NCBI GenBank assembly: GCA_029565675.1
Contig: JAKQNP010000002.1
Span: 682,001 to 746,000, forward strand
Direction of reading: 5' to 3'
Length of the DNA: 64,000 nt
Source of the DNA: a bacterium
GTDB taxonomy: Bacteria; Zhuqueibacterota; Zhuqueibacteria; Residuimicrobiales; Oceaniaggregativiventaceae
Shown piece after piece: positions 1-64,000 of the stretch (its first letter is position 1; each line of letters starts with the position of its first letter). The notes beneath the pieces are model-generated. The model saw nothing but the letters and a program-made list of their open reading frames with translations. It was not told where the DNA came from and did no database searches. The translations under genes and the position numbers were made by a program.

Positions 1-2
1 AA

Positions 3-1229
3 AATGACGGTTTGCGGGTTCTGGAGGAAGCCAAGAATACCGATCCGGATATTGTCGTGCTCCTTTATACCGGGTACGGCACTGTCCCCAATGCGGTCGA
101 AGCATTTAAAAAGGGCGCATTCGATTTTATTCAAAAATTCAATACCCACCATGATCTTTTGTTGCCGGTGGAAAGAGCTTTCAAGTTTGCCCATGTGCAG
201 CGTGAAAACGTTTATCTGCGCAGTCGCCTCGATTTGACCAATGACGGAGTTTTCTATGGCGCGATCGGTACCAGCCCGATCATGCTGCGATTGTTTGAAA
301 AGGCCAAACGAATCGCCCAGAGCACCGCAACCGTACTGATTGTCGGTGAAACGGGAACCGGCAAGGAAATCTTGTCGCGTGGCATCCATCATTACAGCCC
401 GCGCTGCAACGAATCGTTTATTCCAGTGGCGGTCGGTACGTTGCCGGAAACCATGCTGGAAGACGAGCTGTTTGGACATGTCAAGGGCGCCTTTACCGGT
501 GCCAATATTGAGAAACCCGGGCTGTTTGAAGCCGCTGATCAAGGCACCATTTTCCTCGATGAAATCGGTGAGGTCAGTTTTGACTTGCAGCATAAACTGT
601 TGCGGGTCTTGCAGGAAAAAACCGTTCGCCGCCTCGGCAGTGTCAAAGAACGGTCGATAGACGTGCGCATCGTCAGCGCCACCAACCGCGATCCCGAAGA
701 GCTGGTAAAAGAGGGGCGCATGCGCGAAGATCTCTATTTTCGATTGAATGTGATCCAGTTGCGCATTCCACCCTTGCGTGAACGCAAAGAAGATATTCCT
801 GCTCTGGTCTACCATTTTTTACGACAACACCGCGATATCGGCATCATCGAGGTCGAAAAAGTCGATCCGCAGGTGCTGCTGGCGTTGCAGGATTACAAAT
901 GGCCCGGCAATGTGCGCGAATTGCAGTATTTGATGCTTGGTATGATTGCGGAAGCTACCCACCCGGTGATTCGGCTGGAAGATCTGCCGAAAAAATTTCG
1001 CCCTTCTTCAGCGATCATCTCTACCGAAAGCCACGTGGAACTCAAATTCAAAGAAGCAAAAGCCAGAATCATCGAGACCTTTGAACGCGACTATCTAGAG
1101 AAAATGTTAAAGTTATATGACTACAATATCACCGTGGTGGCGAAAAAAGCCGGTTTGAACCGCAAGACGATCTATCGGCTGGCCGAAGCAAGAGGGATCA
1201 GCTTGCACAAACCCGGCCAGGCCGAATGA
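3..1229 (+). CDS. NtrC-family sigma-54-dependent response regulator (5' end missing)
   Basis: The reading frame is open from the left edge, so the gene starts outside the window. What remains is the C-terminal half of a receiver domain (NDGLRVLEEA, then LLYTGYGTVPNAVEAFKKGA), a full AAA+ sigma-54 interaction domain and a Fis-type helix-turn-helix. The AAA+ part has Walker A GETGTGKE, the sigma-54 contact loop GAFTGA, Walker B GTIFLDEIGE, and an arginine-rich FRLNVIQLRIPPLRER block. The C-terminus (NITVVAKKAGLNRKTIYRL) is the DNA-binding helix pair. Such proteins hydrolyse ATP to open sigma-54 promoters from upstream sites. It sits at the head of an exopolysaccharide locus, where PrsR-type activators are known in PEP-CTERM/exosortase clusters. 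Four sigma-54-like promoters in this window are candidate targets. The phospho-acceptor Asp lies off the window. The family call is secure; the target genes are inferred. Confidence 0.93.
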   Translation, partial: NDGLRVLEEAKNTDPDIVVLLYTGYGTVPNAVEAFKKGAFDFIQKFNTHHDLLLPVERAFKFAHVQRENVYLRSRLDLTNDGVFYGAIGTSPIMLRLFEKAKRIAQSTATVLIVGETGTGKEILSRGIHHYSPRCNESFIPVAVGTLPETMLEDELFGHVKGAFTGANIEKPGLFEAADQGTIFLDEIGEVSFDLQHKLLRVLQEKTVRRLGSVKERSIDVRIVSATNRDPEELVKEGRMREDLYFRLNVIQLRIPPLRERKEDIPALVYHFLRQHRDIGIIEVEKVDPQVLLALQDYKWPGNVRELQYLMLGMIAEATHPVIRLEDLPKKFRPSSAIISTESHVELKFKEAKARIIETFERDYLEKMLKLYDYNITVVAKKAGLNRKTIYRLAEARGISLHKPGQAE

Positions 1230-1247
1230 TCTCATCGTTGTATTCCT

Positions 1248-1285
1248 GTCCGCCGGCTCAATGCCGGCCGGCGGACCCCCTTTTC
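1248..1285 (+). terminator. Rho-independent terminator after the sigma-54 activator
   Basis: A 10-bp perfect stem (GTCCGCCGGC at 1248-1257, GCCGGCGGAC at 1267-1276) with a 9-nt loop is followed by CCCCCTTTT. It begins 19 bases after the activator stop codon. The T tract is short, so termination may be partial. Confidence 0.6.
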
Positions 1286-1456
1286 ATTTCGTCAGGCTCC
1301 CCGCAAAAATAAAAGTTGTGGTCTTTAATCAACGCACAGTGGCTTGCAGGTCACACCCGCCGGGAAAAAACCGCCGCGGATAATGGCCTGACGGAACCAG
1401 TCATTATATAAATGCAATAAAATCAACAGGGCAAAAATTGGCTAAATTGTGAAATT

Positions 1457-1472
1457 TGGCACAAAAGTTGTT
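1457..1472 (+). promoter_or_regulatory. Sigma-54 (-24/-12) promoter
   Basis: TGGCAC-AAAAG-TTGTT matches the consensus TGGCAC-N5-TTGCW. The invariant GG is 10 bases from GT at the -12 position. It is 62 bases upstream of the receiver-only gene and follows the sigma-54 activator and its terminator. Transcription would start near 1484. The sequence match is direct; its use is inferred. Confidence 0.7.
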
Positions 1473-1533
1473 AAACAAGGGTTGAATCAACGATGGCGAA
1501 TCACGGACCAAATAGAAAGGTGCAACTCCAGCC

Positions 1534-1956
1534 ATGCCAACAGAACGCGCAACTCAGCGAAAGCAAAAAATGGTTCTGATTGCCTCCAACGATCCAGAGA
1601 TCCGCACCGCATTATCGGAACGGTTCAGAGGAGAGACATTCAATATCCGGTTTGCTCTTCATAGTTTGGACGTGCTTGCCCAAGTGATAGAACGCGAAAC
1701 GGATATCCTCGTTTTGGACCTCGATATGCATGGCCATGTCGGCATCGATGTTTTGCCGGTAATACGCAAGATAAGACCTCGATTGCCGATCGTGGTGATT
1801 TCCGACGATTTTACCAACCGCATCCGAAAAATTGCTGCAGAACAAGGAATGACCTACCAGGCATTCAAGCCAAAAACACGGGCAGAGGTGGGAGCGATTT
1901 TCACTGCTGCAGAGCGAATTCTGGAAAAGTGCGCTTGCCTGCACCTGGTGAATTGA
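1534..1956 (+). CDS. Receiver-only response regulator-like protein
   Basis: This 140-residue protein is a single CheY-like receiver domain with no output domain. It has the hydrophobic first strand MVLIASNDPEI, the phospho-acceptor strand DILVLDLDMHG, the fourth strand LPIVVISDD and a Lys-Pro after the fifth strand (QAFKPKT), in receiver order. The acidic pair normally after the first strand is reduced to one Asp in SNDPEI, so metal binding may be altered. ATG 1534 is used; ATG 1570 would also give a complete domain. A sigma-54 promoter lies just upstream. It could relay or compete for phosphate in the circuit of the upstream activator, which is inference from position. Confidence 0.75.
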   Translation: MPTERATQRKQKMVLIASNDPEIRTALSERFRGETFNIRFALHSLDVLAQVIERETDILVLDLDMHGHVGIDVLPVIRKIRPRLPIVVISDDFTNRIRKIAAEQGMTYQAFKPKTRAEVGAIFTAAERILEKCACLHLVN

Positions 1957-2123
1957 ACCGCCTTCCACCCACGGCATGCCTTCGGATCCGGTTGGCGTGC
2001 GTCAGCAGCAGATGGCTCGAAATCGGCAAAGCCTCTGCTGCTGGCGCCGGAATCTAGTTGTGAAAGAATTGCTCCGCCGGCTATGACGTAAAAATCTGCT
2101 GCACCAGAAGAGCGAGCAAAAAA

Positions 2124-3467
2124 GTGCACCATTTTATCGATCTGGGCGACCGCCGGGCTGTAGCCTGGCTATGGATTGCCGCGGGCTTGTGCGGGATAGT
2201 TGTGCTGGCCAGTTTGCTCTTGCCGCGTGCCGACGGCCAATTGATCGGCTCAGACGGCAAGTTCTACTATTCGATTCTGCGCTCTGCAGTGTTTGACCGC
2301 GATTTCGATTTTGCCAACGATTATCAACTCTTGCAAGTCGATACCATCGATTCCATCGGCCTGACGCCGATCGGCAAACGCACGAATCCATTCGCACTCG
2401 GGACTTCTCTATTGTGGCTGCCCTTTTTGCTCGTAGGCCATCTTATTGCGCTTGCGGTTAACCATTTGGGCTGCTCCGTGGCATTGGACGGCAGCAGCAA
2501 TCTCCACCAGGCCATGGTCTGCCTCGGCACAGTTTTTTATGCCGGCGGCGGCTTTATTCTGAGCTATCGCCTGGCCCGAAAATGGTTTCCAGCTTTTGCC
2601 GCGTTCCTGGCGGTCATCTCTTTATGGTTCGCCTCTCCGGCTGTCTATTACATGGTCGGCCAACCCTCAATGTCGCATGCGGTCTCGATCGGCAGCAATG
2701 CTCTCTTTCTTTTCATCTGGCTTTCACAGGATCACCCTGGTTCCATGCGCCGAACTCTTTTACTGGGCCTGACTGTTGGCCTGCTCGCCCTGGTGCGCTG
2801 GCAGGATGCAATTCTGCTTGTTCTGCCGCTGTCTGAATTCGTGCATCGCGCTGCCATCCATGAATTGCCGTGGCACAAAGCTTTTATCCATAGCGCCTTG
2901 TTGCTTGCGGTTGCTCTGGCAATCTTTACACCCCAAATGCTCATGTGGAACAGTGTTTATGGAGCCGCCTTGACCATGCCACAAGGCAGTTCCTTTATGC
3001 AATGGTCTTCTCCGCAATTTTTCTCGGTTCTTTTTTCCACCCGACATGGTCTCTTCTCCTGGCACCCGGTGGTGTTCATCGCTGTGCTCGGCATCGCACC
3101 GCTGGCGAAGCGAAACCAGCGTCTGGCGATGTTGGTCGCCGTGATGTTTTTGCTGCAGCTCTACATCAACAGTGCGGTGGAGCGCTGGTGGGCAGATGAG
3201 TCTTTTGGCGGACGCCGATTCACCGGATTGATGCCGGCTCTTGCTCTGCCGCTCAGCGCTTTGATCGAGTGGCTGTGGCGAAGAGGCCGACAACGCATTT
3301 TGATCACCGCTTTGCTGTTTCTCATCTTTTGGAATGGACTGAGCTTTGCCCAATATCGTCTGGGGTGGGTTTCGCGCCGCGATGCCTTATCCTGGCGCGA
3401 GATGACCATCGATCGACTTTGCCTGCCCGGAAAAATTCTGCAGGAACGCCGCCTGACACCGAACTGA
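2124..3467 (+). CDS. Multi-pass membrane protein, GT-C glycosyltransferase-like
   Basis: This 447-residue protein has about ten to twelve hydrophobic segments, beginning with WLWIAAGLCGIVVLASLLL, and a first extramembrane loop with GSDGKFYYSILRSAVFDRD. An early acidic loop after the first helix, then many helices, is the layout of GT-C (ArnT/PMT-like) transferases that use lipid-linked sugars, although the loop is not a textbook motif match. The start is GTG 2124 after a weak purine-rich site. It lies in the polysaccharide locus and could act on a lipid-linked glycan outside the inner membrane. Two further GT-C-like proteins occur at 17970 and 21883. Exact substrate and activity are unknown. 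Confidence 0.6.
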   Translation: MHHFIDLGDRRAVAWLWIAAGLCGIVVLASLLLPRADGQLIGSDGKFYYSILRSAVFDRDFDFANDYQLLQVDTIDSIGLTPIGKRTNPFALGTSLLWLPFLLVGHLIALAVNHLGCSVALDGSSNLHQAMVCLGTVFYAGGGFILSYRLARKWFPAFAAFLAVISLWFASPAVYYMVGQPSMSHAVSIGSNALFLFIWLSQDHPGSMRRTLLLGLTVGLLALVRWQDAILLVLPLSEFVHRAAIHELPWHKAFIHSALLLAVALAIFTPQMLMWNSVYGAALTMPQGSSFMQWSSPQFFSVLFSTRHGLFSWHPVVFIAVLGIAPLAKRNQRLAMLVAVMFLLQLYINSAVERWWADESFGGRRFTGLMPALALPLSALIEWLWRRGRQRILITALLFLIFWNGLSFAQYRLGWVSRRDALSWREMTIDRLCLPGKILQERRLTPN

Positions 3468-3713
3468 TTCTCTCCCCGCGTTTGTTCTCCCATTGACCCT
3501 GCCAAAAAGTGTTGCCCACATGGGACGTCTTTCTGTTCCTCATGGCTTAGATGCCACAAAAACCATCCAGCCGGTAAATAATTATTTCACTGAATAAGAA
3601 ATTTAATAAAGAATTTTTTCTTCGATATCGGAACAATAAAAACAACAACATAGCTTGCTCACAGGGAAGCGAAACTGCGGCATTCAGGCAACAAATCGGC
3701 AAATTTTCTCGGT

Positions 3714-3729
3714 TGGCATATTTTCTGCT
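3714..3729 (+). promoter_or_regulatory. Sigma-54 (-24/-12) promoter
   Basis: TGGCAT-ATTTT-CTGCT has the invariant GG and GC separated by exactly 10 bases. The predicted start of transcription (about 3740) overlaps the earliest possible start codons (GTG 3739, ATG 3745). That supports the later ATG 3850 as the real start of the next gene. Confidence 0.6.
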
Positions 3730-3849
3730 TAAGGGCAAGTGGATATGAACAAGGCAGCAGAGTTCCAGGCAGCGATATCTGTCGGAGGTATAAAAAAATT
3801 GGTAATCGTGTCAACAAATCAGGGAAAACTGATGAGGAGGAAATTATCG

Positions 3850-5094
3850 ATGGTGTTGACTGGAAAGCACAAGATGCTGTCATGGGGAACTCGCCTGGTG
3901 GCGCTCATCCTGTGTGTCTTGGTATCGCTGGCATTTTCTGGTTCGCTCCTGGTCAGGTGGAATGCCAACACCGAAAGCGACTTGGCTGGTTATCGCATCC
4001 ACTATGGCACTGAGCCCGGTCAATTCAGCGAGGTCATCGATGTGGGCAATGTGACTTCCCACGTGATCGACCAGTTGCAGGAGGGCAGGACCTACCATTT
4101 TGCGGTAACCGCTTACGACTATTCCGGCAATCAGAGCGACTATTCCGAAGAGGTGTCTGCTACTGTCGGTGAGCCCGCAGCGGCTGTTCAGTTGGTCGAC
4201 AATGGAGTCGAACTGGATTGGACTTTGATTGGCAATGCCGACGGCTACGAGATCTACAAAACCACTGATTTTTCGGCAGAGCCGTCGACTCTGATTGCGA
4301 CGGTGAGTGCACCTCCTTTTGTTGATGGGCAGTACAGCCGCGTTGCCCACACCGGTGCCGAGTATCAGGTTCGCGCGATGCAGGCGGGCAGCGAGATCTA
4401 TCGTTTCAAAAATGTTGCTGCATTTAATCTGAACATTCAACCGGGACGCAACCTGCTCTCCTTGCCGCTGTTACCGACGGATCGCCACATCAACGCCGTT
4501 CTCGGCGACCAATTGCCGGGTGGCACAAACATCAGTGAGGCAGATCGCATCTATTATTGGAACGGTTCGCGATATGAGACTTCCTGGTTGTTGCGAGCTG
4601 CTGACGACAACAGCGAGGGCTCCTGGCGGGATGAATCCGGTGCTGAGGAATCGTCTCTGGAACTCGATTTAAAAACCTCATTTTGGTTGATGACCAAGGC
4701 CACCGATCCGCAGGTGGTGACGGTAACCGGATCGGTTTATAATCAACCTGCAACCGAGATGACCGTTGTTGCAGGGGTCAATTTTATTGGTATGCCTTTT
4801 CCGGTTCCTCTGGCTTTGAGTCAAAGCAAGCTGTGGGAAGATGGAGTTGTCATTGGCCACCATTCGGTTTCGACTTCAGATCGGCTTATGGCGTGGTTGG
4901 CCAACCGCAATGTTTATCAATTGGCCTGGCTTCTTGATCAAAGCGGCACCGATTGGGACGGCAAATGGCTGGATGAAAGCGGCGCTGGTGAAACGACTAT
5001 GCAATTCACTCCCGGCGTCGGCTACATCTTGTGGCGGATCAACAGCAATGAAAACGGGGCATGGACAATGCCCAATCCTCTCTGGAACAACTAA
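3850..5094 (+). CDS. Secreted fibronectin type III repeat protein
   Basis: ATG 3850 is chosen because GAGGAGG lies at 3834-3840 and a signal peptide follows (WGTRLVALILCVLVSLAFSG). The predicted sigma-54 start of transcription near 3740 argues against the longer reading. The mature protein begins with a fibronectin III domain (VRWNANTESDLAGYRIHYG ... GRTYHFAVTAYD). A second, more divergent one follows, then two related stretches of about 100 residues in the C-terminal half, each with a WLL...W(R/K)DESGA signature (LLRAADDNSEGSWRDESGAE; LLDQSGTDWDGKWLDESGAG). It has no T9SS sorting domain. Thirty bases separate it from the next gene, so they are probably co-transcribed. A surface or polysaccharide-binding role is plausible; no function is known. 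Confidence 0.75.
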   Translation: MVLTGKHKMLSWGTRLVALILCVLVSLAFSGSLLVRWNANTESDLAGYRIHYGTEPGQFSEVIDVGNVTSHVIDQLQEGRTYHFAVTAYDYSGNQSDYSEEVSATVGEPAAAVQLVDNGVELDWTLIGNADGYEIYKTTDFSAEPSTLIATVSAPPFVDGQYSRVAHTGAEYQVRAMQAGSEIYRFKNVAAFNLNIQPGRNLLSLPLLPTDRHINAVLGDQLPGGTNISEADRIYYWNGSRYETSWLLRAADDNSEGSWRDESGAEESSLELDLKTSFWLMTKATDPQVVTVTGSVYNQPATEMTVVAGVNFIGMPFPVPLALSQSKLWEDGVVIGHHSVSTSDRLMAWLANRNVYQLAWLLDQSGTDWDGKWLDESGAGETTMQFTPGVGYILWRINSNENGAWTMPNPLWNN

Positions 5095-5124
5095 ATCAAC
5101 TGTAATAAAGCAAGGAGGGTCATC

Positions 5125-6195
5125 ATGAGTTCAAAAATGGTTTTGCGGATGTCTTTGGCGATTTCCATCATGCTGATTGGCGGGGCATTCGCGCAGGTCA
5201 TGCCGACGTTTTTCGGCAAATCGACGACGGGGATCTTTGACATCGACGGCGTAGAGCGGTTGCAAGGCCGCGGGGAAGGTGGGGATCTGGTGCAGTTAAT
5301 CTGGGTTGGTGAAAACCGGATGGTCGATTCTCCGGACGAATTCGGCAACGCCACTGCAGATGACAAGATTATCGACTCTGTGCGCGTGGGCTATGGTTAT
5401 CCGGTCAATGGCGATGAAGGCAAATTCGGCAAGACCTTCAGCCATCGGCTGTTGACTCCCGGTGCGATGGTCTATATGCGCGCCTGGAATGCACCCCACG
5501 TGAGCGGCTTTGATGTCAGTTATGGTGATTCGCATGTCCACGAAATTCTGGCTGATTTTGAGGAACACGATTTTGGCACCTGGACGATTTTGCCGCGCGA
5601 TCCCTATCCGATCGAACTCGCCGCTTTTTCCGCTTCGCCCATTCAAAGTGGCGTGGAATTGCGCTGGATTACCGAGTCTGAAACCGAAAACCTCGGATTT
5701 CATGTCTATCGCAGCGTCCAATTGGCGAGTCCGCGTGAACAGATAAACGATCAGATGATCCAGGGAGCGGTCAATTCGCAGAGCCGCAATGAATACACCT
5801 ACACGGACCAGGCCGTCCAGGGGAACGATCTCTATTATTACTGGCTGGCCGATATCTCGACCACCGGGCACGTCACTCTGCACGGTCCGGTGGCTGTGGA
5901 AACTTCTCTGATGCCTGAGGAATACAGCCTGAGCAACAATTACCCGAATCCGTTCAACCCGACCACCCGGATCGACTATTCCATCAAGGATCCAGGAGGC
6001 GTTCAGTTGACAATCTACAACATTACCGGTCAAGTCGTCCGCACTTTGGTTGACGAGATTCAGTCTGCCGGCACCTATTCAGTTCATTGGGACGGCAGAG
6101 ATGATGCGGGTTTTTCCGTTCCCAGTGGTACCTACATCTATACCCTGGAAGCAAATGATTTCAAGCAGACGCGCAAGATGACGTTCATGAAATGA
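5125..6195 (+). CDS. Secreted protein with T9SS C-terminal sorting domain
   Basis: A strong ribosome site (AAGGAGGGTC) precedes ATG 5125. A signal peptide (MSLAISIMLIGGAFA) leads into about 150 residues with no family I recognise, containing a short Asp/Gly-rich stretch. A fibronectin-like segment follows (AFSASPIQSGVELRWITES ... ENLGFHVYRS). The last 85 residues are a classic sorting domain: NYPNPFNPTTRIDYSI, TGQVVRTLVDE, HWDGRDDAGFSVPSGTYIY and a final TRKMTFMK. Such domains are recognised by PorV and cut by PorU, both encoded near 24-30 kb. A T9SS cargo inside an exopolysaccharide locus suggests a surface protein attached to or shaped by the polymer. Confidence 0.85.
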   Translation: MSSKMVLRMSLAISIMLIGGAFAQVMPTFFGKSTTGIFDIDGVERLQGRGEGGDLVQLIWVGENRMVDSPDEFGNATADDKIIDSVRVGYGYPVNGDEGKFGKTFSHRLLTPGAMVYMRAWNAPHVSGFDVSYGDSHVHEILADFEEHDFGTWTILPRDPYPIELAAFSASPIQSGVELRWITESETENLGFHVYRSVQLASPREQINDQMIQGAVNSQSRNEYTYTDQAVQGNDLYYYWLADISTTGHVTLHGPVAVETSLMPEEYSLSNNYPNPFNPTTRIDYSIKDPGGVQLTIYNITGQVVRTLVDEIQSAGTYSVHWDGRDDAGFSVPSGTYIYTLEANDFKQTRKMTFMK

Positions 6196-6330
6196 TCCGA
6201 GGGCGGGCTTCTGTTTGGCACTCCATATTGCTTTGCAGCGATTGAAAGTGCAATCAGAAGCCCAGTTCGCCTGCAGAGATGCAGCAGTGGCGAACCGTTG
6301 ACGATCATGAATCAAGTGATGAGGTCAAGA

Positions 6331-7302
6331 ATGAAACGTGCAAAACCTATACTTGTGTTGCTGATCGCGGGTCTCGTGTTGGGCTCTTGTTCAGTTAAAC
6401 CCAGAGCCAGACGCGCAACGCCGGAAAGCGACAAAGTGGTTATTCGATTTGACGAGCCCGCATTGGAAGGTGCCACATCCGATGCCGATCTCTTGCCTTT
6501 CCTGCTTCACGCAGCTGAGCAGGCGGAAGAACCGGTTATTGCGCAAAAGCGCACGGAACAACCGCTCGAGAAAGCGAGCGTGCAGGAAGAAGAGATCGCA
6601 CCCGAAAGCGAGGCAAAAGTGGTCGCACCTGAAACAGAGGTAAATGAGGAGATCGTTCAGGTGGAAGAGTCGGCGGCGCCCTCTGCCTCTGCCGGCCGTG
6701 CGGCCAGTTCTGAGTACCGTTTGGGTTATGGGGATGTGGTGGAGATCAAATTTTTCAACAATCCCGAGTACAACGAGGTGGTGACCGTGCGCCCGGATGG
6801 CCGAATATCGCTGCAACAGATCGGTGATCTTGAAGTTGTCGGAGTATCGCCGAGCGAATTGCAGAGTCTGGTGCATCAAGTCTATGGTGAAATCCTCAAA
6901 CAACCGGATGTGACGGTGTTTGTCCGCGAATTCGGGGGACAATTCTTCTATGTGATGGGCGAAGTGAACTCACCCGGTCAGTTCGAGATGTCCAAAGGCA
7001 TGTCGGTTCTGCGGGCGATCGCAGCAGCGGGTGGCGCGAAAAACTCTGGCAAGCTGAGCAGTGTTATCCTGATTCGGGCGGATCAAAACCAGAACGTTGA
7101 GGCGAGGCGCCTGGATCTGAGCATCGCCGATGTCGCACGGGATCTGGACAAAGATCTGACGCTGATGCCCTATGATATGGTCTTTGTTCCCAAAACTTTT
7201 ATCGCCAATTTGGACGTTTTTATGCAGCGGCTGTGGAACTATGTCTTGCCGCCGACCGACCTCTATTACCGCTACAAATACTGGTACAGAGGCGATCTTT
7301 AG
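6331..7302 (+). CDS. Polysaccharide export lipoprotein (Wza/PrsD-like, SLBB)
   Basis: ATG 6331 gives a compact lipoprotein signal (MKRAKPILVLLIAGLVLGSC) with GAGG six bases upstream; earlier starts at 6298 and 6307 only add a charged stub. About 100 residues rich in Glu and Pro form a linker. The poly-export domain follows (YRLGYGDVVEIKFFNNPEYN, VRPDGRISLQQIGDLEVVG), then an SLBB domain (YVMGEVNSPGQFEMSKGMSV, AAAGGAKNSGKLSSVILIR). The family forms the outer-membrane channel for capsule or exopolysaccharide. The long acidic linker is unusual and may span the periplasm. It is followed at once by the chain-length gene, the usual partner. Confidence 0.93.
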   Translation: MKRAKPILVLLIAGLVLGSCSVKPRARRATPESDKVVIRFDEPALEGATSDADLLPFLLHAAEQAEEPVIAQKRTEQPLEKASVQEEEIAPESEAKVVAPETEVNEEIVQVEESAAPSASAGRAASSEYRLGYGDVVEIKFFNNPEYNEVVTVRPDGRISLQQIGDLEVVGVSPSELQSLVHQVYGEILKQPDVTVFVREFGGQFFYVMGEVNSPGQFEMSKGMSVLRAIAAAGGAKNSGKLSSVILIRADQNQNVEARRLDLSIADVARDLDKDLTLMPYDMVFVPKTFIANLDVFMQRLWNYVLPPTDLYYRYKYWYRGDL

Positions 7303-7335
7303 TCAACCATGACTTCAATCAAGAGGTAATAGGCC

Positions 7336-8793
7336 ATGATTCAATACAGTCAAATAGACAGTCCGATGTCGCCTCAGAGCCTGTTGAGTGTGGTGCGGAA
7401 ACGAGGCAAGCTGATCTTGAGCCTCTTTCTGTTGTTGTTCCTCGCGGTGCTGATCGGCACATTTGTGATCCATCCGGTTTATCGTGCCCAGGCCAAGGTG
7501 ATGGTGACCTACCTGGTCGACAACAACAAAGCGCATCTGCTCGATCTCTATATGGTGCAGGACAACAGTTACTACGATCGCCTGAATTCGGAAACGGTGA
7601 TCTTTAAAATGCGCAGCATCCTGGAACCCGCAGTGGATGCCTTGGGATTGATCGATGATGCGCAAAAAGATACTCCAGTGGCGCGTGAAGCAGCGATCAC
7701 CAAATTGGCAGAACAGCTGCATATCGAACGAGAGCAAGATACCAATGTGCTGGTCGTGAATTGCGATCACCATGACCCCGAACTCGCTGCCGAGATCGTC
7801 GATCAGGTGGTCAGCAATTACATCGCGCAGCGGCCTTCTCTCTATCGCGACGAACGCATGTACCAGTTTCTCGACGAGCAGATCGCCAACATCACTGCCC
7901 AGATCGATGCCATCAAGGTTAAAGGTTTGGAATACCAGAGAAGGGAGAGGGTTATTGCTCCCGATCGCCAAGCCGACATCCTGTTTACGTCGATCGCCGA
8001 TTTCGATCGCGAACTGACCAAAGTTCGCGCGGCGCGCATTTCGCGCGAAGCCAATTTGCAGATCATCAAAGAACAATTGCAAAGCGGTAATGAGGTGGCG
8101 ATTCCGACCACCGCATCGTCGGAAAGTTTCAGCCGTTACGATTACATCAATCGCCTGAAGACTCGACTGCTCGATTTGGACCTGGAAAAGAATCGCTTGC
8201 TGCAAAAATACACGGAAAAACATCCGGAAGTCCAGCAGGTGACGTCTGAGATTGTCGAGACCAAGAAAAAACGCGATCTGGAAGTTGACGATATTGTTGC
8301 AGCCGAGGAAGCCAGCATCAAGGCGATGCGGGCAGCTGAAGAGTCCATGGCTCATCGCATGAACCAGGCTGTCGATGGCATTGCCAAGCTCTCCCGTCAG
8401 CAGTATGATCTGGGCAAGCTCACCATTGGCGTAGAAGATATGGAGAAAGTGCATTCCATGTTGCTGCGGCAGCGCGAAGAAGCAAGGATCTCCAACAGCA
8501 AAATCGAGAATCTGGTGCAAGTGCGCATGCTGGAACCGGCTATTATCCCTTCTGCGCCGATTCGGCCCAATATCCCCCTCTATCTGGGACTGGGATTGAT
8601 GCTCGCACTAGTCGTTTCTTTTGGTTCAGCCTTTTTTGTCGAATACTTTGACCATTCGGTCAATACTGTTGAAGATGCGCATCACTGTCTGGGTTTGCCG
8701 ATTTTGGCTGCGATTCCAGAGTTCCAGCATTTCCGCGAATCAGCGGGACGCCCAATAGCCACAGTCGCTGAGACAGCAAAAAGAGAATATTGA
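7336..8793 (+). CDS. Wzz/GumC-type chain-length determinant
   Basis: A 485-residue inner-membrane protein with an N-terminal helix (LILSLFLLLFLAVLIGTFV), a long periplasmic coiled-coil region (about 180-390) and a C-terminal helix (YLGLGLMLALVVSFGSAFFVEYF). The PIRPNIPLYLGLGLML segment before the last helix is typical of the GNVR/Wzz family. It ends soon after the second helix with no fused kinase, so the CpsD-like protein at 10107 is probably its separate cytosolic partner. AGAGGTAATAGGCC precedes ATG 7336. The role is to control polymer length and couple polymerisation to the export channel. Confidence 0.9.
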   Translation: MIQYSQIDSPMSPQSLLSVVRKRGKLILSLFLLLFLAVLIGTFVIHPVYRAQAKVMVTYLVDNNKAHLLDLYMVQDNSYYDRLNSETVIFKMRSILEPAVDALGLIDDAQKDTPVAREAAITKLAEQLHIEREQDTNVLVVNCDHHDPELAAEIVDQVVSNYIAQRPSLYRDERMYQFLDEQIANITAQIDAIKVKGLEYQRRERVIAPDRQADILFTSIADFDRELTKVRAARISREANLQIIKEQLQSGNEVAIPTTASSESFSRYDYINRLKTRLLDLDLEKNRLLQKYTEKHPEVQQVTSEIVETKKKRDLEVDDIVAAEEASIKAMRAAEESMAHRMNQAVDGIAKLSRQQYDLGKLTIGVEDMEKVHSMLLRQREEARISNSKIENLVQVRMLEPAIIPSAPIRPNIPLYLGLGLMLALVVSFGSAFFVEYFDHSVNTVEDAHHCLGLPILAAIPEFQHFRESAGRPIATVAETAKREY

Positions 8794-8860
8794 CGATTGT
8801 GTAGCCTTACTGATCATGCAACGCGACAAGCTGAATAAAAAGTAGGAGAGGGAGATTACA

Positions 8861-9067
8861 ATGAGGAACAATCTAAAAATAAGGCGCTGGGAAGCTGGAT
8901 TGAAACAATATGAATTGGCCTTCCTGCTGGGTTGCAGTGCGACCTATCTTTCGATGGTGGAAAACGATCGCGTCGAAGCAAACCACGAATTCAAGCGAAA
9001 AACGGCAGAATTGTTGGGTGTGCCAATTGATGAACTGTTTGCCGAAAGCGGCGTTCTGCACTCTTGA
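8861..9067 (+). CDS. Small XRE-family DNA-binding protein
   Basis: This 68-residue protein is little more than one Cro/CI helix-turn-helix: RRWEAGLKQYELAFLLGCSA then TYLSMVENDRVEANHEF and LLGVPIDELF. AGGAGAGGGAG precedes ATG 8861. It sits between the chain-length and ATPase genes, in the same direction, so it is probably an autoregulator of the exopolysaccharide operon. No operator is evident. Confidence 0.8.
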   Translation: MRNNLKIRRWEAGLKQYELAFLLGCSATYLSMVENDRVEANHEFKRKTAELLGVPIDELFAESGVLHS

Positions 9068-9117
9068 TTTGTCAAACCAGTGCTTACGGCGATCAAACCT
9101 AATGATTTGAGGTTGAT

Positions 9118-10086
9118 ATGTATCAGAAATTCTATTCGCTCAAAGAAGAACCTTTCAACACCACTCCGGATCCTCGTTTTCTTTACTTGAGCGAAATGCA
9201 TCAAGAAGCGCTTGACCGGATGATCTGGGCAGTGCAACAGCGCCGCGGAATCACCGCCATCCTGGGTGAACCTGGATTGGGAAAAAGCACATTGATTCGC
9301 GCTTTGCTGCACGGATTTACCGATCGAGTGCATTATGCCTGGGTATTCAACACCACGCTCACCTCAAAGGAATTGGTGCGCTATATTTGCCGCGATTTTG
9401 GTTTCCGACCCAAAGGCAAAGACATGAGCGATCTGTTGATGGAACTCTATGAATTCCTGATCAAAGATTTCGAACAGGGCAAATACGCCATCTTGATCGT
9501 TGACGAGGCACAGAACCTGCAACCCAATGTTCTGGAAGAGATCAGACAAATGTCGAATCTGGAAACCGCCTCGCGAAAGCTCTTGCAGGTTGTTCTTTCC
9601 GGACAACCGCACCTCGATCATCACCTCGATGATCCGAGTTTGCACCAGCTCAAACAGCGCATTGCTCTCAAAGCGCGCTTGACCCGCCTCGACAGTCAAG
9701 ACAGCCGACGCTATATCCTGCATCGGCTGCAAGTCGCCGGCGCCAAACGCGACGATATCTTTTCTCCGGCTGCGATGGAAGCTATCCATGAAATCGCCGA
9801 CGGCGTGCCGCGACTGATCAATCAAATCTGCGACAGCGCCATGATGACCGGCGCCAAACGAAAAGAAAAACAAATCGAGTCTTCTCTGATCCGAGAACTG
9901 GCGGAGTCAGGAAGTTTTACCCATGCTGTTGCCGCATCGGATAGCGAGCGCGGCAAATTGGTGATCGAACAAGTGAAAAAAGAGCCAGAACCGTATGCTG
10001 AGGAGCCAGAGCTGGAAGCTGAACTGGTGCAAGAAAAAGTCGACGGGTTTGATGTCCTGGATCTGGGACAACTGGCGATCAACTAG
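9118..10086 (+). CDS. ExeA/GspA-like AAA ATPase of polysaccharide locus
   Basis: The N-terminus MYQKFYSLKEEPFNTTPDP is diagnostic of the ExeA/GspA group, which includes the ATPase of exosortase (XrtA)-linked polysaccharide clusters. Walker A is GEPGLGKST (residues 50-58) and Walker B is ILIVDEAQNL. The segment VPRLINQICDSAM is the conserved end of the AAA lid. The C-terminal 50 residues are acidic and unlike the family core. It has no membrane helix or peptidoglycan-binding domain, unlike long GspA forms. It probably powers or regulates assembly of the export machine together with the CpsD-like protein 20 bases downstream. Confidence 0.88.
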   Translation: MYQKFYSLKEEPFNTTPDPRFLYLSEMHQEALDRMIWAVQQRRGITAILGEPGLGKSTLIRALLHGFTDRVHYAWVFNTTLTSKELVRYICRDFGFRPKGKDMSDLLMELYEFLIKDFEQGKYAILIVDEAQNLQPNVLEEIRQMSNLETASRKLLQVVLSGQPHLDHHLDDPSLHQLKQRIALKARLTRLDSQDSRRYILHRLQVAGAKRDDIFSPAAMEAIHEIADGVPRLINQICDSAMMTGAKRKEKQIESSLIRELAESGSFTHAVAASDSERGKLVIEQVKKEPEPYAEEPELEAELVQEKVDGFDVLDLGQLAIN

Positions 10087-10106
10087 TCAAGCGATGAGGT
10101 GATGAA

Positions 10107-10943
10107 ATGAGCGTAATACATGACGCACTGACCCAATTGGATGAGCAAGATCGATCCGCAATCGGTACAGTGTTCGGCAATCAATCCCATGCGGGGGCGT
10201 TGTCAATGGATCTTCCCGAACAGATCCTCAGCGATTTTTATGATCTGAAGGAGTACGTCCGCATCGCCAATCTTCGCGGCAAGATGCGCATTCTCTCCAT
10301 CGTCAGCTCTTTGCCCAATGAAGGATCGACGACCATCGCTGCCTATCTCGGCTACCTGTTGGCAGGTGGAAAGAAACAACCGGCCAATTCCATCTCCTTG
10401 GTTGCAGCTGCTGAAGATACTGACAACTATTTTCGCCCCGAGTTTGCTGAAGAGGTCAAACGAAAGACTTTGGAAGAAGATATCCAACCCATTCCGTCAA
10501 CTGACTGGAGAATCCTGCTGGTGGACACCAATCTGCGCGAACCCGGCGTCCACAGCATGTTCAATCTTCGCGCCGAAGATGGGCTGGCGGATATTCTGGA
10601 AAGCGACCTGCCCTGGCGCAAGGTTGTCAAAGAGGTGTCTGACAGCAACCTGACAGTGATCACCGCCGGCCAGGCGCACCAAAATCCGGTGGAATTGATC
10701 GCTTCGGACCATTTTCGCCAGCTGCTGAGCGAATGGCGGAAAGAATTTGCGTATGTGATCTTTGATTCGGCTCCGGTTCTCACTTCGGTTGAAGCGCTTG
10801 GTCTGGGTGCAATCGTCGACGGAGTGATTTTGGTGGTGCGCGCAGGTTTGACGCGCTGGGACAATGCCCAGAATGCCAAGCGCAAACTGGCTGCAGCGCA
10901 AGTCAATTTGCTCGGGGTTGCCCTGAACCGCCAACGACAGTGA
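10107..10943 (+). CDS. CpsD/BY-kinase-like ATPase with altered Walker A
   Basis: The N-terminus MSVIHDALTQLDEQ matches the start of polysaccharide-locus tyrosine autokinases. The ATPase core is recognisable: Walker A' VDTNLREPGVHSMF, a Walker B-like segment YVIFDSAPVLTS, and GVILVVRAGLTRWDNA. The Walker A position reads SSLPNEGSTTIA (68-77), lacking the invariant Lys of EGKSTTA. There is no Tyr-rich C-terminal tail. It may therefore bind nucleotide weakly, or act as a structural co-polymerase partner of the Wzz protein instead of a tyrosine kinase. Twenty bases separate it from the ATPase gene before it. Confidence 0.85.
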   Translation: MSVIHDALTQLDEQDRSAIGTVFGNQSHAGALSMDLPEQILSDFYDLKEYVRIANLRGKMRILSIVSSLPNEGSTTIAAYLGYLLAGGKKQPANSISLVAAAEDTDNYFRPEFAEEVKRKTLEEDIQPIPSTDWRILLVDTNLREPGVHSMFNLRAEDGLADILESDLPWRKVVKEVSDSNLTVITAGQAHQNPVELIASDHFRQLLSEWRKEFAYVIFDSAPVLTSVEALGLGAIVDGVILVVRAGLTRWDNAQNAKRKLAAAQVNLLGVALNRQRQ

Positions 10944-11021
10944 GCTGACCGGATGTGATGAGTGATCCTCGGTCGAATGAGCAGCAAAACAGTTTGAAAC
11001 TCGAATAACAAGGAACCGCGC

Positions 11022-12548
11022 ATGTTGGTGCAAAGCGATCGAAATAAAGTGACAGTGATGGTGATGTTTGTTCTTTTTGTTGCGGCCGTCGCCAGCGCCG
11101 CATTGGCAATCTGGTCGCTGAAATTCAAATGGGCGTTTATCGCCACCCTGGGACTCTTGTTTCCGTTTTTGCTCGCCCTTGTGCGTGAAAAACGGTTGGT
11201 CCTCACAGCCCTGATGATTTATCTGCTGCCTTTGCGCATCGACTATCGCTTTCTGTGGGGCAAAACCTATAGCCTCTGCGGTGCATCGGCCATCACCATC
11301 GGTGCATTTGAGATCCTCTTTCTCATCCTGCTGGCGGATTGGTTGATTGGCGCAACCCGCGCCAAAAACAGCGGCGCTATCCGATTTTTTCCGATGTTCA
11401 GCGTGCCGACTTTGTTGCTGATTCTGGCCGGCGCTGTTTCGCTGTTCTGGGCTCGCGATCGTTGGCTCACTCTGTTCGATCTTGTCGATTTCATCAAGGC
11501 GTGGCTGTTTTTTCTCTTTTTGGCCAACACCATTCGCACCAAACGCGCGCTCTATTGGGTTTTGGCCGCATCGCTCGCCGGCGTGATCACCCAGTCCGTT
11601 CTGTTTATCCTGCAGTATTATTACAATATCAGCCTGGCTTTTTTGGCAATCGGTGATCCGCAATCGGCTCCGGATATGATTTTTCGCGGCCGCAATCTCG
11701 ATATCTTTCGCCCTGACGGCACCATCGGACACGTCAACAGTTATGCGCGCTATTTGCTGATGTTTCTGCCTCTGGCGCTTTCCATGGTATTGACCCTGCG
11801 CGACCGCACGCTCAAATGGTTTTCCGGAATCGCGCTGGGGTTGGGATTTACCACTTTGATCATTTCGCTTACCCGCAGCGCCTGGGTTTCGTTCATCTTC
11901 GCGGTGGTTGTGGTTTTCACCTATTTGTTTTTCAAAAGGCTTTTGACCTTGCGCGCTATTCGCAACACCTTTATTGCCGCGGTGATTGCCGTGCTGGTCT
12001 TGTTCGCTTTTCAAGATCTGCTGATCGAACGCATTGTTTCCGACGACAACGGCGCCGCTCGAAGCCGGGTGGTCACCTCAATCGTTGCCTGGCGCGTCAT
12101 CCAACAGCATCCTTTGCAGGGAGTCGGACTCAACAATTACGGCCAGCATCTGGCAGAAAATTGGCTCTACACCGATCCCTATACAAGGGTGGCTGCTGTT
12201 CACAACAATTACCTCCTCTTTTGGGCTGAAATGGGTTTGATCGGTCTGGCCTGTCTGCTGGCCTTTTTTATCGCCTTTTATCTGCGAACCCGCCAGGCTT
12301 GTAACAGCCGGTATGCTTTTATCCGGATAGTCGCTATCGGCCTGATGGGCGCTTTCGTGGCCATGATCGTGTCCTCTTTTTTTGACTATTACAAAGGCAA
12401 TACCATTCTCGTCTCGGGCATTTGGGGGTTGGCGGGTCTGACCGAGGCGCTGAATGCCATGAGTGAACGTTACAACGAAAATTTTATCGAACTGCTGCAT
12501 AAACGACCGCTCAAAATAGAGCCGGTTGAATCGACCTTGCTGCCCTGA
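11022..12548 (+). CDS. O-antigen ligase/polymerase (Wzy_C) family membrane protein
   Basis: This 508-residue protein has about 12 membrane helices. The family signature loop sits between late helices: HPLQGVGLNNYGQHL then VHNNYLLFWAEMGLIGL. The upstream periplasmic loop GTIGHVNSYARYLLMFLPLA also fits the family. AAGGA precedes ATG 11022. Members either polymerise repeat units or ligate glycan to a carrier, and sequence alone does not separate the two. With a flippase directly downstream and a Wzz protein upstream, polymerase is the more likely role. Confidence 0.88.
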   Translation: MLVQSDRNKVTVMVMFVLFVAAVASAALAIWSLKFKWAFIATLGLLFPFLLALVREKRLVLTALMIYLLPLRIDYRFLWGKTYSLCGASAITIGAFEILFLILLADWLIGATRAKNSGAIRFFPMFSVPTLLLILAGAVSLFWARDRWLTLFDLVDFIKAWLFFLFLANTIRTKRALYWVLAASLAGVITQSVLFILQYYYNISLAFLAIGDPQSAPDMIFRGRNLDIFRPDGTIGHVNSYARYLLMFLPLALSMVLTLRDRTLKWFSGIALGLGFTTLIISLTRSAWVSFIFAVVVVFTYLFFKRLLTLRAIRNTFIAAVIAVLVLFAFQDLLIERIVSDDNGAARSRVVTSIVAWRVIQQHPLQGVGLNNYGQHLAENWLYTDPYTRVAAVHNNYLLFWAEMGLIGLACLLAFFIAFYLRTRQACNSRYAFIRIVAIGLMGAFVAMIVSSFFDYYKGNTILVSGIWGLAGLTEALNAMSERYNENFIELLHKRPLKIEPVESTLLP

Positions 12549-12587
12549 AATCCGGCAGCAGCATCGGAACATCATGAGGTTTTGGCG

Positions 12588-14051
12588 ATGTCGGATCCGC
12601 AAATACAAATCCATTCCATCGTTCGCTCCCTGCTGCGCAACGCTTCCGCACGTTCGCTTGCCGAACTGTGCAGCCGTTTGGGATCAGCGATCTTTTGGAT
12701 TCTGGTGGTGCGTTATCTCGGCCAATCGGCTCTCGGATCCCTGGCTTTTGGCTTGTCTTTGTTCGCCATGATCTTCACTCTGGCCAAGCTTGGATTGGGT
12801 TCGGTGCTCATTCGCAAGGTGGCGGAACATCCGAATGCTGCCGCGCGGATCTTTGGCAACGGCCTGCTGCTCGGCCTATTGACTTCGGTTTTCAGCGCTG
12901 GAATGATGTTGTTGCTGAGCCAGATGTTGTCGGTCGCTGAAGAGACTCGAACGGTGGTGCGCATCCTGGCGGCCGCCATGCCTTTTAGCACTGCTTTTTA
13001 TTGGAGCCAATCGCTGATCTGGTCTGCAGAACGGCAGGACTTAATCGCTGTGGCCCATTTTCTCGAAAATGCGGTCAAAGTGGTTTTGGGCCTCCTGGTT
13101 TTGTTCGCCGGCAAAGGCTTGATCAGTCTGGCCTGGGTGATTTTGGGCAGCAAAATCCTGTCATTTGGTTTGGGCTTTTACTTTGCCGTTCGCATTGCGC
13201 CGCCTGATTTTCGCTTCAACCGGGAGATTATGCGCGCCTTTGTCAGCTGTATTCCGACCTTTGCCTTGATCAGCCTTTTTTATGATGTCTTTGTATCGGT
13301 GGCGGTTGTGTTGCTGGCTCATCTGCGGGGCGAAGCTGAGGCTGGCTTGTTCAGTGCCGGCTATAAATTGTTGGATATTCTTATATTTGTTACGCACGCC
13401 TATTCACAAGCGCTTTTCCCGATCCTGGCGCGATTCAAGGCGGATCGGTCCATGCTGCTGTTTTTGCTGCACAAATCGGTTAAATACCTGTGGATGTTCA
13501 GTCTTGCCGCCGCTGCAGGCGCTGCAGTGCTCGCACAGCCTATTGTGCACCTGGTTTATGGAGAGGAGTTGTTGTCGGCGGTACCGGTTTTTCGCTTGCT
13601 CGTCATCGGCCTGGTTCCGCTGTCGCTGATACCGGCATTCGCTTTTGCTCTGCTGAGTTTGCGGTTGGAGCGCTTTGATCTGTTGGCCAATGGTGTTGCT
13701 TGTTGCCTGCTGATCAGTCTGGGCGTTCTTCTTATCCCCTCGTATGGAGCGCTTGGCGCGGCAGGTGCGCAGGTGATTGCTGCCCTGGCGTTTCTGTGGA
13801 TCGAGTTTCGCGCGGCGAGCCGTTCGCTGGTCAGCCTCCGCGTGCAGGAAGGGATTCTTTTTCCAATTTTGGGCACCGTCGTCATGTCCATTGCCGTTTA
13901 TGCCATGCGCGATTGGAACTTGTTTGCCGCAATTGCGATCGGCATGGCGATTTATTTCGGCTTTTTATGGGCAACCCGATTTTTTGCAGATGTGCACCGT
14001 TTTTTGCTTCGTGCCTGGACTTATCGCTCTTTGGGAGAAACCGAATCATGA
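12588..14051 (+). CDS. Wzx-type polysaccharide flippase (MOP superfamily)
   Basis: ATG 12588 is chosen because GAGG lies at 12576-12579; TTG 12582 is also open. The protein has about 12 to 14 helices and the MOP/RfbX pattern: SLAELCSRLGSAIFWILVV at the first helix, then RYLGQSALGSLAFGLSLFA and SFGLGFYFAVRIA. It would flip lipid-linked repeat units across the inner membrane. Its stop overlaps the next start (ATGA), so the two are translationally coupled. Confidence 0.9.
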   Translation: MSDPQIQIHSIVRSLLRNASARSLAELCSRLGSAIFWILVVRYLGQSALGSLAFGLSLFAMIFTLAKLGLGSVLIRKVAEHPNAAARIFGNGLLLGLLTSVFSAGMMLLLSQMLSVAEETRTVVRILAAAMPFSTAFYWSQSLIWSAERQDLIAVAHFLENAVKVVLGLLVLFAGKGLISLAWVILGSKILSFGLGFYFAVRIAPPDFRFNREIMRAFVSCIPTFALISLFYDVFVSVAVVLLAHLRGEAEAGLFSAGYKLLDILIFVTHAYSQALFPILARFKADRSMLLFLLHKSVKYLWMFSLAAAAGAAVLAQPIVHLVYGEELLSAVPVFRLLVIGLVPLSLIPAFAFALLSLRLERFDLLANGVACCLLISLGVLLIPSYGALGAAGAQVIAALAFLWIEFRAASRSLVSLRVQEGILFPILGTVVMSIAVYAMRDWNLFAAIAIGMAIYFGFLWATRFFADVHRFLLRAWTYRSLGETES

Positions 14052-15109
14052 ATCCCCAAAATATCGGCAAAGCGAAATTGACGATCATCATCCCGAGCCG
14101 CAATCGCCGCGACACGCTGCGGCGCGTCTTGCTCGCTCTGCAACAACAGCTATCCGTTGACGTGGACCAGCAGGTCATTGTGGTGGATGACGATTCCAAT
14201 GACGGCACAGACGAAATGGTTCGCGCTTTTGCACAGCACACGGCTCTGCGCCTGGTATTTTACCGGCTGCAGGTGCACAACGCCGGGGCTTGCCGCAACG
14301 ATGCGGTCAATCGATCGCAAGGCGAGTTGCTGTTGTTTTTGGATGCCGACACCATCCCCTGTCCAGGTGCGGTAGATGGCCACGTGCAATTTCATGAACG
14401 AATGGACCATCGCGACAGTGTGCTGATGGGCGGCCTCGAGGAGCAAGTGGCGGATGTCGAGCAGGTGCGGATAATCGATTGGCAGATTCACTCTGATGCC
14501 GAAACTCCTGTCGACTGGCTGCTCTATCGCACCGGCAACACCTCGATGCCGCGCGAACTGTTCAACAGAGCTGGCGGATTTTGTCGCGAATTGCAAGAAG
14601 CAGAGGATTCGGAATTGGCCTATCGCCTCAGCCAGTGTGGAGCGCGTTTCTATCATGACCAGTCGGTCAAGGCGATGCATTGCCATCCTTTGACTCTTGC
14701 GGGTTATTTGGAAAAAGCGCGGCGTTATGGTGAGAGCGTGTCGCTCTGGTTTCGCAAAAATCCGGAATTGCGCCGCTCTCTGTCTGACAAATACGGGGTG
14801 TACTGCAAAGAGATGGGAAGCGTGAAAAAAGTCAAATATTTCCTGCGCGTGCTCTGCATCAATCGTTGGACCGCGCCTTTTCTGCTCGCTGCAGGAAAAA
14901 GAGCGCGAAATATTTCTCTTCCGCTTTCTCAACGATTGGTTAAAAGTGTCTATCGTCTGACCATCCGCCAGACGTTTCGTCGAACGCTTGGTCGCTTGCA
15001 AGCGGAAAACAGAAAACCGGGATTCAGGGGGTACGATTCTGAAGGAAAAACCAAACGGTTAAATCTCCCTTTATCTTTGAATAGAGATGCCACGGAAGGA
15101 GTGCTGTGA
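14048..15109 (+). CDS. Family 2 glycosyltransferase
   Basis: The start ATG 14048 overlaps the flippase stop (ATGA). A GT-A fold is clear: KLTIIIPSRNRRDTLRRVL, then VIVVDDDSNDGT, and the DxD-type motif LLLFLDADTIPCPGAV. The acceptor-side segment EAEDSELAYRLSQCG has the ED dyad of inverting GT2 enzymes. It is cytosolic, with a basic C-terminus that may touch the membrane. It is likely to add a sugar to the lipid-linked repeat unit; the donor is unknown. Confidence 0.9.
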   Translation: MNPQNIGKAKLTIIIPSRNRRDTLRRVLLALQQQLSVDVDQQVIVVDDDSNDGTDEMVRAFAQHTALRLVFYRLQVHNAGACRNDAVNRSQGELLLFLDADTIPCPGAVDGHVQFHERMDHRDSVLMGGLEEQVADVEQVRIIDWQIHSDAETPVDWLLYRTGNTSMPRELFNRAGGFCRELQEAEDSELAYRLSQCGARFYHDQSVKAMHCHPLTLAGYLEKARRYGESVSLWFRKNPELRRSLSDKYGVYCKEMGSVKKVKYFLRVLCINRWTAPFLLAAGKRARNISLPLSQRLVKSVYRLTIRQTFRRTLGRLQAENRKPGFRGYDSEGKTKRLNLPLSLNRDATEGVL

Positions 15110-16422
15110 TGAAGTTGACAGTGTTTGGATTGGGGCATATCGGATGCGTTTCTTCGGCTTGTTTTGCCCAGTTGGGTCATGATGTGATCGGCTTTGATAT
15201 CAATCATGCCAAGGTCGCCCTGATCAACAGCGGTGCTTCGCCGATTTTTGAGTACCATCTGGACGAGATGATCGCCACCGAGGTGCAAAACGGCCGTTTG
15301 CGGGCAACCGACCAGATCGATGAAGCGATTGCCGAGGCTGAGATTGTGCTGGTTTGTGTCGATACGCCAAGCAATGGCAATGGCAGCATCAGTTTTCACG
15401 ATGTGCTGCGGGTTTGTCAGGATATCGGCACAGCTTTGCGGCGGCGCGACGGTTACCCGACGATCACCATCCGCAGCACCATTTTGCCTGGATTTGCCCA
15501 GAAAGAAGCGATTCCTTTGTTGGAACGCACGTCCCAAAAGGTATGCGGCAGGGATTTTGGCTTTGCGGTTAATCCCGAATTCTTGCGCGAAGGAACGGCA
15601 ATTGACGATTTTTTCAATCCTCCGCGAACTCTGTTTGCCGGCGTCGACGAAACATCGCGCAAGCGATTGCACTTGCTCTATGAGCCGATCAACGCGCCGA
15701 TTTTTTCCGTCACCGTGGACGAAGCCATGATGGTTAAATATGCGGACAATACCTTTCATGCCATCAAAGTCGCTTTTGCCAACGAGATCGGCCGTTTGTG
15801 CAAATCCATGGATATCGACAGCCGCAGCGTGATGCATGTTTTCGCCCAGGACCGCAAATTGAATTTATCGCCCTATTATCTGCGGCCTGGATTCGCCTTC
15901 GGCGGTTCCTGTCTGCCCAAAGATCTTAAAGCAATCGTCCATCAAGCCGATGAGAACCAGGTGCCGATCCCGCTGATCCGATCGGTGATCCCCAGCAATC
16001 GCGATCATATCCATTATGCCTACAGGATGATCCAGAAAACCGGTATCCGCAAAGTCGGATTGTTGGGATTGAGTTTTAAGGGTGGAACAGATGACTTGCG
16101 CGAAAGCCCTCTGATCTATCTGGTGGAAGAGCTGCTGGCCAATGGCTATGAGGTGAGAATCTTTGACCGGTACATCACATTGGCGCAAAACCTCGAGTCG
16201 ACCAAGAATTACATCGATCGTGAATTGTCGCATCTTTCGGCGTTGATGTGCGATTCGCCGGAGGATCTGCTCGATCAAACGCAACTCATCGTGATCGGCA
16301 ACAACACTGGAGAGCACCGCGATCTGATTCTCAATCTAAACCACGGCCATCAGATCATCGATATGGTTGATCTTGTCGGAAAAGAACAAACAAAGGTCAA
16401 ATATGAGGGCATCTGCTGGTAG
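15109..16422 (+). CDS. Nucleotide-sugar 6-dehydrogenase, GDP-mannose (AlgD)-like
   Basis: The Rossmann loop VFGLGHIGCVSSACFAQLGH starts the protein. The central EFLREGTAIDDFFNPPRT and the catalytic Cys motif FGGSCLPKDLKA are closer to GDP-mannose dehydrogenase (GGSCLPKD) than to UDP-glucose dehydrogenase (GGSCFPKD). The C-terminal domain has GLSFKGGTDDLRESPLI. ATG 15109 is preferred over GTG 15106 because of its spacing from GGAAGGAG. It would make a uronic acid donor, perhaps GDP-mannuronate, so the polymer is probably acidic. Substrate assignment rests on motif resemblance only. Confidence 0.9.
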   Translation: MKLTVFGLGHIGCVSSACFAQLGHDVIGFDINHAKVALINSGASPIFEYHLDEMIATEVQNGRLRATDQIDEAIAEAEIVLVCVDTPSNGNGSISFHDVLRVCQDIGTALRRRDGYPTITIRSTILPGFAQKEAIPLLERTSQKVCGRDFGFAVNPEFLREGTAIDDFFNPPRTLFAGVDETSRKRLHLLYEPINAPIFSVTVDEAMMVKYADNTFHAIKVAFANEIGRLCKSMDIDSRSVMHVFAQDRKLNLSPYYLRPGFAFGGSCLPKDLKAIVHQADENQVPIPLIRSVIPSNRDHIHYAYRMIQKTGIRKVGLLGLSFKGGTDDLRESPLIYLVEELLANGYEVRIFDRYITLAQNLESTKNYIDRELSHLSALMCDSPEDLLDQTQLIVIGNNTGEHRDLILNLNHGHQIIDMVDLVGKEQTKVKYEGICW

Positions 16423-17734
16423 TGTTTTGATCATCGTGCAGAACTTGCCGGTCCCTCTGGATCGGCGCGTCTGGCTGGAAGCGAAGAGTTTGCACAAAGC
16501 CGGCTACCGGGTCACGGTGATTTGCCGCAAGTCTGCAGAATTTTTCCGCAGCACCGAAATGATCGAGGGAATCGCCGTCTATCGCTACCCGATGCCGTTC
16601 GAGGCGCGGGGTGCACTGGGCTATGTGGGCGAGTTTTTTTATGCCTGGATGGCCACGGCGTTGTTGTCGTTGCGCGCCTGCTTTAGCCGCGGTTTTCAGA
16701 TCATCCATGCCTGCAATCCGCCTGATACCTATTTTTTGCTGGCTCTGCTATACCGGCCATTTGGCGTCCGGTTTGTTTTTGATCATCACGATTTGTCGCC
16801 AGAGATGTTCATGGCCAAGTTTCCCAACAAACGCGGCTTCTTTTTGCGCGCGCTCTATCGGTTGGAAAAATGGACGCTCGCGAGCGCAGATGTGGTTCTG
16901 TCGACCAATTTTTCTTATCGCCAGGTGGCCCTGGAGCGCGGCGGCAAGACACCGCATGAGGTTTTTGTGGTCCGCACCGGACCTGACCTGCAGCGTTTGC
17001 GACCGCGGGCGCCGCAACCGGCGCTCAAGCGCGGTCGGCCCTTTCTGGCGGCCTATCTGGGCGAAATGTGCCCCCAGGATGGAGTGGACCGCCTGCTCCA
17101 GGCGATCCACTATTTGGTCCATCAGTTGCAGCGGCGCGATATCAGCTTTGTTTTGGTCGGCGGCGGTCCTGCCCAGCCAGAGATGGTCGCCTTGAGCAAG
17201 CGCCTCGACCTCGGCGATTTTGTGCATTTTACCGGCCGGGTTCCGGATGCAGAACTCTGCGAAATCCTGTCGACCGCTGACGTGTGCGTGGATCCAGATC
17301 CCTACACGGCCTGGGCCGACAGCTCGACCATGAATAAAATCATGGAATACATGGTTTTTGCCAAACCGATTGTCGCCTTTGATCTTACCGAACATCGCTT
17401 TTCGGCGCAGGAAGCAGCGGTTTATGTGCAGCCGAATGATGTGCAAAAATTTGCCGAGGCAGTGGCTCAGCTTGTCGATGACGAAAAACAGCGACTGCGC
17501 ATGGGGCGGCTAGGCCACCAGCGCGTTCTAAGCCAGCTGACCTGGGAGTACGGCCGACGCAATCTCCTGCGGGCTTATCGCCAGGTGATGGCCGATCAGG
17601 CAAAGCAGCCTATCCGGAAGCACCGGCCGACGTCCGATTTGCCGGCTCCTGCTTGCCTGCATGAACCGACAAACAGGCGCCCGCGCAGCAGTGTCGGTGT
17701 TGTCGAGGCGGCAAAAGACCGACAGGTTGCCTGA
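16403..17734 (+). CDS. Family 4 glycosyltransferase
   Basis: ATG 16403 with AAAGG upstream is chosen; it overlaps the end of the dehydrogenase gene by 20 bases. The N-terminal domain has PLDRRVWLEAKSLHKAGYRV and FDHHDLSPEMF. The C-terminal GT-B domain has YLGEMCPQDGVDRLLQAI, VLVGGGP and HFTGRVPDAELCEIL. The donor-site region STADVCVDPDPYTAWADSST and MEYMVFAKPIVAFD follow, in place of the more common EGFGLP...E form. It resembles the WcaL/colanic-acid group. The last 50 residues are low in conservation and rich in Pro and Arg. Confidence 0.88.
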   Translation: MRASAGSVLIIVQNLPVPLDRRVWLEAKSLHKAGYRVTVICRKSAEFFRSTEMIEGIAVYRYPMPFEARGALGYVGEFFYAWMATALLSLRACFSRGFQIIHACNPPDTYFLLALLYRPFGVRFVFDHHDLSPEMFMAKFPNKRGFFLRALYRLEKWTLASADVVLSTNFSYRQVALERGGKTPHEVFVVRTGPDLQRLRPRAPQPALKRGRPFLAAYLGEMCPQDGVDRLLQAIHYLVHQLQRRDISFVLVGGGPAQPEMVALSKRLDLGDFVHFTGRVPDAELCEILSTADVCVDPDPYTAWADSSTMNKIMEYMVFAKPIVAFDLTEHRFSAQEAAVYVQPNDVQKFAEAVAQLVDDEKQRLRMGRLGHQRVLSQLTWEYGRRNLLRAYRQVMADQAKQPIRKHRPTSDLPAPACLHEPTNRRPRSSVGVVEAAKDRQVA

Positions 17735-17969
17735 GCGATATCGCGCCGACAGCGCGGCCATCCTGTGCAGGCCTGGCGTCCAGGCCTGCGCAGGGCCAAG
17801 GTCGATCGGTTGTCAATCGCGCTTCTGCGGATTCTGGAATCGGTGTGCTGCAGCCAAAGCAAAAGGATTCTTTGCCCGCAGCAATTCACAAGGCGCGCAC
17901 GACAAGCGCGGGAATTGCGCGACTTGCGTCTGGCGCTGTCCGCGGGACAACTCAAACTCTGAAGATGCC

Positions 17970-19226
17970 ATGCCTGGTACCAGCGACTACACTCTCAGCC
18001 GACAAAAAAAAGGTTTTGCGTTTTGTGCTGTTTTTCTGTCGGTTTTGTGCCTCATCGGTATTTTTACTGCACCTGCCTGGGACGATGAGCTGAATTTCCA
18101 CGCCCCGCTGGCGGCTTCGCTTTCCTGGCCGATGATCACAGAAGCGGACAGCGATTACTCGAGCGCCTATCCGCCGTTGCCCTATGTGTCGGGCGCCTGG
18201 CTTGCGCGGCAGGTTTCGGGCTTGTGGGCCCTGCGCTTGAGCAATCTGCTCATCGCCTTGCTGACTGCCGTAGCTTTCTGGCGATTGGCGCGTTCGCTCT
18301 CTCCGATCTATCCGGCTCTGACTCTGGCTTTTATCGCCAACCCCTATTTCCTGCGCTCCGCCTGTTTCTATTTTATGTTCAACTGGGGACTCTTGTTCGC
18401 TTTCGCAGCTGCCGCAGTATTGCTCAGGCCGGGCGTGGCAGGCTGGAAATATTGGCTGGGCCATGTCTGCATCGGCCTGGCGGTGCTCTCGATGCAATGG
18501 ATGCTGGTGCTGGCTTTTGCGGTGGCGGTCGTTGAAGGCAAACAAATCTGCCGACAGCCGCTGGCGATCAAACCACTGGTGCGATGGCTGGCGGCCAATC
18601 TGCTGCCGCTGCTTCCGGCCGCCTGGCTTTTTTATCGTTGGCAGGGACTGGTGCATCCCAATTTCGCCTATCACGCTTTGCAGCCGTCCGCGTTCAATGC
18701 AACCATGATTCTGGCGGTTGCCGGCTTTTTGTTCTGGCCCTGGCTGATCAGCAATTTCCCACGCCTGTCGTGGCCGACTGTCCGACTTGCGCTTTTTTTG
18801 CTGCCGCTGTTGGCCTTGAGCCTGCCGCAGTACAGCACCCGGCAGCTGCCCGGCTTTTTTGCCGGCCTGGAAAGCACTTTTTTACATGTCCTGGAGCGCC
18901 TCAGCGGGATTCCCTATGCGGTCGGATTGCTGGTGTTGGCGGTTGCCGGAATAATGGCAATCAAGGCGATGTGGCAAAAGATTCGGGTAGGCAATCTCGA
19001 AGTCATCCTGTTGACCTGTATCTTGTGGCTTGCAGCTCTGCTCAGCTCCGCCGTGCTCAGCTCATCTCATATTTATCAATTGCTGCCCTGGTTGTTGCTG
19101 CTGCTGGCGGACAACCTCGATCGCGATCGTCCCGCTCTGTTGCGCTTGAACATCGCCTTTTTTCTGCTCTCGCTAGGCTATTTGGCCTATCTGATTTTTG
19201 CCAAATCGCACGGATTTCTCTTGTGA
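17970..19226 (+). CDS. GT-C-like multi-pass membrane protein
   Basis: ATG 17970 opens a 418-residue protein with a first helix (FCAVFLSVLCLIGIFTA), followed by an acidic loop (PAWDDELNFHAPLA) and about ten more helices. Two acidic residues after the first helix are typical of GT-C lipid-sugar transferases. No clear ribosome site is visible, and the frame is open further upstream to 17661, so the start is uncertain. Its stop (19224-19226) directly abuts the stop of the converging gene at 19227 with no terminator between them, so read-through antisense is possible. Confidence 0.65.
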   Translation: MPGTSDYTLSRQKKGFAFCAVFLSVLCLIGIFTAPAWDDELNFHAPLAASLSWPMITEADSDYSSAYPPLPYVSGAWLARQVSGLWALRLSNLLIALLTAVAFWRLARSLSPIYPALTLAFIANPYFLRSACFYFMFNWGLLFAFAAAAVLLRPGVAGWKYWLGHVCIGLAVLSMQWMLVLAFAVAVVEGKQICRQPLAIKPLVRWLAANLLPLLPAAWLFYRWQGLVHPNFAYHALQPSAFNATMILAVAGFLFWPWLISNFPRLSWPTVRLALFLLPLLALSLPQYSTRQLPGFFAGLESTFLHVLERLSGIPYAVGLLVLAVAGIMAIKAMWQKIRVGNLEVILLTCILWLAALLSSAVLSSSHIYQLLPWLLLLLADNLDRDRPALLRLNIAFFLLSLGYLAYLIFAKSHGFLL

Positions 19227-20375
19227 TTATTGCAGCAAGGTGCGGTACTCCTGCAAGAGCTGGGCAACCAACCGACTTTTGACGAATTTTTGTGCAACCT
19301 GTTGCCCGGCTGCCTGGCGAATGGCCGGCGCGTTTTCTTGTTGCTTCCAGGCAGTGATTGTCCTGGCTGCCAATGCCTGCGCATCGCCGCAGCGATAGAG
19401 GTAACCGCTTTTCCCGTCTTCGATCATCTCAACCACTCCGCCGCTGTCCGGCCCAACCACCAGCAACCCGCAACTCATCGCCTCCATCACCACTCCAGGC
19501 AACGGATCAGGGGTTACCGAGGTGTGCACCACCAGGTCGAGCTGCGACAGAAGAGAGGTTATGTCGCGGCGCTGGCCGAGAAACCGGATTCGATCGCGCA
19601 CGGGTGAAGATGCGAGCATCGCCTGCAATTGCTGTTGATAGGGTCCGGCAGGGGATTCACCGATGAACAGAAAAACTGCTTCCGGAATGTCGGCGGCGAT
19701 GCGCGGCGCCGCCTGCAGCAGCAGGTGTTGCCCTTTCCACGCCACTTGTCGGCCCAGACAGCCGATCAATACCGCCTGGCTATCCACACCCAATTCCTGG
19801 CGCAACGATTGTGCGGGGTGTTGGCAATGGCCCACCGCTGCAAAATCAAGCCAGTCGTGGAGAGTGCGGATTTGCCGTTTGGCCTCGCCGAACAGGTGTC
19901 GATGCACGGCATCGGAGACGCAGAAAATCCGGTCGGCGCCCACACGGCAGCACCAGCTCAGCAGACGGGTCGTCGGCTTGCGGTGGTCGAGGATGGTGCG
20001 GATGTGCTGACAGGATGGGAGGTGCAATCGCCTGGCCGCCCAGTTGGCGGTAAAGTCGAACAGATCGTTGGAATGCAGGAGTCGAACGGGATAACGGCGG
20101 GTCAAGGCGCGGATCCGCCGCGACTCGGCGACAGCACCACTGATCCAGCCGGGAAGAGCGGTCACCGATTTGCGCAACGGCGCTGCCGGCTGCAAAAAAA
20201 CCGGGATCGATTCCCGGCGATACAATTCGGCGATTGCGCTCTCGTTCGCCAGCAACACCAGGCAGCCAAATTCGCCGCTGCGCGCCACTTCACGGACCAT
20301 CTTGAACAGACAATAGTCGGCACCGCCGATGTGCTGGGTGTTGTGGTGCACATAGAGGATCAGCGGTTTGCTCAT
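19227..20375 (-). CDS. Family 4 glycosyltransferase
   Basis: The N-terminal domain has ILYVHHNTQHIGGADYCLFK (the GGA motif) and LLHSNDLFDFTANWAARRL. The C-terminal domain has IGCLGRQVAWKGQHLLLQAA, FIGESPAGPYQQQL and IRFLGQRRDI. The donor site reads VVHTSVTPDPLPGVVMEAMS, where PLPGVVMEAM is the usual EX7E-type region. It overlaps the upstream gene by four bases (ATGA), so the two form a coupled operon. It is likely to add a sugar to a polysaccharide or lipid-linked unit. Confidence 0.9.
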   Translation of the reverse strand: MSKPLILYVHHNTQHIGGADYCLFKMVREVARSGEFGCLVLLANESAIAELYRRESIPVFLQPAAPLRKSVTALPGWISGAVAESRRIRALTRRYPVRLLHSNDLFDFTANWAARRLHLPSCQHIRTILDHRKPTTRLLSWCCRVGADRIFCVSDAVHRHLFGEAKRQIRTLHDWLDFAAVGHCQHPAQSLRQELGVDSQAVLIGCLGRQVAWKGQHLLLQAAPRIAADIPEAVFLFIGESPAGPYQQQLQAMLASSPVRDRIRFLGQRRDITSLLSQLDLVVHTSVTPDPLPGVVMEAMSCGLLVVGPDSGGVVEMIEDGKSGYLYRCGDAQALAARTITAWKQQENAPAIRQAAGQQVAQKFVKSRLVAQLLQEYRTLLQ

Positions 20376-21883
20376 CGATCACCCCCGGCAGCGGCAGATT
20401 TATGGGTATCGGGTGGCTGAGGATCCTGCTCTTGCGCACGTGTTCCCGAATATAAGACAGCGCCGTAGCGCTGCAGATCGATGCCGGTCAATCGCTGTTG
20501 TGTTTTTTCCTGGCCAGGCAAAAAATAAAGCGAGACGCCCGACAGCAGACAGCGGCCCAGTTCATCGGCTTCGACCGTCCGTTGAAAGCGGACCTGCGGC
20601 GGGTGCAATTCTTCTTCGCTGAAATGCATAAAGTATTCATGCCACCAGCCGCTGATGACCAGCGCCGGTTTGTGCAGATCAGACGTATTCTTCAGCATGC
20701 GTTCCGAAGTGATGAGGATCTGGTTGCGTTTTTCCTGTTGGATCGGCAGCGGACCTTTGAGCACATCCACATAAACCGGGCCATCGCCCAACTTTAGGGT
20801 TAAATGCAGAGGCGAAGGAGAGATGGGAATAACGTCGCTGCTGTGCAATCCGAAAAAAAATGGCGTCAGAGTCATGCAAATCGCAAAAAAGACCATCCGC
20901 TGCTGCGGCACGAGACGGTCGAGCAGCAGCAGAAAAAAAGGCAGGGCGGGCAGCAAGTATTCGGCTTCATGCGGCAGCCGCAGAAAGGCGATCAGATAGA
21001 GGATAAGGACCAGCACGGCAGTTGGTACGAAAAAGAGGGCTGTATGTATCGATAAAAAGCTGTTTGTCTTGCGGCCGGCGAATAGCACCGATCCGCTGAC
21101 CAGGAACAGACCGAGCAAACCGAGCAGCCCCCATACCTCTACAGTCAGGCGATAGAGAATTTGCACGACTCCGGGATAGCCGCTTTCATGAAAAGCAAAA
21201 AAAGATAGGCCATAGCGAAGGAAGACGGGCAGGAACGAGATCGCGCTGACCAGAACGGTCGCCAGAACGAAACGGCAAGCCTGTCTCTTTGCCGTCGGCT
21301 GCGGCGCCACTCGCATCAGGCTGACAAGGAAAGGCAAAACCATGATCGCACTGGTCAGCCGGCAGCCGACTGCCACTCCCAGGAAGATGCCGGCGCCAGC
21401 AAATCGCCGATCCAGGAGGAGGCGATAACTGAGCAAAATGAACGCCATCGCCCAGATATAGTCCATCGTCACAGTGCTGTTGAGATAAAAGAGCGGGGTC
21501 AGAGTCAGAATCAGGGCGAGGACAATCGGCCGAGCCGCGCCAAGGCGGCTGGCGATGCGGGCGAATTCGACGACCGCCAATGCGCTGAACAGCGCCGCAA
21601 TCAGGTTGAAAAACCAGTCGGTGTGCCATGGGACAAGGGCGTAGACCATTTCCGGTATGGGGTACCCCGGCAGCCGTGACGCTTCATAGACGCCGGTGCG
21701 GGCAATTTGATCAGCGCTGGTAGCCAGCCGCCAGGCATCGGCGTCCAGTCCATAGCCCGGCCGCAAAAAGGGGAGACGGGTCAACAGCACCGCACCGAAG
21801 AGCGTGAGCAAAGCAAGCCGGCTTTCCCCGGTTTTTCTTTTTTCCAATCGCAACGGGAGATTTTGGACGAAATCCAGGCGCAT
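20372..21883 (-). CDS. GT-C-like glycosyltransferase, multi-pass membrane protein
   Basis: This 503-residue protein starts LALLTLFGAVLLTRLPFLRP followed by the acidic loop GYGLDADAWRLATSADQIA, and continues with YPIPEMVYALVPWHTDWFFN and about ten helices. This is the layout of ArnT/PMT-type GT-C enzymes. The C-terminal 120 residues are soluble and probably periplasmic. It is the first gene of a two-gene minus-strand operon. No sigma-54 site was found upstream on this strand. Confidence 0.75.
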   Translation of the reverse strand: MRLDFVQNLPLRLEKRKTGESRLALLTLFGAVLLTRLPFLRPGYGLDADAWRLATSADQIARTGVYEASRLPGYPIPEMVYALVPWHTDWFFNLIAALFSALAVVEFARIASRLGAARPIVLALILTLTPLFYLNSTVTMDYIWAMAFILLSYRLLLDRRFAGAGIFLGVAVGCRLTSAIMVLPFLVSLMRVAPQPTAKRQACRFVLATVLVSAISFLPVFLRYGLSFFAFHESGYPGVVQILYRLTVEVWGLLGLLGLFLVSGSVLFAGRKTNSFLSIHTALFFVPTAVLVLILYLIAFLRLPHEAEYLLPALPFFLLLLDRLVPQQRMVFFAICMTLTPFFFGLHSSDVIPISPSPLHLTLKLGDGPVYVDVLKGPLPIQQEKRNQILITSERMLKNTSDLHKPALVISGWWHEYFMHFSEEELHPPQVRFQRTVEADELGRCLLSGVSLYFLPGQEKTQQRLTGIDLQRYGAVLYSGTRAQEQDPQPPDTHKSAAAGGDR

Positions 21884-22319
21884 CGTTGATGCCTCAAAAT
21901 TTCGGATTTGGTATAGACCAGAAAACGCACAAGCTCATTGCGGCCTTGACTTGCCGCCTGACGCCGTCGATAAACATATCGAGAGCTCCATCCATGCGCC
22001 TTGACGCCAGACCGGCAAAGGATAGGCAGGTGGAAGGCAAACAGCTGCACAGATTCTTGTGCTACCGTCAGATATACGACAAAAAGAACAAAAATGCAAC
22101 ATCGCTGCTGCGAAAAATACAAATTCACCGCCGGTCATCGAATGGCCACATGCTGGACAGTGATTGCCGAAAGAGAGGGAAAACTGGGGCATAAAGGCAA
22201 CACTGACGTGGTCATTTTGCGAACCACTGCATCTCCTTGTTCAGGAGAACAGAACAAAAAGGCTTGATATTATGATATTTACAGATTTTCCTTCCGGCTG
22301 ATTCAGGCCGCTGCCCGGC
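21884..22319. other. Gene-free divergent intergenic region
   Basis: This lies between the divergent GT-C gene and the BNR lipoprotein gene. Short open frames on both strands lack ribosome sites and recognisable protein features. Apart from the sigma-54 promoter at its right end, I see no structured element. Confidence 0.5.
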
Positions 22320-22335
22320 TGGCATATTATTTGTA
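22320..22335 (+). promoter_or_regulatory. Sigma-54 (-24/-12) promoter
   Basis: TGGCAT-ATTAT-TTGTA has GG and GT exactly 10 bases apart. It lies 60 bases upstream of the BNR lipoprotein gene and could drive the run of genes through PorU and PorV. Confidence 0.6.
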
Positions 22336-22395
22336 TTGATGATGACGGAGAGGTGGAGTGGCGGAGTGAATTCGAATCCAGTGAAGGGGATGCAA

Positions 22396-23418
22396 ATGAT
22401 GAAAATGCAAATTGAGCGCGCCTTGCTGGTGGTGCTGATTGTTTCGTTCCAATGGCTCGGCTGTCACAGCCCGATTGAGCCGAAACCGGAAAAAGAGCAA
22501 CCCGAATGGCAAGCGGTCAATAATGGTTTGGATTTTACCGCCGTCAATGACCTCAAGGTCAATCGCGTCGATCCGGCACAGCTCTATGCGGGGACGATGC
22601 GCAATTTTTACAAGACCAGCGACAGCGGTGAGCATTGGCAGGCAAAAAGTAGTGAATTGAGCAGCACGTATATCTATTGCATTGCGTTCGATCCCGTGGA
22701 TGTCAATCGCATCTATTGCGGCACCAAGCTCGGGGTTTCTATGAGTCCGGATGCAGGTGAAAAGTGGGGTTCTCTTGCCGGTGAAAAAACGACCTGCACG
22801 ATCACCTCACTGAGTATTTCTGAAAACGGCACCATCTGGGCGGGTACTTTGACAGGGCTGGTGAGCAGTGAGGACCAGGGAGATACCTGGTCCTTCTGTG
22901 ACATCGGACTTTATGAGCGAATCGGGGCGGTGGCGGTACAGCCGGGGCAACCCAACACGGTTTTGGTTTCGGTTCGCTATCAAGGCATTTATCGGACTTG
23001 GGACAACGGCAAGAATTGGACGAAGGTGAACAACGGGCTCTACAGCGAATCGTGGGGTTTTGATCATGCTTCGCAATTCCTCTACAACAGCGAGGCGCAG
23101 GAGTGGTGGATGGTCACCGTGCGCAATGACGTCTATCGCTCCGTCGATCCCGCAGCGGGCTGGACCCGGGTGGGCGGGAAATTGGCCGAGCAAAAAATCG
23201 TCTCTTTGGCGATTGATCCGGCCGACAACTCGCGGATGTGGGCAGCGTCGTTGCGCAACGGGGTGTGGGCGACGAGCGATGGGGGCCAGAGTTGGTCTGT
23301 GGTCGGCAGTGAGCCGCCGACTTCCGATGCCACAGCCGTCTGTTATGCCGGCGGTGAGAAACCGATGCTCTTTTTGGGCACTTTTGATGCAGGAATTTAC
23401 CGGCTGTCCGGCTTTTAG
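22396..23418 (+). CDS. BNR/Asp-box beta-propeller lipoprotein
   Basis: A lipoprotein signal (ERALLVVLIVSFQWLGC) follows ATG 22396 or 22399, with GAAGGGG upstream. The mature part has at least five Asp-box repeats of the form S-x-D-x-G-x-x-W: KTSDSGEHW, MSPDAGEKW, SSEDQGDTW, RTWDNGKNW and ATSDGGQSW. Such repeats form sialidase/sortilin-like or YCF48-like propellers. It would be anchored to the membrane by lipid and bind a protein or glycan. It lies directly upstream of the T9SS sortase genes, so a role in surface assembly is possible but unproved. Confidence 0.85.
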   Translation: MMKMQIERALLVVLIVSFQWLGCHSPIEPKPEKEQPEWQAVNNGLDFTAVNDLKVNRVDPAQLYAGTMRNFYKTSDSGEHWQAKSSELSSTYIYCIAFDPVDVNRIYCGTKLGVSMSPDAGEKWGSLAGEKTTCTITSLSISENGTIWAGTLTGLVSSEDQGDTWSFCDIGLYERIGAVAVQPGQPNTVLVSVRYQGIYRTWDNGKNWTKVNNGLYSESWGFDHASQFLYNSEAQEWWMVTVRNDVYRSVDPAAGWTRVGGKLAEQKIVSLAIDPADNSRMWAASLRNGVWATSDGGQSWSVVGSEPPTSDATAVCYAGGEKPMLFLGTFDAGIYRLSGF

Positions 23419-23516
23419 AGGTTTTACCGCTTATTGGCGGCTGGTGAACCAGACTGCGTTTTGGCGGCCGGATCACTGACGGATCCGGTCGGGTGGATGA
23501 TTAATGGCGAGGAGAG

Positions 23517-23777
23517 GTGTTGTCTTCTGCGGATGAAGAGAAAAATCCATTGCAGCGAGCTGAGATGCATCGGCTGAGCCATGATATCCGTTCGGTGTTG
23601 CAGGGCTTGTTGGGTTACCTGGCGATTTTTGACGAAGAGGTCAAGCCGCATCTGGAGGCAGAAGAAGCCCAACTTTTCGATCGAATCGAATTCTTCGCGC
23701 AAAAGCTTTCTGATCATATCACCTATTTGTTGGCAAGACTGAACCGAGAACATGACGATGAACAGGGTGGATCCTAG
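23517..23777 (+). CDS. Orphan histidine-kinase dimerisation (DHp)-like domain
   Basis: This 86-residue protein contains LSHDIRSVLQGLLGYLAIF, which resembles the H-box (SHDIRxxL) of HisKA domains, followed by a second helix (EEAQLFDRIEFFAQKLSDHI). There is no ATP-binding domain and no sensor. GAGGAGAGG precedes GTG 23517 (or TTG 23520). It could be a phosphotransfer protein for the receiver-only protein at 1534, or a remnant of a kinase. Function is inferred only. Confidence 0.5.
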   Translation: MLSSADEEKNPLQRAEMHRLSHDIRSVLQGLLGYLAIFDEEVKPHLEAEEAQLFDRIEFFAQKLSDHITYLLARLNREHDDEQGGS

Positions 23778-23833
23778 TCCGGCGAATGTTTTTGCGCCAT
23801 TTTCCCGCCCAATAAACAGGAGAGCAGCGATTC

Positions 23834-26800
23834 GTGAAGCTGATGAGGATAGTGCAACGGGTTTTATGCATGGCATGGCTGCTGAATGCGGCCGCAGTGT
23901 TGGCAATGCAACCGACCGCCGTGGAACTGCAGTCGGTTGGTGCGTCGGAGATCACCCTAAAGATCCAGTTCGACTCTCTGCGGGTGGTACAGAAGCGGGA
24001 GGGTTCGACATGGATTGCGGTGGTAGAGATGCCCGGATACAGCCGCTTACAGCTGCCGGGCAAACCGGTCTTGCCGATGACACAGCTCATGCTCGCCATT
24101 CCGCCGACCGGGACTCCCGAGTTGGTCGTTGTTGACCAGAATATCGAGACCCGGACGGTTGGTGAGATCGAGCGCGCAAAAGTCGAATCGACGGAACAGA
24201 TCCTGTGGCCGGAGCAAGGCACCGGTTTTCCGGAGCGCTTCATCGAGATGTCGGAGCCGGCCATCGTGCGCCATCAGCGCCTGGTCAAGCTCGAACTCTA
24301 TCCGGTGCGTTATCTGGCGGCCAGTCAGTCGATCCAGTTTTTGCGTTCTGCAACCGTGCGGATTCATTTTTCCCGCACCCCAGACGGATCAATTGATTTG
24401 CCGCGTGTCAAATCGGCGGCTGCAGATCCGGCGTTCGAACAATTTTACCGCAACAGCCTGCTCAACTATGAGCAGGCAAAAGCCTGGCGCGTCCAGCAAG
24501 AGGTGATGCAAGCGGTCGTGGAGAGCGTCTCGCCTTTGCAGGCGCCGTTTCGCTACAAGATCTATTTGCAGGAGGATGGCGTCTATGGCGTCTCCGGCTC
24601 CGAACTCGAGCAAGCCGGTGCCGACTTGTCGACCATCGACCCCAACACTCTGGCGATCAGCAACCGCGGTTCCGCATTGCCAATCCTGGTAGAGGGCGGC
24701 AAGGACGGCCGTTTTGATCCGCAAGATCGGATTGTTTTTATCGGCCAGCATCTGCGCGGTGACTTTAGCCGTTACTCCTGGTATACCGATGAAAATGTCT
24801 ACTGGTTGACCTGGGGGCAGGGCATCGGCGCCCGCTTCAGCGAGGTCTCCGGCATCGACAATGGCACCACAAGCGATACCCTTTTGACATGCCGACAAAA
24901 AATCCACCTCGAACGGGATCTGATCTATGAACGGCTGTTGGATGTGCCGCGCGAGGATTTGGATCACTGGTTCTGGCGCCAAATGAACGGCCATGAAAGC
25001 GGCCTGGGCGTCGATCTGCCTGTTTTCAATCCTGTCGCTGACAGTCCGCTGTCGATTCGCGTTCATCTGTTCGGCCAGACCTCGATCGCTGCGCAGAATC
25101 CAGACCACCACATTCAATTCGCTTTAAACGGCCAGTCGATCGGTGAAATTTACGGCGATGGCAAAAACGATATGCTATTTGAACAGCACCTGCAGAAATT
25201 TACCCTGCAACCGGCCAATAACCGCTTGACATTTTCCCTGCCGGTGGATATCAACGGCTTGAGTGTCGATGCGGTCTTGCTCGACTGGGTGCAAATCGAA
25301 TACGAAAAAGAACTGATCGCTGTGCAGGATTCGCTGCGTTTCGAAATCGAGGGCGGATCGCCGAGGACGGTCTCCTTGCGCGGATTTGTCGATTCTGCAC
25401 CCTATCTGCTGACCACCAGTGGACTGCGGATCGCTCAATATCATGCGGTCCGCGAGGGAGATGCCTATCGCCTCGACTTTACGGCGCGCAATCGCACCGC
25501 AACCGACTATTACGCTGTCAGCCGTGATCGGTTGAAAAAAATCACCGGCTTGACTGCCGACTCACCGTCCGCCTGGCGTTCAACAGCACAAGGGGCGGAC
25601 TATATCATCATCACCCACGCTGATTTTATTGAACCCGCGCAGCGATTGGCCGACTATCGGCGTACCCAGGGCTATCGCACCGCAGTGGTGCGCGTCGACG
25701 ACGTCTATGACGAATTCAACCACGGCATCTATGATCCGCGCGCCATCCGCGCTTTTGTTCACTATGCGTATCACCACTGGCAGAAACCTGCGCCGCTCTT
25801 TTTGTTGCTGTTCGGCGACTCGACCAATCTGATGGACAAAAAGATCGCTCGCTACAGCAAAAAGCCTTCGTTTGTGCCGGCGATGATGGAATACACGCGC
25901 TCCTGGGGCATGACCGCATCGGATAACTATTTCGTCGCGGTCAACGGCGATGATATTCTGCCGGATCTGCTGGTCGGCCGCTTTCCGGCGGCATCTCTGG
26001 AGAATGCCCAGAATCTCGTCGACAAGACCATCGCCTACCGCGATACGCCGATCGTCGACGACTGGCGGCGCCAGGTCTGTTTGCTCACCGGCTCGGAAGG
26101 CGGATTGGCGGAGATGGGCATGACCCTCTACCGCAACTATATCCCCTCCTACATGATGACCAACTTTCTCAATACGGCGGCTGATTCGCCCTATTTTGGC
26201 ACCACCGAGGATCTGGCCGACTACTTCAACAACGGCCAGGTGCTGCTGACCTTTCTCGGACACGGCGGCGGCGGGGTCTATCTGGATACCGAGTTGTTTC
26301 TGACCAAAGATATTGCCCTGCTGAACAACCAGAACAAATATCCGGTGATCTTTAGCATCACCTGCTTTGTCGGCCATTTCGACAATGCGGACACGCCATC
26401 GCTCGGCGAGGAGTTGCTCAAGGCCAAAAACCGGGGGATTGTGGCGCATTTCGGCTCAGCCGGACGCGCCTATATCGGCTATTATGACAATATGCATGAA
26501 TCTCTGTTTGATGCGATCTTTTCCCGCAACGTGCGGCTGATCGGAGAAATTGCCACTCTGGGCAAACTCAATGCGCAGCGTCAGGGCGCCGGGTATTGGG
26601 ATCACATCAAAAATTACCTTTTGCTCGGAGATCCGGCGCTTGCGTTGGCCATCGCCGAAAACACGATCGAACTGACGCTGTCAAAAGAGGTGCTGCTCGC
26701 CGGTGATACCTTGTCGGTGTCAGGCCGCACCCCGGGTGTGGCGAGCGGACAGGTTGTCGTCTCGGTCTACAATGAAGATGAAAAGGAATTGCTGCGCAAG

Positions 26801-28642
26801 AGCCTGCCGGTGCAGAACGGCGCATTTAACGCTCAGCTCTTTGAATTGACCGATTCCTTTCGCCAAAATTGGTCCAAATTGTGGGGCAACGGCATCGTAC
26901 GCGCCTATCTCAGCAACGGCAGCAACGATCAGTCCGGCGCCGCTTCCTTCACCATCAATGAGCCGATCCAGGTCCTGGTGCAGCCGCCGCAACCGCGGCA
27001 TCTGGAATCGATCTATTTCTATATCCATCTGCCGAGTCCCTTGATCGCTGCATTCGGAACGCTTCGCTCGGTCAGCATGGAGTGGTCGGCCAACACCACG
27101 GTCTGGACGCCTTTGCCGATGCAACAAGAACAGCCCGGAATGTGGCGCACGACTGTGCCGGTGGTCGAACAGGGCGGCAGCAAGGTGAATTATCGCTATA
27201 AATTGGTGGGCGATAACGGACAAAGTTTTCAGTCCGATATCGGCACCGTGCAGATCAAAACCATGGCTGATCTGTCGATCGACTATGGTTCAGTCAAGGT
27301 GGGCGGCGACAATCAGCCGAAACTCGAATTTCGGATCAAAAACAACGGCGAGATGGATACCGCTGCCTTTACGGCGATCGTCTACAACGGCAATAAAACA
27401 GAACCTGGATTCGCTATCGACTCGGTGCGCGTGCAAGGCGGCGTGCGGGCCATACAAGACACGCTGGTGACGATCTCGCTGGCGCCGACTCATGTCGGAT
27501 ATAAGCAGTTTACCCTGCAGGTCGATTCGCACAACGAAGTCGAAGAAAGCAACGAAAAGAACAACCACACGAGCAGCGCCAAATTCATCGCCACAATGGC
27601 CAAGGGATCCGGCGGTGCGCTCTATTCGCTGGACGGCAATTTCTTCTGCACGATTCCGGCCAATGCCCTGTCGCACAACACCGCCGTCGTCCTGGATCTG
27701 TTGAAGCCCGATTTTTACCAGGCCGCTGTGGAGAATCTGGCCATTGTGCCGCTGCCTCTGCGGCGCAGCAAATGGGCACCCTGCCGATTGTCGTTCAGCG
27801 ATACAACAGCGGTTTATAGCAAACCGCTGCAGATCGGCGTCTTTTACGATTCTGCGGATTCGCTCACCGCTTGCTACCGCAGGCAGTCCGCGTTGCGCCT
27901 CTATGGCTGGAATGCAAAATCGCAGACCTGGTTTGGCCTCGACAGCCAGATCGACACACTGCGCCAGACGGTCGAGGCGATCATCGAATCGCCGATTCAG
28001 ATCGTCGCTCTGTTCGCCAGCACAGACGGCGAGCCGCCGCAAATTTCGCTGGCGGTACAGGGACAAAATTTCGCCGACGGCGATCGCGTCAGCCACAATC
28101 CGGTTATAACCGCTTTGATCGAAGATGAGAGCGGATTCGATGTCAGCCGCGAACCGGTGCGCCTGAACCTGAACAACCGGCAAATCGATCCATCGCAGTA
28201 CACCCTCTACCAGGCGCCGGACTTGAAGCATCAGCTGACGCTGACGGTTTTTCTCGAGCTGTCCAGCGGTGAGCATGCTTTTGCCATCGAGGCTTGCGAC
28301 GTAAACGGCAACTCTGCGATTCTGTCCACGCATTTTATCGTTGAGGGAGAGTTCGACTTGCTGTCGCTCGCCAATCACCCCAATCCCTTTGCCGAACAGA
28401 CGACCATCGCCTTTTATCTGACCGACACCGCCGAACAAGTCGATCTGGCAATTTTTACGGTTTCCGGACGGCGGATTTGGTCGCATACGATGCGCGAAGC
28501 GACCGGCTATATCGAACTGGATTGGGACGGCCTGGACGAGGATGGGCAACCGGTCGCCAATGGGGTTTATTATTTGCGTTTCACAGCCGTCAGCGGTGAA
28601 AAAAAGATCGAACGAATCGAAAAAATGGCGCGGCTGCAATAA
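23834..28642 (+). CDS. porU: PorU-like C25 (gingipain-family) cysteine peptidase
   Basis: The protein has 1602 residues with a signal peptide (LCMAWLLNAAAVLA). The C25 domain runs from about 588 to 930: GADYIIITHADFIEPAQRLA, then LLFGDSTN and ASDNYFVAVNG. The catalytic His is in FLGHGGGG (H810) and the catalytic Cys in ITCFVGHFD (C844). Ig-like and CARDB-like domains (about 1145-1250, VEESNEKNNH) follow, and a final T9SS-type domain (NHPNPFAEQTTIAF ... LDWDGLDEDG). PorU is the C25 sortase that removes sorting domains in T9SS and is often encoded beside porV, as here. It is several hundred residues longer than Bacteroidota PorU, and could instead be a cargo gingipain. GTG 23834 or ATG 23843 may be the start. 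Confidence 0.8.
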   Translation: MKLMRIVQRVLCMAWLLNAAAVLAMQPTAVELQSVGASEITLKIQFDSLRVVQKREGSTWIAVVEMPGYSRLQLPGKPVLPMTQLMLAIPPTGTPELVVVDQNIETRTVGEIERAKVESTEQILWPEQGTGFPERFIEMSEPAIVRHQRLVKLELYPVRYLAASQSIQFLRSATVRIHFSRTPDGSIDLPRVKSAAADPAFEQFYRNSLLNYEQAKAWRVQQEVMQAVVESVSPLQAPFRYKIYLQEDGVYGVSGSELEQAGADLSTIDPNTLAISNRGSALPILVEGGKDGRFDPQDRIVFIGQHLRGDFSRYSWYTDENVYWLTWGQGIGARFSEVSGIDNGTTSDTLLTCRQKIHLERDLIYERLLDVPREDLDHWFWRQMNGHESGLGVDLPVFNPVADSPLSIRVHLFGQTSIAAQNPDHHIQFALNGQSIGEIYGDGKNDMLFEQHLQKFTLQPANNRLTFSLPVDINGLSVDAVLLDWVQIEYEKELIAVQDSLRFEIEGGSPRTVSLRGFVDSAPYLLTTSGLRIAQYHAVREGDAYRLDFTARNRTATDYYAVSRDRLKKITGLTADSPSAWRSTAQGADYIIITHADFIEPAQRLADYRRTQGYRTAVVRVDDVYDEFNHGIYDPRAIRAFVHYAYHHWQKPAPLFLLLFGDSTNLMDKKIARYSKKPSFVPAMMEYTRSWGMTASDNYFVAVNGDDILPDLLVGRFPAASLENAQNLVDKTIAYRDTPIVDDWRRQVCLLTGSEGGLAEMGMTLYRNYIPSYMMTNFLNTAADSPYFGTTEDLADYFNNGQVLLTFLGHGGGGVYLDTELFLTKDIALLNNQNKYPVIFSITCFVGHFDNADTPSLGEELLKAKNRGIVAHFGSAGRAYIGYYDNMHESLFDAIFSRNVRLIGEIATLGKLNAQRQGAGYWDHIKNYLLLGDPALALAIAENTIELTLSKEVLLAGDTLSVSGRTPGVASGQVVVSVYNEDEKELLRKSLPVQNGAFNAQLFELTDSFRQNWSKLWGNGIVRAYLSNGSNDQSGAASFTINEPIQVLVQPPQPRHLESIYFYIHLPSPLIAAFGTLRSVSMEWSANTTVWTPLPMQQEQPGMWRTTVPVVEQGGSKVNYRYKLVGDNGQSFQSDIGTVQIKTMADLSIDYGSVKVGGDNQPKLEFRIKNNGEMDTAAFTAIVYNGNKTEPGFAIDSVRVQGGVRAIQDTLVTISLAPTHVGYKQFTLQVDSHNEVEESNEKNNHTSSAKFIATMAKGSGGALYSLDGNFFCTIPANALSHNTAVVLDLLKPDFYQAAVENLAIVPLPLRRSKWAPCRLSFSDTTAVYSKPLQIGVFYDSADSLTACYRRQSALRLYGWNAKSQTWFGLDSQIDTLRQTVEAIIESPIQIVALFASTDGEPPQISLAVQGQNFADGDRVSHNPVITALIEDESGFDVSREPVRLNLNNRQIDPSQYTLYQAPDLKHQLTLTVFLELSSGEHAFAIEACDVNGNSAILSTHFIVEGEFDLLSLANHPNPFAEQTTIAFYLTDTAEQVDLAIFTVSGRRIWSHTMREATGYIELDWDGLDEDGQPVANGVYYLRFTAVSGEKKIERIEKMARLQ

Positions 28643-28753
28643 GCCGGCTTTGTATGGCGGTCGATGAAGCGCTGCTGAAGAGAATTGACCGCCTGGATCG
28701 GGAAAAAATCTGATGCAGCGGCCTTGTGCCTTGACTTGAGATTGAGGTGACGG

Positions 28754-29767
28754 ATGTTCGTAAAGAAAATTCTTCTGACCATAGGGCTTTTGGGCGCAAC
28801 CACAGGAGCACTTGCCGGCGAATATGCAGCCGATTTTTTGCAGATAGGGGTCGGGGCACGGGCGCTGGCCATGGGCGGCGCGTTTACCGCCGTGGCCGGC
28901 GGCGATCCCTCTGCATTTTATTGGAATCCTGCCGGTTTGTTGCCGCCGAAACGGGCGAGCGTGCAATTCGAGCATGTCGCCATGTTCGGCGATCTGGCGC
29001 AGTACAACACCGCCAGCGCGGTGCTCAATCTCAACGACCAATTCGCCGTGGGTTTGAGCTGGATACGCCTGGGGATCGACGAGATTCCGCGCTACGGTGA
29101 ACTGCAGGGATCACGGTTCGACCGTCTGACCCGCAATCAGTTTCGTTCGACTGGAACTCCTGAAGGCTATTTCAGCGACACCGAGGACGCGGTGATGGTC
29201 TCGTTGAGCCAGACACACTATATCGATCTCTATCTGGGCGACCCCATTACCGGTCTCGCTCTGCCCATGGAGATCTCCTGGGGTGTTTCCGGCAAATACC
29301 TGCGGCAAAATCTGGACGCCAACAGCGCCACCGGACAAGGATTGGATGCCGGCCTGCTGCTGCGCATGACCCATTCGGAATGGGATCGCCTGGAACCGCT
29401 CTCCTGGATCGGGATCGGCGCCATGTTGCGCGATATCAGCCATACCCGGCTGCAATGGAATACCGCCAGCGAGCATCAAGATACGGTCGAAATGGGCATC
29501 CAGTTTGGGGCAGCGGCTTCGCATACCATCAGGGCCATCAAAAGCCGGCTGACGCTGGCTGCCGACCGCGAGACCCAGCCTTATGCGCTCTGGCGGCTGG
29601 GAGCCGAATGGCGATTGCTGGAAATGATCGCCCTGCGGGGAGGGCTCGTCGATGAGGATCTGACAGCCGGAGCGGGATTGCTGCTGTTCGGCCTGGCCGC
29701 GGACTATGCTTTTGTGTCGCACGACCTCGGCAATACCCACCGGATTTCCGTGGTCTATCATTTTTAA
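28754..29767 (+). CDS. porV: PorV/PorQ-like outer-membrane protein
   Basis: A signal peptide (LTIGLLGATTGALAG) precedes FLQIGVGARALAMGGAFTAV and SAFYWNPAGLL, the diagnostic start of the UPF0164/PorV family. The rest has alternating beta-strand pattern and ends in VVYHF, a C-terminal aromatic as expected for BAM-assembled barrels. PorV is the T9SS shuttle that carries cargo to PorU. It lies 111 bases after the C25 gene, matching the known porU-porV pairing. Confidence 0.88.
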   Translation: MFVKKILLTIGLLGATTGALAGEYAADFLQIGVGARALAMGGAFTAVAGGDPSAFYWNPAGLLPPKRASVQFEHVAMFGDLAQYNTASAVLNLNDQFAVGLSWIRLGIDEIPRYGELQGSRFDRLTRNQFRSTGTPEGYFSDTEDAVMVSLSQTHYIDLYLGDPITGLALPMEISWGVSGKYLRQNLDANSATGQGLDAGLLLRMTHSEWDRLEPLSWIGIGAMLRDISHTRLQWNTASEHQDTVEMGIQFGAAASHTIRAIKSRLTLAADRETQPYALWRLGAEWRLLEMIALRGGLVDEDLTAGAGLLLFGLAADYAFVSHDLGNTHRISVVYHF

Positions 29768-29832
29768 TCCTTTATCGCCATGGCGCCCTCAGCGGTCAGG
29801 GCAGACTATCCAGTCGGCTAAGCCTCATTGGC

Positions 29833-29848
29833 TGGCAAAGTTCTTGCA
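29833..29848 (+). promoter_or_regulatory. Sigma-54 (-24/-12) promoter
   Basis: TGGCA-AAGTTC-TTGCA carries the full TTGCA -12 box with GG and GC 10 bases apart, the best -12 match in the window. It lies between the PorV gene and the MFS gene, 75 bases before ATG 29924. Confidence 0.7.
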
Positions 29849-29923
29849 TTCGGCGGGGAAATTGTTTAATCTTACAAAAGCACTGCTCGAATTTGCAGCG
29901 ATCCGGACACCTGTCCCCAGTGG

Positions 29924-31243
29924 ATGCCAGGCACAGTGATTCTGTTGAAAAACAAAACCTTGCTCGGACTTTTTCTTGCCACGTTTTTTGTATTTTCCAG
30001 TTTTACCGCCTTTTTCCCGGTTCTGCCGCTGCACCTGCAACAATTGGGAGCTTCCAACCTGCTGATCGGGATGATCATGAGCGCGTTCCCGGTCGGCGTT
30101 CTCGTTTTTCGTCCGCCGGTGGGGTGGTTTCTCAGCCATAAGGGCCGCAGCTGGACCTTGTGGATGGGAACCGTTTTGTTGCTGGTTTCCAGCCTGTTCT
30201 ATCCGCTGGCTCGCGATGCGATGCTGCTTTTGGTCGTGCGTTTTTTTCACGGATTGGGCATTGCCGCTTATACAACCGCTTCGATTGTGCTGATTTCCGA
30301 TGTCACCACCTTCGAGAACCGCGGTTCGGTGATGGGATATCTGGGGGTCGCCAATTATCTCGGCTTCGGCCTCGGTCCCTATCTGGCCAGCCGCCTGTAC
30401 CACACTGCCGGAATCAACAGCGTTTTCTATAGCGCCGCCGGACTCGTGGTTTTTGCCTTGCTCTCATTGTTCCTGGTGCGCGAACCCGAGGTGCCGCATT
30501 CGGCACAGGAAAACGAAACGGACGTCGGCATCCGGGAAATGGTCCGTCAGCGCTTTTTTCTGGTTCCTTCGCTGTTTGTGCTCATCGCTGCGCTGGTACA
30601 GGGATCGGTTGTCAATTTTTTGCCGCTCTATCTCGCTGCCAGGAATCCACAGCTCGAGGCGGGCACTTTTTTCCTCTTTTTTTCCATCTCGGTGATTTTC
30701 ATCCGCATTGTTGCCGGCAAGGCTGCAGATCGGCATGGCCGGGGAATTGTCATCTTTTTTGCCACCTTGCTGTTGATTTCCTCTTTGATCGTTTTGTCGA
30801 TGACCGCGAGTCTGGCGTTGCTGATCCTGGCAGGTATGCTCTATGGTGCGGGGTATGGCTCACAACAACCGACCTTGACCGCCCTGGTCGCCGACCACAC
30901 CACCTTCCGCACGCGCAGCACCCTGTTCAGCATCTATTATGCGGTATTCGACTTTGGGATGTTGTTGTCGGGCTATCTTCTTGGCGTGCTGGCAGATCGC
31001 GCCGGCATCCTGCAGATCTATCCTTTTTCTGTTGCGGTCTATGCGGTGGGGGTGGTGGTCTTTCTCACGCAGATCCAGTCCTCTTTGCGGCAGTCGATTC
31101 GCTGGGTGTTCAGCAGCCGGGGTTCCGGCAAGATTTGCCGCATCTGCTATAACCAGATCGGCATCGATCCCTGCCATATTTGCGGGCACCGGGGTGGCCG
31201 CCGCTCTGCTTTGGACAGCGCTGCACACCGCATCAGCCGGTAA
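29924..31243 (+). CDS. MFS transporter
   Basis: This protein has twelve predicted helices. Helix 1 is LLGLFLATFFVFSSFTAFFP, and an MFS motif-A-like loop (GWFLSHKGRSWTLWMG) lies between helices 2 and 3, with a second copy at GKAADRHGRGIVIFF between 8 and 9. The pattern resembles YfcJ/arabinose-efflux-type exporters of unknown substrate. The C-terminal 45 residues are basic and poorly conserved. The ribosome site for ATG 29924 is weak, and GTG 29936 is an alternative. A sigma-54 promoter precedes it. Confidence 0.85.
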   Translation: MPGTVILLKNKTLLGLFLATFFVFSSFTAFFPVLPLHLQQLGASNLLIGMIMSAFPVGVLVFRPPVGWFLSHKGRSWTLWMGTVLLLVSSLFYPLARDAMLLLVVRFFHGLGIAAYTTASIVLISDVTTFENRGSVMGYLGVANYLGFGLGPYLASRLYHTAGINSVFYSAAGLVVFALLSLFLVREPEVPHSAQENETDVGIREMVRQRFFLVPSLFVLIAALVQGSVVNFLPLYLAARNPQLEAGTFFLFFSISVIFIRIVAGKAADRHGRGIVIFFATLLLISSLIVLSMTASLALLILAGMLYGAGYGSQQPTLTALVADHTTFRTRSTLFSIYYAVFDFGMLLSGYLLGVLADRAGILQIYPFSVAVYAVGVVVFLTQIQSSLRQSIRWVFSSRGSGKICRICYNQIGIDPCHICGHRGGRRSALDSAAHRISR

Positions 31244-31773
31244 AGGTTTCGGCAACCTCGGACAAAGCATGAGAAACCGGGTTTTGCAAATGTTTTTCAG
31301 GGGCGATTGCCCATGCAGCGGGCGGCTCTGAGTGTGAAAGCGCAGCGGTTAGCCAGCTGTAAAATCCGCCAAGTGCTTATTTTGTTTTTATCGGGATTGC
31401 AGCGATTTTTCTCGCCTCCGGCCTCCTCGGCGCCGCGCCTGCCCGGCAGTCCGTTTTGTGTCAACACTATCAACCGGCGCGGCGGCCTGCGGGGTCCTTC
31501 GGCGCCTCCGCGAGCCCCCTCGGCCGCAAGAACGGCGGCCTCCGGGGTCTCGTTCCGGAAAATTTTTGGGAACTGTAGGCCGACCAGGCTGGTCGACCTG
31601 CGCGTAACGGTATCGACGAACTGCGGGGCTCATCAACAGCTTGCCAAATGCCTGTATCTTTGTTTCATGCCATTGAGAGGCAAGGCGGTTTGCCGATGTA
31701 GCCGCCACTCCTTTTATACCATCTTTTATTAGATATGACCAGGGGAGAGGGGAGCAGGTTGAAAGGTTTGTTA
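31244..31773. other. Gene-free region with a REP-like palindrome
   Basis: No credible coding frame is seen. The region is very GC-rich around 31420-31560. A near-perfect palindrome lies at 31577-31599 (AGGCCGACCAG paired with CTGGTCGACCT, one mismatch). It is similar in style to the other short palindromes at 34284 and 35208. Confidence 0.4.
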
Positions 31774-32190
31774 TCAACCGGTTCTCTTCTTTTGCATGCA
31801 CGTCTGCACCCATCCGGTTATCAACAGAGTGAATGACGCGCCAAAGGCAAATCCGGTAAAAACCGCTTTGGTCAACACCGCCGATTTGACTCGATGCCAG
31901 TTGTTGACACGAACCGCGATGTCCTGTTCGACGAGATCGAACTGGGTTCCATCGCCATCCAGAGCAAACAGGGTTTTTTCGCTGAGATGATCTTGCAGCA
32001 ATTTGTCGGCGATGTACAGCTGAAAATCATTTTGCGTCTCCTGCAGCGGCAGTTTCATCTGCTGGTGGGTCCAATAGATGTCTTTTTCGCCCCCAAAGGC
32101 GCGATAGAGATCGACGACAAAGCTGCTGCCGATGGTGAAAAAACCGATGAGGCCGATCAGGAGCAAGGGATTGATCGATTTGGTGTTCAT
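31774..32190 (-). CDS. Small two-helix membrane protein of unknown function
   Basis: ATG at 32190 has CTGGAGG upstream on the minus strand, which fixes this start; the open frame continues upstream only through repeat DNA. The 138 residues have a helix near the N-terminus (LLIGLIGFFTIGSSFVVDLY), a soluble middle (TQFDLVEQDIAVRVNNWHRV) and a C-terminal helix (AVFTGFAFGASFTLLITGW). I do not recognise the family. Both ends may be cytosolic with a periplasmic middle of about 70 residues. Confidence 0.6.
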   Translation of the reverse strand: MNTKSINPLLLIGLIGFFTIGSSFVVDLYRAFGGEKDIYWTHQQMKLPLQETQNDFQLYIADKLLQDHLSEKTLFALDGDGTQFDLVEQDIAVRVNNWHRVKSAVLTKAVFTGFAFGASFTLLITGWVQTCMQKKRTG

Positions 32191-32211
32191 GCTGATTATC
32201 CTCCAGCCACT

Positions 32212-32525
32212 CTCTGAAATTCGACATGCTTTTTTCTTCTGAAATTCGCAATTCGAAATCCGAAATGCTTTTCTTCCATTCGAAATGTTTATTTCTTCCG
32301 AAATTCCCAAGTCGAAATTCGAAATGCTCTTCCGCAATCCGAAATGTTCTTTTCTTCCGAAATTCGCAATTCGAAATGCGAAATGCTCTTTTCTTCCCCA
32401 ATTCGACATTCGCAATTCGAAATGCTCTTTGCAATTCGACATTCGAAATTCGAAATGCTCTTTGCAATTCGACATTCGAAATCCGAAATGCTCTTCTGCA
32501 ATCCGAAATGCTCTTCGAAATGTTT
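32212..32525 (+). repeat. Degenerate short-repeat array (TTCGAAATGCTCTT type)
   Basis: About ten imperfect units combine GAAATGCTCTT or GAAATGTTCTT with AATTCGAAAT, ATTCGCAATTCG and GACATTCGAAAT. The TTCGAA core is itself palindromic. Open frames across it encode repeating FRISN-type peptide and are not real genes. A second array of mainly opposite orientation lies at 38588-38972. Confidence 0.85.
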
Positions 32526-32581
32526 TTTACATTTATCAAATCCTTTTTATATTTCAACACCGGCATCGAGGAGAATGTTGC

Positions 32582-34150
32582 ATGAAAGATTTGATGGATC
32601 GACTGAACCGGTTATACGAAGTCTCGGAAACCGCGCTCAAGCCTGAAATACTCGAGGGGTATCTTGTCTCCGTCATCCTGTGCCCGAAGATGCTGCCGCC
32701 CAGCATCTGGTTGCCGCGGGTGTTTGGCGAGGACGACGAGGTGCCCGAGTTCCCCGACCGAAAGACTGCAGAAGAGGCCATCGGCGCCCTGCTCGAGTTT
32801 TATCATCTGATTGCTATGGCTGTCAAGGACAAGATCTATGAGCCCTTTCGAAATGAGAACGAGCCGGATCCTTTGCAGCAGATCCTCAACTGGAGACTCG
32901 GGTTTGCGTTGGGATTGCTCCGGCATTTGGAGGAATGGAAAGTTTTGCTTGCTGATCAGTTGGAACGATTCGGCTGGCCGGCCGTCGTGCTCTATTCGGT
33001 CGATCCGGAAGCTGATTTTGCCGGGCCGGCTTCTGTGGAGGATATCGCCCGACTGGATGCTTTTGTGCATTCTCTGCCGGAACGGCTGCCCTCTCTGATT
33101 TATGAGCTCTATGAACACAACCAATCATCTGCCGCTGCCCGTTTTTCTAATGGCGAACCCAAAATCAGCCGCAACGCACCTTGTCCCTGCGGCAGCGGCA
33201 AAAAATACAAGAATTGTTGCTGGCTCAAGGGCCGCAATCCGGCTCAGGAGAAGAACCGCGAAACTATCGATTCATTTGCCGAACAGCAATTCAACTCCTT
33301 TGAGGAGGCACAAGCCTTTGCAAAAGCAGAAATGCGCCGAAAAAACGAAACGCCTCTGGAGGATTTTCATGGATTGTCGCCCGAACAGATGATGCGGCTT
33401 TTGCATTTTCCATTTTCGTCGCCTGAACTGGTTGCTTTCTCTGCCCGAACCGATCTCAGCGTTGTTCCGATCATGCGTCTCTTTATGCTGTTGATCGATG
33501 CCATCGATCCCCAAAAAGGGCTTAAACCCACTTCCACAGGGAATCTGCCCCGCACCGCAGCACGGCAAATTGCAAAGCTTTACCTGGGCGAAGAGGGATA
33601 CGCAGAATTTAGCCGCTACGGTGAAATCCGTTCAGAAACCGATTACCAGCCTCTGCACACCTCACGCCTCGTTTTTGAAATGGCCGGCCTGGTGCGCAAA
33701 TACCGCGGCCGCTTCATCCGCAGCCGCCTCTGCCGCCAATGGCTCGATCCGCTGAATCTGCCCGCCATTTACGACAGGATTTTCAAAACCTATACGGCCG
33801 AATTCAATTGGGCCTTTGGCGACTATTTCCCTGAAATTCCAATCCTGCAACAGTCGTTTCTTTTTACTCTCTACCTGTTGCAGCGATACGGCAAAAAATG
33901 GCGTTCGGAGGAATTCTACCAGGATGCTTTTCTGACTGCCTTCCCCACAGCTTTGCAGGGGATCGAAACCGAAATCAATCTTACTCCTGTCGAGGTTATC
34001 CGTTTGAGCTACACCCGTAGGTGTCTGAATAATTTTACCCAATTTTTGGGACTGAGCGAAATCCGTCCGGCTCCGACTGCAGACAACAGATATGCGATAG
34101 AAATCCGCGGTACCGCGCATTTATGGGATTACCTGGAAATAAAACTTTGA
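32582..34150 (+). CDS. UPF0149 (YecA-like) protein with SEC-C zinc motif
   Basis: ATG 32582 with GAGGAGA upstream is chosen; the frame before it is repeat array. Residues about 10-190 fit the UPF0149 fold (ILEGYLVSVILCPKMLPPSI, WRLGFALGLLRHLEEW). A SEC-C motif follows (NAPCPCGSGKKYKNCC), binding zinc through three Cys and a Cys/His. The C-terminal 290 residues begin with FHGLSPEQMMRLLHFPF, a stretch that recurs in other SEC-C proteins, and are otherwise unknown. The first residue of the gene is only 57 bases from the repeat array. Confidence 0.75.
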   Translation: MKDLMDRLNRLYEVSETALKPEILEGYLVSVILCPKMLPPSIWLPRVFGEDDEVPEFPDRKTAEEAIGALLEFYHLIAMAVKDKIYEPFRNENEPDPLQQILNWRLGFALGLLRHLEEWKVLLADQLERFGWPAVVLYSVDPEADFAGPASVEDIARLDAFVHSLPERLPSLIYELYEHNQSSAAARFSNGEPKISRNAPCPCGSGKKYKNCCWLKGRNPAQEKNRETIDSFAEQQFNSFEEAQAFAKAEMRRKNETPLEDFHGLSPEQMMRLLHFPFSSPELVAFSARTDLSVVPIMRLFMLLIDAIDPQKGLKPTSTGNLPRTAARQIAKLYLGEEGYAEFSRYGEIRSETDYQPLHTSRLVFEMAGLVRKYRGRFIRSRLCRQWLDPLNLPAIYDRIFKTYTAEFNWAFGDYFPEIPILQQSFLFTLYLLQRYGKKWRSEEFYQDAFLTAFPTALQGIETEINLTPVEVIRLSYTRRCLNNFTQFLGLSEIRPAPTADNRYAIEIRGTAHLWDYLEIKL

Positions 34151-34283
34151 ACAGCGCGGGACTTTGTTGCTTTCAATTTTCGCATTTCACATTTAGGATA
34201 TGACAACTTTACCTTATTCCTTTTGCCTTTAACCTTTTACCTTGGTCTGCCTGCAGGGTCTTGTTCCGGGAAAGATATTTCTC

Positions 34284-34410
34284 GTTCCCGGCGTCCGGCT
34301 GGGAACGCATTTCTGCGGCTCAGCCGCCGGTCCGGGCGGCAATCGGGATCGCTGCTATGAAGCAGGGCCTCGAAGACAGGTTCCCAGGCAGAGCCTGATA
34401 TCCAGATTAA
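34284..34410. repeat. REP-like palindromes, two short elements
   Basis: GTTCCC (34284-34289) and GGGAAC (34301-34306) form a hairpin with an 11-nt loop. At 34380-34410 a damaged copy of the 35208 palindrome occurs (TTCCCAGGCAGAGCCTGATA, then CCAGATTAA). The two copies of this second element share sequence beyond the stem, so they are a dispersed repeat. Confidence 0.6.
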
Positions 34411-34441
34411 ACGGCAAGGCCATGATAAAAAAAGGTGCGAA

Positions 34442-35206
34442 ATGAACGACACAGCGATCATCGACACAACCATGGAAAATATCCATCAGCACGGTGTTTG
34501 CGGTTACAAAAATCCCAAAAAAGAGGGATTCCCGGAAAAGCTGGAATGGCTCAAAAATCGATTCTCTGAGGGATTGAAAATAAAAACGCTGTTTTCCGAA
34601 CAAGACGGGACACAGGGAATGATCGAATACATTCCCGGCAGTCATTGCTGGCGCCCGGTCGACGCCGGCGACACTATGTTCATTCATTGCATTTTTGTCG
34701 GGTTTAAAAAGATCTATAAAAATAAAGGTTATGCGACACAATTGCTGGCGGAATGCGAGAAAGACGCACAGCAACAAAAACTGCAAGGTGTGGCAGTCGT
34801 GACGCGCAAAGGCTCGTTCATGGCCGGCAGCGAGCTGTTCCTGAAGAACGGATTCGCTATCGTCGATGCGATCGAGCCTGACTTTGAATTGCTGGTGAAA
34901 AAATTCAGTCCAGGCGCACCTGATCCCAAATTCAAAAGAAATCCAAACAGGTATACAAAAGGATTGACCATCATCAGAGCGGATCAATGCCCCTATACCG
35001 TAAAAAATGTCAAGGAAATATGTGCCACTGCAGAATCGCAGTATAAAATTAAAGCCAATGTGGTCGACCTGAAAAGCCATCAAGAGGCACAAAACAGCCC
35101 CAGTCCGTTTGGCACCTTTTGCATCATCTACAATGGGACGATCGTTGCGGACAGCCCGATCAGCAACGGGCGATTTGTGAATATCATGGAAAAACTGCGA
35201 GCCTGA
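34442..35206 (+). CDS. GNAT acetyltransferase with C-terminal YoaP domain
   Basis: The acetyl-CoA site is visible in FVGFKKIYKNKGYATQLLAE (the xxGxG/A loop of GNAT enzymes), followed by VVTRKGSFMAGSELFLKNGF. The C-terminal part (GLTIIRADQCPYTVKNVKEI ... FGTFCIIYNGTIVADSPIS) matches the YoaP domain, which often follows such GNAT domains. The acceptor substrate is unknown. It begins soon after the damaged palindrome and ends in front of the intact one at 35208. Confidence 0.82.
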   Translation: MNDTAIIDTTMENIHQHGVCGYKNPKKEGFPEKLEWLKNRFSEGLKIKTLFSEQDGTQGMIEYIPGSHCWRPVDAGDTMFIHCIFVGFKKIYKNKGYATQLLAECEKDAQQQKLQGVAVVTRKGSFMAGSELFLKNGFAIVDAIEPDFELLVKKFSPGAPDPKFKRNPNRYTKGLTIIRADQCPYTVKNVKEICATAESQYKIKANVVDLKSHQEAQNSPSPFGTFCIIYNGTIVADSPISNGRFVNIMEKLRA

Positions 35207-35207
35207 T

Positions 35208-35232
35208 GGTTCCCAGGCAGAGCCTGGGAACC
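35208..35232. repeat. Perfect 11-bp-arm palindrome between convergent genes
   Basis: Arms GGTTCCCAGGC (35208-35218) and GCCTGGGAACC (35222-35232) flank AGA. It begins two bases after the GNAT-YoaP stop and lies 28 bases from the stop of the converging gene. It could act as a bidirectional terminator, although it lacks a T tract. A related sequence occurs at 34380, so it is also a dispersed repeat. Confidence 0.7.
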
Positions 35233-35259
35233 AGATTAATACCTACCGAAAAATTCTCC

Positions 35260-37989
35260 TTATTTGATCAAAAGCATTTTAATCGATTGTGTCCATTTCG
35301 CTGTTTTGCATCGGCAGAGGTAAACGCCGGTGGCGACTGCAGCCCCGCTGTCGTTGTTGCCGTCCCAACTGATCGTTTTCTCGCCCGGCTGTTCCGCCCG
35401 GTCGCAGAGGGTTCGGACTTTTTGGCCGGTTAGATTATAAATGTCCATCTGAACATGGACGGGCTCGGCGACGAAAAATTCGATGGTGGTTGAACTGTTG
35501 AAGGGGTTGGGATAGTTTTGCGCCAGCCTGAATTGCTTGGGGATTGTCTCGTGATGCTCGATGCCGGTTGCGCTCCCCGGTACCTCGATCAGCGCCGTCA
35601 TTGTCAAGCCCGATGCAGAGATGTTCTTGATGTTGAATCCGCTCGGAGTCCCGTCGGCCCACTTTAGTGTCGCATGGCTCGGGTTTGCATCGACGGACAG
35701 CAGGTCATAGCCCGTCTGCGGATCTGAACCGTCCCATAGGGCTTGTGCATTGTTGAAAGGAGGGCCATATACCGGTCGAATCATCCGAATAGCCCGGCGG
35801 CCCCAATCCTTTGGATTGATGGTCGCCCACTCGCCGGCCGTGACGCCGGCTGGCGCAGCCAGGTTTTCATAGATGTTGGGATCTTCGATGATATGCCAAA
35901 CCGCCAGGCCGGCGTCCGGCAGGTTGGTATCGTATGCCAGATTGGGCTGCCGGTTCTCGACCATAAAATATTCCTGTTCGCCGTGTTTGGGATCGTACAA
36001 GATATAGGCCACATGCGATTGCTCGATGGCGGTGATCGGGATAGTCATGGTTTGGGTGACAAGGGCCGGCTGCACCCAGCCAAGGCGGATTTTCAGAAAG
36101 GGGTCCAGATGGCTGTCGCAATAGGAGATATCCATCAGCGAATAGGCACCTGCCGCATATGGCATAAAAAAGCCAAAGTACAAATCCGGAAGGTTGAAAT
36201 AGGCACGTCCCAGTTTATCTGCCACGCCCGCAAGATTGGGCGGCACTCCCGGGTAGATTTCGACGATGAGAGGCAGGGTGACACCATCGACGATGAGCGG
36301 CTCTGCAGCGGGATATTCTCGGCTGACCGGCGTGCCCACGGTTCCGAACGGCTCATTTTGCGGGATGATCATCAGGACAACCAATTCTTCCGGAGTCAGC
36401 TGATGATCGCCGTTGGCATCATAGTCTGCAAAATTAAAGGTCGCATCGGCATCGATGATCGCCTCGGTCCACTTTAAGACGTGTGGATGGATCCATCCGT
36501 CACCATTGTTGTCGCTTGGATCTTCCGGCCCCCAATAGTAGGAGACTTCTTTTTTGGCATCATACCAGCCTTTAATACCGGCATTCTGGAGATCAAGCCG
36601 GCTATGTGAGTTCACATCATAAAAATGGCGCACGCTGTTGGTTGCGCCAAAGAGCAATTGCTCCACATCTGCCAGCGACGGCGCCGGATGGTCGGGGCGA
36701 TGCGGGTCCCAGCAGATGGTCAAAAGATGCCGTTCTCCGTTAGCCGGCACGAGTCCGGCAAACAGACCATTCATGTCGGGACAGGGCGCCCGGAAAGCGA
36801 TAACAGTCAAGTTGCGGTCGCCGACGTAGGCTGTGCCGCCGGCGTCCACCTTCCATTGCAGAACAATCTGATGGGCGCCGCCGGACACTCCGCGGCTGAT
36901 GAAATGAAAACTGCAGACCCCATCAAAATAAACAGCGGTTAAAACCACATCTGAAGGAGATACCGGTTGGCCATCGATCAGTGCTCGCACAAACATTCTC
37001 TTGTCATTGAACGTATAGGCTTCAGCGGAGAAAGCGATGCAGAGTTGACTGTTCTCGGGAATCGTCACATTTGCGCTCATTCCAGGAACATCGACAAACG
37101 ATGAAGATTCGATCGAAACACTCGGCCCGCTTGGTGCGCTCACACTGGCAATCATCCCTTCACCTGCCTGGCGGGCTATCGGTTTTGCGTGACCCACCGT
37201 CAGGGTGCGATCGCCGAGAAACCCGGTTGCCCCGCTGTCGACATACCATTGCGTTTGCACGGTGTGGTTGCCGGCCGCCAGGCTGGGAGCGCAAAAGGTA
37301 AAGGATCGGGTTCCATAGAAAGGACTGGCACAAAAGACCACATCGCTGGGCTGGACTGGTTGACCATCGACAAGCGCGCGAACAAACATGCGTTTGCCTG
37401 CTGTTACCTCAGCTTCTGCATTGAGGGTGATGAAAAGATCGCTTGCCTGTAACAGCTCAACCGTCGTGTTCAGATGAGGAATATCCTGAAAACTGCTGAG
37501 GGTGGTACTCACGTCCGGCCCGCTGGGAGCGGCGATTGTCTGGATATGATTGGGCGCCGTGGCGATCCACAGGGAGCGGTCGCCGAATTGCGCCAGTCCG
37601 CCGCTATCCACTTTATATTGGATCACGGCTTCGTGCTGTCCGCCTCCGACCTCAGCGCTGAATTGAAAAGTATGGGTGCTGCGAAAATTGCCGTTGACCA
37701 GAATGACATCCGAAGGGGAAGCGACCTCCCCATCGATGAGCGCGCGCACAAACATGCGGGTGTTTCCGGTGGTGTAGCATTCCGCCGACACGCTGATGCA
37801 CACATTGCCGGGTGCATACTGAAAGAACGTCAGCGAAAGCCCGGGCACATCGACAAAAAAAGTGGTCGCAATGCCGACCTGGGGTCCGCTGGGCGGTGCA
37901 GTGACGTAAAGGTAACCCATGGAAAAAGACAACGGTGCGCACAAAAGCGATATGCCGGCGATCAGTAACGCCATCTTATTTGTCCTCAT
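35260..37989 (-). CDS. T9SS-secreted M6-like protein with lost zinc site
   Basis: ATG 37989 with AAGGA upstream is chosen over ATG 38004. A signal peptide (MALLIAGISLLCAPLSF) is followed by three tandem repeats of about 125 residues. Each begins APPSGPQV, APSGPDVS or APSGPSVS and contains TxxxRMFVRALxDG and GDRxLxV. Next comes an immune-inhibitor-A (M6)-like region with LPDLYF, AGAYSLMDIS and KIRLGWVQP, and an EF-hand-like DYDANGDHQL. At the place of the M6 HExxH the sequence is DKLGR (591-595), so both zinc His and the catalytic Glu are gone. A T9SS domain ends it (NYPNPFNSSTTIEFF, WDGNNDSGA). It is probably a non-catalytic surface binding protein. Confidence 0.85.
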   Translation of the reverse strand: MRTNKMALLIAGISLLCAPLSFSMGYLYVTAPPSGPQVGIATTFFVDVPGLSLTFFQYAPGNVCISVSAECYTTGNTRMFVRALIDGEVASPSDVILVNGNFRSTHTFQFSAEVGGGQHEAVIQYKVDSGGLAQFGDRSLWIATAPNHIQTIAAPSGPDVSTTLSSFQDIPHLNTTVELLQASDLFITLNAEAEVTAGKRMFVRALVDGQPVQPSDVVFCASPFYGTRSFTFCAPSLAAGNHTVQTQWYVDSGATGFLGDRTLTVGHAKPIARQAGEGMIASVSAPSGPSVSIESSSFVDVPGMSANVTIPENSQLCIAFSAEAYTFNDKRMFVRALIDGQPVSPSDVVLTAVYFDGVCSFHFISRGVSGGAHQIVLQWKVDAGGTAYVGDRNLTVIAFRAPCPDMNGLFAGLVPANGERHLLTICWDPHRPDHPAPSLADVEQLLFGATNSVRHFYDVNSHSRLDLQNAGIKGWYDAKKEVSYYWGPEDPSDNNGDGWIHPHVLKWTEAIIDADATFNFADYDANGDHQLTPEELVVLMIIPQNEPFGTVGTPVSREYPAAEPLIVDGVTLPLIVEIYPGVPPNLAGVADKLGRAYFNLPDLYFGFFMPYAAGAYSLMDISYCDSHLDPFLKIRLGWVQPALVTQTMTIPITAIEQSHVAYILYDPKHGEQEYFMVENRQPNLAYDTNLPDAGLAVWHIIEDPNIYENLAAPAGVTAGEWATINPKDWGRRAIRMIRPVYGPPFNNAQALWDGSDPQTGYDLLSVDANPSHATLKWADGTPSGFNIKNISASGLTMTALIEVPGSATGIEHHETIPKQFRLAQNYPNPFNSSTTIEFFVAEPVHVQMDIYNLTGQKVRTLCDRAEQPGEKTISWDGNNDSGAAVATGVYLCRCKTAKWTQSIKMLLIK

Positions 37990-38587
37990 AGCCGATCCTT
38001 TCATTTTGGAGTCGAGTGTTTCTTAAAAAGGGGAGCGCGGATTTTCATCGAACAGAGATCCGGTGTTGCCTTTTCTTTGCATCCACAATGGCGCGGATCG
38101 GACCCGATGGGAGAATGGCTGAAAATGGAATGGATACGATTTCACGCTTAACGGAACCAACCCATCTCACTGCGGTGCGAGATCCCTCTTTTTCGGTTTT
38201 GCATTCGATCAGCCCGGATCCGGCTGTTGAGATGATCTCTGCAAGGTTGCGGTCAGGTCCGTGATGGGTGCGATAGCCATATGGCTCAGGAAAAGCTTTG
38301 CGCGGTTGACAGGCACCGTTTTCGGTGCCAGGGCAATGTGTGTGCCTTGATCGGCGAGGAATAGGAATCGCTGAGCAATTGGTGTTCGAATATAAAAAAA
38401 GGCACAACATATCTTTCCTCTGGATCGATACATCATGCCTTCATATGCAGACAATGGCTGTTCCCGGCAAGCCATGCGGGGTTCAATCAAGTATAATCGA
38501 AAAACCGACACAACGCAAGGGCAAACTTTGTTTCGCAGGTGCTTCGATTCTGTTTACGTGTTTTGTAAAAAAATAAGCCAACAGCGC
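37990..38587. other. Gene-free region
   Basis: Open frames on either strand here lack ribosome sites and family features. It contains the upstream region of the M6-like gene and ends at the second repeat array. No continuation of the truncated toxin reading frame is visible on the far side of that array. Confidence 0.5.
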
Positions 38588-38972
38588 CGGAAGAGCATTT
38601 CGAATTTATAAGAGCATTTCGAATGTCGAATTGCGGATTTCGAATTTAGGAGAGCATTTCGAATAGCGGATTGGGGAGAAAAGCATTTCGAATAGCGGAT
38701 TGCGGAGAAAAGCATTTCGAATAGCGGATTGCGGAGAAGAGCATTTCGAATGTTGAATGTCGAATTTCGAATTTAGAAGAGCATTTCGAATAGCGGATTG
38801 CGGAGAGGAGCATTTCGAATGTCGAATGTCGAATGTCGAATTTAAAAGAGCATTTCGTAGAGCGAATTGCGAAGAAGAGCCACTCAGATTTCGTATTTCG
38901 AAATTCGAAATCCGAAATGCTCTTTCCAATGTTCTTCGCATTTCGAAATCCGAAATTCGAAATGCTTTTCAA
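38588..38972 (-). repeat. Degenerate short-repeat array, mostly inverted relative to the 32.2-kb array
   Basis: About ten units of AGAGCATTTCGAAT joined to AGCGGATTGCGGAG or GTCGAATTT occupy 38588-38885. Then about three units switch to the opposite orientation (CGAAATCCGAAATGCTCTTT) up to 38972. The reversal point is near 38890. The array runs into the 3' end of the AbiEii-like gene. Confidence 0.85.
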
Positions 38973-39312
38973 ATGCCTTCTGCACGGCAATCCCGGCGCG
39001 AGATTTTTCCTGGACCTCGAGGATGATTCCCTCCCCGGCGCAATCCTTTTGTACGGACTCGAGATAGCGCTGCCAGCGAAAAGCAGGATTGGCTTGCTTG
39101 AGCAAGAAGTCAAGATCCTCGGAAAAGCGATTCATGCCATAGAGGATCCGCAGACAGGTCCCGCCGTGGAAAACAGCTTGCTGGAACAGGCCGGCGCGAG
39201 AAAGCCCTGCTAGTACATATTGCTGCAGGATTTCCTGCAAAGCGTTTTCTTGCTCGATGGCATTGGACGGTGCATAGTAAGCCAAACGAGAGCTCAATAT
39301 TCTATCCAGCAT
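38884..39312 (-). pseudogene. AbiEii-type nucleotidyltransferase toxin, truncated by repeat array
   Basis: The first 115 or so residues fit the AbiEii/AbiGii family, including the nucleotidyltransferase core HGGTCLRILYGMNRFSEDLD. The true sequence ends at AGIAVQKAFEKH; after that the frame reads through repeat DNA as FRISK-type peptide to the stop at 38884. Family members are usually about 250 to 300 residues, so roughly half is missing. It overlaps the antitoxin gene by 11 bases, the normal AbiE layout. Toxicity is probably lost. Confidence 0.75.
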
Positions 39313-39961
39313 TTCCCACTGCTCCTTTTAATCGCTGCAGATAGGATCGCACACGAAGACTGCGCAAACTCGACAGAATGTCATCCAGTCCGGCAAAAGA
39401 GATCTGGTGCAAATCCTCTTCTTCGATGCGCAGCGATTCGGTGAGGTAGGACAATCCATCGTTTTGCCAGGTGATGGAGTGGTTCAAATAAACCATGTCT
39501 GTGATCGCTCGCAGAGGCGTGGCGATAAAGGTCCAACAATCATGATTGATTTGAACAGATTCGACACCGGCCCGCGGCATCTGCAGAGGCACGCGTTGAA
39601 AGCTAAAAACACCCAGCGGTGTGGTAAAGGTGCGGCTGCGTTCACTGGTTACGCTGCTTGTTTGGTAGACCGCTTCGGGAATGAGGTGATGCCAGGCCAA
39701 GGCGGATTCCAGACTGATGTGCGAGGGGTAGTGCAACAAAGCGGCGATCTGAAAAGGGTGCGGTTCGGATTTGCGATAGCGGCCATCGAGCACAAAAAGT
39801 CCGGGTTTTAGACGCAGAATCTCTCCGGCTTGCAGGGCGCGATGCACCAGCAGATTGCGCGCGCCTGTGGTGGCGTCCGGAAACAGATTGACGATGACCG
39901 TCGCATCGAAGAGGCCGCCCGGCGGCGCGAGATGAAAGACTTTTTCAGTCAGGGTTTGCAT
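39302..39961 (-). CDS. AbiEi-type antitoxin/transcriptional regulator
   Basis: This 219-residue protein has an N-terminal winged-helix region (LLVHRALQAGEILRLKPGLF, VLDGRYRKS) and a middle with IAALLHYPSHISLESALAWH, the pattern of AbiEi/COG5340 proteins. The C-terminal part has FIATPLRAITDMVYL and SYLQRLKGAVGNAG. AbiEi represses its own promoter and neutralises AbiEii in a type IV toxin-antitoxin pair. An operator-like palindrome lies 10 bases upstream. It appears intact while its partner toxin is truncated. Confidence 0.8.
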   Translation of the reverse strand: MQTLTEKVFHLAPPGGLFDATVIVNLFPDATTGARNLLVHRALQAGEILRLKPGLFVLDGRYRKSEPHPFQIAALLHYPSHISLESALAWHHLIPEAVYQTSSVTSERSRTFTTPLGVFSFQRVPLQMPRAGVESVQINHDCWTFIATPLRAITDMVYLNHSITWQNDGLSYLTESLRIEEEDLHQISFAGLDDILSSLRSLRVRSYLQRLKGAVGNAG

Positions 39962-39970
39962 TTATGCTTA

Positions 39971-39993
39971 TAAGTTACGGAAATCGTAAGTTA
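39971..39993 (-). promoter_or_regulatory. Palindromic operator upstream of AbiEi-type gene
   Basis: Arms TAAGTTACG (39971-39979) and CGTAAGTTA (39985-39993) are inverted repeats with one mismatch, separated by GAAAT. It is immediately upstream of the antitoxin start. AbiEi proteins are known to bind inverted repeats in their own promoters, so autoregulation is likely. Confidence 0.6.
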
Positions 39994-41204
39994 AATGCAA
40001 GAATAAAGTCGATTGTGACTTGGCGATCGGGCCAGCGGAGCAGCTTGCATTTTTTATCTCGACCAAACCGATCAACGAACACCACATCTTGAAACAGTCC
40101 AACCTTGTCGTTCACATTGTCTCATGCCCGGGCGCTGCCTGGGCACGCAGCTGGCCGGCCCTGCCGGCGGATACAATCTCGTCTGAATCAATCAACAAGC
40201 ACCAAGCATGAAAAAAGCCAACCTCGCTGTTCACATTTTTTACTTTTGCCTTTTGCCTTTTACCTTGATTCACCAGCGGAGTTTATGAATCGGCATGTAC
40301 AGGTTGTGGCGTTTCGCTCGCGGTAATAAGGCTTTTTTGTATTTGGAAATCCCTTTCATTTGTTTGCCCTCTCCATCGGTTTTTCCAATCGTTTTTGAGA
40401 TTTGGTTATAGAGTCCATGCGGGGCACACTATTGGGATCTCTTTGACCACGACCTCCAGTGAATGCATTCGACAGTCCGGGTCTTGAAATCTTTACAAAT
40501 TGGTATTATTTGCTGTCTCACCCAGCGAGAAAACCAACAAATCCATTTAACCTACAAAAAAGAAAACACATCCAAATATAGTTTTTTACTTGCGCCAGAC
40601 TCCAATAATAGGTATAATTAAAATAAGAGAAAAAATCAACGGAGGTGGCAACAAAGTTGATCTAAATCCTCCTATTGACTTTGTATTGAGTGGTGCATCA
40701 GCTACCAATCTTACATTTATTCCCTCTGGCCATACCCCGGGATTGGGGTCACCGGGGATCCTTCCTCCTCTTCTTCTCTTCTGAATCCGATGGCCCATCA
40801 AATAGCAGTTATTTTTTCTTCACGGTTTAAAGAATTTTAGTATTCATTGATCATGATAGTTTGGCGAGACTTTGTTGGGTTCGTTGGCCAAATCCTCTGA
40901 ATCTTTGACAGATGAAGCGAATAAACTTTCATGGACTTAAATTTCTGAAAATCTTTAAGGCGATTTTAAGATGGCTTTGTTGCAATACCGAGGAACAGCA
41001 TCGGCCTGAAGACTAATAGGGCATGGGGATTAAATTCATTCACAATCATTGGATCTAAAACTTGTGTTAACGAGAAGAAATTAACAAATGAATCGAGGAG
41101 ATCGGAGTATCTGCTTGTCTCTAAAGCCTGAAAGGGAATGGCAAAGTAAAACATGGAAATTTAAATTTCAGTTTTTGGGATGGTAATCAAATTAGGGGTG
41201 ATCG
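39994..41204. other. Gene-poor boundary region
   Basis: No frame here has both a ribosome site and recognisable features. There is a GCCC/GGGC hairpin near 40126-40144. A tract of TTTTGCCTTTTGCCTTTTAC type at about 40240 also occurs in related form near 34215. Two overlapping opposite-strand frames (40586-40801) remain possible but unsupported. Base composition becomes noticeably richer in A and T from about 40.3 kb. Confidence 0.4.
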
Positions 41205-42383
41205 ATGGGAAAATTGATATTCATCAGCTATTCCAGCAAGGATTCAGCGGATGCTAAAAGAATATGCAAAATTTTTGAAAAAAATGGTCTTAATTGTTGG
41301 ATTGCACCCCGAGATGTGAGACCTGGGTTTGATTGGGATGAAGAAATCGTTGATGCGATTGAACAAACCCAATTTTTTGTTCTGCTGTTGTCCCATAATT
41401 CAAATATTTCTAATCATGTCAAACGAGAACTAGAACTGGCCCAGACCCAGGAAAAGCATATTTTACCGATCAGAATTGAAGATGTCGAGCCGAGCAAAAG
41501 CCTAAAATATTATATCTCGCACAAACACTGCATCGACGCTATCGAACCCCCGCTGGAAACGAAAATAGGGCCAGCAATTCAAATTATAAAGTCATTGCAT
41601 GACAATGGCGAAGATCCTCCACCATCGCCTGCACCGCAAACAAGGGTTGAAACAACCAATTCACTAAAACATTTCTGCCGGTCTTGGCCGTTCAAGTTAC
41701 TGGTATTCATAACCATTGCTGTTGCCACAGCCGGTTATTTTATTCGAGAAACGAGAATCAACGAAGCTAAAATACTAAGCTCGATTGCCCAAGGTGAATT
41801 TGCAGAAATGCCGCTCAAGCGACTGAATACTCCCAAGAGTCCCGGCATGCAGCAGTTGGCTGAACAAGTTGGCAATCCACTTCAGATGAAAGTCAACTTT
41901 ATCTATCTCGACGACGATCAAGCACGTTTGCAGAACATGTCAACCATGAGCATTTTGCAAAATGTCGAACTGGACAGTACCATGGGCTATCGCTTCGAAG
42001 TGCAGGTTGATCAACCCTGCTTCTTCTATTTGTTCCAATTCGAAGGCAAATCGACGGTTGAGCTGCTTTTCCCTATTTCTAGCTTTGACCTAGAAAATCA
42101 TTTTTTGCAAGATAATCGGTTATATCTTATACCTGGCGGTGTCAACTATTTTTTCTTGAAAGCATCTGATACCCGCCGTGTAATGACTATTTATTTGCTC
42201 GGCTCGCTATGGCGTGCTACGGATATCGAAAAAATATGCCAATGCTATGATCAAGCGGAAAAACCTGAGCAGAAAAAAGAGCTTCGCGATCAGCTGTTGC
42301 AACAGATACAGAAACGAAGCCAGGCTCTTGAGACGGGCTGGAAAGGTCTTTACGTTCAAAAATGGGCTTTATGGAGAAACTAG
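41205..42383 (+). CDS. TIR domain-membrane helix-DUF4384-like protein
   Basis: Residues 1-130 are a TIR domain: LIFISYSSKDSADAKRICKI, WIAPRDVRPGFDWDEEIVDA and FFVLLLSHNSN. E75 in HVKRELEL is at the catalytic Glu position of NADase TIRs. A Pro-rich linker leads to one helix (163-180, FKLLVFITIAVATAGYFI) preceded by basic residues, so the TIR should be cytosolic and the rest periplasmic. The C-terminal 200 residues resemble DUF4384 (GYRFEVQVDQPCFFYLFQFE, STVELLFP). They are nearly the same as the C-terminal half of the protein at 44377. AGGGGTGA precedes ATG 41205. A role as a membrane-triggered NAD-consuming effector or TIR signalling adaptor is inferred. Confidence 0.88.
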   Translation: MGKLIFISYSSKDSADAKRICKIFEKNGLNCWIAPRDVRPGFDWDEEIVDAIEQTQFFVLLLSHNSNISNHVKRELELAQTQEKHILPIRIEDVEPSKSLKYYISHKHCIDAIEPPLETKIGPAIQIIKSLHDNGEDPPPSPAPQTRVETTNSLKHFCRSWPFKLLVFITIAVATAGYFIRETRINEAKILSSIAQGEFAEMPLKRLNTPKSPGMQQLAEQVGNPLQMKVNFIYLDDDQARLQNMSTMSILQNVELDSTMGYRFEVQVDQPCFFYLFQFEGKSTVELLFPISSFDLENHFLQDNRLYLIPGGVNYFFLKASDTRRVMTIYLLGSLWRATDIEKICQCYDQAEKPEQKKELRDQLLQQIQKRSQALETGWKGLYVQKWALWRN

Positions 42384-43028
42384 TGCGAGCAAAAGAACAG
42401 GTCAAATACATTTAATAATTTATACAAAACCCTTTTCTAAAGCAATAAGGAGGAAGACAAGCTCCTGGCAGATGAGTTTACGAACAAAAACAAACATTGC
42501 TTTGTTGGCTTTTCAGTGAATCTAGGTTTGAGAGACTGCCGCGATCCATGATACATCGCAGCATGATAAATCAGCAAATCATCCTTGCCTTTACCAAATA
42601 CAAACAACATGATGAGAGAGAAAGATGTCGATAGAAAAAGAATATACATTTGTCCATGAACAGGATCAGAGTGAAAAGGATCCAGCCTGGTTCTGTAAGA
42701 AATGCAGTATGAGTTTTTGCGTTTTAAAATAGTAATTGAAAAAAAGCTTCATGCCCGTCTTTATTTGATATGCAATTTGGGTGTCGCTTTTACCATATAC
42801 AGCAAAGTACCGATTATCTAAAAGCTATAATTTAAATTTGAGTTTTCTCGACTTTTTGCAGGATTAAAGGAAATTAACAAACAATATATCTCGGCAGTAA
42901 GGGAGGAATTGAGTCCGCAATATTGCAGGCGATACTAAACGGCAAAATCGAAAAAAAATCTCAAAAAAAAACATAACCAGCCAATATTACCAGTAGCTGA
43001 ACAGGGCAGGGCAAAGAGAGAGTGTGCT
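42384..43028. other. Region without a long gene between TIR and sigma-factor genes
   Basis: It holds only very short frames, the best being the 35-codon one at 42625. An AAGGAGG ribosome-site-like sequence at 42447-42454 is not followed by a normal start codon at useful distance. The stretch before 43029 is strongly A-rich and may be the leader of the sigma-factor gene. Confidence 0.4.
42625..42732 (+). CDS. Possible 35-residue Cys-rich peptide
   Basis: ATG 42625 opens a 35-codon frame ending in WFCKKCSMSFCVLK. The CxxC plus a third Cys could bind zinc. The ribosome site (GAGAGAGAAAG) is weak. Other proteins of this locus (43794, 54684) also have Cys-rich ends, which is the only reason to list it. 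Confidence 0.3.
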   Translation: MSIEKEYTFVHEQDQSEKDPAWFCKKCSMSFCVLK

Positions 43029-43763
43029 ATGGAAGAGAATTCAAGTGGTAATATTAATAAATACTTACCATTGCTCTACAATGTTGCGCGTTACCGTTAT
43101 AATAAATTGCGACGTCTGATGATAAAACAAATCGAGTATACCGAATTGGTCAATATTGGCTTCTTTGGTTTGAATGAGGCAATCCGGACATTTGATCCTG
43201 GGAAAAAGTGTTCGTTCGAGTCTTATGCGTGGTTCAAAATCAATTGTGCAATCAGTCATGAGATGCGTGTTCGTGATCCCCTCTCAAAGGACAAGCGCAA
43301 TACAATAAAAAAAATACAAAAGACCGAGTCAGAATTGATGCAATTTTTGGGGCGCATGCCAATTGAAGAGGAAATTGCAGAAATGATGGGCATTTCGCTA
43401 AAAAAACTGCAAAAATTGAAAGCCTCAGTCGTTGTCGAAGAGAGTCTGGAAGGGACAAAGGATGAACCAAAAGGCCTCGCCCCTATCGATATCATTCCTG
43501 CAGAAGCGGAGAGATTTATTCCTAAAAAGGTTGAACAATCTTTAGCCAAAGCTGTAGACAATTGCATTAGAGAGTGCCTAAATGCACAACAAACACTCAT
43601 TCTTTTGCTCATGGATTCGCGAGATTTTACTGCCAAGGAGGTGGTTGAACTAATTAAAGATGAGGAGTTGGATCAGAATGCTGTTTATTATCAACGAAAT
43701 GTTGCAAGATCTTTGTTGTCTATTTGTCTGCATAAAAGTGGTTATGTTATCGCAGATCTATAA
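43029..43763 (+). CDS. Sigma-70 family RNA polymerase sigma factor (FliA/SigB-like)
   Basis: Region 2 is clear: YLPLLYNVARYRYNKLRRLM, YTELVNIGFFGLNEAIRTFD and SFESYAWFKINCAISHEMR. This is followed by RDPLSKDKRNTIKKIQKTES and the region-3 pattern LGRMPIEEEIAEMMGISLKK. Region 4 is weak (LNAQQTLILLLMDSRDFTAK). It is of group 3 (FliA/SigB-like) length. It lies between the TIR gene and the zinc-finger protein gene and could control this locus. No ECF-type structure is seen. Confidence 0.85.
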   Translation: MEENSSGNINKYLPLLYNVARYRYNKLRRLMIKQIEYTELVNIGFFGLNEAIRTFDPGKKCSFESYAWFKINCAISHEMRVRDPLSKDKRNTIKKIQKTESELMQFLGRMPIEEEIAEMMGISLKKLQKLKASVVVEESLEGTKDEPKGLAPIDIIPAEAERFIPKKVEQSLAKAVDNCIRECLNAQQTLILLLMDSRDFTAKEVVELIKDEELDQNAVYYQRNVARSLLSICLHKSGYVIADL

Positions 43764-43793
43764 AGTAAAAATAAAATCAAAGGAAAACGGATT

Positions 43794-44351
43794 ATGCCAA
43801 TTATTATTACATGGAAAACAGCCTTGGCTGCTTGGGAATCAGAGTATCTAACACAAGAAACTCTTTGGCCCCACCCAACGGACGAGGAAATGCAATTGTC
43901 AATTTTGGATCCTGATATAAGGTATGCCATCGTTGAACATATTGCCCGGTGTGCTGTTTGTGCTGACCGTTTCCGGCAGCAGCAAAGAAGAGAAACCCTA
44001 TCGGTTGTACAGGGATGGACAGTTATTCAGCGCAAGGCTGCGGCTGGAGAAGCAAAAGAGTACCCAATTCTATATTTTTCAGAAAAAGGTGAATATAAAT
44101 TAGAGATCCTGCAAAGTACGGGTGGTGGTAATGAGGGACTAGTAATTTTAAGCCTGACCAACCCCAAGTGGGCAGCAGAAAGCGAGGGAAAGGAATATAT
44201 GGTTTGTGACGCACGTGGCCGCACTCTGTTACAGAAAAAGGTGACGCATGGAAAGGCCTTGCAGAAAATAGACAGACTGTATGAAATCGATGACCAGAGT
44301 TTTCTGATTCGTCCTTTAACCTCTCCAAATCAAATGCAAGGTGAGAGCTGA
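43794..44351 (+). CDS. Zinc-finger anti-sigma-like protein
   Basis: Residues around IVEHIARCAVCADRFRQQQ match the HxxxCxxC of zf-HC2 anti-sigma domains. The C-terminal 120 residues are predicted beta-rich (YPILYFSEKGEYKLEILQS ... YMVCDARGRTLLQKKVTHGK) with no recognised family and no membrane helix. AAAGGA precedes ATG 43794. It begins 30 bases after the sigma-factor gene, the standard position for a cognate anti-sigma factor. The beta-rich part may sense a ligand or pair with DUF4384-type domains; that is a guess. Confidence 0.65.
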   Translation: MPIIITWKTALAAWESEYLTQETLWPHPTDEEMQLSILDPDIRYAIVEHIARCAVCADRFRQQQRRETLSVVQGWTVIQRKAAAGEAKEYPILYFSEKGEYKLEILQSTGGGNEGLVILSLTNPKWAAESEGKEYMVCDARGRTLLQKKVTHGKALQKIDRLYEIDDQSFLIRPLTSPNQMQGES

Positions 44352-44376
44352 TCACTTAATAGGCCGATTATAGACT

Positions 44377-45732
44377 ATGTCTCTGACTGAAGAAAAGCAC
44401 ATTGCGGTATATGCTCTTTTTTCCGATTGCAGCATGGCTAAGATCATGTTGGCTACTTTTGAGCGAAGTGGTGGGGATCGTCCTGAACTTGACTCATTGA
44501 TTGATGATGTCACAATGAACAAGTCTGCCAAGCGTGCTCTGAACGTGGCGTTGAAGCACTATCAAGCTTATAAATTACCACGTTATCCAGGCTATCAGAT
44601 TGTATGGGAATTTGCTGGAAATGCACAAGCTCTCAATAATTATATAGGGACCAGCGCTGGACTGGCCCTTTTTATTCGTTTCCTGTTGCTGTTTCTGCAA
44701 GCCCAGTTTCCAAATTTTGCTTCATTCTCAGTGGCAGCCACCGGTGAACTGGGCGAATTGAGCGATCAGTCAGCCATACATCCCATCGACGCTTTTCCGG
44801 AGAAATTGAATACTGCTGTTGCTCTGCTAAAAAGAGGCGATAAATTTTTCTATCCAAAAGACAATGAAAAAGAGATATCGGATGCTTTGCGCCAAAAAGT
44901 CGCTGCCAAAGGTTTGGAACTTTACCCTGTCACTTCTACATTTGAAGTTGCAAAATATGTCAGGGAATGGTTTCCTGTAGAACAGAAAACATGGAAGAGA
45001 AAATTAGATTCATTTTTCAGATTTGCCAAGGCTCACAATAAGCTGATGGCGTTTGTATGTCTTTTTGTTCTATGTGGCCTTTTATGGAATTTTTTTGAAC
45101 AAGGAATGAACCAGCAAGAACTAGTTGCATTTGTAGAAAAGGGCGAATTTGAAAGTGTGCCGCTTGAGCGATTGCGTGCGGCAGAAGATCCTGATTTACG
45201 TCGTCTCGCACATAAAACCCGTACGCCGCTAACTCTGAAATGTGATTTTGTCTATTTGGATCATGATAGACCAAGACTTCAAGATGCATCATCTTTGAAC
45301 CTGATGCAAAATGCTAATTTGAACAGTGAGGCGGGATATCGTTTTGAAGTCCTGGCTGAGATGCGCTGTTTTTTCTATTTGTTTCAATTTGAGGGTAATA
45401 CAATGGTAGAGCTCCTCTTCCCGGCATCAAGTTTTGATCTGGAAAACCATTTTCTCCAAGATCAACAACTCTATTTTATCCCGGGTGGAATTCAATATTT
45501 CTATTTCAAGGTATCTCATTCTCGACAATTGGTCACGCTTATCTTTTTGGGATCTTTATGGCGCGCCAGAGATATCGAGATTTTGTGCAGAAAATATGAT
45601 CAGTCTCAGTCTTTGGATAAAAAGAAAGGGTATCGAGATGAAATATTACACAGAATACAGAGAAGAAGCCAGGCTTTGGACAATGGCTGGGAAGGTCTAT
45701 ATGTGCAAAAAAGTTACTTTTGGCGGCAATAA
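44377..45732 (+). CDS. Lon (S16)-like domain-membrane helix-DUF4384-like protein
   Basis: The N-terminal 200 residues resemble the Lon proteolytic domain. GTSAGLALF carries the catalytic-Ser position (S93), followed by AATGEL, then PEKLNTAVALLKRGDKFFYP with the catalytic-Lys position (K143), and YPVTSTFEVAKYV. There is no AAA+ ATPase domain. A helix (about 223-240, LMAFVCLFVLCGLLWNFF), preceded by basic residues, puts this domain in the cytosol. The C-terminal half is a close paralog of that in the TIR protein, sharing FFYLFQFEG, SSFDLENHFLQD and GSLWRA-DIE. The pair shows swapping of effector heads on one sensor module. Peptidase activity is inferred from the Ser and Lys positions only. Confidence 0.8.
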   Translation: MSLTEEKHIAVYALFSDCSMAKIMLATFERSGGDRPELDSLIDDVTMNKSAKRALNVALKHYQAYKLPRYPGYQIVWEFAGNAQALNNYIGTSAGLALFIRFLLLFLQAQFPNFASFSVAATGELGELSDQSAIHPIDAFPEKLNTAVALLKRGDKFFYPKDNEKEISDALRQKVAAKGLELYPVTSTFEVAKYVREWFPVEQKTWKRKLDSFFRFAKAHNKLMAFVCLFVLCGLLWNFFEQGMNQQELVAFVEKGEFESVPLERLRAAEDPDLRRLAHKTRTPLTLKCDFVYLDHDRPRLQDASSLNLMQNANLNSEAGYRFEVLAEMRCFFYLFQFEGNTMVELLFPASSFDLENHFLQDQQLYFIPGGIQYFYFKVSHSRQLVTLIFLGSLWRARDIEILCRKYDQSQSLDKKKGYRDEILHRIQRRSQALDNGWEGLYVQKSYFWRQ

Positions 45733-45839
45733 AATGTAGAAAAATATTCAAAAATATCTTGAATTGGACAATAAAGAGTGGTGTGGGCAGTCCCAAGGTT
45801 CGTCATCTCAGAATAGCCCAATTTACCAGAAAACGTAAA

Positions 45840-45971
45840 ATGGATATTGCTCTTATCAATCAAAGTGATTGGATCGGCGCCAATACGATCAATGGCGTTG
45901 CCCAGAACCTTTATCAGAAAAAATCCTCATATAAACATGACGCAACTTTTATTACTGGGCCACTTCAATAA
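45840..45971 (+). CDS. Possible 43-residue protein, unsupported
   Basis: ATG 45840 opens a short frame (MDIALINQSDWIGANTINGV) ending 10 bases before the next gene. The ribosome site is weak. The frame extends upstream to 45720. It resembles no family I know and may be noise or a remnant. Confidence 0.25.
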   Translation: MDIALINQSDWIGANTINGVAQNLYQKKSSYKHDATFITGPLQ

Positions 45972-45981
45972 GGTAAAATAG

Positions 45982-46728
45982 ATGATTAAAAAAGACGATG
46001 AAATCGACAATAAGTATGATGGTGGGCGTAAAGCCAGACCGGGCTGGCCCAAATACCTTATCGTCCTGGTTCTATTCATCAGCGCGAGTTATATCGTGTA
46101 CCTTCTATGTTTTTTGCCACTTGCAGAGCACAAGAGCGATAAAAGGGCTGTGATGGATTCTATTTCGCATCATGAGACCATGGCACGCGAGGCTCTGGCT
46201 CAGGGGAAATATCAAGAGGTCTGGCAAGAAATCCAGAAGAATCATCTTGCAGAACTTTCTGCCGAGTTACAGGATCAGCTGGAGGTGACCTTTTATTTTA
46301 AATACGATCTTCCTCAAGCCGTTCCTGCAGTGGATGACCGCTTGCAGCTGCCCATCAACACGCGCTATTGGATCGTTCTTCATCCGAGTGAAACCTGTTA
46401 TATCTACTTATTGCAATGCAATACTGCGGGTGAATGGCAGCAATTATTTCCCAATACCAAGTACGCGGAAGGGGAGAATCCCTCCACATCTGGTGAAATC
46501 TATATACCCAAATATGGCCGTTTTCTGAATGAAACCGGTCAGGGGACAGAAAGGCTCTACCTTTTGGCAACACGCTGGCGTCAGGACTATTTAGAAAATT
46601 TGATTTTAAAAGCAGTTCAGAATGCTGATCACGAGCAGCCATTGCTGGACTATATTGAACTAAATCTTGGTGCAAAGCTGGCTCATGCGGGCATTGTGTG
46701 CAAGGAATTTGCTTTTGACCATCTATGA
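45982..46728 (+). CDS. Membrane-anchored DUF4384-like protein without effector
   Basis: A short cytosolic tail (about 23 residues, charged) leads to one helix (YLIVLVLFISASYIVYLLCF). The periplasmic part resembles DUF4384: TRYWIVLHPSETCYIYLLQ, WQQLFPNTKYAEGEN and GEIYIPKYGRF. It lacks the TIR or Lon-like head of its two upstream relatives and is diverged from them. It is a candidate adaptor or decoy that bridges their sensor domains. AAGG lies 8 bases before ATG 45982. Confidence 0.75.
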   Translation: MIKKDDEIDNKYDGGRKARPGWPKYLIVLVLFISASYIVYLLCFLPLAEHKSDKRAVMDSISHHETMAREALAQGKYQEVWQEIQKNHLAELSAELQDQLEVTFYFKYDLPQAVPAVDDRLQLPINTRYWIVLHPSETCYIYLLQCNTAGEWQQLFPNTKYAEGENPSTSGEIYIPKYGRFLNETGQGTERLYLLATRWRQDYLENLILKAVQNADHEQPLLDYIELNLGAKLAHAGIVCKEFAFDHL

Positions 46729-46743
46729 TAATAGGAGCTATAT

Positions 46744-47895
46744 ATGAGAATGAAAAGCTATGGAATAGGAGTCGTGCTGACATTTATGTGGATTCTGCCG
46801 CTATTGGCGCAGGTTCACGTGGATACGACGTTTAAGGGATCCACTGAGATTGCAGCACATCTATTGCGTCTTAGGGCACCTTCTCCAAATGTACGCCCGA
46901 GTGACCTGGAATTGCGCCTGGATATCAATTTTGATCTCGATTCGGATTTATTGCGACCGGATGCCAAAGCCCAATTGGATACGCTGGCCAGGGTTTTGAA
47001 AATGGATGGTTTTGTGAAAACAAGAATTGAGCTGGCGGGGCATACCTGTGATATAGGCAGTCAACAATATAATCTTGACCTTTCGCAAAGAAGAGTCCGT
47101 TATGCGGTGGAGTATCTGGTAGGCAAGGCTGGTATCACCGCGGATCGGATTTCATATCGCGCGTATGGGGAGGAATTGCCACTGATCGCAGGCGCCAAAA
47201 GTGAACAAGAGCGTCGTGTGAACCGCCGAGTGGTGGTATATCTGCCGGAAAACCGGACAGCCCTGGAGAAAATGCTGCGGGAAATGCCCATGGCGCAGGG
47301 ATTCCGCTGGGCCGTTTTTCGATATGACCAGAGCGGAAAAGCGACCCTGGTGTCCTATGATGGCTCCAGCGTGCTGCACAGTGGAGATCAATATCGCGTT
47401 TATATGCGGCCTTCGCGGAGCAAATATATTTATCTGTATCAACAGGACAGCCGAGGCAATGCGGCATGGATTTTTCCGCGTACCGACCTGGGTCTTTCCA
47501 ATCCCATGCATGCAGGCGAGTATTTTCTTCCCAGCCGGACCAAAGTGTTCACGTTGGATAGCACCACCGGCACAGAGACTCTGCACCTCGTGGTGAGCGA
47601 CGACCCAGTTCCGGAATTGGAAAAACTCACAGATCAGAATAATCTGCAAAAACTGGCGGAAGGTTTTTCACAGACGGTTATTGTCAAAGGACTTTATGAA
47701 GTGCGGCAGGCGATCATACCGGAGGAAGGGAATGCCAACATCCGGTCGCAGACCGTGGTGGTGGGAGCCCCGAATCAGCGAACCCAACAAAAGGAATACC
47801 GGATTGACGCAGACCCCGCCATAGGGCAGGATATCCTGACCGTGATGGCACAGCATCGGGAGTTTTATATGGCGATGACTTTTGGGCATGAGTGA
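46744..47895 (+). CDS. OmpA-DUF4384 fusion, periplasmic
   Basis: A signal peptide (GIGVVLTFMWILPLLAQ) leads to an OmpA-like peptidoglycan-binding domain (about 54-165): LDINFDLDSDLLRPDAKAQL, ELAGHTCDIGSQQYNLDLSQ and RRVNRRVVVYL. A DUF4384-like domain follows (FRWAVFRYDQSGKAT, YRVYMRPSRSKYIYLYQQD, AAWIFPRTD, AGEYFLPS). There is no barrel. It would tether DUF4384 to the cell wall, possibly contacting the periplasmic halves of the inner-membrane relatives. It starts 15 bases after the preceding gene, so they are co-transcribed. Confidence 0.85.
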   Translation: MRMKSYGIGVVLTFMWILPLLAQVHVDTTFKGSTEIAAHLLRLRAPSPNVRPSDLELRLDINFDLDSDLLRPDAKAQLDTLARVLKMDGFVKTRIELAGHTCDIGSQQYNLDLSQRRVRYAVEYLVGKAGITADRISYRAYGEELPLIAGAKSEQERRVNRRVVVYLPENRTALEKMLREMPMAQGFRWAVFRYDQSGKATLVSYDGSSVLHSGDQYRVYMRPSRSKYIYLYQQDSRGNAAWIFPRTDLGLSNPMHAGEYFLPSRTKVFTLDSTTGTETLHLVVSDDPVPELEKLTDQNNLQKLAEGFSQTVIVKGLYEVRQAIIPEEGNANIRSQTVVVGAPNQRTQQKEYRIDADPAIGQDILTVMAQHREFYMAMTFGHE

Positions 47896-48124
47896 TCAAT
47901 TGTCAGGTTATTGCGACATTTCGTGATTCTTGTAATACGCTTGATGGTATCTGATTGGCATTTTAAATCAATCTCTCTATTATGATTTGGAACAAGAGAA
48001 TTGGATTATAGAGGTTAAACAAGTTAAAACGAATTTCGGTCCATAAATTGAACAGTCAGGTATGTAATGGAAGTTTTGTCGACGATCCATTAAAATCCAA
48101 AATATTTCGTTTATGGGAGGAATA

Positions 48125-51100
48125 ATGAAAACAAGAAAAAATGTACCTATCCCGTTTATCTACATCTTAATTATTTTTTGTTGTTGTATTGCTCAAAATG
48201 GTTTTTCTCAAACCATTATTCAGCCGGGTCCTATAACTGGGATATGGACAGCTACAGGTCAGCCATATATTATAACGGGCGATGTTTATGTTTTGGATTC
48301 ACTCTTTATTGAACCTGGAGTACATGTTCAATTCCAGGCTGGTGGATGGCAATTAGAGGTTGGTAAGGGTAAGAAATTAATCGCAAAGGGCACTGCGAAT
48401 ACCCCAATTATTTTTGAGCCGTTTCAAGGGGAGATCTCTGGTTCTTGGAATACAATTTCTTTTAATGATACGGGTCACGATGATACAGTTGAGTACTGTG
48501 TAATGCGATTTGGTACTGAGGGGATCTATGTCTATGATTCTGCTCCGAAAATCAATGATTGCATTGTATACAAGAACTTGACTAATGGAATTAACTTACA
48601 ATATCGTCATTCTGTCGACAGTATTTTAGTCAGAAATTGTAAAATACACGAAAATGGTAATGGAATACGCTTCACTGGATATGATAGATATGGAAAAGTC
48701 AGTGTGACGGGAAATATTTATCGTTGCAGTATATATAACAATAAGCAAAATGGTGTAATGGTGACTTCAGGTACGTATTGGACTTCAGGAGATGCATATG
48801 CATTGGCCGAGATAACGAATTGTACAATATATGGTAATGCCACTGGTGTGCGTGCTTATGCATATCGTGGCTATGCAGATGCCAAAATCACGAATTCGAT
48901 AATAGCTGGATGTGATTCCGGCGTCGTTAATCAAGATAGCCGTAGTTTTATCGGGGAGAATGATATTATATATAGTTGTTTTTGGGATAATAATGTTGAT
49001 AATTTTATTGGATTGAAAAATCCGATTATCGGTTTTGGTCCCCCACTTACAACTATAAATGTAAACGGTGATTCGTGTGATGGAAACTTTAATTTATTTC
49101 TTGATCCATTATTTTCTAATGCGCAGGATGATGATCTTTATTTGCGAGCTGCCTCTTCATGTATCAATGCAGGAACTCCTATTATAATGAACAGCTATTT
49201 TTTAGATGCTGATAATTCCTTACCAGATCTAGGTGCTTTATGGCCTCCTATTCAAACCAATGGAGATGATCTCAAACCTACCATATACAATTTATTAGTG
49301 GAACCGAATCCCACCAATGGAGCAACCGAGATTATACTTTCAGCCACTATTTCTGATGAAACAACTGGAAACAGCCATATAGTCCAGGCTGAGTATTTTA
49401 TCGATACTCCTGGTGATCCTGGAACGGGTATTTCTATGATGGGTACTTTTACAGCTTCTTCCGTAAACGTTATGGCGACCATTTTAACCAGTGCTATAGG
49501 ACCACCACCATCAACCAACAAACTTTACGTCCGCGGTATGGATGCCAGCAACAATTGGAGCGATCTGGATTCAGTCACTGTTTGGGTGACCGATGCACCT
49601 GTGGCAGAAAATATGGTTATCCCTGACACCTCCGCTTTTGCAGGCAGCAGGATCACTATCCCACTGCGAATCAAGGATGCTGCGGGCGTAGCAGGTGCTG
49701 AGCTCAAATTGACATACGATGCCGACATTCTGGAGGCAAAGGCTATTCATAAAACTGCCCTGACCGATTCCTTTTTTTCTGAGCAGAACCTTTCCAGCGG
49801 CAGCTGTTCCATTACTATGGCACGTGCGACTGCTTTGCCACCAGGCGGCGGCATTTTTCTGAATGTTGATTTCGATGTCCGAGATACTGCCCAATCCGGA
49901 GACACCACAACCATTTATTTTGCTGTCGCCAAGTTCTATGCAGAGAATACCAATACGATAACAATGACCACGAAAAACGGACTGTTCACAGTAACTGATA
50001 GAACGGAACTAGTGGAAATAGTTGTTTCTCCACAAAGCGACACGCTTGCTCTCAATACTACATTAGAACTGACTGCTGTTGGCAAGGATGCTCAGGGTAG
50101 AAATGTGACGGTTACTCCCGACTGGCGCGTTGAATCCTTCTATGGCGACATTGGTTCAGTCAATCCAAAGCAGGACGCAACATCTACCACGTTCACCGCC
50201 TCCGGCGCCGGCGATGGCGTGGTTATAGCCACTCAGGAGGGCAGGTCTGATAGCTGCATCATCGTTGTCGGTAAAACCCGCGGCGATATAAATATCGATG
50301 ACCGCGTCGATGTCAAGGATGCCATCCTCGGATTGCAGATCATTGTAGAAATGTTTACCCCCCACCTCTATCAACTTTGGGCGGCTGATCATGGTGGTGA
50401 TGGGCTTGTTCTTGAGAATGATATTCAAGCGATATTACAAGATGCTCTTGGTACAATGTTGCCCAAAACGACTCTCTTTTCGAGTCCGGCTTTTATTTAT
50501 CCTGGCCAGGCGGAAAGACGCCCGGACGGTCTGTTCAGTGTCCCAGTTTTTGCCCAACAGCGGCCTGATCTTGCCGCCGGTGGCCTGGAAGTCACGTATG
50601 ACGCGAAACAAATCACGCCAGTGGCTGTCCATGCGAGCCGCTCATCCACCCTGTTGATGAGTAATTTTAGCAAGGAGGGGACTATTCTGGTTTCATCGCT
50701 GGATTCTGAAACATTGATCGATAGAGAGGGCGTCTGGATGTATCTGCTTTTCCGAAGAAAGTCTTCTGCTAAAATAACTGAGCTCCATATTAAAAATATC
50801 CGTCTGTTCGACCAGGCCGGCCAGGCAATTTCTGCCGAGTTAGGATATGGTTCAGGTTTAGAGGCCGCACAGCCGGAGGGTTTTCAACTTTATCAGAATC
50901 ATCCAAACCCGTTCAATCCGGGCACTTTTATCCGCTACGATTTGCCCGTGTCCGGACAAGTCGAACTGGCTGTCTATAACACTGCTGGTCAATTGGTCCA
51001 GTATCTAGTCAATTGCCAAATGCCTGCAGGTGCACACTCGGCACACTGGAATGGCCGCGATATGACTGGACGTCAGGCTCCCTCTGGTGTATATTTTTAC

Positions 51101-51160
51101 CGTTTAACAGTAGACAAGGGTGCGTGGTACAAGATCCAAAAGATGAGCCTGGTAAAATAA
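48125..51160 (+). CDS. Beta-helix, cohesin, dockerin-like T9SS cargo protein
   Basis: ATG 48125 has GGAGG 5 bases upstream, better than ATG 48113. After a signal peptide (IPFIYILIIFCCCIAQ) come about 350 residues of right-handed beta-helix with repeated NxTNGI / NGNGIRF / NKQNGVMV turns. A cohesin-like domain follows (IPDTSAFAGSRITIPLRIKD ... GAELKLTYDADILEAKAI), then an Ig-like part, a dockerin-like pair of calcium loops (GDINIDDRVDVKDAILGLQI), a second cohesin-like domain and the T9SS domain (HPNPFNPGTFIRYDL, HWNGRDMTGR). It is 1011 residues. Its C-terminal architecture from the first cohesin onwards is shared with the protein at 55285. Probably a surface scaffold or glycan binder. Confidence 0.85.
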   Translation: MKTRKNVPIPFIYILIIFCCCIAQNGFSQTIIQPGPITGIWTATGQPYIITGDVYVLDSLFIEPGVHVQFQAGGWQLEVGKGKKLIAKGTANTPIIFEPFQGEISGSWNTISFNDTGHDDTVEYCVMRFGTEGIYVYDSAPKINDCIVYKNLTNGINLQYRHSVDSILVRNCKIHENGNGIRFTGYDRYGKVSVTGNIYRCSIYNNKQNGVMVTSGTYWTSGDAYALAEITNCTIYGNATGVRAYAYRGYADAKITNSIIAGCDSGVVNQDSRSFIGENDIIYSCFWDNNVDNFIGLKNPIIGFGPPLTTINVNGDSCDGNFNLFLDPLFSNAQDDDLYLRAASSCINAGTPIIMNSYFLDADNSLPDLGALWPPIQTNGDDLKPTIYNLLVEPNPTNGATEIILSATISDETTGNSHIVQAEYFIDTPGDPGTGISMMGTFTASSVNVMATILTSAIGPPPSTNKLYVRGMDASNNWSDLDSVTVWVTDAPVAENMVIPDTSAFAGSRITIPLRIKDAAGVAGAELKLTYDADILEAKAIHKTALTDSFFSEQNLSSGSCSITMARATALPPGGGIFLNVDFDVRDTAQSGDTTTIYFAVAKFYAENTNTITMTTKNGLFTVTDRTELVEIVVSPQSDTLALNTTLELTAVGKDAQGRNVTVTPDWRVESFYGDIGSVNPKQDATSTTFTASGAGDGVVIATQEGRSDSCIIVVGKTRGDINIDDRVDVKDAILGLQIIVEMFTPHLYQLWAADHGGDGLVLENDIQAILQDALGTMLPKTTLFSSPAFIYPGQAERRPDGLFSVPVFAQQRPDLAAGGLEVTYDAKQITPVAVHASRSSTLLMSNFSKEGTILVSSLDSETLIDREGVWMYLLFRRKSSAKITELHIKNIRLFDQAGQAISAELGYGSGLEAAQPEGFQLYQNHPNPFNPGTFIRYDLPVSGQVELAVYNTAGQLVQYLVNCQMPAGAHSAHWNGRDMTGRQAPSGVYFYRLTVDKGAWYKIQKMSLVK

Positions 51161-51255
51161 AAGCTGAAACAGCCTATGGCCAGGGACATCAGTTCCCTGG
51201 CCATAGAAAGAGTAGTGATCATGTGTTTGAAATTCACTATGAACAGAGGTCAATC

Positions 51256-51993
51256 ATGAAAATTAAATTTGGTTGGTGGATTCTTTTCATTTTCTTCGGT
51301 TTGCTTCATTCATTCAGTTATTCGGCCACGTTGCTCATCCCGGAACGCCAGGGACCTCCGGGCAGCTTTGTACGGGTGGATATTGCCGTAGAGGGAGCGG
51401 ACAGTTTGGCAGGAATGGCGGCTGTATTGGAGTATGATTTGAATTTTTTAGAGTTTGTGCGTGTAGAGAGCGAAGTGCAGGTGCATGATTTTCTCGTCGT
51501 CAGCAAGGAAAATGAGAACCAGATCGCGATTGCTATGGCACAGCCACAGCCGGTCGGCCAACCGTATGCAGTGATCTGTGCCTTGACGTTTCGCATCCGA
51601 CAGTCCGTTGAGACGGGTACAGCCACCGAATTGACCTGGCGTTCCTCGCAGCTCTATTCTGTCACCACGGCATCCATCGCGCATGAGGTCCTGCACGGTG
51701 TCGTGCGAGTTCGTGATATTTCTTGCTATCCCAATCCCTTCACTCCGGATGGCAATGGTATCAACGATGTGGTGGTTTTCAGTCTGCCAGAAGAGATGAT
51801 GCCAGCCGCGGTGGTGAAAATATTTGCGCTGGGGGGATATCTGATCCGCGAATTGAAAGCCAATGGAGGTTCTTTTATTCAATGGGATGGCAGGGATGGG
51901 GATGGAGACATCTGTAAGCCTGGCGTCTATCTATACCTGGTATTGATGAACGATGAACCACTCCATAAAGGCACCATTACACTGATGCTCTGA
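51256..51993 (+). CDS. Short cohesin-like protein with C-terminal sorting domain
   Basis: ATG 51256 with AGAGGTC upstream is chosen over the longer frame to 51013, which lies in the preceding gene. A signal peptide (WWILFIFFGLLHSFSYSA) precedes one cohesin-like domain (RQGPPGSFVRVDIAVEGADS, AVLEYDLNFLEFVRV). The end has YPNPFTPDGNGINDVVVFSL and WDGRDGDGDICKPGVYLYLV, a gliding/T9SS-type C-terminal domain. It has no dockerin of its own and could pair with the dockerin-like parts of its neighbours. Confidence 0.8.
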   Translation: MKIKFGWWILFIFFGLLHSFSYSATLLIPERQGPPGSFVRVDIAVEGADSLAGMAAVLEYDLNFLEFVRVESEVQVHDFLVVSKENENQIAIAMAQPQPVGQPYAVICALTFRIRQSVETGTATELTWRSSQLYSVTTASIAHEVLHGVVRVRDISCYPNPFTPDGNGINDVVVFSLPEEMMPAAVVKIFALGGYLIRELKANGGSFIQWDGRDGDGDICKPGVYLYLVLMNDEPLHKGTITLML

Positions 51994-52052
51994 GAACCAG
52001 GGATATGCTCCGTGTTTATTGGATTGCAGAGTCATTCTACAAGGAGTGCGAG

Positions 52053-54572
52053 ATGAAACGATATATTTTCATATTATTATTCCTAACAGTAGTGGTTGTC
52101 CATGGCCAATCATTTTTGCCATTGAACAGCAGTTACCCGGATGGGTATCTGTTGGGATTTTACAACCCGGCGCCGCTGGCTTTGGAAGGTCACATGCGGG
52201 CCACGGTGGGCATGCAATTCCTTAATCCAGGTCTTTCCGGAGATGCCTTGCGCAATCAGTATATCAGCGCCATGATGCCTTTGGGCGAACGGAGCGCACT
52301 TGGTTTGCGAACACAATATTTCACATCCGATGTGCTGCAAAATTTACAGTTGTCATTACAGGCAAGTCACTTATTGTTTCGCGGAAAACTGGCTTTCGGA
52401 ATCAGTGCCAGTATGCTCCATCATAGTTTTAACAAGGACAAGTTTTTTCTTTTTGACATGAACGATCCAGTCATTGCCAATGGTACCAGTGTCAGTGTCT
52501 TTTCCATTGGAGGTGGTTTGTATTTCCAACCGTTCGATGGATTTCACATGGGTTTGGCCGCAGATCATCTCAACGAACCGGATGTATCCCTCAATGAATC
52601 GGGTATTTGTCAAAGGACTGTCTACCATGCCGGCCTTACCTATTCAGGCCTGCCACTGGTGCCGCAATTTGAGGTGCGTATGGAAGACGAAGCGCTGTTG
52701 ACTCAGATGGGTGCGCACCTGTGTCTGCTGGACCAGAGATTGCGTCTCTTTGCAGGCTATAATCGATATTCCCATGAGGGGAGCAATCTGTTGGTCGAAG
52801 GTGAATTGCGCATTGGCAATCTCGGCTTTGTCTATGGTTTTCAGCATCCTTTATTGACAGACTTTGCTCATCTTTCCAGCGGCAGCCATCAGATTGGTAT
52901 TGTGTTTGCTGGCGGCGGAGAAACAGGATCGATTCCAACGGTGAATTTGGAAAATCTCAGCAGCCGGCTGCAAATTCCGCAAGCCTGGCTCAAAGGCAAG
53001 GCAAGTAACAGGGACGGGCTGCGAAAAATCGAAATGCGCATCAATGACCGACTCTGGAAAACGCTTTCAGGCTCGGATTTAAAAAATGCAAAAACATTTG
53101 ATGTGAGTGAAACGATTCCCCTGGAATTGGGGCGAAATATTATCCAGGTTACTGCTCAGGGAAGAGACGTCTCCGCATCTGATAAAGTATTCACCCTTTT
53201 TGAACCCGAAGCCCCGCATGTACAAATACGCTCGATAAAGAATGTTCAGTCCAGGGAAAGAGACTATGCATTGCACTTTTCTGTTCAAGACCCGAATGAT
53301 ATCAAACGGGTACGCATATATTTGGGAACTGACCAGATTGAGGACATTACCCGTTTTCCGGATCCCAAATCGGCTGATATTACCCGGCCGGTCGTTTTGG
53401 CAGAAGGGAAGAACAGGATTAAAATCGTGGCCGAGAATGCCTGGTTGAGCGCCGCTGATTCAGCGTGGATCGATCTTCGTCCGTTCGAACCTGTTCCGTC
53501 TCTGGTTATTGATTCGCCCGATTTGCCCATTTCTCCTTCCAGTCAGATTATCATCAATCTGGATCTTGAAAATGCGGAAAATATTAAAGAAGTGATCATC
53601 AAAGTGAATGGCACCATAGTCGACACGGCGCGGGTCCGGCGCACCCGGTTATTCGGCATCGCTGATGTGGTGGGTTATGACAGCACGGTTGTTGTGAACC
53701 TGACCAGCCAAAAGAAGAACCTGATCGAGGCCATTGCGTTGGATGATGAAGGTTTGCCGCGCATCAGTCAAAAACTTGATGTTTATTATAATCCTTACGC
53801 CCGTGAAATGCGCTATAGCAGGAAAAAGGCTTATATCATCGGCATCAACAATTACAAAAACAGTACCATACCCGATTTAGTGGATGCAATTCCAGATGCC
53901 AAATCTGTGGCAGCAGTGCTTGATTCGGTGCATCATTTCGATCAGATTCAGCTTTTGTTGGATGAACAAGCCAATTTTGAGAGTTTGTATTCTCTGTTCA
54001 GTGACACGCTTGCACGGGCCAAACCGGGCGAGTTTATCGTTATTTTCTTTTCCGGTCACGGTGACAAACTGGCGCCTTCCACCAGAGATCCCTTGGGATT
54101 TCTGCTGCCATGGGATGCTGAATTGGATTCCTATTCAAAACGAATCACCATGGATTTTATCAATGGTTATTTGCGAAGTACCGAAGCTGCTGATGTCCTG
54201 TGTATCTTTGATGCCTGCTTCAGTGGAGCAGCCATTGTTACGCCGCCTCAAGTGACCTATGAGCTTTTGCCAACAGAAGTCGGCTATGACAGGTTGCGGA
54301 TCGAAAGGAAGAAGAAAGCGCTCAATCTGCTCACAGCGGCCAGCCGTCATGAGCCTGCTGTGGATGGTCTGTTTACGCGCCTACTGGTGCGCGGTCTATG
54401 TGGTTCCGCAGATCACAATGACGATGGTTATATCACCTCCACAGAACTTGGTTTATATACGCGTAAATTTGTCACTGATGAAGCGCGTAACCGCTATCGG
54501 CGTGAGCAGAATCCGCAGTTTGGTGGACTGTTTAGTGAATTTGGCGAATGTGTGTTCGAACGAGGAAGATGA
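52053..54572 (+). CDS. PorP/SprF-like barrel fused to Ig-like region and caspase domain
   Basis: ATG 52053 with AAGGAG upstream gives a signal peptide (FILLFLTVVVVHGQS). Residues about 20-290 resemble the PorP/SprF outer-membrane family (YNPAPLALEGHMRATVGMQF, NPGLSGDALRNQYISAMMPL, KLAFGISASM). About 300-560 look like Ig or bacterial Ig domains (RQ-, IKVNG-type). A caspase-like (C14) domain starts at about 589: RKKAYIIGINNYKNS, then IVIFFSGHGDKL with catalytic H669 and LCIFDACFSGAAI with catalytic C722. It is 839 residues. A caspase attached to a T9SS-type outer-membrane barrel is unusual. It is probably an envelope sensor or executioner; the domain may face the periplasm. Confidence 0.85.
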   Translation: MKRYIFILLFLTVVVVHGQSFLPLNSSYPDGYLLGFYNPAPLALEGHMRATVGMQFLNPGLSGDALRNQYISAMMPLGERSALGLRTQYFTSDVLQNLQLSLQASHLLFRGKLAFGISASMLHHSFNKDKFFLFDMNDPVIANGTSVSVFSIGGGLYFQPFDGFHMGLAADHLNEPDVSLNESGICQRTVYHAGLTYSGLPLVPQFEVRMEDEALLTQMGAHLCLLDQRLRLFAGYNRYSHEGSNLLVEGELRIGNLGFVYGFQHPLLTDFAHLSSGSHQIGIVFAGGGETGSIPTVNLENLSSRLQIPQAWLKGKASNRDGLRKIEMRINDRLWKTLSGSDLKNAKTFDVSETIPLELGRNIIQVTAQGRDVSASDKVFTLFEPEAPHVQIRSIKNVQSRERDYALHFSVQDPNDIKRVRIYLGTDQIEDITRFPDPKSADITRPVVLAEGKNRIKIVAENAWLSAADSAWIDLRPFEPVPSLVIDSPDLPISPSSQIIINLDLENAENIKEVIIKVNGTIVDTARVRRTRLFGIADVVGYDSTVVVNLTSQKKNLIEAIALDDEGLPRISQKLDVYYNPYAREMRYSRKKAYIIGINNYKNSTIPDLVDAIPDAKSVAAVLDSVHHFDQIQLLLDEQANFESLYSLFSDTLARAKPGEFIVIFFSGHGDKLAPSTRDPLGFLLPWDAELDSYSKRITMDFINGYLRSTEAADVLCIFDACFSGAAIVTPPQVTYELLPTEVGYDRLRIERKKKALNLLTAASRHEPAVDGLFTRLLVRGLCGSADHNDDGYITSTELGLYTRKFVTDEARNRYRREQNPQFGGLFSEFGECVFERGR

Positions 54573-54683
54573 GTTTAATAATTACGGAAAATTTTTCAAA
54601 AAAATAAGAACTGGGACAATGACCATAGATGAGAGGGGCGAGGTTTCCCCCCGTTGTTGAACAACTTATTTATGGAGGGTCCT

Positions 54684-55088
54684 ATGCAATGCGAAAAATG
54701 CGACCGGTACTTGTCCGGGATGCAGTATACCTGCGATTGTGACAAAAACGAATTGGTCAATGAATATGATGAGGAAATTGCATCCGAAGACGAGAAAGTA
54801 GTTGTACAAGTAAAATTGAACCGTGGTCATATTGATATCTATAAAGATCTGGATTTACTGAGAGAGGCCATGGTTCATGGACGGGTATTGAAAACCCATC
54901 TGATCAGGATTGTTGCGGAAAAGGATCGGGGAAGAACAGAGGAGCTGGAAGAGTCACCCTGGGATGCTGAAAAGGAGGGCATGCGTCCATGGGTTTTCGG
55001 GATGGTTATGCCCTCTGTGGCGCAGGTTGCTGTGGGTTGGTTCTACTTTTTCTTGCTGATCCCGCAGATGGTGGAGTGGATGGCGTAA
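54684..55088 (+). CDS. Zinc-ribbon protein with C-terminal membrane helix
   Basis: ATG 54684 follows GGAGGGT. The N-terminus MQCEKCDRYLSGMQYTCDCD has five Cys in CxxC...CxC arrangement, suggesting a zinc ribbon. A soluble middle (VVVQVKLNRGHIDIYKDLDL) and a C-terminal hydrophobic segment (VAQVAVGWFYFFLLIPQMV) follow. I do not recognise the family. It sits between the caspase protein and the second cohesin cargo gene, in the same direction. Confidence 0.6.
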   Translation: MQCEKCDRYLSGMQYTCDCDKNELVNEYDEEIASEDEKVVVQVKLNRGHIDIYKDLDLLREAMVHGRVLKTHLIRIVAEKDRGRTEELEESPWDAEKEGMRPWVFGMVMPSVAQVAVGWFYFFLLIPQMVEWMA

Positions 55089-55284
55089 TCTGATTTTCTA
55101 TTAACACATAAATGGTAAAGCCTAATCACCAGGGTGTATCGTGAGACCTGAAAAATCAACATTTAAAAAGTGCCAACTTGGATCAAGATGCGACGTAAGC
55201 AAAAATCTTTTTCATCATTAATCTCCAGGTCTGACAGCCGTGTTTGGGAATACATAAAATTTATTTTTAAAGGAGGAATACAAA

Positions 55285-58212
55285 ATGAAAAATGCAAAAC
55301 TAATTTTTATCATATGCTTAGTGTTCAGCCTATCAAATGGCTATGGACAAAGCATACCCATAAAATATGGCGAAACGATTTCAGCAAGTATTTCAACTGA
55401 TGGTGAAGTAGACATCTATACATTTGAGGGCAAAATAAATGATAGAATAATCATACGTATGACGGATAATTCTGTTGGGAATTATTTAGAGCCATTTCTT
55501 GAATTGTATTCACCGACCGGACAGAGCATAATCACAGATTTCGATAATGGTCAAGCTGAATTAAAAGTTATTTTATCAACTCATGGGAATTTTACCCTTT
55601 TTGCGAGTGATTATGGCGCAAATGATCATGGTAACTATGGTTTATTTATTCAGCGGACGTTTGATCCAGGAAATGATTCATTGCTAGTTTATGGCCATAG
55701 CGTTGCGGCTGGCATTTCTACTGAGGGAGAAATAGACACCTATTCCTTTGATGGCTTGGCAGGCGATAAAATCATTATACGTATGACGGATAATTCTGTT
55801 GGCTATTATTTAGAGCCATTTCTTGAATTGTTTTCGCCGATGGGCGATTCTTTAACCTCAAATGCAGATGCTCGCCAGGCAGAAATTAGGTTTTTATTAC
55901 CTGTCGATGGTAGATACACCGTTTTTGTCAGCGACGCATACCCCGGCGATGACAATGGCGGTTATGGCTTGTTCATTCAGAGGACGTATGAGCCGGGAAA
56001 TGTATCATTATTGATTTCCGGACAAACTGTATCAATGAGTATATCACAATATGGTGAGGTTGATACATATACTTTTTTTGCCAATTACGGCGATTCCGTA
56101 GTCCTGAGAATGAGTGACCAGTCAGTGGGTTATTATTTAACGCCATACATCGAGCTTTTTTCACCCACGGGTGATACGATCACCAATAAATTTGAAGCAA
56201 ATCAGGTGATAATTGGAAGAAAGCTAAGTGCTACTGGTTTTTACACTGTTTTTGCAAGTGATCATTACCCTGGTGAGGGAAGAGGAAATTATGATTTGTT
56301 CTATTTTAATTGGCCTGGAACGGTCATCAACGATCCTGTTCTAGCAATCGATCCGAATTCTATCAATTTCGAAAAAGTAAAAATTGGCACTTCAAGCACG
56401 AAAGATTTAGAGATTGTAAACGTCGGTGGGGGTGCCTTGGTCATCAACACTATTTCTATTTCTGGTACCGATTCAGCGAGATTTGACATTGATTTCGATT
56501 CATTATCATTGACTGCAAACCAAAGATATCAACTCCCCATTACTTTTACTCCCAATAGATCTGGTGTATTCAATGCAATACTATCTATCACGAGTAATGG
56601 AGGAAATGCTCAAATTGCACTTACTGGGGAGGGCATTTATGACGCACCGGATATTACTTTGACGATTCCTGATACTACGTTGAGTGCATTTCCTGGCGAC
56701 ACGATTAAAGTACCTATCTATGTTAATAATGCAGCAGGTATTGCTGGAGCAGAAATCAAGATAGGGTACAATCCCCTTGTAATCCAAGCTATACGCGGAG
56801 ATACAACATCATTAACCACTTCTTTTTCATTGAGAGATTCAGTTAGCAGTAATGTTATAGCCTTTTCTTTATTACGGGCAAATGGTTTGACAGGTGGTTC
56901 CGGTGCAATTGTCAATCTGGTGTTCCAAGTTGTTACAGAAACAACAGATTCTTCAGCAGTGGAATTCCTCATAGCACGTTTATTTGCGGAAAATACGATT
57001 CCCATTCCAGCCGATACCATTAATGGCAAGGTGGTCGTAAAAATTACCCATCCTGGTACAGACACGTTGATGATTAGTCCTCCAAGCGATACACTTGGGC
57101 TCAATCAAACCCAGGAATTTGCTGCATTTCTTGTTAACAATGAATCCTCTGTCCCAATCGAAGCGGAATGGCAGCTCATGGATGGATTTGGGGGTCTTAT
57201 TGGCACGTTAAGTTCCGTTACAGCGACAAAAATCATATTGACTGCAACGGCGCCGGGTGATGCAGTACTCCAGGCCACCTATAATAGCCAAAATTGCACG
57301 GCCCAGATTATTGTCGGCGACAAGCGCGGCGATGTCTACCCCCTCGACGGGATGGTCAATGTCCAGGATGCCATTACAACATTAAGAAAAGTAGAGGATT
57401 TACTGACCCTTTCGCCCTATCAGACCTGGGCTGCTGATATGACTGAAAATGGCGTGATTGAACTTGATGATGCAATGCTGATTCTTGACGAGTCCGTTAA
57501 AAATTTGCTGCCTAAACTACTGGCCAGTTCATTCTGTGGAGTTGCCTCGGTTGAATTTGGCACTTTCATAATAGACGCAGATGGCTTGCTCACTGTCGCC
57601 GTGCTTGTGAAAGATTGTCCTGAGGTCTATGGCAGTCGGGTAAAAATACAGTATAATGCAGAGTCCTTACAGCTTTTATCCATAAGACCGGCGGCTGGCG
57701 CCATATCAGTGAATAACACAACAGAGGCGGGCAAGGCGTCCATATCCATCATTAATTCAGCCAGTCTGGTAAATGACAGACTTGAATTAGTCCAGCTGGT
57801 ATTCAAAACCCGGCACGACATACAAGATGTACTTGATCTTTCATTGGTTGCAGCGGATTTGTATGACAGATCCACCAGCCGGATTCAGACCCAAATTAAT
57901 TCCCGCCCTGATAAACTCATAATGCCTATAGGTTTTTCAATGGAGCAAAATTATCCGAACCCCTTTAATCCAGCAACGGCGATTCAATTCGAGCTGTCCA
58001 TGGATTGCCATGTCGATTTGGCCATTTTTAATCCCTTAGGTCACTGTGTCAGGATGTTGGTTCAGGGTCAACTTTCAGCCGGTACGCATGAAAAACATTG
58101 GGACGCACTTGATGATCAGGGCTTGCCTGTTTCGGCCGGTGTCTACTTTTACCGTATATCTGTCAACAGTGGTGAGCATGTTGAGATTAAAAAGATGATT
58201 TTACTCAAGTGA
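55285..58212 (+). CDS. PPC-repeat, ASH, cohesin, dockerin-like T9SS cargo protein
   Basis: AAAGGAGGAA precedes ATG 55285. After a signal peptide (LIFIICLVFSLSNGYGQS) are three repeats of about 115 residues, each with GEIDTYSF, IIIRMTDNSVGYYLEPF and SPTGDS, similar to bacterial pre-peptidase (PPC) domains. An ASH-like domain (NSINFEKVKIGTSSTKDLEI) follows, then cohesin-like (IPDTTLSAFPGDTIKVPI), Ig-like, dockerin-like (GDVYPLDGMVNVQDAITTLR), a second cohesin-like part and the T9SS domain (NYPNPFNPATAIQF, HWDALDDQG). It is 975 residues. From the cohesin onward it parallels the protein at 48125, but the N-terminal modules differ. Confidence 0.87.
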   Translation: MKNAKLIFIICLVFSLSNGYGQSIPIKYGETISASISTDGEVDIYTFEGKINDRIIIRMTDNSVGNYLEPFLELYSPTGQSIITDFDNGQAELKVILSTHGNFTLFASDYGANDHGNYGLFIQRTFDPGNDSLLVYGHSVAAGISTEGEIDTYSFDGLAGDKIIIRMTDNSVGYYLEPFLELFSPMGDSLTSNADARQAEIRFLLPVDGRYTVFVSDAYPGDDNGGYGLFIQRTYEPGNVSLLISGQTVSMSISQYGEVDTYTFFANYGDSVVLRMSDQSVGYYLTPYIELFSPTGDTITNKFEANQVIIGRKLSATGFYTVFASDHYPGEGRGNYDLFYFNWPGTVINDPVLAIDPNSINFEKVKIGTSSTKDLEIVNVGGGALVINTISISGTDSARFDIDFDSLSLTANQRYQLPITFTPNRSGVFNAILSITSNGGNAQIALTGEGIYDAPDITLTIPDTTLSAFPGDTIKVPIYVNNAAGIAGAEIKIGYNPLVIQAIRGDTTSLTTSFSLRDSVSSNVIAFSLLRANGLTGGSGAIVNLVFQVVTETTDSSAVEFLIARLFAENTIPIPADTINGKVVVKITHPGTDTLMISPPSDTLGLNQTQEFAAFLVNNESSVPIEAEWQLMDGFGGLIGTLSSVTATKIILTATAPGDAVLQATYNSQNCTAQIIVGDKRGDVYPLDGMVNVQDAITTLRKVEDLLTLSPYQTWAADMTENGVIELDDAMLILDESVKNLLPKLLASSFCGVASVEFGTFIIDADGLLTVAVLVKDCPEVYGSRVKIQYNAESLQLLSIRPAAGAISVNNTTEAGKASISIINSASLVNDRLELVQLVFKTRHDIQDVLDLSLVAADLYDRSTSRIQTQINSRPDKLIMPIGFSMEQNYPNPFNPATAIQFELSMDCHVDLAIFNPLGHCVRMLVQGQLSAGTHEKHWDALDDQGLPVSAGVYFYRISVNSGEHVEIKKMILLK

Positions 58213-58242
58213 TAGAGGTTTCTTTTCTCGGATTGAAAGGAA

Positions 58243-58268
58243 AAAAGGCCAGCGCGAGGCCTTTTATT
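58243..58268 (+). terminator. Rho-independent terminator after T9SS cargo gene
   Basis: AAAAGGCC (58243-58250) and GGCCTTTT (58258-58265) form a perfect 8-bp stem with loop AGCGCGA, followed by ATTC. It is the only clear intrinsic terminator in the 41-58 kb stretch. Confidence 0.75.
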
Positions 58269-58404
58269 CGTCATCGAAAAACAAGTGGATTCCGCATGAC
58301 TTACAATTTATTCCACTTTTTAATAGCAATTATTCATCCAAACCGCAACGCTGCAAAATAATTGTCTGTGGGGTTGCCGGGCAGAGAGACAGTAATGGAG
58401 GTGC

Positions 58405-59006
58405 ATCAAGAAAGCTTTCATCTTCGCAATTTCCCTCATTCTGCTAATCAGTAGTGCGAGTATGGCACAGCAATATCCCACCGACAGGGGCAGCAAAATC
58501 ATAAGCGGCAGTGCTGCTTTCTCCAGCGCCGGCGGTGATTTGTACGAAGTGGGTGATGACCGGACAATCACATTAACCGTCCAGGCATCACCATCCATAT
58601 TTATCGCTCCAGGCGTTGCCGGAGGTGCCAGTGTGGCTTATGTGCGTAATTCTATCGGCGATGAAAGTTTTTCACAGATCGGATTTGGCCCTCATCTCGC
58701 TCTGTTTTTAACTGGAAGGCAGAGAGACCGGCAAAAATTGAAGGTACCACCTATCCTTATCTAGGAGCGACATTTCTCTACAACATTTATACCTCAAAAT
58801 ATACTTCGTATTCCTATTACATGGAAGAGGAGGAGGAAAGCGATACAGAGAATGGCACAACATTCTCCTTCGGTTTTGGCATTATGCATTTGCTTACACG
58901 GACTTTTGCCATGAATTTCGAGATTGCCTACCAAATTGACAATATTGACGATTATTCTGGCAACAGAAATAATGTAGTAGTCGGATTTTCAGGGCTTATA
59001 TATTAG
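58405..59006 (+). pseudogene. Outer-membrane beta-barrel gene with frameshift and ATC at start position
   Basis: A signal peptide reads KKAFIFAISLILLISSASM and is preceded by GGAGG, but the codon at the start position (58405) is ATC, not ATG. The frame continues to IGFGPHLALF and then breaks at the T5 run 58705-58709; adding one T restores the reading NWKAERPAKIEGTTYPYLGA and then FSFGFGIMHLLTRTFAMNFE. The restored product is a small outer-membrane barrel ending in GFSGLIY. The ATG at 58462 lies at the end of the signal peptide, so it is not a natural start. Either the gene is dead or the assembly has an indel plus an odd start. Confidence 0.7.
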
Positions 59007-59108
59007 CGCCCTTCACAGTGCTTCGGTGGCCACTTGGAAGGAACATGTTGAATTACCACCAGCCAGTGTGTTTTGTCTGCAAACTGCCAAGGGTCTATGG
59101 AGGATCTC

Positions 59109-59768
59109 ATGCGAACATGCACTGAAAGATTATCCTTATGCTTAATTATCTTGATTGTCAGCGTTTTTCTGTCCTGTTCCTCAAGCATGGAGGTTGCGAA
59201 GCTATCCTCTGCAAAGACGGCAACAGTAGATGTTGAAAATATCGTCCTTTTGCCCATGCATATTTCTATCATCTCCATTGAGGATGACTCGCCGCTGAAC
59301 GATCAGTATCCAGTACAAGAAATCAAAGATGTTTATAGATCTGCGATTTCAAAAATTTTGAAAGAGAAAAAGTTCAATATCCAATGTCTGGCTGAAGAGA
59401 AATCGGGCATCACATCATCATGTACTCTTGCTCTACTGAGATATTTCCACATATCTGATCAGACGCTTCCAGTCGATGTGAGTGATAGTATTACTGCCAT
59501 CGGAAAAGAATATGGCTATCCGGCATTACTGGCAATTAGTTTAAAGGTAAAGGTGGGCGCTGGAGGGACATGGAATCCTTATAATGGAATGATCACATCC
59601 GGTACAAGCTATTCCATCGTGCAGGCTGTACTAATCGATTCGAGGAACGAATCGATATTTTGGAAAAACAAGGTGCTCTTCCGCAAAGTACCCAGCGAGG
59701 TAAGTACGGATTTATTCGATTCTAGTGAAATGCTGTTTGCAAACTTGACGAAAGGAGTGATGAAATGA
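59109..59768 (+). CDS. Putative lipoprotein, first of a coupled pair
   Basis: TGGAGGA precedes ATG 59109. A lipoprotein signal (LSLCLIILIVSVFLSC) ends at a Cys. The rest (ENIVLLPMHISIISIEDDSP, YGYPALLAISLKVKVGAGG) is a possible CsgG/LpoB-like alpha/beta fold, as it has YPALL and VLIDSRNESIFWKNKV that look like such proteins. The family is not certain. Its stop overlaps the next start by four bases. Confidence 0.6.
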   Translation: MRTCTERLSLCLIILIVSVFLSCSSSMEVAKLSSAKTATVDVENIVLLPMHISIISIEDDSPLNDQYPVQEIKDVYRSAISKILKEKKFNIQCLAEEKSGITSSCTLALLRYFHISDQTLPVDVSDSITAIGKEYGYPALLAISLKVKVGAGGTWNPYNGMITSGTSYSIVQAVLIDSRNESIFWKNKVLFRKVPSEVSTDLFDSSEMLFANLTKGVMK

Positions 59769-60376
59769 AACGTTCACAATCGAATCATACCAGCATTCTG
59801 ATAATTTTTGCGTCCTTAGGGATTGTCCTGTCCTGCGCTACGACGAGAATGCCGATTTATCAGAGCGAGGTTTTTGATCCTAATGAGGTCAATAAAATTT
59901 ATGTATTGCCTGTGGTCGACCTTAGGTTTGATAGGAGTACGGAATTAGGAGAACGAAATGACTGGGTGCATAAGATTATAGAAAAAAACCTTGTATCAAA
60001 AGATTATAACACAGATCTATTAATCGACCGCTCCATTGTTACAGATCTGATAGAAGAGGATCTGTTAGAACCTGATGCGGACCGGATGCACAATCTTGTT
60101 AATATTGAAGAGGCTCGATGGCTGTTCATTCCCTATCTATTGGACTCCAGATCAAAAATGACTTTCGGCAGTACAGGCAACGCTGAGGTTGGTGCCATGA
60201 TGTATGATCTAGTAGCTGACACCCTTATCTGGCGAGACAAAGCTATTGGTAAAGAAGGACAAGGAGGGCTGATAGGTATGGCACTCAAAGGCACCATGGA
60301 AAGAAGCGCAATCGAAAAAGCCACAAAGGAGTTGATGAAAAGTTTTCCGGGAAAGCAATCATCGGGATACAATTAA
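59765..60376 (+). CDS. Putative lipoprotein, second of a coupled pair
   Basis: ATG 59765 overlaps the upstream stop (ATGA) and is preceded by AAAGGAG. The signal ends in LGIVLSC. The mature part begins VNKIYVLPVVDLRFDRST and has LVADTLIWRDKAIGKEG, echoing the IFWKNK region of its neighbour. The two may be related LpoB-like or CsgG-like lipoproteins. Role in the envelope unknown. Confidence 0.6.
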   Translation: MKRSQSNHTSILIIFASLGIVLSCATTRMPIYQSEVFDPNEVNKIYVLPVVDLRFDRSTELGERNDWVHKIIEKNLVSKDYNTDLLIDRSIVTDLIEEDLLEPDADRMHNLVNIEEARWLFIPYLLDSRSKMTFGSTGNAEVGAMMYDLVADTLIWRDKAIGKEGQGGLIGMALKGTMERSAIEKATKELMKSFPGKQSSGYN

Positions 60377-60725
60377 AAAGCCAACTCAAATGAGGGATAA
60401 CTTTATTTTCAGAATTGATAGGGTAATAGTTACATTGCTCAGCCCCATGTGTATAAATTTTGGACTTGACTTGAAACACAGCTTTGTTTTTGAATAATTC
60501 AGGCTCGGTGCATATTCTCGATAAAAAAATAAATTTTTAGAAAGAATGAATATCCGCAATGTTTTTTTCAAAAAAATGCAGAATCCGGCAATAACAATTA
60601 GTGAAGCCCAACCCCAAAGGTCGGTCCCTGAAAAATGTTTGCACTTGTTATCAGCGCATTCATGTCATGGAGCAGCCAGGGTTCTCGCAATATGCGGTTA
60701 TCAATTTTAATCACAGGAGGACACC
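60377..60725. other. Gene-free region
   Basis: I see no coding frame, hairpin or promoter that I can support in this AT-rich gap. Confidence 0.4.
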
Positions 60726-61238
60726 ATGAAAGACAATCAAAGAGGTAGTATCAGACTATTGGCTTTGGCAATTACAATCTTGATGTTTCTTGCCACCATG
60801 CCGCAGGAAGTCCATGCTCAGTGGGTATCCAAACATGAAGAAAATATGGACCGCTTGGGAGCTATTTCAACAAAAGAACTGGTTTTGTACGGCACTGTTC
60901 TAGCTGTTGCCACCATTTTGTTGATCCGCGCGCTGAATAGCCCTGAAACAAACGAACAGGAACGTACTGATGAATCTGCCGAACCCGTAAAAAACGACCA
61001 ACAACGTGCTGGTGAAACCACTGAAGAGGTAGAATCTGGCACAAAACAGAGCGATAATAAAGCCACAGATGCCTCGCTCTTTACGCCTGCATTGAATGAA
61101 AATACAGCTCAAGATGCGGAACCAGTCTACCAAAGTACGCCAAAGATTTTTCCAGTTGTGGGATTCGCGATGGCAAGTGGAGCAGCGGGCGGAGCAGCAA
61201 CCCCATCTGTAACATTGGGGGTAGCAATAAATTTCTAA
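60726..61238 (+). CDS. Secreted/membrane protein of unknown function
   Basis: CACAGGAGG precedes ATG 60726. A signal peptide (LLALAITILMFLATMPQEVHA) is followed by a second hydrophobic segment (LVLYGTVLAVATILLIRAL), a highly charged, Glu-rich linker of about 70 residues, and a Gly/Ala-rich C-terminus (VVGFAMASGAAGGAA ... GVAINF) with a terminal Phe. The family is not recognised. The protein is 170 residues. Confidence 0.55.
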   Translation: MKDNQRGSIRLLALAITILMFLATMPQEVHAQWVSKHEENMDRLGAISTKELVLYGTVLAVATILLIRALNSPETNEQERTDESAEPVKNDQQRAGETTEEVESGTKQSDNKATDASLFTPALNENTAQDAEPVYQSTPKIFPVVGFAMASGAAGGAATPSVTLGVAINF

Positions 61239-61286
61239 ATATAATCTATGTGTATCTCAATGGAAAACACAACTTAACACTGGAAT

Positions 61287-61341
61287 AAGGCGCTTCCGAA
61301 AAATTCGAATACAAAAAGGATCAAGTTTGGAAGCGCTTTAT
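61287..61341 (+). terminator. Long-loop hairpin, possible terminator
   Basis: GCGCTTCC (61290-61297) pairs with GGAAGCGC (61329-61336), which is followed by TTTATTAT. The loop is 31 nt, so it is weaker than a normal terminator. Confidence 0.4.
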
Positions 61342-61381
61342 TATAAAAACTGAGCTACTTTAGAATCGACAGGAGTCAGAA

Positions 61382-61633
61382 ATGGGATATGCACTTTATG
61401 CACTCGTCAGCCTGGTTGAAGGTACGCTCTTCTACATCTTCATGTGCTTTGTGCTCAAACTTATTGATATCTTAATTCCACCGCTGGGATCCAGCACTTT
61501 CTTAATGTTTCTTATTACATGGCCTTTTACTGCAATTATTATCCGCCCAGGGCTTCACAGTATCCCGATCATTGGCGATGCTTTTGCCCTTATTGCACAG
61601 TTGGCAACGAGTGGATTTGCGAGCAAAGAATAG
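61382..61633 (+). CDS. Small hydrophobic membrane protein
   Basis: GACAGGAG precedes ATG 61382. The 83 residues contain two or three hydrophobic segments (YALYALVSLVEGTLFYIFMC, STFLMFLITWPFTAIIIRPG). There is no recognised family. It is the last gene before the transposase cluster. Confidence 0.5.
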   Translation: MGYALYALVSLVEGTLFYIFMCFVLKLIDILIPPLGSSTFLMFLITWPFTAIIIRPGLHSIPIIGDAFALIAQLATSGFASKE

Positions 61634-61718
61634 AATCACCTAATTGTTTCAGCTAAAATGTAGAAGATTGAAAAATATTTGGTTTAGTGCTCTGAATTAA
61701 AATGCCATTATCCTTTAA

Positions 61719-61928
61719 TCATTTCTCATGATCGAATTTCGCTCGCTGTTCTTTGGCAAGTCTTAATTTCATTCGCCGAGTCTCAAAAACCTGTCCAGGA
61801 TTTCCGCGATATTTTATGATTGGAGGAATATATCCAATTTTCGAATGGTATCTTTCATAATTATAATAGTGAATCTTTACACCCATATTCAGTGTTAACG
61901 ATTTGAATGAAAAAATTACCTGTCTCAT
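61719..61928 (-). pseudogene. IS3/IS481-type transposase C-terminal remnant
   Basis: The minus strand reads KIHYYNYERYHSKIGYIPPI, the conserved end of the DDE integrase core (YNxxRxHxxxGYxPP). No upstream catalytic domain is present, so it is a fragment. Confidence 0.7.
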
Positions 61929-62199
61929 GCCGGAATTATTACAAATTTTATAGATAAGTTGTCATGATTCTGACACTTTCTTTGGTGACAGGGCGTACTT
62001 TACTACCCGATTTAGAAGTCACGTTTAAAATTGTCAAAAAGCACGAACTTTAGAACGCCCAGATGCGCTGCATCATGGCGTCAAATTTTAATGGTCCGCT
62101 GCGAGGCAAGGCTATATAAAACGTCTGCTTTTTGGCATGGCTGACAAACCAGCCAATCGCAGAAAAGAGAAGAAACTGCAAACGGCGTAACCGGTACCT

Positions 62200-63351
62200 T
62201 TAAATCTTTTTACGGAACTCAATCTGGCGGAGCATTCCGATTAAAGTAAAAGCGAGATGACAAAACCAGCACAGGGCTTTGGTTACGTCAAAATTGCCGC
62301 TGATCATTTTGCCGAGTGCATATTGATTCTTTAGTTCTTCAATATGTTTTTCAACACGGCCACGTTTATTATAACTCCGGGAAATAACCTGCGGCTGGCG
62401 ATCCTGATTGCTAACAACAACACAATAGTTGTAGTTGTCTTGATCAAAGAGATCGTTCTGAGATCCAACCGGTTTTAGAGAGCGTTCGACAATATAATAG
62501 CGAAAGCCGCAGTTCAGGTCTGAGCCATATGCAAAAGAGCAATATTGCTGTTCACTTGAGTGATAGGATCTATATGGCAATGCTCTGATTTTATCTTTTA
62601 ACCAATCATGTTGTGGGACGGCAATTTCATAAGAAATATTAGGATAGCTTTCCAGAACACGAAATAAAGCATCACTATGATATCCGGCATCCATGCGCAA
62701 TTTGATTTTTATTTCTGCTTGTTTTAGACGATCCAGTAACGGCCGCAACATGACAATGATATCTTTTGCACAATGTGTATTTCCAGGAAAAGTCCATTCA
62801 GCAAGTACGGTTTCGGTTTCATCACAGATGGCTTTGCTGGACTGAAAACAGCGGGCGCCTTGCTCAGCCGGACAATAGCCTTTTTCAGCGCCTTGTTGAT
62901 GACCATCCACTGGCAGGGCAGTACCATCAACATCGATGGTAATTGTTTTCAGGGCAAGTTTTTCAAAGAGCATGAGATTCAGATCAAGTAGCAAAGCCTC
63001 CCGTGCTGAATCTTTTTGCCCAATCAAATAAAGATCATCGCGCAGCGTTGTATCTTTGGGCATTGAGTTGATGTCAAAAAGTTCGCCGATTGTCTGATCG
63101 TTAGCCAATCGGCCGATATCATAGAGTCGTTCGCCACCAGCAATGATCATGCCTGCCAACAAGGCGATGTTTTGTGAAGGAGAAGATTGGCGAACTTTGC
63201 GTAACTTTTCAAAACAAGCAGTGAAACGTTTATGAAAACCAATTTGATGCAGAAATTCTGTGAACACATAAAGCCCGCCGAAAGGCGTTGCTTTCAATGT
63301 TTTTGTTTTATATTTTACTTTCACCTGTTGGGTGTCCTTTCGTCTTGTCAT
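62200..63351 (-). mobile_element. IS1380-like DDE transposase
   Basis: This 383-residue transposase has the DDE pattern: ITIDVDGTALPVDGHQ, then KLRMDAGYHSDALF, then a Glu in YNKRGRVEKHIEELKNQY. The order and the (Y)xRGRxExxIxELK end fit IS1380. I could not find matching terminal inverted repeats within about 200 bases on either side, so the element boundaries are unknown. The frame itself is intact. Confidence 0.85.
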
Positions 63352-63511
63352 TTATTTTTTGTTGGCCAAACAAATTTAATGACTTAACGCGGACACTACA
63401 ACAGGTTTTTTATTTTAACACAGTTATTCCTTTGAAAGTCAAGAGAAAAGCTTTTGGGGCACATGAGATGCGCCAAAAAGTTCTTTGAAAAGTTTTGATA
63501 ATTTGCGAGAT

Positions 63512-64000
63512 TCAGGTCGTGCAACGGGAAAGAGCCGGAGCCTTGATCTCGCCTATGGTGACAAGTTCACCTTGAGACTGGCTTTGCTCTTTCCTTTTTT
63601 TATTTTGCCGAGCAGAGACTGGCGCATTTGCATCGACAGGCTGTAATCGTCGGATTTCTTGCTTAGCGAATTTTCTCTGAACTGGTTTTCTGGTTCGGTT
63701 AGCCTGATCGATAGCCGGGTCGAATGAATTTCCGGATTTGAGCACCCCATAAATGATGCGCAGCAACTTGTGCATGCATATACCCAGAGCTGACATTTTA
63801 CTTTTACCCTTCTTCAGGCTATATGCATAGAGATCTCTGATAACCGGATTTCGCTGTATGGCAACCAAGGCGCACATGAATAAAAGGGCTCTGACTTCCT
63901 TGCTTCCCTGTTTGCTCATGCGCGCCACCCAGTTTTTGTCGCCACTCTGTTTGAGTATCGGATGCAGTCCGAAAAATGAGGCCATCTTTGCAGCTGATTC
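63512..64000 (-). mobile_element. IS110-type transposase, 5' end beyond window
   Basis: The frame is open to the right edge (ESAAKMASFFGLHPILKQSG). The C-terminal Transposase_20 domain is visible: ARMSKQGSKEVRALLFMCAL, then SALGICMHKLLRIIYGVLKS. The last 60 residues are basic. The N-terminal RuvC-like DEDD domain lies beyond the window. Confidence 0.85.

Follow-up and report, generated by a model that had tools for sequence, protein, structure and literature searches.

What is a caspase doing at the end of an outer-membrane barrel? The question is raised by one gene in the 64,000-nucleotide stretch of DNA analysed here (‘the window’), from an uncultured bacterium of the candidate phylum KSB1, whose product had been predicted from its sequence to combine a PorP/SprF-type barrel, an Ig-like middle and a caspase-like protease, and to act as an ‘envelope-facing’ enzyme that perhaps responds to damage or foreign contact. 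To our knowledge, the roles described so far for PorP/SprF carriers are to hold and to shuttle surface proteins, and most bacterial caspase homologues have no assigned substrate.

A single gene encodes barrel, Ig-like domains and caspase

The gene reads as 839 uninterrupted codons on the forward strand (52053-54572), from a start that is preceded by a ribosome-binding site (Table 1); an alternative, longer reading from an ATG at 52005 is without one. The possibility that the two parts were joined by a frameshift, raised along with the original prediction, or by formation of a chimera, is excluded by the existence of four divergent full-length homologues, each on a separate contig, and the fusion is hence confirmed as a genuine single protein. 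These homologues came from the search for other barrel-caspase fusions that had been suggested at the outset, and were found among 82 KSB1 genomes (G034, G066, G056 and G009), along with a copy in G039 that is cut by the contig end. They share 27-32% identity with the window protein, with the G056 and G009 fusions being 56% identical to each other.

Distribution of the fusion is sporadic (6/82 KSB1 genomes), with no match in a genome of the same genus (G047); as the named homologues derive from Zodletone metagenome bins, the sampling is biased. No full-length fusion was found at 1e-20 in a sample of 395 Bacteroidota genomes, with up to two candidates scored in each. A search of contigs with the window protein alone as query gave no match, and one with the alignment as query returned the known KSB1 fusions together with caspase-only proteins.

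The N-terminal part of the protein is matched in Pfam by PorP_SprF (PF11751) at residues 36-284 (E = 1.6e-15; 57.8 bits against a cutoff of 22.3), and in NCBIfam by the PorP family model TIGR03519 at residues 1-285 (3.5e-19; 69.3 bits, below the curated cutoff of 90.55). AlphaFold2 predicts 14 strands within residues 48-287, both in a full-length run (30-sequence alignment; mean pLDDT 81.5; pTM 0.43, which is low and does not fix the relative placement of the domains) and in a barrel-only run (five sequences; pLDDT 65.7, moderate confidence), and matches of the barrel model in the PDB are to the outer-membrane barrels FadL and OmpG. Structure prediction, proposed as a check on whether the N-terminal half is a barrel at all, therefore agrees with the original assignment. 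The Ig-like middle is borne out too, in that three such domains are present in the AlphaFold2 model and a Foldseek search with the full-length model gave mostly Ig-domain matches; in Pfam this region has weak matches to Big_7 and Glucodextran_B, with Big_7 exceeding its cutoff in one homologue (L072).

Table 1. Features of the barrel-caspase gene and its neighbourhood, in window coordinates.
Feature	Position	Strand	Evidence
Barrel-Ig-caspase fusion protein, 839 aa	52053..54572	+	Intact ORF, stop included; PorP_SprF and Peptidase_C14 above Pfam cutoffs; full-length homologues
Ribosome-binding site AAGGAG	52041..52046	+	6 bases before the 52053 start; sequence read directly
Predicted signal peptide, aa 1-18, MKRYIFILLFLTVVVVHG	52053..52106	+	Translation; model helix 2-14, low confidence
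PorP/SprF-type outer-membrane barrel, 14 strands, aa 48-287	52194..52913	+	PF11751; two AlphaFold2 runs; FadL/OmpG matches
Three Ig-like domains, approx. aa 296-383, 389-475, 483-579	52938..53789	+	AlphaFold2; Foldseek Ig matches
Caspase domain, aa 590-836	53820..54560	+	PF00656; metacaspase profile match; AlphaFold2
Catalytic His669 codon	54057..54059	+	Invariant in 30/30 aligned sequences
D720-A721-C722: acidic S1-pocket candidate and catalytic Cys	54210..54218	+	D720 and C722 invariant, 30/30
Partner cargo: signal peptide, cohesin domain, type B (CHU_C) T9SS sorting domain	51256..51993	+	Cohesin 1.9e-8; CHU_C 2.4e-7
Sigma factor, FliA/WhiG-like	43029..43763	+	Sigma70_r2 5e-9, r3 4.7e-8; FliA_WhiG 6.2e-28, below cutoff
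Candidate anti-sigma, small, H-x3-C-x2-C (HIARCAVC)	43794..44351	+	Motif; no TM segment; no Pfam/NCBIfam match
Inner-membrane protein: N-terminal half without family, TM 219-237, DUF4384-like C-terminal half	44377..45732	+	DUF4384 0.0019, below cutoff
TM + DUF4384 protein	45982..46728	+	DUF4384 1e-6; TM 21-39
OmpA + DUF4384 protein	46744..47895	+	OmpA 6.8e-16; DUF4384 3.7e-10
Large cohesin protein, FlgD-like (type A like) C-terminus	48125..51160	+	Cohesin 9.4e-19; FlgD_ig 1e-7
TIR-TM-DUF4384 protein	41205-42383		Pfam and TM prediction

The caspase domain retains its catalytic residues

Peptidase_C14 (PF00656) is matched at residues 590-727 (E = 3.4e-9, above the Pfam cutoff), the sole C14 match in the genome; Peptidase_C25 has no Pfam match in the protein. 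The domain as a whole (590-836) is modelled mostly with high confidence, with low values for the loops at approximately 670-680 and 720-750. Numbering from 52053, the catalytic dyad falls exactly where the original prediction had placed it, with His669 in the motif FFSGHGD and Cys722 in DACFSGA. These two residues and Asp720 are invariant across the alignment, and the His, Cys and acidic residue are kept in all five full-length fusions; invariance that suggests selection for activity.

Searching the PDB with the single caspase domain sequence gave no match, and a caspase profile picked out metacaspase-1 (8.9e-13), making metacaspases the nearest solved relatives. The fusion shares with these (4f6o, 6w8s and 7qp0) the catalytic His/Cys pair and an acidic residue two before the Cys, such that Asp720 aligns with the first position of their D-S-C; unlike the fusion, however, they are eukaryotic, soluble and without a membrane domain. 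We infer a putative protease activity with a preference for Arg or Lys.

The fusion as a probable carrier with a periplasmic tail

The gene that ends 59 bp before the fusion gene encodes a secreted cargo (Table 1), whose CHU_C match is the best genome-wide. Its sorting domain, above the Pfam cutoff for CHU_C, scores better against the C-terminus of PorZ (1.5e-8) than against the NCBIfam type B model TIGR04131 (3.1e-5, below cutoff). At all six barrel-caspase genes the gene directly upstream, on the same strand, is a type B cargo (CHU_C E-values from 2.4e-7 to 3.9e-13), with bodies that vary among genomes (cohesin, ASH/HYDIN-like Ig, LamG + fn3). Type B cargo genes also lie upstream of most of the ordinary KSB1 PorP genes examined.

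Neighbouring type B cargo is bound and exported by PorP/SprF carriers; it needs its partner carrier and is retained by it (PMC9143113, PMC12618676), so that a carrier role for the fusion is well supported. The link to T9SS made in the original prediction is upheld by the genome itself, which encodes SprA (SprA_N 1.9e-46), PorV-like proteins and four C25 peptidases. One of these four lies within the window, as a 1602-aa ORF (23834-28642) with a Peptidase_C25 (gingipain/PorU family) domain. PorA of P. gingivalis was considered as a type B precedent and dropped, PGN_1317 being the single type B protein of that species.

The established pairs, SprB-SprF of F. johnsoniae and PG1035-PorP of P. gingivalis, share with our locus the 14-stranded barrel and family match, the type B cargo gene directly upstream and a T9SS-bearing genome; those carriers, however, end in a short tail, whereas in the fusion Ig domains and a caspase take its place. 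Gliding-type SprF also has a Cys-x-Cys after the barrel for its disulfide with GldK. This motif is absent from the entire fusion protein, with no Cys at all in residues 290-585, which argues that the fusion does not make an SprF-style linkage to the gliding track.

Which side of the membrane, then, does the caspase face? In four KSB1 barrels of the same family (L010, L011, L017 and L020) the fusion partners are OmpA domains, and these bind peptidoglycan. The C-terminal tail of SprF is periplasmic (PMC12635249). Because of these two observations we place the caspase most likely in the periplasm, and a position on the cell exterior is disfavoured; the ‘envelope-facing’ enzyme originally proposed would need to be recast as one that faces the periplasm. 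That the fusion is an outer-membrane protein, a carrier for the neighbouring cargo and the bearer of a periplasmic caspase is, on this evidence, very probable.

The PorP-OmpA fusions are also instructive as relatives, having the same barrel family, a long periplasmic extension and, where seen, a type B cargo upstream; their extension ends in peptidoglycan-binding domains, that of the barrel-caspase fusion in a protease. They resemble a PorP-PorE complex in one chain. Four further KSB1 PorP barrels (L012, L013, L015 and L025), again with a type B cargo gene upstream, are extended at the C-terminus by some 300 aa without a Pfam match.

The view that caspase-like domains are usually cytosolic, which accompanied the original prediction, does not hold well, as it is not uncommon for homologues to carry an N-terminal export signal (PMC3501461). 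Three Bacteroidota proteins in our own searches (L153, L155 and L156) combine an apparent signal peptide with Ig repeats and a caspase at the C-terminus, and would be exported without a barrel. They belong with L080, L090 and L095 to a group of exported proteins from Desulfobacterota and Bacteroidota, of Ig-caspase or TPR-Ig-caspase build, in which Ig-like domains are likewise followed by a related caspase; unlike the fusion, these have neither an outer-membrane barrel nor a recognised cargo partner.

Sigma-like and candidate anti-sigma genes, and other neighbours

A sigma-like gene and a gene for an H-x3-C-x2-C protein, upstream and on the same strand, are found in 5/5 assessable barrel-caspase clusters, weakly supported in some, and such an upstream same-strand protein in 0/14 control PorP loci without a caspase (one, L163, has a motif match on the opposite strand); as some of the control loci are orthologous to others, these counts are not independent trials. 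In G056 and G009 an ECF-type sigma gene and a gene for a single-pass zf-HC2 protein, the outer part of which is of TPR type, stand directly before the cargo gene. G066 and G034 have a second sigma pair, mutually homologous and further upstream, in which zf-HC2 and sigma matches are weak or missing (the G034 sigma has no family match, and was called through its similarity to the weak ECF match of G066). No similarity is detectable between the G034/G066 and G056/G009 pairs, which are not one orthologous set, and the window differs again in its FliA-like sigma and its zinc-finger-motif protein without a family match. In both the window and G066 the sigma pair is set apart from the cargo gene by several others.

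All but one of the five zinc-finger proteins are single-pass, with a C-terminal domain predicted to be periplasmic. A single-pass membrane anti-sigma beside the sigma gene is clear in G056 and G009 and weaker in G066 and G034; the window protein is without a TM segment. Matches to zf-HC2 are few in any one genome (4-22). Judged from these sequence comparisons, the sigma association appears to exceed what chance would readily give, though the pairs are not all orthologous.

Between the sigma pair and the cargo gene of the window lies a gene (44377..45732) whose product is 50% identical over 231 aa to the TIR-TM-DUF4384 protein encoded further upstream. The two are paralogues, in which the cytosolic halves differ and the identity lies in the TM-DUF4384 halves; it looks as if different cytosolic outputs had been exchanged on a shared periplasmic module. 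DUF4384 also occurs in cyanobacterial caspase homologues (PMC7475262).

Discussion

We suggest that the fusion may act as a cargo-specific T9SS type B carrier, the periplasmic tail of which has been turned into a ‘protease arm’ made of three Ig-like domains and a metacaspase-like domain, with the upstream gene supplying the cognate cargo. Exported by the T9SS, this cargo would be retained at the cell surface by the barrel, and its loading, or a change in its bound state, might be relayed through the barrel to the periplasmic side, for the caspase there to cleave a target after Arg or Lys. The likeliest target would be the anti-sigma encoded upstream or, as an alternative for the window, a membrane protein that exposes a domain to the periplasm, such that surface status could be passed to transcription by regulated proteolysis. 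Within this scheme the protease activity and its preference for Arg/Lys, the triggering by cargo, the choice of substrate and the connection to sigma are all putative.

There are precedents for individual steps. The SprF-GldK adduct forms only after SprB has been exported and loaded, and cargo loading is thus felt at the periplasmic side (PMC12635249); the sigma inhibitor Csx30 is cut by Csx29, a relative of caspases, and RseA by DegS (PMC10028731). In both the Csx29-Csx30-CASP-sigma system of type III-E CRISPR and the DegS-RseA-sigmaE system, a caspase-group or periplasmic protease acts on a sigma inhibitor, and genes for a sigma-like protein and a candidate inhibitor lie near our fusions too; here, by contrast, there is no RNA guide and no PDZ protease, the protease forms one chain with an outer-membrane carrier, and the inhibitor is a putative target. 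Taken as a whole, the chain in which a carrier, through its periplasmic caspase, signals the state of its cargo or of the surface by cutting a target in the periplasm is a possibility that we rate at somewhat below an even chance. The more specific version, a new form of trans-envelope signalling in which the carrier reads the state of a T9SS surface protein, its caspase cleaves the anti-sigma and transcription changes as a result, is more doubtful still; counted against both versions are the lack of a single orthologous set of sigma pairs, the genes that lie between pair and cargo in the window and G066, the sporadic distribution of the fusion and the alternative that the sigma pair could simply control expression of the carrier unit. 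Direct support for a response to damage or foreign contact was not found, the context being instead that of a cargo-carrier pair with a sigma/anti-sigma module.

Much of the same evidence, that on topology and the carrier role included, would also suit a form of secretion quality control, in which the periplasmic caspase breaks down its own cargo, or other proteins, once export has stalled or the carrier is blocked, and the sigma pair only sets expression. Each carrier has one cargo, and the Ig-caspase module also stands alone in proteins destined for export, in some of them alongside TPR or PDZ domains; such a role would, however, leave the recurrent sigma/anti-sigma neighbours unexplained, and as the cargo domains differ among genomes a common cargo cleavage site is not evident, such that we think it unlikely. 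The invariant His, Cys and acidic residue, in the five full-length fusions and 30/30 relatives, weigh against a different proposal, namely that the caspase fold is inactive in the cell and serves only as a structural or binding module by which the tail anchors the barrel; OmpA-fused sister carriers do fill the same place, which speaks for the idea, yet we consider it quite improbable. Of similarly low probability is a role in dedicated cargo processing, with the caspase removing the type B sorting domain, or attaching the cargo, in place of a PorU-type sortase. PorU is a clan CD cysteine peptidase that acts on T9SS cargo, the fusion protease is likewise of clan CD, and the cargo gene adjoins the fusion gene; but PorU belongs to C25 and works on the opposite face of the membrane, whereas the fusion protease belongs to C14, is joined to a carrier and would sit in the periplasm, the wrong side for PorU-like action. 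A conserved Arg or Lys, sought in the cargo linker before PNPFTPN as expected for a CTD-cleaving sortase, was not found (there is no Arg or Lys at all in that of G056 and G009), and replacement of PorU is further disfavoured by the four C25 proteins already in the genome. PorU is reported to cleave CTDs (PMC4804311). A further point against a processing role is that type B cargo in its PorP complex was found to retain its CTD (PMC9143113).

A cell-death or defence effector has also to be considered, since caspase domains occur in conflict systems; here a phage or competitor touching the surface cargo would fire the caspase and bring about death or arrest, perhaps together with the TIR-DUF4384 neighbour encoded in the window. 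PADLOC matches the domain to a caspase model, and the NCBIfam model for EACC1-associated caspases (NF047832) is matched at 49.9 bits, short of its curated cutoff of 140. Against this, the TIR-DUF4384 gene was rejected as a core component, as it was not found at the other barrel-caspase loci and has its full-length match in this genome only, and the cargo-carrier pairing is normally shown by ordinary KSB1 PorP genes too; we regard such a function as distinctly unlikely.

Both halves of the protein belong to known families. The fusion itself, the fact that divergent KSB1 lineages have conserved it and the genes around it are undescribed in the literature searched, on caspases with PorP/SprF or the T9SS; this is not proof of novelty. 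Finally, if the periplasmic protease is intact and conserved, the PorP/SprF carrier would become an active part of the system, and not a mere holder or shuttle, and our model of regulated proteolysis would provide a concrete link between T9SS cargo status and transcription. A caspase placed at the outer membrane, with defined neighbours, could also reveal a substrate for a bacterial caspase homologue.
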